Origin: a virus
IMG/VR virus record: IMGVR_UViG_3300025278_000003
Span: 1 to 31,541 of that record
Reading direction: 5' to 3' (one strand)
Length of the DNA: 31,541 nt
Under the pieces are notes generated by a model that saw only the letters and a program-made list of their open reading frames with translations, was not told the DNA's origin and searched no databases. This document shows, piece after piece, positions 1 to 31,541 of the stretch (position 1 is the stretch's first letter; every line of letters starts with the position of its first letter). The translations under genes and the position numbers were made by a program.

Positions 1-37
1 GAGGGTTTGGACCTGATCCATATTCTGACTAGGGGGG

Positions 38-163
38 TGCGACAACTGTAATACAATGAGTGCGACAAATAAGAGGGTTATTTTGGCTTTTTTCGCAACG
101 ATAACGGGTATTACCGTTTATTTTGGAAATTCAGCTATATTTTATTTGGGTGAGTTTGTCGCA
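38..163. repeat. Left transposon end: TGCGACA-type transposase-site candidates
   Basis: TGCGACAA occurs at 38-45 and 61-68 (23 bp apart, same orientation) and its reverse complement TTGTCGCA at 156-163; a degenerate TTTTCGCA lies at 90-97. The same octamer, inverted, occurs at 31471-31478 with a variant at 31493-31500. Repeats at both edges of a transposase A/B element are expected to be binding sites for the MuA-type transposase. The exact terminus is unclear. The TG at 38 is a plausible 5'-TG end, but no matching 5-bp target duplication is visible on the right. The rest of 1-181 holds no gene; there is a small AACGG/CCGTT dyad at 103-118. Confidence 0.6.
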
Positions 164-181
164 GTTTTATAGATATTATAT

Positions 182-967
182 TTATACATATGGCGATACA
201 TGCGCATCCCATACTACCTCACCGATGATCTCAAAGTCATCTATTTTTGGATCGCCGATGATTGGTTGGTAAGCTTGGTTAACCGAACTCATTCTGATCG
301 TGCCGTCCGGGAGCTTGGCTAAGAGCTTGCAATAATGATCGTCGTCTATTCTAACCATGAACGCCGGCCCTTCTTTTATTTTTGTTCGCGCGGAGTCTAC
401 CAACAGATCTGATCCGTCTTTGAACATTGGCTGCATGGAGTCGCCCTTGAGTTTTACCACAAAGCAACCCTCGGGTGAAGCCTGAATTGTTTTTGAAAAA
501 AAGTAACGGCGAAATAAAATCTGAAGGTTAGATTCGTTCTCTGCAATTAACCCTTGCCCACCGGACGCATATACATTTGGATAGTACGGTACACTTACAA
601 ACTCGGCTGGATCGTAGTTGATGTTATCTTCATTAACCTTTCCCCACGTGGGGAATTCATGTTGGTGTTCAGACGTCTGAACACTTTTATTTTTTGCCGA
701 CGTTGGCACAGATTCAGAGTGTTCCCACGTGGGAACTGTTTTTCCCAACGTTGGGACGGATCGTGTTCCCAAAAGAATATATGCCTTATCAATAGTTTCG
801 TATTTAGAACTAAGAAGTTCTATATGTTCAATTTTAATACTATTTCCTGGCTTGGTCATTCTTAACCAGGTACTCCTAGACACATCGGTAGCCTCTTCGA
901 TCTTATCGTAGGTAGTGTTAAGAGCTTCAATCTCTTGTTTAAGCCTCTTATTAACGGAATTACTCAA
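182..967 (-). CDS. LexA/CI-type phage repressor (HTH + S24 peptidase)
   Basis: 261 aa. The N-terminal ~65 residues form a helix-turn-helix-like DNA-binding region. The C-terminal ~130 residues are an S24/LexA-like self-cleaving domain with the GDSM serine motif and a later lysine (CKLLAK) for the Ser-Lys dyad; an Ala-Ser-Gly-Gly stretch is the likely self-cleavage region. In this family DNA damage triggers self-cleavage and induction. The linker (about residues 68-112) is unusual: degenerate 7-9-residue repeats of the type SVPTLGK, TVPTWEH, SVPTSAK, SVQTSEH, EFPTWGK, whose DNA is a palindrome array. The start appears to be TTG (965-967): the next in-frame Met is about 37 residues in and would delete the HTH, and a stop lies just upstream. 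It is divergent from the early operon, the classical repressor position. Confidence 0.88.
   Translation of the reverse strand: MSNSVNKRLKQEIEALNTTYDKIEEATDVSRSTWLRMTKPGNSIKIEHIELLSSKYETIDKAYILLGTRSVPTLGKTVPTWEHSESVPTSAKNKSVQTSEHQHEFPTWGKVNEDNINYDPAEFVSVPYYPNVYASGGQGLIAENESNLQILFRRYFFSKTIQASPEGCFVVKLKGDSMQPMFKDGSDLLVDSARTKIKEGPAFMVRIDDDHYCKLLAKLPDGTIRMSSVNQAYQPIIGDPKIDDFEIIGEVVWDAHVSPYV
640..756. repeat. Array of five ACGT-centred palindromes inside the repressor gene
   Basis: TTCCCCACGTGGGGAA (640-655, perfect), GTGTTCAGACGTCTGAACAC (665-684, perfect 20 bp), TGCCGACGTTGGCA (695-708, one mismatched pair), GTTCCCACGTGGGAAC (721-736, perfect), TCCCAACGTTGGGA (743-756, perfect). The ACGT cores start at 646, 673, 700, 727 and 748, so spacing is 27, 27, 27 and 21 bp, always preserving the reading frame. 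A degenerate half copy, GTTCCCAA, follows at 765-772. The arms differ between copies yet stay self-complementary, so changes on one side are matched on the other. Function is unknown: possible protein-binding sites or RNA/DNA hairpins. Confidence 0.9.
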
Positions 968-989
968 TAGTTCTATTTATGAAATTGAG

Positions 990-1053
990 ATTATAAAAAA
1001 GTTTTATTTTTAAAACCTTTTATTTGCATTAGTATCATTTATGACCTTATATT
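990..1053. promoter_or_regulatory. Divergent repressor/early promoters with dyad operator candidate
   Basis: Rightward: TTGCAT (1024-1029), 18-bp spacer, TATATT (1048-1053), a sigma-70-like promoter for the early operon. Leftward: TATAAT on the minus strand (995-990), placing the repressor transcript start about 15 nt before its TTG codon; its -35 is weak. Between them lies GTTTTA-TTTT-TAAAAC (1001-1016), extendable with one bulge to roughly 996-1021. It overlaps the leftward promoter and abuts the rightward -35, a natural operator position. No ACGT palindrome of the repressor-gene type occurs here. Confidence 0.45.
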
Positions 1054-1081
1054 ATTCGCAGAATGTATGAACAAATAATTA

Positions 1082-1378
1082 ATGATGCTACAAATGTCGG
1101 AAACTGGAAGGAATAAAACAAAGCAAATCGCAATCCGAGACCTTACTGTTAAGGATAAACAACGGATTAGGGAATTAATTAAATATGGCGATGTAGGCAG
1201 AATTGCCAGTAAGTGTCCTCATGTCAAATATGACACTGTCTCAAAAACGATAAACCCGAACCACTCTACTGATCATGAGCGTGTTTGGATCGCAGCTGTA
1301 GAATATCTGCAAAGCTTACCTAAAATTGAGATTGATGCACGCCTTGAATCTTTCATTAAAAATGGAGTTGCAGCATGA
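1082..1378 (+). CDS. Small HTH-like early protein (Ner/Cro position)
   Basis: 98 aa, basic, with a predicted helix-turn-helix-like stretch around residues 25-60 (motif IASKCPHVKYDTVSKTI resembles a helix-turn-recognition-helix). It is the first gene of the early operon and divergent from the repressor, where Mu has Ner and lambda has Cro, so a role as early regulator is inferred from position. The start could be ATG 1082 or the downstream Met at MSETG; no strong ribosome site separates them. It overlaps the next small gene by 4 nt. No confident family assignment. Confidence 0.6.
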   Translation: MMLQMSETGRNKTKQIAIRDLTVKDKQRIRELIKYGDVGRIASKCPHVKYDTVSKTINPNHSTDHERVWIAAVEYLQSLPKIEIDARLESFIKNGVAA

Positions 1379-1545
1379 AACATGTAATTGTGAAAAGAAA
1401 ACCAAGAGAAGAAGTAAAAGGGAGTATTGCAGAATGCGATTGTGGGTGGTGGGGACGTCCCGAAAAATGCCACTTAGATTCAGAGGATAAATTAGTTTGT
1501 CCAAGGTGTGAGGCTCAAGTACAAATATGCAAAGGACAGAAATGA
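1375..1545 (+). CDS. Small Cys-rich (zinc-binding type) protein
   Basis: 56 aa. Starts with an ATG that overlaps the preceding stop (ATGA) and ends overlapping the next start. Cysteines occur as CDC (residues 21-23), C32, a CPRC knuckle (42-45) and C52, consistent with a small zinc ribbon. Translational coupling on both sides supports it as a real gene. Function unknown; possibly a DNA-binding accessory of the early region. A 10-bp palindrome GGGACGTCCC lies inside it (1452-1461). Confidence 0.6.
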   Translation: MKHVIVKRKPREEVKGSIAECDCGWWGRPEKCHLDSEDKLVCPRCEAQVQICKGQK

Positions 1546-1850
1546 GCCTCGTTCAAGCTAAACAACCCACCGCGACGCAAACGCCTTACCCGTCAGTGAC
1601 TCGCCAGGCGTTGAGAAAAAACCCTGATGCTCATCAGGTTTCTGAGGAGTTAGGAATTCACGTCGCAACGGTGTACCGGCACGCGATAGGAATGGATCTG
1701 AAAATGATAAAAGCCTTTAAGGATCTTGACCTCGGAATCAAAGATATGGTTCGGTTTATGAAGCATGAAATGAAGCAGTCTAATGCTTCCATCGCTGAGA
1801 AGCTCGGCACTACTCCATCCTATGTTACGGAGGTGCTGAATGAGAACTGA
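1542..1850 (+). CDS. HTH protein, early region
   Basis: 102 aa with the start at ATG 1542, which overlaps the upstream stop and follows AAAGGA at a suitable distance; an earlier in-frame ATG at 1527 lacks that support. Two HTH-like stretches: around residues 25-47 (HQVSEELGIHVATVYRHAIG) and near the C terminus (ASIAEKLGTTPSYVTEVL). Probably a small DNA-binding regulator or transposition accessory. Overlaps the next gene by 11 nt. Exact family not recognised. Confidence 0.65.
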   Translation: MSLVQAKQPTATQTPYPSVTRQALRKNPDAHQVSEELGIHVATVYRHAIGMDLKMIKAFKDLDLGIKDMVRFMKHEMKQSNASIAEKLGTTPSYVTEVLNEN

Positions 1851-2298
1851 AGCGGAGAGTAAAGAGAAGCAAAGACGCCAACGCCAGGCGATGATCGAAG
1901 AGACTATTTCACTGGGTGTATTTGATGATCGCGATCACTTTAAAGCGTGGATGAAGGATGAGTTTAAACTTGATCTGCCGGTTGATAAAATCAGCACCGA
2001 ATACACGCTATCACCCAAGCAAACCAAGCTGCTTTTTATTTGGCTGAAATACTTTACCGGACGCGGACAAAAGCCGAGAGTTCACCGCGCAAAAGCGCGC
2101 ATCTCTAACGGGCAATTAAGGAAGATCCCTGAGCTACAAAAAGAGCTTACCTGGAGCGACAGCCGACTGGTTGATTTTGTACAGCAGCAGACCGGAAAGC
2201 GGAAGTTAATTCCAAGCCTTTTTAAGGCGGAAGCCACAAAAGTAATTACAGGCATGGAGCGCATCCTTGCCGAGCAACCTTATACAAAAAGTAATTAG
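1840..2298 (+). CDS. GemA-like (DUF1018-type) regulatory protein
   Basis: 152 aa. After a charged N terminus it reads SPKQTKLLFIWLKYF, then GQLRKI, WSDSRLVDFVQQQTGK, and FKAEATKVITGMERIL. This matches the C-terminal layout of Mu gp16/GemA-type proteins (…QL.kI…l..fv.rqtG….L….A..vI..L). In Mu GemA affects host gyrase and gene expression; the role here is inferred by similarity and by the early position before the transposition genes. Family call moderate. Confidence 0.55.
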   Translation: MRTEAESKEKQRRQRQAMIEETISLGVFDDRDHFKAWMKDEFKLDLPVDKISTEYTLSPKQTKLLFIWLKYFTGRGQKPRVHRAKARISNGQLRKIPELQKELTWSDSRLVDFVQQQTGKRKLIPSLFKAEATKVITGMERILAEQPYTKSN

Positions 2299-2300
2299 AT

Positions 2301-3080
2301 ATGAATCAAGAAATAGAAGTATTTGAATTCGGTACAGACGAGCGAAAAAACAGAGCCTTGATATTGGACTCCAAACTAAATGACGCACTGCTTGATACAT
2401 TCGTTATCAGTGCCGAATTAGTTGATCAAAAGCTTTATAAAGAGCTTGGTTATGAAACGGCGAAAGACTATTTCCAAAACAAATCAATTAGTGTAAGTCA
2501 AGCTTATAGATACGCTCAAATTGGCAGAGAAATAAAACCTCTTTTAGAATCAGGTAAAACTAAACATTCTATAAGTATTGCCAACGTTGGCACAAGCAAA
2601 TTAGAAGAAATAGTTAGGCATGCAAACGATCAATTGGAAGGCTTATTTAGCGAAGGTAAGATCAAGCTTGGTGATGAAGAATACAGCACAGATGACCTTC
2701 AGGAGATCTCATTCAGAGAGCTTGATTCCCGACTAAAAACTCTCTCCAAAAAAGTAGAAAAGAACGACCTGCTTGAGGAGCAAAATAAATCATTACAGCT
2801 TGAGAAAAAGGTTCTTTTAAAAGAGCAGGAAGAGTTTAAAAAACGGGATCAAAAGTACAGAGAAGCAAGCGTAACCTACGATGAAATGGAACGCGACATT
2901 GTGGACGCTACCGAGGCGTTTGCAGAGGTTCAGAAACTGCTTAACCGGATCGAAACTTCGCTAGTTCCTAAACAACTCGGCCCACGTTTAAAGCTGCTGA
3001 TTGAGACTATCCAAAATGCAGGTGTAGACATCGCGGAAACGCACTCTGAAGTGATGTTTAAATACGACGAGGGACTGTAA
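2301..3080 (+). CDS. DUF3102/ParB-like DNA-binding coiled-coil protein
   Basis: 259 aa. The N-terminal half is helical with an HTH-like segment (LGYETAKDYFQNKSISVSQA, about residues 50-70), followed by a SIANVGTSKLEE stretch, then a long charged coiled coil (about residues 140-215) and a C-terminal helical cap. DUF3102-type proteins have this HTH plus coiled-coil arrangement. It ends overlapping the transposase ATG by one base and may be a transposition or replication accessory. A perfect 14-bp palindrome of the repressor-array type lies at 2579-2592. Confidence 0.5.
   Translation: MNQEIEVFEFGTDERKNRALILDSKLNDALLDTFVISAELVDQKLYKELGYETAKDYFQNKSISVSQAYRYAQIGREIKPLLESGKTKHSISIANVGTSKLEEIVRHANDQLEGLFSEGKIKLGDEEYSTDDLQEISFRELDSRLKTLSKKVEKNDLLEEQNKSLQLEKKVLLKEQEEFKKRDQKYREASVTYDEMERDIVDATEAFAEVQKLLNRIETSLVPKQLGPRLKLLIETIQNAGVDIAETHSEVMFKYDEGL
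2579..2592. repeat. Isolated ACGT palindrome TGCCAACGTTGGCA
   Basis: Perfect 14-bp palindrome. It differs by one base from the third palindrome of the repressor array (TGCCGACGTTGGCA, 695-708), and that base restores perfect symmetry. Here it is read GCC AAC GTT GGC (Ala-Asn-Val-Gly), whereas in the repressor the core is read CCA ACG TTG (Pro-Thr-Leu). The DNA is therefore conserved across two reading frames. Confidence 0.85.
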
Positions 3081-4675
3081 TGTTGAACGAAGCATTAAAG
3101 AATGAATACAGAGGCGAGCTTCGTTTATTGCCTCACGGAAAAAAAGGGAAAAGAGCGGAAGAAATAGCCGTTCAGCATGGCATCAGCAAAAGCCAATTGT
3201 ACAGAGAAATCGACATCACCGCAGGGCAAAAAAAATGCAAACGAGAGCCGGAGATCCCGACCGAATATATCAACCTGATAGCAGCCGAAAAAGCCGATGC
3301 CGGAAAGATGGGAATGAGCAAGCGATTTCTTACTACCGAGGACGCTATTGACCTGCTTGAGCAGTCGGGAAAAATACCTGAAGGAATGATCTCGGTATCA
3401 ACCGCAGACCGCAGAATGAGAGAGCTTGGCTTTAATAAAAAGCGCACCTACGAACGCCATGAAGATGACTATGTAAACCAAGTGCATCATGTGGATTTTT
3501 CCCGATCGGAATACTTTGATGTGGGCATCAATAAAGAAGGCGAAGAGATCATCCGCGTGGATGGAAGAAAAGGCAAATGGGATTATAAAAATAAGGAAAA
3601 AGCAGAGCGCAAAAGACTGTGGGTAATGGGGTATGTGGATTCCTTTTCGAGAGTGTATTTAGTGAGGTATTTCAGCGCTACCGGTGAGACCAAAAGCATG
3701 GGTACGGAAGCTCTTGAATTTGCATGGCAACGCGAGGATGACAGCCATCCATTGTTGCATCTTCCTGAGGTGCTAAAGTTTGACCAGGGAAGCTTTGGAA
3801 AGTACCTGTTTCATCACAAAACCTTTCAGCGAGATACCGGCATTAGAGTGGAGCTTGCTGCTAGTAAAAATGAACGCTATGCCGACCAACAATCGCAAGG
3901 TAAAGTGGAGCGACCGTTCCGAAGTTTGTGGCAACGATTTGAAGCCAAAACAGCTAAGATTTTAAAGGCTAAAGGGATCAGCGAAATTAGTATTGAAGAG
4001 CTGAATGCTTTGGTGTATAAGCACTGCATTGAACTACTTGAAAAGAAGCATCCATTGAGAGTGCAAACGCGCGGAGAAGTGTACCGAACCGGATTGAGAT
4101 TCCGCGAACAAAGCAAACTTTCAGTATCGCTTTGGGATCTGTTATTTAATGAAGAAACTAGAAAGGTTGGCGCTGATAAACTGCTTAGTTACAAAGCTCA
4201 ATTTTATAAAGCTCCTGATAAATTTGCCTACCAAAGGATCTATGTATTTGAGACCAACGATGGCCGACTTAAAGGGCAGGATTTAGACCGGCACGAAGAG
4301 TTTGAATTGTTCGCTTTTGATCCTGATAACACGGAAGCCGTGAAGCAACGTCCGGAGGATTACATGCAGCGCATGGGCAATGCCGGATCAAGCCTTGACG
4401 GAAGCAAAATGACACTGGTTAACAGCTCAGGCGCAGCCTTGCAACCGCACAGCTTACCACCGGAGGAAAGCGAGGTTGAAGTGAGCACTCCATTTACTGC
4501 AAAAGTAAGCAAACCATATACGGAGTGGGATGTAGCGAAGCTTGAGATCTGCAAAGTATTTAACTGCTCCTGGAGTGAATTAGCTGAGAGCGCACAGTCC
4601 ATTTTTAAACGACTGTTTGATGCCGAGCAACTGGACAAAAAGACGATCGAAGATCTTTATCAGGAGGTGAGCTGA
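3080..4675 (+). CDS. Mu-type DDE transposase (MuA-like)
   Basis: 531 aa. The N-terminal region has an HTH (AEEIAVQHGISKSQLYREI, about 26-44) for end binding. The central rve/DDE core carries D139 (VHHVDFS), D235 (LKFDQGS) and E277 (QGKVERPF), with 41 residues between the last two, typical of the D,D-35-E-type spacing. A Mu-type beta-barrel/C-terminal region follows; its last ~40 residues probably contact the ATPase subunit. It cuts and joins the phage ends during integration and replicative transposition, presumably acting on the TGCGACA repeats at the window edges. Followed by a one-base overlap with the next gene and then by ATPase B. Confidence 0.93.
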   Translation: MLNEALKNEYRGELRLLPHGKKGKRAEEIAVQHGISKSQLYREIDITAGQKKCKREPEIPTEYINLIAAEKADAGKMGMSKRFLTTEDAIDLLEQSGKIPEGMISVSTADRRMRELGFNKKRTYERHEDDYVNQVHHVDFSRSEYFDVGINKEGEEIIRVDGRKGKWDYKNKEKAERKRLWVMGYVDSFSRVYLVRYFSATGETKSMGTEALEFAWQREDDSHPLLHLPEVLKFDQGSFGKYLFHHKTFQRDTGIRVELAASKNERYADQQSQGKVERPFRSLWQRFEAKTAKILKAKGISEISIEELNALVYKHCIELLEKKHPLRVQTRGEVYRTGLRFREQSKLSVSLWDLLFNEETRKVGADKLLSYKAQFYKAPDKFAYQRIYVFETNDGRLKGQDLDRHEEFELFAFDPDNTEAVKQRPEDYMQRMGNAGSSLDGSKMTLVNSSGAALQPHSLPPEESEVEVSTPFTAKVSKPYTEWDVAKLEICKVFNCSWSELAESAQSIFKRLFDAEQLDKKTIEDLYQEVS

Positions 4676-4878
4676 TGAGCTGCTTCCCAACCGCAGAACT
4701 TACTAATGAGGAAGCCCACGAACTCGGGCTGATTGATGATCAGGAATACTTTGAAATGAACCACCAGGAGCGCACCGAGGCTTTGGATTTTCACGGTCGT
4801 GATCTTTGCTACGATCTGAAGTCTGCTAGATCACCCATTGAAGAACTTATAGAAGCAATAAAACTAATCTATAAATAA
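4675..4878 (+). CDS. Small acidic protein between transposase and ATPase B
   Basis: 67 aa. The ATG shares a base with the transposase stop (TGATG) and follows an AGGAGG sequence, so translation is coupled. Acidic, mostly helical, one LTNEEAHELGLIDDQEYFEM stretch; no recognised domain. Its position inside the transposition operon suggests an accessory role, but function is unknown. Confidence 0.6.
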   Translation: MSCFPTAELTNEEAHELGLIDDQEYFEMNHQERTEALDFHGRDLCYDLKSARSPIEELIEAIKLIYK

Positions 4879-4887
4879 GAAGGACAA

Positions 4888-5814
4888 ATGAGCACACAAT
4901 TAGAAATATTCAAGCACTTTAAGATCAAGGCGGTCAGTGATGACAAGAAGATCAATATCACTAAAACCCAAACTTATGAAAGAATTAAGCAAACGTTAGA
5001 TTCTTTAATTCAGGATGACGGATGGAGAGCTTTCTCCGGAAGAATTGGTTCCGGTAAAACTACCACGATCATTGGAGCGATCAGAGACATCCACGATGAG
5101 AATAAAAACTTTGATGTGGTTGAGATCCTTTCCCCGGACAGAGAAAAAGTTGGAGCCGGACAAATACTTGCAGCCTTTGTTCATCAAGTTGGCAAAATGT
5201 ATATCGGTCAAGATTTCCCATCCGGAAAGATTGACACTAGATATGCTCAAGTTCAAAGAATACTAATGTCAGCTTATGAGAAGAAGAAGAAAATAGTACT
5301 GGTAATTGATGAAGCCCAGGAGCTGAATACTAAAGTACTGAATACTATAAAAAGGCTGAGAGATACAACATTTGCGAAAAGGGCGATTCACTTACCAGTG
5401 ATATTGATCGGGCAGCCTGCACTTGATCCGATGATCCGAAATAATGACGAGGTTAAGCACCGGATTAGAAGCAACCAATTTGGTTACACACGAAAAGAGC
5501 TTATTGAGATCCTTTTATTTCTGAGCAAGGGATTATTGAGCCGAGAAACATGTGCAAAAATTGTGGATGCGAAAACAACTGAGGATGGTTTTAGAAGCAA
5601 ACTTTATCCTACGCCACTGGAATTAGAAAGCGATGTACAGATTGCAATGGAGAATGCTTTTAATCTGAATCATGAAGCCCTTGAATTAAAACATTTTGAA
5701 ATAAGGGAGTTACAACAGACTGCGCCAAAAAAGGAGCGCAAAAAGATTGAGATCAGCGCTGATATTGCAGACGCTAAGATCAAAAATATTGAGTCAACAA
5801 AGGAGGCGTCATGA
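4888..5814 (+). CDS. MuB/TniB-type AAA+ ATPase, target-DNA activator
   Basis: 308 aa. Walker A GRIGSGKT (residues 51-58) and Walker B KIVLVIDEAQ (136-144), with sensor and lid regions after; the C terminus is charged. Proteins of this family bind target DNA in an ATP-dependent way and stimulate the DDE transposase. Location two genes after the transposase, with AGAAGGA upstream, fits. The Walker A carries GxGKT rather than the more divergent MuB version, closer to TniB/TnsC-like ATPases. Confidence 0.88.
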   Translation: MSTQLEIFKHFKIKAVSDDKKINITKTQTYERIKQTLDSLIQDDGWRAFSGRIGSGKTTTIIGAIRDIHDENKNFDVVEILSPDREKVGAGQILAAFVHQVGKMYIGQDFPSGKIDTRYAQVQRILMSAYEKKKKIVLVIDEAQELNTKVLNTIKRLRDTTFAKRAIHLPVILIGQPALDPMIRNNDEVKHRIRSNQFGYTRKELIEILLFLSKGLLSRETCAKIVDAKTTEDGFRSKLYPTPLELESDVQIAMENAFNLNHEALELKHFEIRELQQTAPKKERKKIEISADIADAKIKNIESTKEAS

Positions 5815-6065
5815 GTATGATGGGCAGACCTGCAAAAACGCTGAGAGATTTTCACGCGCAAAGTATTTACATCAGCAAAGCTATAAAAGAAGCAAAGCAT
5901 GATGATGTAATCAAAGTTCAATTTAAAAGTGAAGAAAGATTCAATCACACTGCAAAGAGACTACTTGAGGAATTTAAATACAGTCTAGATCTAACCATTG
6001 AGAACTTTAAAGTTGGAGGGCAATTATGGGCGTACATACTAGTGCAGACCAAAAAAGCGGCTTGA
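5811..6065 (+). CDS. Hypothetical protein, early operon
   Basis: 84 aa, basic N terminus, predicted alpha/beta fold (KVQFKSEERFNHTAKRLLEE). The start at 5811 overlaps the ATPase stop and follows a very strong AAAGGAGG site. No recognised family. It overlaps the next gene by 40 nt. Confidence 0.6.
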   Translation: MSMMGRPAKTLRDFHAQSIYISKAIKEAKHDDVIKVQFKSEERFNHTAKRLLEEFKYSLDLTIENFKVGGQLWAYILVQTKKAA

Positions 6066-6574
6066 TCAGAGTGCTGCCTTCCATGCGACTGGTTGATCCT
6101 TTCAACTTGAAGCCGGAGGATATTTGCATCAAAGATATCGCGCACCATTTGGCGAGGATCTGTCGGTGGAATGGCGGTGTGAATGGCTTCTATTCAGTAG
6201 CTGAGCACTCGATTGCTGTAGCTAAATCGGTTGCGCCTAAATTTCAATTGTGGGGCCTTCTACACGATGCAGCCGAAACTTATATCGGTGACATAACGAG
6301 ACCGGTTAAACGGCGGCTTTGGGTGTGTGATCATAACCCTTATTTGAATGAAAGCAGATTACTTATCAGCCATGAGCAATCGGTTCTAATGGCAATAGCC
6401 GAAAAATTCAACTTAGAACTTGAAATGCCTGATGCTGTTATCCGAGCTGATGACAAACAATTAGCAATTGAGAATGAGCTAATCGAGGCAGGAATGCTTG
6501 AAGGCAACTACCCGAACATTGCTGAGGCTCGGTTCCTGGCTGTTTTTAATAAGCTGATGGAAGACCGCAAATGA
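6026..6574 (+). CDS. HD-domain phosphohydrolase
   Basis: 182 aa. HD-domain metal ligands are visible: H61 (AEHS), H80-D81 (LLHDAAETYIGD), with E84 and D89 near, and a later Asp (about 142). The layout resembles the YfbR/HDDC2-like phage HD hydrolases, which act on (deoxy)nucleotides or similar phosphomonoesters; the substrate here is unknown. The start at 6026 has GGAGGG upstream, making the 40-nt overlap with the previous gene credible; a later Met20 lacks such a site. It may adjust nucleotide pools or counter nucleotide-based defence (speculative). Confidence 0.8.
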   Translation: MGVHTSADQKSGLIRVLPSMRLVDPFNLKPEDICIKDIAHHLARICRWNGGVNGFYSVAEHSIAVAKSVAPKFQLWGLLHDAAETYIGDITRPVKRRLWVCDHNPYLNESRLLISHEQSVLMAIAEKFNLELEMPDAVIRADDKQLAIENELIEAGMLEGNYPNIAEARFLAVFNKLMEDRK

Positions 6575-6681
6575 AGATCCTCCTCGTCATAGGGTTGATG
6601 GCATTCAGCATGATCATACAGGCGATGAGGCATTACAAAGACTATAAACTAAATCAAAAAAAAGAACAACATGGCAACTGA
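6571..6681 (+). CDS. Small single-span membrane protein
   Basis: 36 aa. ATG overlaps the HD-hydrolase stop (ATGA) and the end overlaps the next start by 11 nt, filling what would otherwise be a gap. One hydrophobic segment (LLVIGLMAFSMII, residues 4-16) followed by a basic tail (RHYKDYKLNQKK). Function unknown. Kept because of tight coupling on both sides. Confidence 0.45.
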   Translation: MKILLVIGLMAFSMIIQAMRHYKDYKLNQKKEQHGN

Positions 6682-7330
6682 AACAAAGACAAAAAAGAAA
6701 GTCGATAAAATACGCACAGAAGCTTATAAAAAGGTTCATCGTAAGATGGCCGAGCTGATGTTAAACGAAGGCACACAGCGCATGCTGCTTGAACATATTG
6801 AAATGCTCGAGACCAATATGCTGAGGGCAAAAAAAGAGCTTCACGATTACATCATGAGAAATGTAGTGGAAGGAGTTATTGATCCTGCAAATGAAAAGCT
6901 AGATCCCAACATGCAGCAGACCAGTTTGGCATTACACAAGTCGGACGGTTTGACCAAGTTCCACATCAATCAGCAGATCAGCAGACAGTTTGATGACAGA
7001 GCGCAACAGGCTACCGCATTGATCACTGATTTTATTAATGATTATAAGATGATCGAGGTTTCTAAAGAAGTCGGCTTTTTAATGCAGATGCTTGAGGCGA
7101 TGTTGTTTGGAGCTTCCCGGAAGAAGCAATTCCGATTCACTCCTGAGCTTCAAAAGTTCATGGCTATGCAGGATGATGAGCTACCTGATGATCGCCTGAT
7201 AAAAGCCCGGGATATTTTGAATGAAGCTTTTTACACCCATCGATCTCAGTGGTACTACGGAATTGAGAAGTATGACGAAAAGCAGCGCAAGTATGTGAAG
7301 CTTGAGGAGCATTTGTTTGGGGATTCATAG
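6671..7330 (+). CDS. DUF3164-like Mu-family protein
   Basis: 219 aa, soluble, helical. After a lysine-rich N terminus comes a long helix (residues 20-70), a region resembling DUF3164 (TKFHINQQISRQFDDRAQQATALITDF), then a C-terminal segment with DRLIKARDILNEAF and RSQWYYGIEKYDEKQRKYVKLEEHL. DUF3164 proteins are common in the early region of Mu-like phages but their function is unknown. Family call moderate, gene call firm. Confidence 0.6.
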   Translation: MATETKTKKKVDKIRTEAYKKVHRKMAELMLNEGTQRMLLEHIEMLETNMLRAKKELHDYIMRNVVEGVIDPANEKLDPNMQQTSLALHKSDGLTKFHINQQISRQFDDRAQQATALITDFINDYKMIEVSKEVGFLMQMLEAMLFGASRKKQFRFTPELQKFMAMQDDELPDDRLIKARDILNEAFYTHRSQWYYGIEKYDEKQRKYVKLEEHLFGDS

Positions 7331-7490
7331 CGCTCAATTACACGTGCGCTCGGTAAACGAAAAGCTAAAAAATAAAGGCTATACCGATGCGCAAATATCA
7401 GACTGGTGGGAGCTTGAGCTCTACCGACAACAAAGAAGGAAGGATAAAAATAAAGTGAATGCAGATTCCAAAAAAACTACAGAACCTTAA
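7317..7490 (+). CDS. Small basic protein, TTG start
   Basis: About 57 aa if started at TTG 7317, which lies 7 nt after GAGGAG; a TTG at 7302 in frame is the alternative. Contains a helical KLKNKGYTDAQISDWWELELYRQQRRKDKNK segment (basic, likely nucleic-acid or protein binding). It overlaps both neighbours. Function unknown; start uncertain. Confidence 0.45.
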   Translation: MGIHSAQLHVRSVNEKLKNKGYTDAQISDWWELELYRQQRRKDKNKVNADSKKTTEP

Positions 7491-8076
7491 TTACTTAGTG
7501 GCCGTGCCGCTTATTGTTATGAGCTATCACATTTTCAACTTTTATGAAACCGAACCAACCTTGGTCAGGATCTCACTGGCGCTGAGCTTCGACCTTATGG
7601 TGGTGGTTTGTTTCTACCTGTTGAAAGATCCCATGATCGCCAAACTGAAACACGCAAAGAAAGCAACTTGGATCGCGCTGTTGGTGCTGATCAGTTTTCA
7701 GTTGTATGTGAATGTGTGGGCGTACTGGGAACTACACTGGTTCCGCGCTGTTCTTTCCGGATCTATACTTCCGGTGAGCGTTGCTTTTATCACTTACATA
7801 AGCATGCTCCGTGAACAGCAGGCCGAGATCAAAGAAGCCAAGGATGAAAAGCGACAGCAAGTCCAGGAGAAGATCCAAGAGATTTTTGAAACTGAGGCAG
7901 GGCTAAAAGAGATCGCCGGTGAATATCCCTTTGAAGATGTAAAGGTTGAAAAGCCTGAAGTGATAAAAGCATTTAACAAAGATCCAGAAACAGCTTCTGA
8001 CCTGTTTTTAAGATGTGACAATCGCCGTTCTGTTTTGCGATGGTTGAAGAAATTAGAAAAAGGAGAAACACCGTGA
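7459..8076 (+). CDS. Four-span membrane protein with shared C-terminal module
   Basis: 205 aa. Hydrophobic segments at about 12-28, 37-56, 70-88 and 96-116, then a charged coiled coil (117-150) and a C-terminal domain (157-205) ending NRRSVLRWLKKLEKGETP. The last 48 residues match the C terminus of the BRO-N protein at 13016 at 27 of 48 positions. This suggests a modular membrane-anchored effector whose cytoplasmic end shares a partner or target with the BRO-N protein. Function unknown. The codons for LEKGET also provide the AAAGGAG ribosome site of the next gene. Confidence 0.7.
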   Translation: MQIPKKLQNLNYLVAVPLIVMSYHIFNFYETEPTLVRISLALSFDLMVVVCFYLLKDPMIAKLKHAKKATWIALLVLISFQLYVNVWAYWELHWFRAVLSGSILPVSVAFITYISMLREQQAEIKEAKDEKRQQVQEKIQEIFETEAGLKEIAGEYPFEDVKVEKPEVIKAFNKDPETASDLFLRCDNRRSVLRWLKKLEKGETP

Positions 8077-8273
8077 GTAAGATTGAAATTATTGAAACTG
8101 GGCGAAGATTTGGAAAGACCCACATAGTCTTAAAAAAACACCCGAGATGTGTAATTATAGAAACAGATAAAAGAAAATCTTACCGAGAAAAGTTTTGGAA
8201 GATCGAAAAAGAAAAAGCCCGAAAGCGCAGACAAATTGAAATTGCAAAAATGATAGAAACCGTTGCGATATAA
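8073..8273 (+). CDS. Small basic hypothetical protein
   Basis: 66 aa. Start assigned to GTG 8073, which overlaps the previous stop (GTGA) and follows AAAGGAG; an upstream in-frame start lies entirely within the previous gene. Very Lys/Arg-rich, with an RRFGKTHIVLKKHPRCVIIETDKRKSY-like strand-helix pattern. No recognised domain. Stop overlaps the next ATG. Confidence 0.55.
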   Translation: MSKIEIIETGRRFGKTHIVLKKHPRCVIIETDKRKSYREKFWKIEKEKARKRRQIEIAKMIETVAI

Positions 8274-8527
8274 TGGAATGCCCTGAGTGTGAACATCAAG
8301 CTATTTGTGTGGATACTGAGAAGTATCGCCACAATGCGGACGAGCCGATCACGGTGATCCGTACCTACGCCTGCACCAATGTGGAGTGTTTAACGGGCTT
8401 TCAATATCGGAGCACTTTTTTAAAGAAGAGCGATCGATTAGATGTTGAGAAATTTATCAGGAGATACAAAAGAGATCTCATGGATAAACAGACCGGACAA
8501 ACAAAAATGGAGATGGAAAATGAGTAA
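8273..8527 (+). CDS. Ogr/Delta-like zinc-finger late activator
   Basis: 84 aa. Cysteines C3-X2-C6 and C34-X4-C39 (CPEC … YACTNVEC) followed by GFQY match the Ogr/Delta zinc-finger layout (CX2C…CX4C) of P2-type activators, which bind late promoters and contact RNA polymerase. Here it would be a candidate activator of the late operons, together with the HTH protein at 10332. The C-terminal half is a charged helix. Confidence 0.7.
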   Translation: MECPECEHQAICVDTEKYRHNADEPITVIRTYACTNVECLTGFQYRSTFLKKSDRLDVEKFIRRYKRDLMDKQTGQTKMEMENE

Positions 8528-8783
8528 ACAATTAAGGATTAAGAATGAAGGATTAAGAATGTGTCTAGGGATAATAGTGATTGCGCTGCTCTTGATTGGA
8601 GTGGTTGCAGCTGTTAATACCTACGACATGGATAATGTGGAGCGTATAAATATAGCCGACCGTGCAAACGCACCACGCGTAGTTGAATTTGATGGTTGCA
8701 ATTACATTCGGTTTGTGCATACGCACGAATACATTCACCAGGCGAATTGCCCGAACCCGGATCATAAAACGGAGGGCAAGTGA
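8520..8783 (+). CDS. Small membrane protein
   Basis: 87 aa from ATG 8520, overlapping the previous stop. One membrane span (LGIIVIALLLIGVVAAV, residues 16-32) followed by a domain with VVEFDGCNYIRF and HQANCPNPDH, a pattern seen in small phage proteins of unknown role (DGxxYI … H..NC). The N-terminal codons come from a tandem AAGGATTAAGAATG repeat at 8535-8563. Confidence 0.55.
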   Translation: MSKQLRIKNEGLRMCLGIIVIALLLIGVVAAVNTYDMDNVERINIADRANAPRVVEFDGCNYIRFVHTHEYIHQANCPNPDHKTEGK

Positions 8784-8983
8784 TGGAGTGGTATTGGATT
8801 ATTTTGATCGGTTTTGGATGCTTCTGTTTAGGCTGGGGAATGTGTGCAATGCTTGGAGCCGGTAAGGTTTCAGATCTAGAGTTTCAGCTTTTAATGGAAA
8901 CTAGGAATAAGGAGCATTGGAAGAAAAAGACATGGGAATTGATTAATGAGAAGTTAAGCAAGGCTGAAGGGGTTGAAGAATGA
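8783..8983 (+). CDS. Small single-span membrane protein
   Basis: 66 aa. The ATG shares a base with the preceding stop (TGATG) and follows GGAGGG. One N-terminal membrane span rich in Trp and Gly (WYWIILIGFGCFCLGWGMCAM), then a helical tail (LEFQLLMETRNKEHW). No recognised family; could be a membrane accessory. Confidence 0.5.
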   Translation: MEWYWIILIGFGCFCLGWGMCAMLGAGKVSDLEFQLLMETRNKEHWKKKTWELINEKLSKAEGVEE

Positions 8984-9444
8984 AAACCTACGTACTAATT
9001 TTATCGCAATACTTTCCAAAGCATCATCCCAGATCCGGTGACCTAACTTTGTTTCATTATAAACTTCACCATTGCGAAAAGCTGCATACTATCCGCGGCA
9101 ACTTTCAATTATGGGCTAAACGCATCGACGAAGTTAACCAGGGAAAAGCGTTCATCAGCATTCGCCAATGGTCAGGCAAGCCATATCGATCAAAACAAGA
9201 AGAGATCCACCAATTAAAAGCCGGGCAAGTGGGATATGAAGAGATTTTCATTTCCTACATCCAAGGTAAGTTTGAAATAACTTTAAATGATGATCAATAC
9301 CTATACGGTGATGCTATAAATGAGTTAGGCAACAATGACGGGTTAGATGGTGAACAAGGTTTAAAAGATTGGTTTTTGCCTTCATTAAAAAAAGAAGAAT
9401 GCTTTTCAGGAATCATTATTCATTTCACAGACTTCAGATATTGA
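8980..9444 (+). CDS. ASCH/PUA-like domain protein
   Basis: 154 aa. The KLHTIRGNFQLWAKRIDEVNQG segment followed by AFISIRQWSGKPY resembles ASCH (PUA-like, RNA-binding) domains found in phage accessory genes. The C-terminal third includes an LNNNDGLDGEQGLKDWF-type segment, typical of such phage proteins. Role unknown; a nucleic-acid-binding regulator is plausible. Overlaps the preceding gene by 4 nt. Confidence 0.55.
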   Translation: MKTYVLILSQYFPKHHPRSGDLTLFHYKLHHCEKLHTIRGNFQLWAKRIDEVNQGKAFISIRQWSGKPYRSKQEEIHQLKAGQVGYEEIFISYIQGKFEITLNDDQYLYGDAINELGNNDGLDGEQGLKDWFLPSLKKEECFSGIIIHFTDFRY

Positions 9445-9445
9445 T

Positions 9446-9865
9446 ATGACCCAAGAGATCGACAAAGAGTTATTTAAGAAGTACATCGCTGAGGAGTTGC
9501 GGAATGTTTCCGGAATGAAGTATCAAATTACAAATGCGGAAATTGACAAGCTCAATGAAAGTGATTACACCAAGCAAGAGATCCTGATCACTCTCGAGGA
9601 AATGGAGAACCACAAACCCCTCCAAAAAAAGTACCTGAGTGTGTATCGCACTTTGATTAGTTGGATGCGCCTGAAGCGACAAAAAGAGCAGCGCTTCAAG
9701 GACAGCCAATTGAAGCGAATGGGTATGACTGGAAAGATGACCTACGAAGAGGCATTGACTTGGATGGAGCGAAAAGGAATTGCTGCTTCCGAACTTGATA
9801 ATAAGTTCGATCGGCATAAGGACCCGAATGGGAAGTTTTACTTTACAATTAAGAATTATGAATAG
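9446..9865 (+). CDS. Hypothetical helical protein
   Basis: 139 aa, highly charged and helical, with an LKRQKEQRFKDSQLKRM basic stretch and a C-terminal TYEEALTWMERKGIAASELDNKF segment. No recognised domain. Lies between the ASCH-like gene and an AT-rich leader repeat. Confidence 0.6.
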   Translation: MTQEIDKELFKKYIAEELRNVSGMKYQITNAEIDKLNESDYTKQEILITLEEMENHKPLQKKYLSVYRTLISWMRLKRQKEQRFKDSQLKRMGMTGKMTYEEALTWMERKGIAASELDNKFDRHKDPNGKFYFTIKNYE

Positions 9866-9876
9866 AGGAATTAGGA

Positions 9877-10185
9877 ATGGCTACAATTAAAAAACCAATT
9901 TATAAAGACGTCTCATTTGAATCTGAAAAAGAATTTCAGGCTTGGCTAAAAAAAACCACTGTCTGTGAAATAGAATTTGAGGATCATGGACAAGATTTAA
10001 TGAAAATATGGATTGCAGAAAATGGAGAGATCTTGCATGCGAATTTGCAAGCATCTATTTGGAACGGTCGTTTTGTCGATGTAGAAAACCTTGAAGAATT
10101 TACACCTATTCATTTGTATCAGGGCAGCGAAAGTCAGAGATACATAAACCTAGTTGTTGTAAAGATTGATAAAAATGAAAAATAA
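9877..10185 (+). CDS. Hypothetical protein
   Basis: 102 aa, acidic, predicted alpha/beta (KEFQAWLKKTTVCEIEFEDHG). Its ATG directly follows a GAGGAATTAGGA leader resembling the one before 11791. No recognised family. Confidence 0.55.
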   Translation: MATIKKPIYKDVSFESEKEFQAWLKKTTVCEIEFEDHGQDLMKIWIAENGEILHANLQASIWNGRFVDVENLEEFTPIHLYQGSESQRYINLVVVKIDKNEK

Positions 10186-10330
10186 CGAATCAAAGAAGCC
10201 GGAGCTGTTGCATTCTGTGTTGGCGTATAAAAGTCAGGTACTGAAGCATCCTACTTTTGTGGTAGTGATTACGCGGAAAGCACATACCGGCTATACATTT
10301 GAGACCTCACATGTAAACTCGCTGAATTGA
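10175..10330 (+). CDS. Small hypothetical protein
   Basis: 51 aa, beginning within the end of the previous gene and ending 1 nt before the next ATG, so it fills the gap in a tightly packed operon. The sequence (e.g. HPTFVVVITRKAHTGYTFETSH) suggests a beta-rich fold. No family recognised; supported mainly by position and spacing. Confidence 0.45.
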   Translation: MKNNESKKPELLHSVLAYKSQVLKHPTFVVVITRKAHTGYTFETSHVNSLN

Positions 10331-10331
10331 A

Positions 10332-10709
10332 ATGGAAGCGTTGAAAAAGCCGAACGGCAAATATAAAGAAGCGGTGATAAATAGATCTCTTCGTTTATAT
10401 GAAAATGGAATGAAAAGCGAAACGGTTGAGGCTATTACCGGCATGAAGCGAAGGTCTGTAAATTACCACGCCAACAAACAAGGCATTCAAAGATCATTCG
10501 GTAACACTGCGCTCACACCGCGTGAAGCAAAAGACGTGAAGCACTTATATGTAGATTGCAAGCTCTCTTCCAATCAAGTTGCAAAAATGCTTTCGATACC
10601 AAGCCGGAAGGTTCGCAGGTTTTTAGCAAGAGAAGGATTGATGAGATCAAGAATTGAGGCTTTGCGATTGAGATTTAAGAGACGGTCAAATTATAGAAAT
10701 CAGAGATAA
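10332..10709 (+). CDS. Double-HTH regulator, Mor/C-position late activator candidate
   Basis: 125 aa, strongly basic. Two HTH-like units: residues ~27-50 (KSETVEAITGMKRRSVNYHA) and ~78-100 (SSNQVAKMLSIPSRKVRRFL). It lies at the end of the early/middle region just before the first structural gene, where Mu-like phages place Mor or C. Not homologous to Mor by eye, so the late-activator role is inferred from fold and position. Confidence 0.6.
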   Translation: MEALKKPNGKYKEAVINRSLRLYENGMKSETVEAITGMKRRSVNYHANKQGIQRSFGNTALTPREAKDVKHLYVDCKLSSNQVAKMLSIPSRKVRRFLAREGLMRSRIEALRLRFKRRSNYRNQR

Positions 10710-10711
10710 CG

Positions 10712-10906
10712 ATGAGACTTTACCACATTACCCTTTGGTACAGATACAATGACGAGAAAAACCGATATGAGTTTAATCACTTGGAGTATGGTTGGAATTT
10801 TATTTCTAAGCCGGTTCCAATGTTTCCGGCTCAAAAGAACTGGAACAATCTTCAATGGATGCGCGAGCACACTGTGATGGATGTAAGATCGAAGGCGGTG
10901 GCGTAA
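10712..10906 (+). CDS. Small hypothetical protein
   Basis: 64 aa, aromatic-rich (LYHITLWYRYND … GWNFISKPVPMFPAQKNWNNLQWM). It ends one base before the MuF-like gene starts. No recognised domain. Confidence 0.5.
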   Translation: MRLYHITLWYRYNDEKNRYEFNHLEYGWNFISKPVPMFPAQKNWNNLQWMREHTVMDVRSKAVA

Positions 10907-11758
10907 ATGAGCATCTTCGCAGAAATAGAATCTCTTGAGCAGCGCATTCAAAGCATACTTGCAGAGTCGGGATCGTACAGCTCGGTTGATGATTTTGTAC
11001 GCACCTACACCGATACCATTTTGGATGTGCTTGGCTCGTTCTCTAAATCGGAGTTGGCTTCCATTAATATTGATGATGTAATTGAAACTGCTCTTCAGGC
11101 TTCTTCTGATTTCATTAACGTGAACATGAAGGATGAGATCCAATCTTCTATTGATGATGTGCTTACCAGGACAACAACCTTCTACCAGTCGGTTGGTGTG
11201 GAGCTTCCCGGACTGAAGGACGCCATCAATAGAACCGATGATATTGCTGAGATCTCGAAACTCTTCAGCACCAACTTGGCAAGCATGCGTGAGGAGCTTC
11301 GCGAAGGAACTAAGGAAGTAATGCAGAGCGAATTGGCTCAGGGATTTTTTAATCGCGAGGATCTCGAGGAGCTTATCTTTCAGTACGCCGATGGCAAAGC
11401 ACACTACGCCCGTATAAACGCTCGATTGATTGTTAGCAGCTATAACCGCATCGGGCGAGAGCAAGTGCGAGAGAGCGCAAATTTACAGCATGGCTTCTAT
11501 TACGGTGACGCCCGGGTGAACACTCGCCCTTTTTGTTTGCGCCTTATCGGTAAAGTCTTTACTCTCCAAGACATCGAGCAAATGGATAACGGTCAGTTGA
11601 GTCCTGTTAAGATCTATGCCGGCGGATGGAATTGCATTCATTCTTGGCTTTGGGTTGATCCTGAATGGGATGAGGAGTTAGCAAGTAACATTAATACTGA
11701 TCCGGTTGTGCCGGTGGAAGAGGATTCGTTGAAGATTAAAGCGCCTTCGGCGAATTAA
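10907..11758 (+). CDS. MuF-like minor head protein (SPP1 gp7 type)
   Basis: 283 aa. The N-terminal two thirds are helical. The C-terminal region has the MuF signature: YYGDARVNTRPFC, then GKVFTLQDIEQM.NGQ, then GGWNCIHSWLWV (GG.NC.H.W). In Mu, gpF is a minor head protein next to the portal. Here it is on the plus strand about 4 kb from the portal, which lies in an inverted block, so the usual portal-MuF adjacency is broken. Confidence 0.82.
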   Translation: MSIFAEIESLEQRIQSILAESGSYSSVDDFVRTYTDTILDVLGSFSKSELASINIDDVIETALQASSDFINVNMKDEIQSSIDDVLTRTTTFYQSVGVELPGLKDAINRTDDIAEISKLFSTNLASMREELREGTKEVMQSELAQGFFNREDLEELIFQYADGKAHYARINARLIVSSYNRIGREQVRESANLQHGFYYGDARVNTRPFCLRLIGKVFTLQDIEQMDNGQLSPVKIYAGGWNCIHSWLWVDPEWDEELASNINTDPVVPVEEDSLKIKAPSAN

Positions 11759-11790
11759 AAATTCAAAATTAAAAATTAAGAATTAGGAAT

Positions 11791-11991
11791 ATGAACAGAA
11801 AAGGATTTATAACTTCGATCGAATGGGCTCCGGTTTTAAACAGCGATGTTTGTGAAAGTTGCAAGCAAAGATCCATGATTTCAAATATTGGCGATAAAAA
11901 AGTTTCTGGATTAAGCTGCTCGAACCCTTCCTGCGAAGAGTTTTTAGTTCCTAAAGTTGAAGAAATTGGTGATTGGAATAAATTACTATGA
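11791..11991 (+). CDS. Zinc-ribbon small protein
   Basis: 66 aa with C21-X2-C24 and C43-X4-C48 (CESC … CSNPSC), a spacing like the Ogr-type protein at 8273 but with a shorter middle. Preceded by an AT-rich leader ending AGAATTAGGAAT. Stop overlaps the next ATG. Possible small DNA-binding or RNA-polymerase-contacting factor; no firm family. Confidence 0.55.
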   Translation: MNRKGFITSIEWAPVLNSDVCESCKQRSMISNIGDKKVSGLSCSNPSCEEFLVPKVEEIGDWNKLL

Positions 11992-12323
11992 CTCTAAACC
12001 AATCCATATTGCAGGCGTACGAAAAAGCGAAAGGCTCGGAGAACTTTAAATATAAGTTTGATGACGAGCTTGCTAAAGCTTTGCAAGAAGGATTGGAAAT
12101 CACTCTGAAGCAAGGACAGCTTCGAGATCTCACCGATAAGATTTGGTACACTTCTAACTTGATGAAAGACCGCCAAATTAAAACAGAAGGCCAGTGGTTG
12201 AAGATGGCAGCGCAAGTTACTGAGAAGTATTTATTAGAGAATATAGACACCTACAAGAGAGCACCCCTGGAAGGACACCAGTTAATAACAAACCAAAACA
12301 ATACAATTAAGGAAACATCATGA
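11988..12323 (+). CDS. Hypothetical helical protein
   Basis: 111 aa, helical, with LAKALQEGLEITLKQGQLRDL. Overlaps both neighbours by 4 nt, so it belongs to the same transcript. No recognised family. Confidence 0.55.
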   Translation: MTLNQSILQAYEKAKGSENFKYKFDDELAKALQEGLEITLKQGQLRDLTDKIWYTSNLMKDRQIKTEGQWLKMAAQVTEKYLLENIDTYKRAPLEGHQLITNQNNTIKETS

Positions 12324-12811
12324 AACAATTACTAATATTTATAATCGCATTCTTAGTTACAGGATGCGCAACCACATTACCTCCTGCTGGGCCAGATTCA
12401 TCAGCAATGGAAAAAGCAGATGCAATTTGGATAGTATCCAACGATGACGCAGAAACGGCGTATAGGAAAATTGCTCAGTCTTTAACAGATGCTGGATATT
12501 CGATTTCAAGTTCGGATGCAGTATTGATGAATATAGTTACAGAGCCTTACCAACCAAGCGAATCATTTGGTGATGCATTATCAAGCGGAGGAATGAAGGT
12601 TGTTTTAAATGCCTCAGTCCGTGAAGTTGAAGGTAAGACAGCGGTTAAACTTTCCGGTAAGTTTACAATACCTGGATTATATGGTTCAGACGATAATGAA
12701 ATACGTAATCAAGGAGCAGGAACGAGCTATACTGGAAGAAGCTGGAAAGAACTCGAAAGAATAGCTGAATCTTACTCTGGTGGTTCTTTAGAATACACAC
12801 GTAATATGTAG
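12320..12811 (+). CDS. Lipoprotein, possible lysogenic-conversion gene
   Basis: 163 aa. Signal peptide with lipobox VTGC (C16), then a Ser/Pro-rich linker and a domain with AETAYRKIAQSLTDAGYSISSSDAVL and SFGDALSSGG. The second half is beta-rich. It resembles host-type envelope lipoproteins more than virion proteins. Its place before the RNA element and BRO-N gene, away from the lysis and head genes, suggests a moron acting on the host envelope (inference). Confidence 0.6.
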   Translation: MKQLLIFIIAFLVTGCATTLPPAGPDSSAMEKADAIWIVSNDDAETAYRKIAQSLTDAGYSISSSDAVLMNIVTEPYQPSESFGDALSSGGMKVVLNASVREVEGKTAVKLSGKFTIPGLYGSDDNEIRNQGAGTSYTGRSWKELERIAESYSGGSLEYTRNM

Positions 12812-12812
12812 C

Positions 12813-12990
12813 TTGACAATGACCTGCGGTTCTTGTAGATTTTTCTCACTCCGAAAAAACACTAAGAACCGCATCGCATTTGGCTTCAATTGTAGCCGAT
12901 GCAATTATACAAGCTTATGCCGGTGCGTCACCCGTAACCAATCGGGTGGATGGTTCCTTAGTGTACCATTTCGGAGCGCATCGGCTTTTT
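12813..12990 (+). ncRNA. Structured RNA / riboswitch-like leader with own promoter
   Basis: A sigma-70-like promoter TTGACA (12813-12818), 17 bp, TAGATT (12836-12841) would start RNA near 12848. The RNA closes by CTCCGAAA (12849-12856) with TTTCGGAG (12969-12976), then ACACTAAG (12859-12866) with CTTAGTGT (12957-12964), then AACC with GGTT: about 20 bp. Inside are GCATCG/CGATGC (12871-12876/12897-12902) and hairpin CACCCG/CGGGTG (12929-12948). GCATCGGC (12978-12985), followed by TTTTT, can instead pair with GCCGATGC (12895-12902). CCGAAA…CACTAA recurs at 12996-13011, 4 nt before the BRO-N ATG. Confidence 0.55.
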
Positions 12991-12995
12991 ATTAA
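12819..12995 (+). CDS. Doubtful small Cys-rich reading frame overlapping the RNA element
   Basis: 58 codons from ATG 12819. The frame begins MTCGSCRFF and has further cysteines (CSRC, LCRC) and GGW, reminiscent of small phage CxxC proteins, but its end lacks the usual closing CG(E)F. It coincides with the base-paired RNA element, and its ATG would sit between the -35 and -10 of the predicted promoter. It could be a decayed gene, a dual-function region or chance. Confidence 0.25.
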   Translation: MTCGSCRFFSLRKNTKNRIAFGFNCSRCNYTSLCRCVTRNQSGGWFLSVPFRSASAFY

Positions 12996-13015
12996 CCGAA
13001 AAAAACACTAATACA

Positions 13016-13660
13016 ATGAACACACTTCAAACTTTTACCTTCGATAAAAAAGACATCCGAGTTTTCGGAAACGCAGACGAGCCTCTCTTTGCTGCGGTCG
13101 ATATTTGCAAAGCACTAGATATCGAAAACACGACACAGAGTGTCAGCAGATTAGAAGAAGATGAACGCTCAACCCTATATACTAATGAGGGTTCAAGTAA
13201 CAATTCTGAGTTAAATGTCGTGAACGAAGCCGGACTTTACCGACTTGTTTTAGAGAGCCGTAAACCCGAAGCCAAAGCATTTAAGCGTTGGTTACTTCAC
13301 GAGGTGCTTCCTTCCATCCGAAAGTACGGCGGTTACGCAACCGACAGCCAGTTCCGGGAATTGCATGAGGCGTTGCTCCGTAAAAAGGAGTTGCTCCAGG
13401 AGCGCGAAGAAATAGCAGAAGAGATCAAAGAATGCACCAAAAAGATCAACAGGATTCAATCAGCAATCACTGAAAGTCCTGTTCAGCACAAACTGGACAA
13501 AGCCGAACGGCCATATGAAGGTGTAAAGGTTTCTACTTTTCAGGTAAGCGAAGTATTCAAAACAGATCCGATAAATGGAAAGGACCTTTTTCTTGGATGC
13601 TCTAACAGGCGCACTGTTTTGCGGTGGTGGAAAAAGCTCCAAAAGGGAGAAACGATATGA
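13016..13660 (+). CDS. BRO-N domain antirepressor-like protein
   Basis: 214 aa. Residues 1-107 form a BRO-N domain (FTFDKKDIRVFGNADEPLF, AVDICKALDI, VNEAGLYRLVLES, AFKRWLLHEVLPSIRKYG), found in phage antirepressors and DNA-binding regulators. Residues 113-152 are a coiled coil; 167-214 are a module shared with the membrane protein at 7459 (27 of 48 identical). No Shine-Dalgarno is visible; the upstream sequence is a copy of the RNA element's helix strand, so translation may be regulated by RNA structure. Likely role: antirepressor or lysogeny/lysis regulator. Confidence 0.82.
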   Translation: MNTLQTFTFDKKDIRVFGNADEPLFAAVDICKALDIENTTQSVSRLEEDERSTLYTNEGSSNNSELNVVNEAGLYRLVLESRKPEAKAFKRWLLHEVLPSIRKYGGYATDSQFRELHEALLRKKELLQEREEIAEEIKECTKKINRIQSAITESPVQHKLDKAERPYEGVKVSTFQVSEVFKTDPINGKDLFLGCSNRRTVLRWWKKLQKGETI

Positions 13661-13872
13661 ACAGCCTGAACTTACCACCCAAACAAAAACGAAAAGATGT
13701 GATCAATGATTTTGATGAACGCCTCGCTACTTTGGAAGCTTGCGTATTCGCGGCTATGTTTATGCTTGAAGAGCACAGCGGTAAAGAGACGCCCATCAGC
13801 TTTGCATTGTGGCAAAACTTTGAACATCTTAAAGACAGCTATCAAACCCTTAAGCAGGCAAACGCTGCCTAA
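13657..13872 (+). CDS. Small hypothetical protein
   Basis: 71 aa from ATG 13657, overlapping the BRO-N stop (ATGA) and preceded by AGGGAGAAACG inside the coding end of BRO-N. Helical, with RKDVINDFDERLATLEACVFAAMFML, which could pack as a helical hairpin. Last gene before a strong terminator. Function unknown. Confidence 0.6.
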   Translation: MNSLNLPPKQKRKDVINDFDERLATLEACVFAAMFMLEEHSGKETPISFALWQNFEHLKDSYQTLKQANAA

Positions 13873-13878
13873 CTATGA

Positions 13879-13904
13879 AGCCCTCTTCCCGGAGGGCTTT
13901 TTTT
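13879..13904 (+). terminator. Rho-independent terminator
   Basis: AGCCCTC, loop TTCCCG, GAGGGCT, followed directly by a run of seven T. A textbook intrinsic terminator. It ends the transcript containing the BRO-N gene. Confidence 0.9.
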
Positions 13905-13932
13905 ATGGACCTAAAAAAACTTCAATTATTTA

Positions 13933-13972
13933 AATGCACAATGTTGTGCATTATTAAAATAAGTTGTATATT
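13933..13972 (+). promoter_or_regulatory. Promoter overlapped by a palindromic operator
   Basis: AATGCACAA-TG-TTGTGCATT (13933-13952) is a 9+9-bp perfect dyad. It overlaps TTGTGC (13944-13949), which is 17 bp from TATATT (13967-13972), a good sigma-70-like pair. It drives the gene at 14033. The sequence is unlike the dyad at 1001-1016, so a different regulator is expected; the HTH protein at 14824 is a candidate. Confidence 0.6.
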
Positions 13973-14032
13973 GGTCTAAGCAATTAAGCTTAAACAATCC
14001 GAGCGGTGTCAGCTCACAAAAAACCGACTATT

Positions 14033-14590
14033 ATGAAAGCTTCAGACAAACAATTCAGAAATCGCAGAGTTAAGCAAATCGAAAGTCTTTGCGAAAAATT
14101 CAATATTCCTGCTCACAAGCACTTTGCACAAACAGGAACAGTTTACTTTACTTTTGAAATAAACAACGAATCTGTAAAGTATAGAATAGCCGACCATGCA
14201 GATGCTTACGGCACAGCTAATTATAATTCAGATCCATATGAGTGTGATGACTATTTTCAATTTAAAAAAGAATTGATTAAAGAATACAAACCAATATTTG
14301 AAGACGCGCAAAAAGAAATGAGAGAAATTGAACAAGCTCATGATCTAAAGATTAAATCTGCACATGAAAAAAACATGCAAGACCCTCTTTATAGACTTGC
14401 ACAGAGATACCAAAAAGAATCTAATTATGATTTGGTACAGGTTGCAAATTTATTAAGAAGATTTAAAAATGAAGAAAATTCAGATGAATCTGTAATTAGC
14501 TTCATTCTTAATGACGAGCACGATTATAGAGATGAGGCAGCTATATCTTTGCTAATTGAAACAGTAAACCAAGATTTGAACAATGCCTAA
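14033..14590 (+). CDS. Hypothetical charged protein, separately promoted
   Basis: 185 aa from ATG 14033 (an in-frame GTG at 14006 is the alternative). A basic N terminus, a beta-rich part (TVYFTFEINNESVKYRIADHADAYG), a long charged helix (residues ~75-120) and a C-terminal helical region. More A-rich than neighbours, suggesting later acquisition. Transcribed from its own palindrome-controlled promoter after a terminator, so it may be expressed in the prophage. No recognised family; a defence or immunity role is only a guess. Confidence 0.6.
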   Translation: MKASDKQFRNRRVKQIESLCEKFNIPAHKHFAQTGTVYFTFEINNESVKYRIADHADAYGTANYNSDPYECDDYFQFKKELIKEYKPIFEDAQKEMREIEQAHDLKIKSAHEKNMQDPLYRLAQRYQKESNYDLVQVANLLRRFKNEENSDESVISFILNDEHDYRDEAAISLLIETVNQDLNNA

Positions 14591-14822
14591 ACTACCAAGA
14601 TTTATGATAGCTGAGAATCCAATGACAGATGATCGGCTGTTTATTATACACAATAGAAAGCCTCGATTTATAGCTGAGGTTAAAGAACCTGAAATAGAAG
14701 TCGTTCAATGGATTGATGATCCAGACCGACCAGAACGGCTTGCTAAATTAATGAGCCGTATGGGCGACTGGTACGTTGCCTATTGCGAATGGGAAGATGA
14801 CGACACGCCAAACCTAAATTGA
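14583..14822 (+). CDS. Small acidic hypothetical protein
   Basis: 79 aa, overlapping the previous gene by 8 nt. Acidic C terminus (CEWEDDDTP); beta-rich middle (RFIAEVKEPEIEVVQWIDDP). No recognised family. Confidence 0.55.
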   Translation: MPKLPRFMIAENPMTDDRLFIIHNRKPRFIAEVKEPEIEVVQWIDDPDRPERLAKLMSRMGDWYVAYCEWEDDDTPNLN

Positions 14823-14823
14823 T

Positions 14824-15009
14824 ATGACACATAAAGCCCTTAAACAATTCTTTGACGAACGTCCTGCTATTTCAAAAGCTATGATAGCTGAGGAAGCAAG
14901 TATTTCAAGACGGACGCTTAATTATGCGATTGATGATGGAGTGATTTCTAAGAAGACAGCCGAAGCACTTCTTCCTGTTTTGCAAAAATACGGCTGGCAA
15001 TCAGCGTAA
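14824..15009 (+). CDS. Small HTH protein
   Basis: 61 aa. AMIAEEASISRRTLNYAIDDGVISKKTAEALLPVL is a compact XRE-like HTH. It closes the small operon 13933-15009 and may autoregulate through the 13933-13952 palindrome. Its end overlaps the convergent spanin candidate gene by 9 nt. Confidence 0.65.
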   Translation: MTHKALKQFFDERPAISKAMIAEEASISRRTLNYAIDDGVISKKTAEALLPVLQKYGWQSA

Positions 15010-15483
15010 TCTTCTAGCTACCAAAAGCACTAGCACGAATGCGATCAAGCCACCGATCAGTAACGTTCCCCACCACGGTATTTTGCGTTCGTACTTTACA
15101 GTCTCTTTGGTTTCGGTTATGGTTTTCTCGGCAACGCTCACCTGTTGGGTATCGGGCTTAACTTCAGCGATCACTCGGTAGCGATTCACACCTTTGCGGA
15201 CATCGCGGACACTCTCATTTTTTATGATTCCTGACGCGGACACACTTTCCGGATCTGCGGACAAATCTAAATCAGGAAGCGGTATGATGGTGACGCGAAC
15301 GCGATCATCTTCGACAACAATGGTATCTGCTGCAATGACGGGAACGTCTAAGACATGCCCGGCAATAGGCACACTCACTTGCACAGAATCAATGCGTTCA
15401 GTGCGTGAGGAGGTTATTCGTTCAATTTGGCGACAGCCCGAAAGTGTCGTGAGTAGCAAAATCAATGGTACTATTTTTGTCAT
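15001..15483 (-). CDS. Candidate unimolecular spanin (lipobox + C-terminal TM)
   Basis: 160 aa. N-terminal lipoprotein signal with lipobox LSGC (C17); about 115 residues of beta-rich periplasmic sequence; a single C-terminal membrane span (WWGTLLIGGLIAFVLVLLVA, about 135-154) ending RRLR. This OM-lipid plus IM-anchor layout is that of u-spanins (T1 gp11 type), which fuse inner and outer membranes at lysis. Family cannot be proven by sequence alone; topology is the argument. Last gene of the inverted late block, in keeping with a lysis function. Confidence 0.55.
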   Translation of the reverse strand: MTKIVPLILLLTTLSGCRQIERITSSRTERIDSVQVSVPIAGHVLDVPVIAADTIVVEDDRVRVTIIPLPDLDLSADPESVSASGIIKNESVRDVRKGVNRYRVIAEVKPDTQQVSVAEKTITETKETVKYERKIPWWGTLLIGGLIAFVLVLLVARRLR

Positions 15484-15495
15484 GGTGTGTCCGTT

Positions 15496-16020
15496 TTAAT
15501 TAAAAGGCTCTGTCATATTTTTGGCGATGCGTGGCGTCAGTAACCGAACAATGTTGTCTTCTTCCTGCTTCGTTAAACCGACGAACCGGTACAGCACTTT
15601 GTTGATGCCGACGCCCTGATCTGTCAGGTAGCCTACTATTTCCATTGCGCGGTCTTCGCTCAATCCATCCAAGTAACCGGCTTCCAATTCTACATCGCCG
15701 TTGCGAACAGAAGCCCGAACTCGCATCGCTTCAAGCACTCCAACCTTTCCCATAAACAGCGTAACTCGGTCGATGGGTAATCCGATTTTAGCACGCTTCT
15801 TTTTGTGCGATTCGCTTTTGTATTTTCGGGACTGTGCCGTGCCTCCAAACTTCTGAGTCAGGTATCTACCTCGCGAGGATCTGAGCTGAATGATGCTCAT
15901 CATCTGCGCACCGGCATAGTTCACATCTTGGGTTTTAACGGAATCATCTACCGAGGTTTTTAGCCGTTCGATAATTTGATCGAAGGCTCTTTGATCAAGA
16001 TCTAAATCAAAGCCGTTCAA
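15496..16020 (-). CDS. gpG-like virion morphogenesis / tail completion protein
   Basis: 174 aa. Contains SSRGRYLTQKFGGTAQSRKYKSESHKKKRAKIGLP, then LFMGKVGVLEAMRVRAS, and a C-terminal GLTKQEEDNIVRLLTP. This pattern (K-rich loop followed by a beta strand and a short C-terminal helix) resembles Mu gpG/phage virion-morphogenesis proteins. Overlaps the portal gene by 4 nt. Moderate confidence for the family. Confidence 0.5.
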   Translation of the reverse strand: MNGFDLDLDQRAFDQIIERLKTSVDDSVKTQDVNYAGAQMMSIIQLRSSRGRYLTQKFGGTAQSRKYKSESHKKKRAKIGLPIDRVTLFMGKVGVLEAMRVRASVRNGDVELEAGYLDGLSEDRAMEIVGYLTDQGVGINKVLYRFVGLTKQEEDNIVRLLTPRIAKNMTEPFN

Positions 16021-17303
16021 AATCCAAGCCCTCCCGTACTCTTCACAGGAATGGTATCATCTTCATCTTCAGGAACAGAAAGGTTCAATTCTTTGCGGTA
16101 TTGCCTTTTGCTTAATGAAACGGTTTTATTTGCTTCATTTAAAACGCGAACATTCGTGAGCTTGTCTTCCTCGCTTTCAATCACAAGATCGATACTACAC
16201 ATCAACTTACCGTTCCAGTTTAGCTCAACAATAGGCAGCACGAAGTGGCGCATGATTACGCGCATTGCTTTTTGCTTGAGCTTAGTGGCCACATCCTTAC
16301 GAATACCATTGGTGGTATACATAGCTGCGTAGCTTCCGTTCTTGCCCATGTTATCGGTTAGGCTTTCGGACTTAATGATCTTGGCAATCGCTTTATTCCA
16401 TCGATCAGCTGAGCGATCAAATACATCTACGCTTCCACTCTTGTTAGACTCAGGGAACTCGATGGTATCATTTTCACCAACAACCATCCGCGCATCGCTT
16501 CCGGCACTAAGTACGGCTTTTTTCACCGTTGCTTCATTTCCACCCGGGCCAACTTTACCAACGATCATTGGTGTAGCAAACACTTCATTGAATGCTGCTG
16601 CATCTTCCTCGTTGAAATATTTGAAAACGGCATACCGAATACACGCCAAGCCCACTCCGAAATCGGTGAAGTCTATATCCTCAAAGCTCGGTAGTTTCTT
16701 TTCAGTGAACAGCAGAACCGCTCCTTTTTCATAGGTATAGTAAGGCTCGTCACCAAGGTACAGCGTATTGCACTCATCGGTTTTGTTCTCCTTTTTGGCA
16801 TATAACCAACTCCGGGGAATTACTTCATAGGTCGTTGGAATCTGCCAAGATCTTCCTTCGATGGTTTCCACGCTCCACGCCTCCGGAGGAATGTTTACCG
16901 AGCTGAATCCGTAATAGTGGCCATCCAATAATTCATCGATCAGCGCAAGCATGTCCATCTTTTCGAAGATCTCTTCAAATACAGCTGCTTGCTGCTTTCC
17001 TGCTTCGCCGTCCTCTTCATTTGGAGTGATGCTGAAGTCGTTGCCGGTAATGGCAGACTTTAGTGACTGCATAGCTCCAGGGATCTCGTCATCGATATTG
17101 TAAAAGAACTTAAGGATCTCAAACAAGTGAGCCGGATTGCCTTGCTGAGCTGAGCGGAACGCTTTCTTAAAATCGCTTGGCGTTACGTGCTTACTGATTG
17201 CCGGAAACGAACGCGACTTTGAATTGGCGATGATGGTACTGGTTACACCACCGGCTTTCGCTTTCAGGTTTCTTGGCTGTAATATGTTCGTTTTCATTTT
17301 CAT
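16017..17303 (-). CDS. Portal protein, Mu gp29-like (DUF935)
   Basis: 428 aa. Contains the DUF935 layout: IDDEIPGAMQSLKSAITGNDFSI near the N terminus, LALIDELLDGHYYGFSSVNI, PRSWLYAKK, FGVGLACIRYAVFKYFNEEDAAAFNEVFATPMIVGK, then the C-terminal region. Forms the dodecameric portal for DNA entry. Next to DUF6527-like protein and terminase in the inverted block. Confidence 0.85.
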   Translation of the reverse strand: MKMKTNILQPRNLKAKAGGVTSTIIANSKSRSFPAISKHVTPSDFKKAFRSAQQGNPAHLFEILKFFYNIDDEIPGAMQSLKSAITGNDFSITPNEEDGEAGKQQAAVFEEIFEKMDMLALIDELLDGHYYGFSSVNIPPEAWSVETIEGRSWQIPTTYEVIPRSWLYAKKENKTDECNTLYLGDEPYYTYEKGAVLLFTEKKLPSFEDIDFTDFGVGLACIRYAVFKYFNEEDAAAFNEVFATPMIVGKVGPGGNEATVKKAVLSAGSDARMVVGENDTIEFPESNKSGSVDVFDRSADRWNKAIAKIIKSESLTDNMGKNGSYAAMYTTNGIRKDVATKLKQKAMRVIMRHFVLPIVELNWNGKLMCSIDLVIESEEDKLTNVRVLNEANKTVSLSKRQYRKELNLSVPEDEDDTIPVKSTGGLGF

Positions 17304-17629
17304 AAGTGATGATGTATTTCTTCCATTTCTATTGTCTTACCTGCTAGTTCGTGATGGCAATCAGAGAGAAATTGAATCTTTCCTTCAGTAACAAAAAGAT
17401 GGCATCTGCTTTTTGGATTATGCTTATTTACTAGCAGTGAAGGTTTAAAAGTGGGTGTTCTTCTTGTGCCTGAAAACGTCCAGGAATGTCCACAGCTACC
17501 TACTTTATAACCGTGCAGGCAATTACAACCCGGACAAAAGAACCAGTAGTGATCACAGCCATCGGCTTGATCTTTAAAAACTCCGACAACGTCCGGTCGT
17601 TTGTGTAATAAATCTGTGAATTCAGGCAT
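17300..17629 (-). CDS. DUF6527-like small protein
   Basis: 109 aa. Cys/His-rich (CPGCNCLHGY, CGHSW), then RTPTFKPSLLVN, SRCHLFVTEGKIQFLSDCHHELAGKTIEM. This matches a small phage protein family (DUF6527) often encoded near terminase/portal genes; likely metal-binding. Overlaps neighbours by one to four bases. Function unknown. Confidence 0.6.
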   Translation of the reverse strand: MPEFTDLLHKRPDVVGVFKDQADGCDHYWFFCPGCNCLHGYKVGSCGHSWTFSGTRRTPTFKPSLLVNKHNPKSRCHLFVTEGKIQFLSDCHHELAGKTIEMEEIHHHL

Positions 17630-19281
17630 TATCTTCGACTCCTTTTATATCTGCGTTTGCTGATAGATTGATATTTAACTTTAGATCGCTTTAGTCGGCT
17701 TCTCACTTTAGTACGGCAGGCTTCCAATGCATCAGGTGCATCCACATATGGATGATCAGGATAGTTCTCTAGTTGATCTTTAGCAGCTGAAAGATCGTCG
17801 CTCAGCTTAACCGGGAAGAGCATGCGTTCTTTGTCGAAGTCTACTTGCATACTGTCAATCCGCGAGTGCTTTTCTCCAGGGTTTTTATATGCACGAACCG
17901 GAAGGTGAACGCCGAGCTCATCTTCCATTGCTTCGAGATCCTCTTCGAATCTATTTTCTTGATCATAAGCGTCTTCATATCCACCATCTTTCAATCCGAG
18001 ATACGCCCATTTTTGAAAGGCATCGTACCAACGATCGATCACTTCACTCATCGCGGTTCCCTGCCGGCAGTAGCAATCAAGTACATAAAAGTTTGATCCA
18101 TCATAGAGCAGCACAAACCAACACTTGTAGGCTGAGCTCTTACTTCTTCCCCATGCAGGATCTAACCAACTAAAGATGGCGAACTCCTGAAGCCCTGATT
18201 CAAAAGGAAGAAGGTCTTCAGGTTTATATCGCGGAAAATTGCTGAAGACTTTACCAGGAGCGATCGGGTTTCCATTCATCTCACCTTCGTAGCGGTACTT
18301 CATGGCAGCGCGCTCCGACTTATACCAACGAGGCTTATATCTTTCCGGCCACAGGTATTTAACTTCACCGTTCACTATTCGTTCAGCTTTGTAAATAAAA
18401 CCTCGGCGAACTCTAAGCCCGTCACTGGTTGGAAGCTTGCCGTTGTTGCGCTTGCAGATCTTAGCAAATAAACCCGGAACAGATCCGGTCTTTTTAAATT
18501 CTTTCAGATCTTCCTCGTTTTCGTAGATCTCTTCAAAACCTTGATGAAGCGCGGAAGTCTTCTTTCCCATATTCCCCAACCAAACAAGTGGGCCGGTTAT
18601 GGCTCCGTATAATTCCTGTACCACCCAGTCCACTTTCTTCTTTCCGTTTTGTGGATTGTGAGTGTCTTTGGTTTTCTCGAGATCATCCACCAACGCGCCT
18701 TGAGGTCGCAGGTTCAGAAAAGTCATCCCTTTTCCGGAAGTGTCATCCGATACTGCTTCAAACTGGAACAGGTTTCTTTTGCCGGTAGCTTTGCATGTTA
18801 CTCTTGCCCGGTAGATCCCGTTGATGGAATCTTTCTTTATGACTTTGATGTCGTAATCTGCCTGCACTCTTGGATTGTCCATCATGTCCATATCGATGTA
18901 TTCGATATGACTCCAAGCTCGAGAGATCTTCTCCGCTCCAAATATCCAATATTGGATTCGGCCATTGAGCGCCCCTTCCATTACGTTAATTCTGCACTCG
19001 ACAGATTTGGCATGTTCACGAGGGCCATGTATAATGAAGAGCGCTTTCTCGGGATAATTCATCATAGCGTCGAGATCGGCGTGGAACGCAGCCGATGTCG
19101 AATCTACATAATGCGGTAAATAGAGCTGCTTAAATTCTTCGGGATTGGCATTCGTTTGTTCGTGCCGGTCTTTAATGGCCTGCTTAGAACTATCGGAAAA
19201 CGGTGAAGTCGATTTACTTAACCGATCCGCATGAGCATCCAGTTTATTGAGGATATTTTTCTTGGCCGCATTGGTTGCCAT
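17629..19281 (-). CDS. Terminase large subunit
   Basis: 550 aa. ATPase part: Walker A-like GPREHAKS (residues 86-93), Walker B ALVDDLE (196-202). Nuclease part: SWLDPAWGRSKSS with D374, and later acidic residues (VYDAFQ… region, then DAPDALE near the end). Packages phage DNA, which in Mu-like phages is headful packaging starting near the left end. Overlaps the small subunit stop by one base. Confidence 0.88.
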   Translation of the reverse strand: MATNAAKKNILNKLDAHADRLSKSTSPFSDSSKQAIKDRHEQTNANPEEFKQLYLPHYVDSTSAAFHADLDAMMNYPEKALFIIHGPREHAKSVECRINVMEGALNGRIQYWIFGAEKISRAWSHIEYIDMDMMDNPRVQADYDIKVIKKDSINGIYRARVTCKATGKRNLFQFEAVSDDTSGKGMTFLNLRPQGALVDDLEKTKDTHNPQNGKKKVDWVVQELYGAITGPLVWLGNMGKKTSALHQGFEEIYENEEDLKEFKKTGSVPGLFAKICKRNNGKLPTSDGLRVRRGFIYKAERIVNGEVKYLWPERYKPRWYKSERAAMKYRYEGEMNGNPIAPGKVFSNFPRYKPEDLLPFESGLQEFAIFSWLDPAWGRSKSSAYKCWFVLLYDGSNFYVLDCYCRQGTAMSEVIDRWYDAFQKWAYLGLKDGGYEDAYDQENRFEEDLEAMEDELGVHLPVRAYKNPGEKHSRIDSMQVDFDKERMLFPVKLSDDLSAAKDQLENYPDHPYVDAPDALEACRTKVRSRLKRSKVKYQSISKRRYKRSRR

Positions 19282-19736
19282 TAAAGATCTCCAAATTTAC
19301 TCGCTAGCGATTGCGTGAATTCCATGCTGAGCTCAACTACTTTATTGAAGAGGTCTTCATCTCGTTCGCGGATCAGCTCCATGAACATTCCATTGGCATC
19401 GATCGCGTTTGCAACAAAGGCGAGATCCTTATTAAGATCTTCCATCATTTTACGATGCTTCGAAACCATGTCGACTTCTTTGGAAGTAACCAGTCGGTTT
19501 TCTTGTTCGGCCTCATCATAAATTCGATTGATCTGAGCCAAAGCTAACAGCCCGATCTTTAGGGTCGATGAATTCAAGAGTCTACGCTGCTTCTCCCAGT
19601 CTTCCTCTTCAGCCCATCCTGCAATTGTGATTGCTGTTGGTGGTAGAATTTCAGAAATTTGGGTGAAATCCATCCCTAGCACCACGAAATAACGTCGTGC
19701 GGTTGCGATCATTGATGATGGATAAGTTTTTGGCAT
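19281..19736 (-). CDS. Terminase small subunit (HTH)
   Basis: 151 aa. N-terminal HTH (GMDFTQISEILPPTAITIAGWAEEEDW, about 21-47) followed by a helical oligomerisation region, as in small terminases of Mu-like phages. First gene of the leftward late operon, with GAGGA upstream of its ATG. Adjacent to large subunit. Confidence 0.7.
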   Translation of the reverse strand: MPKTYPSSMIATARRYFVVLGMDFTQISEILPPTAITIAGWAEEEDWEKQRRLLNSSTLKIGLLALAQINRIYDEAEQENRLVTSKEVDMVSKHRKMMEDLNKDLAFVANAIDANGMFMELIRERDEDLFNKVVELSMEFTQSLASKFGDL

Positions 19737-19793
19737 GGCGATCTTCCTCTTTATTTAATGCTCACCACCAAGTTCGCCACCCTCGGAAATCAT

Positions 19794-19822
19794 TAAAGGG
19801 AAAATACCCTATTTCCCCTTTA
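19794..19822. promoter_or_regulatory. 29-bp dyad between divergent late operons
   Basis: TAAAGGGAAAATA (19794-19806), loop CCC, TATTTCCCCTTTA (19810-19822): 12 of 13 pairs. It lies in the 138-bp gap between the leftward (small terminase) and rightward (gp36-like) late operons, so it is well placed to bind a late activator. No convincing -35 was seen on either side, as expected if the promoters need an activator. Confidence 0.55.
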
Positions 19823-19874
19823 TCGAATTGCTCTGCTTCTCATCTTTGTGTCAGAATTAAACGCAAAGACCACA

Positions 19875-20309
19875 ATGTCATTCTGTACACAAACTGATCT
19901 TACTAATCGAAAAGGCGTGAAAGTGATCGCTGAGCTCACCGGAGATCCGGATGGAGAAACGGTGAATACTGCTCGAGTTACTTTAGCAATCGATGAGTTT
20001 GCAGAGCGCATTCAAGTGAATTTGAATAAGCAGTACCGAGGCGTTGAATTTGATGAGACTAATAAATTCTTAAATGGCCTGAATATCGAAGGCGCATATC
20101 TATTGTTAGAGAAAGATGCTTACGATGGATGGGATGAGAAAAACCTTGAAGCTTGGAAGCTGCTCTTAAAAGATCTCGAGCACATCGGCTCCGGAAAGAT
20201 TGATCTAAAGATTGAAACAGAAGAAGAAGAAGATGCAACGGTGGAAGGTTATTTCAGTACAAATCGTCGTGTATTTGGTCGTAACTCTTTAAACGGCGTG
20301 GAGGCTTAG
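19875..20309 (+). CDS. Mu gp36-like (DUF1320) protein
   Basis: 144 aa from ATG 19875 (an upstream in-frame GTG is weaker). TDLTNRKGVKVIAELTGDPDGETVNTARVTLAIDEFAERIQVNLNKQYRG follows the DUF1320 pattern (LTGDPDG…A…A…I…L..RY). In Mu this gene lies in the head/neck region, so a neck or completion function is likely. First gene of the rightward late operon. Confidence 0.7.
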   Translation: MSFCTQTDLTNRKGVKVIAELTGDPDGETVNTARVTLAIDEFAERIQVNLNKQYRGVEFDETNKFLNGLNIEGAYLLLEKDAYDGWDEKNLEAWKLLLKDLEHIGSGKIDLKIETEEEEDATVEGYFSTNRRVFGRNSLNGVEA

Positions 20310-20310
20310 T

Positions 20311-20751
20311 ATGATACAAGAAATACAAACAGCCTTCATCAATAGATTTGAAGCCGTGCGAACGGCAAGTGGCGACACTGATTATCCTAAAAGCATCAAA
20401 CCGTACAGTGATGAGTTGAGCAACCTTGGTAAGGTGAATATATATCCTTCCGTTTATGTGAACATTGCAGTAAATGGCGTACTTGAAGCTGATGACATTA
20501 ATGGGGCAATTCACACGGCATCGATCATTCCTGAGATCATTGTATTTGAAGAGAATAAAGCATCGAAAGATGCGAAGTACACCAAACTGGCTGAGCTCTT
20601 TGATTGGGTATATGATGCGCTTAAGGGACATATTTTCACGATTGAAGGTGTTCCAGTTGTAGCAGCTAAAAGAATAACCTGGAGAGCCTTCACTGAAACC
20701 AAGCCCGGATACATTGTAATTATGCCCGAACTGGAGGTACACACGTCATGA
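20311..20751 (+). CDS. Mu gp37-like (DUF1834) tail completion protein
   Basis: 146 aa. Starts after GGAGG. YPSVYVNIAVNG, IHTASIIPEIIVFEENKA, YTKLAELFDWVYDALKG and PGYIVIMPELEVHTS match the general layout of gp37/DUF1834 proteins, thought to cap the tail or join head and tail. Overlaps the protease gene by 4 nt. Confidence 0.65.
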   Translation: MIQEIQTAFINRFEAVRTASGDTDYPKSIKPYSDELSNLGKVNIYPSVYVNIAVNGVLEADDINGAIHTASIIPEIIVFEENKASKDAKYTKLAELFDWVYDALKGHIFTIEGVPVVAAKRITWRAFTETKPGYIVIMPELEVHTS

Positions 20752-21869
20752 AAGGTTTTGAAATAAAAGCAATGGCCGGTGTAATTGTCCTTGAGATCTT
20801 CGGGGAGTTTGGGTGGTGGACAAATCTTGAAGACTATCTGAGGTGGCAAATCAAAGAGATTGGAGAAGAGGCTCCGCTTCATATTCATATCGATTCTATT
20901 GGTGGAGATCCTCGAAGCGGAATGGCTCTGTACAATATCATTCAAAGCCATAAAGGAAAGACTACCGCATTTATTGAATACATGTGCGCTAGTTCAGCAA
21001 CGCTTCCGGCGTGTGCTTGTGATGAAGTTATCGGAAACGAATTTCCATTTGAATATATGATCCATGATCCATCAATCCTGATGGACTGGGTTACCCTTGA
21101 TGAGATCGAAGGCGCAAAGGCAGCGCTTAAATCATCGAAGGATGACATGGTTCGCGTGTATGTAGAAAAGACCGGACAAAGCGAAGCCACGATCTTGCAA
21201 TGGATGAAAGAAACTAAGTGGATGAAATCAGACGAAGCCTTGGAGCTTGGTTTTATCGATCAGATCCAATCGATTGATTCTACCCTAGAAGAGAAGGTGG
21301 ATTATGAGTTGGCAGCCAAAGCATACGCTGACAAAAGACCTAAAGAATTTGAAATAAAAGGGCGTGGTAAGTCGCCTGAACCCTCAAACAACAACACACA
21401 AATCAAAAGTAAAATGGAAGAATTCTTCAAAAAAGTGAAAGCAGCATTTGGCTTAGGCGACACGAGCGACGAAGCGGATGTAGTGATAAGAGCCAAAGAG
21501 CTAAAAGCTCAGGCGGATAAAGTTGATCAACTTGAAAAAGACAACGCAACTTTAACCAAGGAACGAGACGACGCGCTCGCAAAGGTAGCGGAATTGGAAG
21601 GCGAAGAGCCGACTGAGGAAGAGCTAGAACAGCAAGCAGAGCAAGAAGTTGATGCGCAGTTAGAAGCTGCTATCAAAGACTTTAAGATCTCAGCTTCAGC
21701 TAAAGAGAATTATGCGAAGACTTATAAGGGCAAGCCTGATGAGTTGAAAGCAGCGCTCGAGCTAATCGAGGAAGGCGCAGCGAAGCCGAAAGGATCGCCA
21801 CGGCAAAGTGCTAAAGCAAAAGCAGGCGCAGGAGTACATCCTGAAGTAGCTGCCGCTTGGGGTAAATAG
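20748..21869 (+). CDS. ClpP-type head maturation protease fused to scaffold
   Basis: 373 aa. N-terminal ClpP/S14-like domain: IHIDSIGGDPRSGMALYNII, catalytic Ser82 (MCASSATL), His106 (MIHDP). The final ~160 residues are a charged coiled coil (about 255-320) and a low-complexity tail ending WGK, typical of a scaffold released by self-cleavage, comparable to Mu gpI/gpZ. Preceded by GGAGG. It precedes the capsid gene as expected. Confidence 0.85.
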   Translation: MKGFEIKAMAGVIVLEIFGEFGWWTNLEDYLRWQIKEIGEEAPLHIHIDSIGGDPRSGMALYNIIQSHKGKTTAFIEYMCASSATLPACACDEVIGNEFPFEYMIHDPSILMDWVTLDEIEGAKAALKSSKDDMVRVYVEKTGQSEATILQWMKETKWMKSDEALELGFIDQIQSIDSTLEEKVDYELAAKAYADKRPKEFEIKGRGKSPEPSNNNTQIKSKMEEFFKKVKAAFGLGDTSDEADVVIRAKELKAQADKVDQLEKDNATLTKERDDALAKVAELEGEEPTEEELEQQAEQEVDAQLEAAIKDFKISASAKENYAKTYKGKPDELKAALELIEEGAAKPKGSPRQSAKAKAGAGVHPEVAAAWGK

Positions 21870-21922
21870 TCCAACCAAAACCAATTATTAAAAAAAATAC
21901 ATCACATAAAAATTAATCAGTC

Positions 21923-22894
21923 ATGAATATTACTCAACTAACAGCGCAAGCCCGACCAGCTATGACCGAACGAGGTCAGCGTTTTATCTCCTTGGTTCTT
22001 GGTTACTCTGTTCTATTAAGAACATTGCTGAACTTTAAACTTAAAGCAACGGAGCACCAGTACCGTCCGGCAGCAGGTTCTCAGTCATTAGCAGCGCGAG
22101 CTCTTAATGCAAACTATACACCTGCTTCAATGAGTCCGGCGGCAGTCCTAGCAGGAGTGCTTTCCGCTCACGGTTTCTTCCTAAAGTATGATCAAAGCTA
22201 CAAGGCAGATCATGATCTAGGAATCGGAATTGAAATGGATCAGTGGTACGATGACAACCTCGATGACAAAGCCTACGACACGGCAATGGCTATTGAGGCG
22301 CTTATTTTAGCGGGATCTGGTTCCGGAAATAACATGGCAGGACTAACAACCATATTAGACGGAACAAACGTCGCTGGTCTTGGAATCACGATGGTTATCG
22401 ATGCCTTAACAGGGTCAGGACTAAGTGGTGACAGTTTCGATTTAACTACTTCAGCTAACTTTGACAAGTTCTTAGAGCAGTTGGATAAGTGGAAAGCAGA
22501 AGTAGCAGGCGCAGATGCAATCATTTGTAATCACTCTACAGCTGCGAGATTGGCAACTATCGCGAGAATTAAAAACTCTTGGGGTCAGGGTGTAGATACT
22601 CTTGGTAATCCGGTTGATATGATCAACAGAATGAGCATCATTCCGGTTGATGATACTGTTCTTACAAAGACTGAGGATGACAATGCCGGAACTCCAGTCG
22701 CCAATACAAGCTCGATCATCGTAATGAAGAACGCTGAGGGATTGTGGAATATCAATTCAAACTCAGGGCTAGGCTTCTACGATCACGGCGAGCTTAGTGG
22801 CGAGCAGCAGGAAGGAATCGGTTTTGAATTCCGCGCCAAGAATGAAATCAAGCGTAAGCGAGCGCTTAGAAGAGTCCGAAATATCAAAGTATAG
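21923..22894 (+). CDS. Major capsid protein (HK97 fold)
   Basis: 323 aa. No predicted signal or membrane segments. Contains the GIEMDQWYDDNLDDKAYDTAMAIEALILAG spine-helix-like region, DAIICNHSTAARLATIARI (P-domain-like) and a C-terminal KNAEGLWNINSNSG…GFEFRAKNEIKRKRALRRV typical of HK97-fold capsids. Follows the protease/scaffold gene and is followed by a terminator, allowing high expression. Confidence 0.85.
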   Translation: MNITQLTAQARPAMTERGQRFISLVLGYSVLLRTLLNFKLKATEHQYRPAAGSQSLAARALNANYTPASMSPAAVLAGVLSAHGFFLKYDQSYKADHDLGIGIEMDQWYDDNLDDKAYDTAMAIEALILAGSGSGNNMAGLTTILDGTNVAGLGITMVIDALTGSGLSGDSFDLTTSANFDKFLEQLDKWKAEVAGADAIICNHSTAARLATIARIKNSWGQGVDTLGNPVDMINRMSIIPVDDTVLTKTEDDNAGTPVANTSSIIVMKNAEGLWNINSNSGLGFYDHGELSGEQQEGIGFEFRAKNEIKRKRALRRVRNIKV

Positions 22895-22917
22895 GGTTTA
22901 CCTCCTTAATTGTAGCT

Positions 22918-22950
22918 AATACCGGGGATTGAGTTTCCCGGTATTTATTT
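22918..22950 (+). terminator. Hairpin terminator after capsid gene
   Basis: AATACCGGG, 10-nt loop, CCCGGTATT, then TATTT. Nine perfect pairs. Probably a partial terminator separating the capsid gene from downstream genes. Confidence 0.75.
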
Positions 22951-22977
22951 CCCAACTATCAAAAAAATCATACAACC

Positions 22978-23568
22978 ATGCCTGAAGTAAAAAAATCAAC
23001 CGACCTTGAACTTGCCAAAGATGCCGTTGCGCATATTGAAGGCATTGAATCTTTAGATGAGCTGAGCGCTTTTGTTGGCGAAGACGAAAAACGCAAAACT
23101 GTGCTTAAAGCCAACGATGCGAAGTACGCTTCTTTAACGGAAGGATCTAAAAGCGATGACGAAGATCCGGAAGAAGTTGTAACGGATGAAACTCCTGAAA
23201 CACCGGAAGAACCTAAAGTTACTGAAGAAGAAGAGCAGGAAGAAGTTGTAACGGATGAAGCGGTTACTGCTGAGTTCTTGGCTGATGTTGCTGAAGTGAT
23301 CGAGAACAAACTGGCCAACGAAAAGGAATTCAAAGGCAACAATGTGGATCACACGGTAAAGGAGCTGAAAGAAGCTCATGAGGCTTTTGAGAAGTCTACC
23401 GTAGTTGATGAAGAGAATGAAACCATCGAGTTCTCTGAAGAGAAATTCGATGCATTTCGAAGCGCAGTCGCTAACCAGGCGAACGCCGATCAGCAACGCC
23501 GAGGCTTGTCTCAGCCGGACGCTGTCGACAAAGCGCTGTTTGATCTGCACAACCAATTGAACGGATAA
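22978..23568 (+). CDS. Acidic protein downstream of capsid
   Basis: 196 aa, very acidic in the middle (about residues 55-95), with two copies of EEVVTDE, then helical segments including ANADQQRRGLSQPDAVDKALFDLHNQL. No recognised family. Position after the capsid suggests a head-associated, neck or decoration function, but nothing diagnostic is seen. Confidence 0.6.
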   Translation: MPEVKKSTDLELAKDAVAHIEGIESLDELSAFVGEDEKRKTVLKANDAKYASLTEGSKSDDEDPEEVVTDETPETPEEPKVTEEEEQEEVVTDEAVTAEFLADVAEVIENKLANEKEFKGNNVDHTVKELKEAHEAFEKSTVVDEENETIEFSEEKFDAFRSAVANQANADQQRRGLSQPDAVDKALFDLHNQLNG

Positions 23569-23584
23569 TTTATTTTTTCTAAAC

Positions 23585-23794
23585 ATGAACTACGAAAGCC
23601 CAACTACTTCAATAATCAAGTCTAGTATCGGATTGATAGGAACTACGATGAGCATCATTCTTGAAAATGTATCAGTAATTGTCTCCATAGTAGCCGGTGT
23701 AGCTACTGCGCTATTTATGTTTCAGCAATATCGAAACGCGAAGCAAAAAGGAAAGGCTTTCATAGAGGACAGGCAAAATGAACTGGATAAGTAA
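23585..23794 (+). CDS. Small membrane protein, holin candidate
   Basis: 69 aa. A hydrophobic stretch (residues ~16-48, ISLIGTTMSIIL…VSIVAGVATALFMF-like) followed by a basic charged tail (QQYRNAKQKGKAF). One or two spans. Just upstream of another membrane protein and a CHAP hydrolase, so part of a lysis cassette by context. Confidence 0.55.
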   Translation: MNYESPTTSIIKSSIGLIGTTMSIILENVSVIVSIVAGVATALFMFQQYRNAKQKGKAFIEDRQNELDK

Positions 23795-24071
23795 TTTTTT
23801 AAACCGAAAAAGAACACCGCTGTTCTTTGTGATCATTATCACAATTGCGGTGGTATCGATCTGGTGGACGTTTACCACCATGCTCGAGCTTTCAGGTTTT
23901 GCCGCTGCCTTTGGGAAAGCGGTTATAGGAATCTCTTTGTTCTTTGCTACGGATCAGTGGCTACTCAGAGACATAGAAACAATCAACGAACTAAAAAAAG
24001 GAAACACAGCATATGCGATCTTCATACTTTCGTACGCTCTTATTCTTGCTGCCTGTATTGCTAGTGCTTAG
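23778..24071 (+). CDS. Membrane protein, holin candidate
   Basis: 97 aa. Three hydrophobic segments (about residues 13-35, 38-58, 76-96) with a charged loop before the last. Starts within the previous gene and overlaps the CHAP gene by 59 nt. Size, spans and neighbourhood fit a holin; no family is certain. Confidence 0.55.
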   Translation: MNWISNFLNRKRTPLFFVIIITIAVVSIWWTFTTMLELSGFAAAFGKAVIGISLFFATDQWLLRDIETINELKKGNTAYAIFILSYALILAACIASA

Positions 24072-24702
24072 CACCGGTTGTACTGCAAGCCCTGATATTG
24101 AGCCCGTAAAAACAGAACTTAATTTCACCGATACACCTTCAGGAACAGCAGTAAATGCTCCAATCCCTGAAGTATTACATTCTACAGCGGAGCTTCCGGT
24201 GGGCAAACTTGCTCACTTGGATCTCGCTGAGTCTTATATCGGCACTACCGAATTGACTGGAAACAATGACGGCTTAGAAGTCGAACAGTTTCTTAGATCA
24301 GTCGGATTAAGCAAAGGGAATCCCTACTGCGCAGCATTTATAAGCTTTATTCTTGATGAAACGCCCGGGATAAAATCTCCGACAATCAAGACAGCTTTAG
24401 CGTCCAAGTTCATCACTAATGAAAGCATCGATGCAAGGCACGTACTCAGAGGAATGGAGTCCATTCCTGAAGGAACTATTGTGATTTGGCAGAAAGGCAA
24501 TACCATCTTTGGGCATGCCGGCTTTGTTGAAGAGCAGCTGTCCAGGAGCGAGTTTACAACTATTGAAGCCAATACCGGAAGTGGTACTTATGGCGATCAA
24601 AGCGATGGCGATGGAGTGTGGCGAAGGCAGCGCTCCATAATGCCGGGTAACTATTTCAGGATCACTAATTTTACTCGGGTGGAGTATGAGCACATATCCT
24701 GA
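24013..24702 (+). CDS. CHAP-domain peptidoglycan hydrolase with lipoprotein-like signal
   Basis: 229 aa. N-terminal signal with STGC (C23, lipobox-like but Ser at -3), then a Pro/Thr-rich linker to ~60. CHAP domain: NPYCAAFISFIL (C106), GHAGFV (H168), TIEANTG (E185/N187), the Cys-His-Asn/Glu catalytic set that cleaves peptidoglycan peptides. Export via the Sec/lipoprotein path would allow holin-independent delivery. It is the endolysin of the lysis cassette. Confidence 0.8.
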   Translation: MRSSYFRTLLFLLPVLLVLSTGCTASPDIEPVKTELNFTDTPSGTAVNAPIPEVLHSTAELPVGKLAHLDLAESYIGTTELTGNNDGLEVEQFLRSVGLSKGNPYCAAFISFILDETPGIKSPTIKTALASKFITNESIDARHVLRGMESIPEGTIVIWQKGNTIFGHAGFVEEQLSRSEFTTIEANTGSGTYGDQSDGDGVWRRQRSIMPGNYFRITNFTRVEYEHIS

Positions 24703-24988
24703 TATAAAAGATTTCGTCTTCGCTCAAGATGATCTGCCGGAAGAAGGTGCGAACATTCGTGTTCGCCCTGAACCGGTTAGAACTAAAGTGTATGGTCAAG
24801 GCATTCCGCTATCAGGCCCAAAGCTAAACGGGAAGGTGTTCCCTTGGTCAGCTCCATTAGTGGTAGACAGTACTTGTGATGCCGATCGTATTGGTGATCC
24901 CGACAACAGCAAGATTCATCCGGATGCTGTAGCACAAAACCCGGAACTATTTATGAGCGAAGCCCAGTATCAAAATTATTTAACCTAA
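24686..24988 (+). CDS. Hypothetical protein upstream of tail tube genes
   Basis: 100 aa, start within the end of the CHAP gene. Proline-rich (RVRPEPVRTK, GQGIPLSGPKLNGKVFPW) with SAPLVVDST. Could be a head-tail joining or tail-terminator component; no recognised family. Confidence 0.5.
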   Translation: MSTYPDIKDFVFAQDDLPEEGANIRVRPEPVRTKVYGQGIPLSGPKLNGKVFPWSAPLVVDSTCDADRIGDPDNSKIHPDAVAQNPELFMSEAQYQNYLT

Positions 24989-25001
24989 AAAGAACAATAC
25001 A

Positions 25002-25382
25002 ATGAGTAAGCACGGTGGAATTAAAAGCATTGAATGGTCTCCAGCCGGAGCCGCAACCTGGACGGATCTACTTCGATTAAAAGAAGACTCCAGCCATGAA
25101 CCTGAAACAGCCTCTGAAAAAGATTCAGCAGGTAGATTACTATATGCAGGTGAAGATGACATCTGGAGGCTTCATGTATATGATCTGACCAAGAAGGCCG
25201 CTTTAGTAACACGCATGAAAGACGATGTGATTGCAAATCAGTTGGTTGATCTACGAATCACCTATTTAGATAATGCTACTGAAACGCGAGCAGGATTCTC
25301 CCCAATGATCGAAGATCCTAAAGGCTTTGCAACTAAAGTACGTAACTATTTTATCGCAACATTCTCAAGATTCACTATTTAA
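25002..25382 (+). CDS. Tail tube-like protein, short paralogue
   Basis: 126 aa. Beta-rich, with GRLLYAGEDDIWRLHVYDL and IEDPKGFATKVRNYFIATF. The same core (YAGxx…, EPKxFATKxRN) occurs in the first ~125 residues of the next gene, so the two are paralogues. Position between lysis genes and the chaperone/tape measure fits a tail tube or tube-associated role. Confidence 0.6.
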   Translation: MSKHGGIKSIEWSPAGAATWTDLLRLKEDSSHEPETASEKDSAGRLLYAGEDDIWRLHVYDLTKKAALVTRMKDDVIANQLVDLRITYLDNATETRAGFSPMIEDPKGFATKVRNYFIATFSRFTI

Positions 25383-25391
25383 TTAACTGCC

Positions 25392-26270
25392 ATGAGCATT
25401 GCCGGAGCACAAGCCTGTAGCTTTTTTGACGACGACCCTGCAAGTCCAACTTTTGGGGTTGTTGTTCAATTTAATCGTATCACTGAAAACTCTTCTTTCT
25501 ATACTAAAGGTGTAGGGGAAAAGGATTTCAGAGGTAATATTATCTATGCCGGAGATGAGTCTAGGCTAGAGATTGAAGCCTTCGATTACGATGGAAAGGT
25601 TACGCAACTAAAGGATTGGCAAAAGAACAAAACTCCACTAAAGTTTGTGCTTGCTGGTGTACATGAGAATATCCTTTGGTATGAAGAAACTACCATAGCC
25701 GTTGAAGAGCCTAAAAGCTTCGCCACCAAAACTCGTAATGTGATAAAGGTACGCATGGAGGCTGATGGTGGTGAACATAGTATTTGGAAGGGCATAAACC
25801 TTTTTGATGGTGCTGTTAAATTACTTGGATTTACTAATGCTTGGGCTGATGATGACTCCGATGGTTTAGCTAATGGCGTAACTGATTTTGGTACTGGAGC
25901 GGTTGCTTTTGCAAGTGATACTCAAACTAAAACTACAGATACAACCGGTAGTCAGCTTCTTTGGATTGATCTTTTAATGCCAATTGCGGGGGTTACATTT
26001 ACAATGAGTGCGTTGTACACCAAACTTCATGCATCCGGCACTGATAATGAAATAAGGACGTTAGATTCCTCCGGTGCACAGTTAACTGGTTTAAGCAAGG
26101 AAGCAACTACTACATTATCCAGGACGCCATCTTCTTTAGGTACGCCCGCGTTAATGTGGGCTTTCAGGTGCATTCTTGTTAGGCAAAAATTTGCGGGTGC
26201 TTCAGATACCCACAGCTTTAAATTCCCTGCTTTCAGAACTGATAACTCTGATGAATACATAGCGGGATAA
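25392..26270 (+). CDS. Tail tube-like protein with extra C-terminal domain
   Basis: 292 aa. Residues 1-125 repeat the fold and motifs of the preceding 126-aa protein (EKDFRGNIIYAGDES; VEEPKSFATKTRN). Residues ~130-292 are an additional, Ser/Thr/Gly-rich beta domain (TGSQLLWIDLLMPIAGVTFTMSALYTKL) that may project from the tube. The longer one is the likely major tube or tube-decorating protein; which of the two is major cannot be told. Confidence 0.6.
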   Translation: MSIAGAQACSFFDDDPASPTFGVVVQFNRITENSSFYTKGVGEKDFRGNIIYAGDESRLEIEAFDYDGKVTQLKDWQKNKTPLKFVLAGVHENILWYEETTIAVEEPKSFATKTRNVIKVRMEADGGEHSIWKGINLFDGAVKLLGFTNAWADDDSDGLANGVTDFGTGAVAFASDTQTKTTDTTGSQLLWIDLLMPIAGVTFTMSALYTKLHASGTDNEIRTLDSSGAQLTGLSKEATTTLSRTPSSLGTPALMWAFRCILVRQKFAGASDTHSFKFPAFRTDNSDEYIAG

Positions 26271-26294
26271 TTCAAATTTTAATCAACTAATTCT

Positions 26295-26744
26295 ATGAGC
26301 GAAGAATACAAACCAATACCAAAGAAAGAAGAGGGCTTTGTTCTGAACACCTCTACCCCAAACAGGGAGCGTAAAATCCATGAGATTCAGGTACGATATC
26401 CTTCTGTAGAACTATCGGAACGCAAGGCTATTTGTTATCTCCAAAAATGGAAGCCGGAAGAGCGAATCCCTGAATTAGGGCTAGATATTAGAATAGCTGT
26501 CTCTGATTTAGAACAGATGATCGAACGGCATAAGAAAGCTAAACAGAAGCGCTCGTTGCAAGAAGAGTTGGTAGATATTTGTGACAGGTATAAAGCGGAA
26601 CATAACCCACCTGATTCTCTTGCTCCAGAAGAATATTGGTATCAGTTGGCCTGTGTGCTTTTTGTAGAATTTAAAGACTTGAAAGTGGACAAAGGCGAAC
26701 TGGATTACAAAGAAATTCAGAGGGCGTACGCGGATTTTATGTAG
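26295..26744 (+). CDS. Tail assembly chaperone, upstream frame (gpG-like)
   Basis: 149 aa, charged, helical (IERHKKAKQKRSLQEELVDI). It lies after the tube genes and before the tape measure, the standard place of the G/GT chaperone pair. The -1 frame is open from 26675 past its stop at 26742-26744. In such phages a frameshift fuses the two parts. Confidence 0.7.
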   Translation: MSEEYKPIPKKEEGFVLNTSTPNRERKIHEIQVRYPSVELSERKAICYLQKWKPEERIPELGLDIRIAVSDLEQMIERHKKAKQKRSLQEELVDICDRYKAEHNPPDSLAPEEYWYQLACVLFVEFKDLKVDKGELDYKEIQRAYADFM

Positions 26745-26992
26745 CAACAGTTCAGGATGAGCAAAAGGCCTATGAGCTGTTGGAGATCCGGGAAGCCTTT
26801 CCAACAAAAACAGATAAATTAACCGACTGGGAAGAAGCTCAACATGTGGCACTTGAAGAATTATCAGAGCATCAGCCTATTTGGGAATACCTCATCCAAC
26901 GCACAGCAAAGTCTCCAGGCGATCTTAAAGAACTTCGAACCTTCCTGCGTGTTGAAATCGTTGAATCCTACCTTCATACACTGGCTAAATAA
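26675..26992 (+). CDS. Tail assembly chaperone, frameshift extension (T-like)
   Basis: Open in the -1 frame from 26675 to the stop at 26990-26992. No ATG with a ribosome site exists; the only possible starts are CTG/TTG near 26777-26780. Downstream of the upstream gene's end it reads YVATVQDEQKAYELLEI…HTLAK. As a -1 fusion with the 149-aa protein it gives about 232 aa. Ends overlapping the tape measure ATG. In this family the extension binds tail tube and tape measure during assembly. Confidence 0.6.
   Translation, partial: RLESGQRRTGLQRNSEGVRGFYVATVQDEQKAYELLEIREAFPTKTDKLTDWEEAQHVALEELSEHQPIWEYLIQRTAKSPGDLKELRTFLRVEIVESYLHTLAK
26735..26741 (+). other. Candidate -1 ribosomal frameshift site
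   Basis: T TTT ATG followed by TAG (26742-26744). A P-site slip of TTT back one base gives F-Y-V-A-T-V in the extension frame. No classic X XXY YYZ heptamer in frame was found in 26675-26744, so the exact site is uncertain. Confidence 0.35.
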
Positions 26993-29900
26993 TGGCAAAT
27001 AACGAAATCAAAATATCGGTTGTATTTGCGAAGGCAGGAGCTTCCAAAAATGTAAAGGAGTTTACGGGTACGCTTCAGGAAATGGAGCAGACCACAAAGA
27101 AGACTGGAGCTGCTGCCGGCAAGAGTTTTGAGAAGACGAACAAGTCGGCTCTTAAATCATTTGGTAAAGCCGGACTGATTGGTCTAGCAGCTACCGCTTC
27201 AGGAGCTGTTGTTCTTGGCTATAATCGTATGATCGATAAGGGGTCTGAATTTCAACAGAACCTTGCAGATCTTGAAGCCATTACAGGAATTACCGGCAAG
27301 GATTTAGATTCTTTAGGAGCTCGTTCTTTAGATACTTCAGTCAAATATGGAGAATCGGCATCCAATATTATAGAAGCCAATAAACTGGTAGCTTCACAGC
27401 TTGCCGAAAAGATCGACTTTAATACTCAGGAAGGACTTGAACAGCTTCAGGATATTAGTGAGCAGGCTATTATTCTACAAAAGGCAGCAGGTATTGATCT
27501 GCCAACAGCTGTAGGAACGTTGACAACGGCTGTAAACCAGTTTAACCTACCTGCGAGTGAAACAAACCGACTTATTAACTCCATCGCGGCAGGATCGAAA
27601 TTTGGTGCCGCTGAAGTAGCTGAACAATCAGCTGCATATGCTGAAGCCGGCTCGGTTGCCGCTTCTACTAATCAATCTTTTGAAGTACTGAATGCAAGTA
27701 CTCAGGTGCTTGCTGCTAATGCTATTAAAGGAGGCAAGGCTGGTATTGGAATTCGTAATGTTTTGCTCACTATGAATAACAGCGCTAAGCTTGCTGAAGC
27801 AGGGATTGAAGGCGTGGATCTGCAAGCGGATGGATTGGCGGTTTCACTCGAGAAATTGAAGCCTTTGTTGAGCGATTCAGCTGCGCTCGAGAAACTCTTT
27901 GGTCGTGAAAGTATTACTGCCGCTCAGATTCTGATTAAGAATGCGGACAGCGTTGCTACGATGACCGAAAAAGTTACCGGTGGAAACGTTGCCCTGGAGC
28001 AGGCTGAAATTCAGCTGAATACCTACAAAGGAGCACAGGCACAACTGGCCGCTGCAATCGATGCACAATTGATTCCGGCTTTTCAGGAGAGTAATGGAGC
28101 CATTGTATCTGGAATAAATCTGCTTATTGATCTGACAGAAATATTTGGTGAAGGAGTATCCGGAATAAATGATATGGTTGAGTCAATGAACCGTATGAGA
28201 TCTTCTATTGGTACTATTTCATTGCTAGTAGATAAGTACACGGATTTCATTATTCCTTTGAGGATTATTAAGTCGCTTTTAGAAAGCACAGGGATCATTG
28301 AATCGACAGAGAAATATGAAAAGCTTTTTGATGAAATCGATGAGGGAAATACAAAAATAAAAGCTCAGGTTGAAAATATTAAACTCGAGGCTGAAGAGTT
28401 TAAAAAACTGCGAAACGAGCTTGATGAAACGAATCCAAAATACGCCTCATTTACTCGCTTAATTAAGCAGAATAAAGAAGAGCTTGAAAGCTCAAAATCA
28501 CAGTTCGAAACCTATTTAAAAAACCTTCGAGAACAACGTGAAGAAACGGAAGAAGGAAGCTTTGAATACGCTCAATTATCCGAGCAAATTAACCAGGCGA
28601 AATATGCGTTGGATTTAATTGCCTCGGGACTGGAATCAGTGACTAAATTAACTAAGGAAAACACCAAGTCAGTCAAGGAAAATGCAGGTGCTTTTGAAGG
28701 TTCTGAAAAACAATACGATTCTATTTCCGAAGCTATAAAAGACAAGAAAAAAGCCCTTGAAGATTTGCTAGATCCAACCAAAGAAATCACCAAAGAAAAC
28801 TGGGAAAAAGCCAAATCATTAGCCGCTGAAATTAAGGGCTATGAAGATCTAAATGCGAGGCGAAAAGAATACCTTGATAGTATTGCAGATGGAGATCCAC
28901 GCCCTGAAGTAGAAAACCCAAAGCCTACCGATGAAATCATAGACATCGATCTTCCATCATTCCAAGCGTTTGATTTAGATCCGGAACCAATACTGGAGGC
29001 AAGCAAAGCGATTAAATCTCTTAATGAAGATGTGCTAAATTACATCACTACTTCTTCTGTCCTGGGCGATCATACCAATGATATCAATTTTGCCATGCAG
29101 CGCACAGAACAGACGATATCATCGCTTATTGAAAACGGTTATTCCCCAACCGGCCCGGCTATTCAAAAGCTTGTAAATGACTATGACAAGTTAAAGAAGG
29201 CTCAACAAACGCAGGCTGCTTTTATGCAGGCAGCTACGAACGATCAAATATCATCTTTGCGTGATCTTGGTAATGAAGTTAGAGCTCAGGTTTTAGCTGC
29301 TATAAAAGCTCGTATAGCTGAAGCTGTCGCAACTCAAATCGCAAAGGCATTAGCTACAGTTCCTTTTCCATTCAACGTTGCAGTTGCTGCTGCTGCCGGT
29401 GCAGCAATTCCATTACTTTTTAATCAGATTCCAAAGTTTGAACAAGGTGGCAAGATTGGTGGTAAAAAACATAGAGATGGTGGTACTCTTATTGAAGCCG
29501 AGAGGGATGAGTTTATTACAAATCGAAATAGTTCGAATGTTGCTTCTCATACTCTAAACGCAATCAATTCTGATGTTACTACAGCAAGCAAAATAGAGCG
29601 ATTTGTAACTACAGAGATACTAACAAATAAAAGGACGCTTGAACAAGGTGGTAAAATTGGTGGCGTTGGTATGGCCAGAGCAGAAAAGAAAAAAACGCTT
29701 ATTGCTCCTAATCAAAGTTTAGAAGGTGGAAAAGAAACTCCTACAAGCCCCACGCCTAGCATCTCTCAGAGAGTACTTGCCTCTCCAATAAGCAATAGAG
29801 AGCCGCTAAGCGTAATGGTAGATATACCAACGGTCAGAATTAATGATTCTAAGCCTGATAATACCGAGTTGATAAAAGCTATTAAGGAGCAGACAGATCA

Positions 29901-30006
29901 ACTTTCAAAAGTAGACAGAACCGTAAAAATATTGCGTTCTGAGGTTTTTGATGAGGTGGAACAAGAACGAAAGAAACGCCAAAATACTAAAACTGTTTTT
30001 GATTGA
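26992..30006 (+). CDS. Tail tape measure protein
   Basis: 1004 aa. Typical order: helical N terminus with TP901-type motif (LIGLAATASGAVVLGYNRMIDKGSEFQ), long helical region with Thr/Ala-rich segments, a coiled coil (about 440-620), a hydrophobic Ala-rich segment near 765-810, then two copies of EQGGKIGG before a Ser/Thr-rich C terminus. Determines tail length; with ~1000 residues a tail around 150 nm is expected if the usual 1.5 Å per residue holds. Overlaps the preceding stop (TAATG). Confidence 0.9.
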   Translation: MANNEIKISVVFAKAGASKNVKEFTGTLQEMEQTTKKTGAAAGKSFEKTNKSALKSFGKAGLIGLAATASGAVVLGYNRMIDKGSEFQQNLADLEAITGITGKDLDSLGARSLDTSVKYGESASNIIEANKLVASQLAEKIDFNTQEGLEQLQDISEQAIILQKAAGIDLPTAVGTLTTAVNQFNLPASETNRLINSIAAGSKFGAAEVAEQSAAYAEAGSVAASTNQSFEVLNASTQVLAANAIKGGKAGIGIRNVLLTMNNSAKLAEAGIEGVDLQADGLAVSLEKLKPLLSDSAALEKLFGRESITAAQILIKNADSVATMTEKVTGGNVALEQAEIQLNTYKGAQAQLAAAIDAQLIPAFQESNGAIVSGINLLIDLTEIFGEGVSGINDMVESMNRMRSSIGTISLLVDKYTDFIIPLRIIKSLLESTGIIESTEKYEKLFDEIDEGNTKIKAQVENIKLEAEEFKKLRNELDETNPKYASFTRLIKQNKEELESSKSQFETYLKNLREQREETEEGSFEYAQLSEQINQAKYALDLIASGLESVTKLTKENTKSVKENAGAFEGSEKQYDSISEAIKDKKKALEDLLDPTKEITKENWEKAKSLAAEIKGYEDLNARRKEYLDSIADGDPRPEVENPKPTDEIIDIDLPSFQAFDLDPEPILEASKAIKSLNEDVLNYITTSSVLGDHTNDINFAMQRTEQTISSLIENGYSPTGPAIQKLVNDYDKLKKAQQTQAAFMQAATNDQISSLRDLGNEVRAQVLAAIKARIAEAVATQIAKALATVPFPFNVAVAAAAGAAIPLLFNQIPKFEQGGKIGGKKHRDGGTLIEAERDEFITNRNSSNVASHTLNAINSDVTTASKIERFVTTEILTNKRTLEQGGKIGGVGMARAEKKKTLIAPNQSLEGGKETPTSPTPSISQRVLASPISNREPLSVMVDIPTVRINDSKPDNTELIKAIKEQTDQLSKVDRTVKILRSEVFDEVEQERKKRQNTKTVFD

Positions 30007-31439
30007 TGTCTTTGTGGAAAGTTAAATATTCATCGCAACTCCAGACCGTAAATGGGCTTACCAAATACGAGCTTAAGCAATTTACCAATGATACCGTTAC
30101 GGAAAAAAAGTTACCTCTTCAGAGCGGCTCAAATTTATTAAAGTTTCAATCAGGCAATGAAGAGATAGGTTTAGGATGGTTAAGTTATTCCATCACTTTA
30201 AGATTGAGAGATTATATATCTGATTCTCTGCTTAGTGAAATTAAGATCGGCTCCTGGAGATTGGAAATAACTATGAACGGAAAGATGATGCCCTATCTTT
30301 TTCCTGATTTCAGTCAACTAGACGTAACAAAAGGGTTGATTAATATATTTAAATCAAACCGGTATTCAGTTTTTGAGTTAACCTTTGTTGACGCAATTAC
30401 GATGTTTGGAGCAGATAGGTATGGTGAAGAAAAAACGGCTATATCAGCTTCAGGGAACTATCTGCATGTATATAGTAGCGGCACTGATTTAGGTCATGTG
30501 CCTATTACGGATCTTTTGGGTGAGTTTATATATGATGCGGTTAACGGAACGGAAGAGACGCCGGTATTTATAAAACATGGGCTGTATTTAGATCAGAACC
30601 TTTCACCATTTGAAGACCCATTAGTTCCTTTTACACCATCATCAAACGGGGTTTCTATTTTTGCCAATATTTTAATTGCACCCGAGCTGTTTGACGAACA
30701 CGTATCTGATACCAGTTATAAACCATCCAAGATCGATGTGATTAATTTCTTAAGCACTTTAATATACTCTCAAATTGGATATAGCTTTGAATTAGGAGGT
30801 TTATTCATAAGAGAGCTTGGTACTTCAAACTACAATAATACAACTGTTCAGAAGCTAAATTACGCTTTTAATGGTTGGCGTACTTTTGTAAATAGCACTT
30901 TGAATAATCACGATCTTAGTACATTTACTTTGCTTGATACCATCGAGCCGATCATAAAAGAGCAATATCTAGGGATGGTTCTTGAGACCAAGTTTGGCAA
31001 AAGCGATCTTGAGATTAAACTAGAGTCAACCGATCAGCGTCAAAACGTAGAGTTTAAAACCGTCTATGATATAGAGAAATTAAACGACTCTGCTGATGAT
31101 GTGAAGAGCTCAAAGTTTGGAATGTCTATGAGGGATTTTAATGAAGACTTCGATTTAAGACCTAAGAATTTAAAGCATAATTATACCTCATCGACTTATA
31201 CAGAGATAGATAGAGATTACATCGAGCATTACGTGAGATTGAATTTAATTCCAGACCCACCATTACCTCATTTTGATAGAAAAGGTGTTAAATTAAAAGT
31301 GAGTGCACTGATTGATCCTTTAATTCCTTTTCAGCTGAACTCACAAGTTTATACTATTACGAGGGGTGTAATTGATACCTTTAACTACACTACAAAAATT
31401 GAAGACTCAACATATGAGCCGGAATTAGATCTAACTTAG
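30006..31439 (+). CDS. Distal tail / tail-tip protein
   Basis: 477 aa from ATG 30006, which overlaps the tape measure stop (TGATG); a TTG at 30003 would add one residue. Beta-rich, no coiled coil. N-terminal region (WLSYSITLRLRDYISDS) and C-terminal beta strands suggest a baseplate hub or distal tail protein. It is the last gene; no separate fibre, baseplate or chaperone gene follows, so this protein may combine tip and host-binding functions. Confidence 0.6.
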   Translation: MSLWKVKYSSQLQTVNGLTKYELKQFTNDTVTEKKLPLQSGSNLLKFQSGNEEIGLGWLSYSITLRLRDYISDSLLSEIKIGSWRLEITMNGKMMPYLFPDFSQLDVTKGLINIFKSNRYSVFELTFVDAITMFGADRYGEEKTAISASGNYLHVYSSGTDLGHVPITDLLGEFIYDAVNGTEETPVFIKHGLYLDQNLSPFEDPLVPFTPSSNGVSIFANILIAPELFDEHVSDTSYKPSKIDVINFLSTLIYSQIGYSFELGGLFIRELGTSNYNNTTVQKLNYAFNGWRTFVNSTLNNHDLSTFTLLDTIEPIIKEQYLGMVLETKFGKSDLEIKLESTDQRQNVEFKTVYDIEKLNDSADDVKSSKFGMSMRDFNEDFDLRPKNLKHNYTSSTYTEIDRDYIEHYVRLNLIPDPPLPHFDRKGVKLKVSALIDPLIPFQLNSQVYTITRGVIDTFNYTTKIEDSTYEPELDLT

Positions 31440-31470
31440 TACTTAAGTGATTGCTTAATTCCTTACTCAT

Positions 31471-31500
31471 TTGTCGCAGTTATTTTCGAAATCTGTCGCG
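31471..31500. repeat. Right transposon end: inverted TGCGACA-type sites
   Basis: TTGTCGCA (31471-31478) and CTGTCGCG (31493-31500), 22 bp apart, are the inverted counterparts of the left sites. Read from the right edge inward the inner one gives TGCGACAAATGAG, against TGCGACAAATAAG at 61-73 on the left. The stretch GTCGCGGTTTTGTAG (31495-31509) also matches GTCGCAGTTTTATAG at 158-172 at 13 of 15 positions. Beyond 31500 lie 41 bases with no gene; whether they are host or phage DNA is not clear. Confidence 0.55.
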
Positions 31501-31541
31501 GTTTTGTAGTGATATCTGCTTTTCCAAAGTAATTTCCTTTT

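Follow-up and report, generated by a model that had tools for sequence, protein, structure and literature searches.

C4 RNA of the phages P1 and P7 is a three-stem RNA of about 77 nt whose loops cover ribosome-binding sites and whose 5' part is removed by RNase P (PMC5320573). It silences ant (PMC12197685), with Proteobacteria and phages as its listed range (PMC2864571); control of antirepressors of this type has so far been seen mainly in P1/P7 and phages of Proteobacteria. The sar RNA of P22 is an antisense RNA that blocks translation of ant (PMC12197685). In P4, the CI RNA pairs with seqA and seqC, one on either side of it, which results in transcription termination (PMC4825925). IsrK of Gifsy-1 is transcribed from a promoter of its own, ends at its own terminator and lies upstream of the antirepressor gene anrP; in trans, the short IsrK raises translation of anrP 140-fold (PMC4825925). 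The element presented here precedes an antirepressor-type gene as well, and our literature searches found no description of it.

A structured leader in front of a BRO-N gene

The DNA analysed here (the window) is the whole 31.5 kb virus record IMGVR_UViG_3300025278_000003. It encodes a Mu-type transposase and a MuB-like ATPase together with a terminase, a portal and a head protease; by its gene content the window is a transposable, Mu-like phage. A structured RNA (12849-12990) sits between a promoter-like site and a BRO-N gene, and the locus is composed of the following parts.

12813-12841, plus strand: promoter-like site, TTGACA (12813-12818), a 17-nt spacer and TAGATT (12836-12841)
12849-12866, plus strand: R1, CTCCGAAAAAACACTAAG, 5' strand of P1 and target copy (CTCCGA and CACTAAG)
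12867-12918, plus strand: 5' strand of P2, GCATCG (12871-12876), and a variable insert, as seen in unconstrained folds of five alleles
12919-12927, plus strand: 5' strand of P4, GCCGGTGCG, supported by covariation and independent folds
12929-12948, plus strand: P3 hairpin, CACCCG-UAACCAAU-CGGGUG, with the conserved loop UARYCAAY
12949-12970, plus strand: P5 hairpin, GATGGT/ACCATT, supported by covariation and folds
12957-12976, plus strand: R1', antisense segment, block 2' CTTAGTG (12957-12963) and block 1' TCGGAG (12971-12976)
12977-12990, plus strand: 3' strand of P4, CGCATCGGC, and T-run, possible intrinsic terminator and RNA 3' end
12994-13012, plus strand: R2, CCGAAAAAAACACTAA at 12996-13011, target copy over the ribosome-binding region
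13016-13660, plus strand: BRO-N/Ant-type antirepressor gene (PF02498, phrog_130), presumed target of the RNA

The two promoter-like hexamers show ten matches out of 12, and the RNA is expected to start at or just 5' of R1. The sequence GCATCGGC-TTTTT (12978-12990) closes the element. P4 could possibly act as a terminator, for which the T-run is the argument; a simple terminator scan of the window element did not call it, and its branched loop is unusually large. R1' is complementary to both R1 and R2, the latter ending 3-4 nt 5' of the BRO-N ATG at 13016. The RNA from 12847 to 12990 has a folding energy of -54.9 kcal/mol (z -5.36; none of 200 shuffles as low). An internal loop divides its closing helix into 8 bp and about 11 bp. 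The P5 loop displays block 2' of the antisense segment, and in the folds P2 and P4 compete for pairing with the same stretch at 12919-12927. The promoter, self-closing helix, internal hairpins and T-rich end named in a preliminary description of this DNA are thus all in place, as is the repetition of the 5' closing strand (R1, 12849-12866) directly before the BRO-N ATG (R2, 12996-13011). That description overlooked both the C4-type logic of the locus and a second fold, P4/P3/P5, which is better conserved. A further 10-bp pair that it proposed, TGCGGTTCTT/AAGAACCGCA, does exist in the window (5 of 1000 shuffles give one) and is found in no other allele.

The product of the BRO-N gene matches PF02498 (E 2.9e-22) and the anti-repressor Ant family phrog_130 (E 1.6e-44), and probably serves to bring the phage out of dormancy. 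Its C-terminus (13460-13660) resembles the C-terminus (7930-8076) of a membrane protein encoded at 7459-8076; this common domain shows 34% identity over 145 aa (E 2e-17), and the likeness peaks in the last ~45 residues (...DLFLxCxNRRxVLRWxKKLxKGET).

Relatives in Bacteroidota

Four relatives of the element were found (G032, G060, G129 and G022), all of them in Bacteroidota genomes and two or three in Mu-like prophages. The hosts are assigned to the Bacteroidota (in the sense of GTDB) because the phylum of the Bacteroidales genome G003 also contains all four genomes. G032 and G129 belong to one order, G032 and G060 to one family, and G022 to another order. G060 was detected by a covariance model built from two alleles (window and G032), G129 by a core sequence pattern and G022 by a second covariance model, built from four alleles and spanning only P4 to the T-run, without R1 and R2. 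Since R1 and R2 lie outside this search model and are yet both present in G022 (R1 GCCCAAAATTTACACAAG, R1' CTTGTGTGACTTTGGGC, R2 GCCCAACTAAACACAAG before a BRO-N ATG), this locus is an independent confirmation of the element. Phage genes surround it, the neighbourhood of G060 contains relatives of the terminase and capsid of the window phage, and the surroundings of G129 gave no match to proteins of the window. G022 also carries a second BRO-N gene (L197, 7898-8518, minus strand) that has a promoter (TTGACAACATTTTCAAAACGCCGTACCTTGGTA) near-identical to that of the RNA and a different leader.

The closest relative is the prophage of G032, which is split over contigs and shows 91-98% DNA identity to the window over much of the shared sequence. 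The two diverge at about 11.75-15.0 kb (11750-15016, compared with L178), with ~96% identity on both flanks. Within this divergent island the G032 prophage has a lipoprotein gene of 77% DNA identity, a different BRO-N (100 aa, 35% identity to that of the window) with other cargo after it, and a gene of phrog_1762. The leader is retained in the island: R1 CTCCCAAAAACACTAAG, R1' CTTAGTGATCACTGGGAG, a T-run, R2 CTCCCAAAACACTAAG, 2 nt and the ATG. A relative of the insert in the P2 loop of the window (GATGCAATTATAAAATCTTATGCC) is present in G032 as a separate strong hairpin upstream of R1 (L170, 1466-1560, minus strand), so the position of this insert with respect to the antisense RNA has shifted.

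All five loci follow one plan: TANNTT, R1, a variable stretch, P4 5' strand, P3, P5, R1', P4 3' strand, a T-rich run, R2 and ATG. The hexamer lies 5-7 nt upstream of R1 (TAGATT, TACATT, TAAATT, TATATT and TACCTT); a clear -35 element is absent in G032. The P3 loop UARYCAAY is conserved in each allele, the 3' strand of P4 always follows directly after R1', a T-rich run always lies 3' of P4, and R2 is separated from the ATG by 2-8 nt. The words that make up R1, R1' and R2 mostly differ (CTCCGA and CACTAAG, CTCCCA and CACTAAG, ATCCCA and AACAGAG, CTACCA and AGATTCA, TGCCCA and ACACAAG); R1' nevertheless fits both R1 and R2 of its own locus. The downstream gene is of the antirepressor type in four of the five loci, from unrelated families. 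Bro-N follows the element in the window and, by similarity, in G022, the downstream protein of G032 is weakly BRO-N-like (phrog_2593, E 5e-4; Pfam Bro-N, E 0.02), G129 has P22_AR_N, and the downstream gene of G060 matched no known family. What is common to the loci is therefore the function of the target and not its sequence.

Of 160 viral and genome loci with BRO-N genes, those searched for the element (80 viral loci by blastn, most of the 160 by models) lack it. Searches of viral contigs by transposase and terminase, and of genome contigs by transposase, yielded no relative. Among viral contigs, the DNA patterns hit one coding sequence by chance (L181), and the core pattern hit none; three further candidates, L183 (pattern), L186 (covariance model R2) and L195 (covariance model R3), were rejected as chance matches. 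Blastn of three alleles against phages and of the window allele against plasmids gave no match, and Bacteroides phage p00 lacked the element in the search with covariance model R3. A generic scan for complementarity and direct repeats 5' of BRO-N starts returned for the most part either hairpins of local sequence or ribosome-binding regions that recur around a small upstream frame. At several BRO-N loci (L044 at ~455-765, L060 at ~4640-4935, L037 at ~3280-3573, L147 and L153) the region before the start is repeated about 240-260 bp upstream, where the repeats seemingly precede a small upstream reading frame. Another BRO-N gene is preceded by three palindromic copies of the AATTAAATTATC type, one of them inverted, and a T-run (L028, ~3030-3154); these copies could be operators or a similar RNA.

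Covariation and pairing

Covariation in homologues, which the preliminary description had proposed as a check, was evaluated in block alignments of the five alleles, assembled by hand with N padding, and was found. P1 (R1 with R1') is paired in 97% of cells and R1' with R2 in 91%, each with two-sided changes in 10 of 13 pairs. The predicted exchange of one 3' strand between copy 1 and copy 2 is thus borne out for both pairings, and its regulatory RNA is likewise supported, with a closing helix that covaries. P4 and P3 are paired in 100% of cells (two-sided change in 7 of 19 pairs), P5 in 25 of 25 cells (4 of 5 pairs), and P4, P3 and P5 jointly in 100% of cells (11 of 24 pairs). Most of these measures were reached in none of 500 shuffles, the exceptions being the two-sided pairs of P5 (21/500) and further pair types in P3/P4 (16/500); slid control alignments pair only 30-56% of cells.

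The cognate pairing of R1' and R2 has an energy of -13.9 kcal/mol in the window and of -16.6, -20.2, -18.2 and -24.0 kcal/mol in the other alleles, and for each allele it beats at least 1998 of 2000 shuffled targets. Non-cognate combinations are mostly weaker, with cross-matches where alleles share words. R2 of the window pairs with R1' at 10 of 13 positions and more weakly than R1 does (-13.9 versus -25.8 kcal/mol); in the full-length leaders of all alleles the pairing of R1' with R1 is about as good as that with R2, or better. Since the scaffold is constant and R1, R1' and R2 vary jointly, a cassette of RNA and antirepressor would define immunity specificity.

Two conformers of the RNA

In every allele the 3' ~75 nt (about 72-84 nt) can form a closing stem, P4, around the hairpins P3 and P5. 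Folded alone and without an alignment, each of these 3' domains gives the same three-way junction of P4, P3 and P5 (z -3.2 to -5.1); in G032 and G129, P5 comes out in a slightly different form. The unconstrained full-length RNA adopts a closed form, P1/P2/P3, in all five alleles, and this is more stable than P4-containing folds by 4-10 kcal/mol. When P4 is forced, the linker contains block 1', and block 2' falls within the P5 loop or close to it. As the closed form is the more stable one in the full-length RNA, R1' would be inaccessible there without processing or kinetic trapping of the RNA. The accessible form may arise by removal of the 5' part, as performed by RNase P for C4, or by kinetic trapping. 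The exchange between R1 and R2 is conserved in the five alleles, and an exchange between P2 and P4 is plausible from the folds.

Proposed function and alternative explanations

We consider it probable (roughly three chances in four) that the element is a C4-like phage antisense RNA that confers immunity by blocking translation of the antirepressor. Sequence comparison supports an RNA gene with a promoter-like site, a start at R1 and a T-run at its end. Its 3' domain, with P4 around P3 and P5, presents R1' as block 2' within the P5 loop and as block 1' within the single-stranded linker; R1' is complementary to R2, which covers the ribosome-binding region in front of the antirepressor. R1 is a second target copy within this RNA; it can keep R1' in the closed P1/P2/P3 form and so would buffer or gate it. 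The RNA would presumably be made constitutively in the lysogen, and the antirepressor mRNA would come from upstream genes or from transcripts that read through P4. Pairing of R1' with R2 on this mRNA would block translation and keep lysogeny, and any related phage that enters with an identical R2 would be silenced as well, resulting in immunity. We infer repression as the sign of the effect; the opposite sign exists in IsrK (PMC4825925).

An activator of the IsrK kind is an unlikely alternative. Here, the short RNA ending at the T-run would act in trans to open a read-through mRNA that is closed in cis by pairing of R1' with R2, and would thereby turn the antirepressor on. The gene order is that of IsrK and anrP, and read-through is possible at the present locus. 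However, in all alleles R1 is a partner for R1' that is about as good as R2, or better, and the upstream copy is made first, so R2 should be open by default; repression is the simpler account of a pairing between R1' and R2 that covers the start region.

Still less probable is an attenuator in cis, in which P2 versus P4 (antiterminator and terminator) and R1 versus R2 as partners of R1' would set the read-through, with RNA, protein or ligand as an optional signal, in the manner of P4 CI RNA or of a true riboswitch. The 5' strand of P2 mimics the 3' strand of P4 in the alleles, P2 is part of the unconstrained fold in all five, and P4 CI RNA with seqA and seqC provides a precedent for termination (PMC4825925). 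However, there is no conserved aptamer-like core beyond P3 and P4, P1, the would-be aptamer stem, is the least conserved part, and the Rfam scans gave no riboswitch match. The riboswitch reading of the preliminary description, taken as ligand-sensing, is not supported either: P1 is hypervariable yet always matches the start of the following gene, the behaviour of an antisense specificity segment.

That R1, R1' and R2 are DNA operators bound by the BRO-N protein itself or by a repressor appears very improbable. Two direct copies and one inverted copy are placed around a promoter and co-vary with a downstream gene of the DNA-binding type, but the spacing of the half-blocks varies within one locus (whole sites of 18-20 bp in the window and 16-18 bp in G032), the blocks stay complementary while their A-rich spacers drift, and the covariation of P3, P4 and P5 is left unexplained. 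We give next to no weight to a small Cys-rich protein (12819-12995) with incidental RNA structure: the window does have a 58-codon open frame, but it has no PHROG, Pfam or tblastn match, every frame of G032 contains stops and the other alleles differ, so that the frames are broken and the pairings kept, in accordance with the earlier view that this frame is not a gene.

Beyond the single locus, we see about even odds that Mu-like and other Bacteroidota phages share a family of RNA immunity cassettes not recognised before, in which a fixed scaffold would carry a swappable antisense segment, always matched to the start of the antirepressor gene that travels with it, whatever the family of that gene, and would set immunity groups; the leader may also gate its own read-through through a double strand exchange. 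If the antisense reading is true, Bacteroidota phages would have a separate family before unrelated antirepressors (Bro-N, P22_AR_N), a swappable antisense RNA would be a general route to fix and diversify phage immunity, and immunity specificity should track 13 base pairs.

Comparison with known RNAs

With sar, the element shares the principle of an antisense RNA directed against antirepressor translation; to our knowledge, sar of P22 has no duplicated target before and after the RNA. IsrK of Gifsy-1 in Salmonella is likewise a short RNA directly 5' of an antirepressor gene with a read-through mRNA, but it activates, and its pairing plan is unlike that of the present element. P4 CI RNA has the same placement of an antisense segment between two target copies on one transcript; in contrast, it acts on replication genes via termination and not on the start site of an antirepressor gene.

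The Rfam C4 model (RF01695) gave no match at E<=10 in the window and G032 regions and none at E<=5 in the G060, G129 and G022 loci, and the same scans found no other family, including riboswitches and the IsrK and P4 CI RNA models. For want of a match to the C4 model we file the element as C4-like and not as C4. As a positive control, the IMG/VR contig L076 contains a genuine Rfam C4 (4840-4924, 65.6 bits), located 43 nt before a BRO-N ATG at 4968; Rfam scans of two further batches of BRO-N loci gave no other C4. The segment ACGCCAA (4895) of this C4 is complementary to ATTGGCGT upstream (4764) and downstream (4924) and hence shows the same order of target, antisense and target as the present element. 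The two RNAs differ in their conserved sequences (here the UARYCAAY loop), in the T-run at the 3' end of the present RNA, in the upstream target copy that here also builds the RNA's own closing helix P1, and in the occurrence of the present element in Bacteroidota. Common to both are the position before an antirepressor gene, a closing stem that encloses two hairpins and leaves a linker of 6-7 nt on its 3' side, and antisense segments complementary to the start region (here in five of five loci, with a gene of the antirepressor type in four of five). Both have target copies on either side of the RNA (checked in L076) and a specificity segment that varies on a constant scaffold, and they agree in size, with a 3' domain of ~75 nt here and 77 nt in C4, a size that would fit cleavage by RNase P at the base of the closing stem, as for C4.
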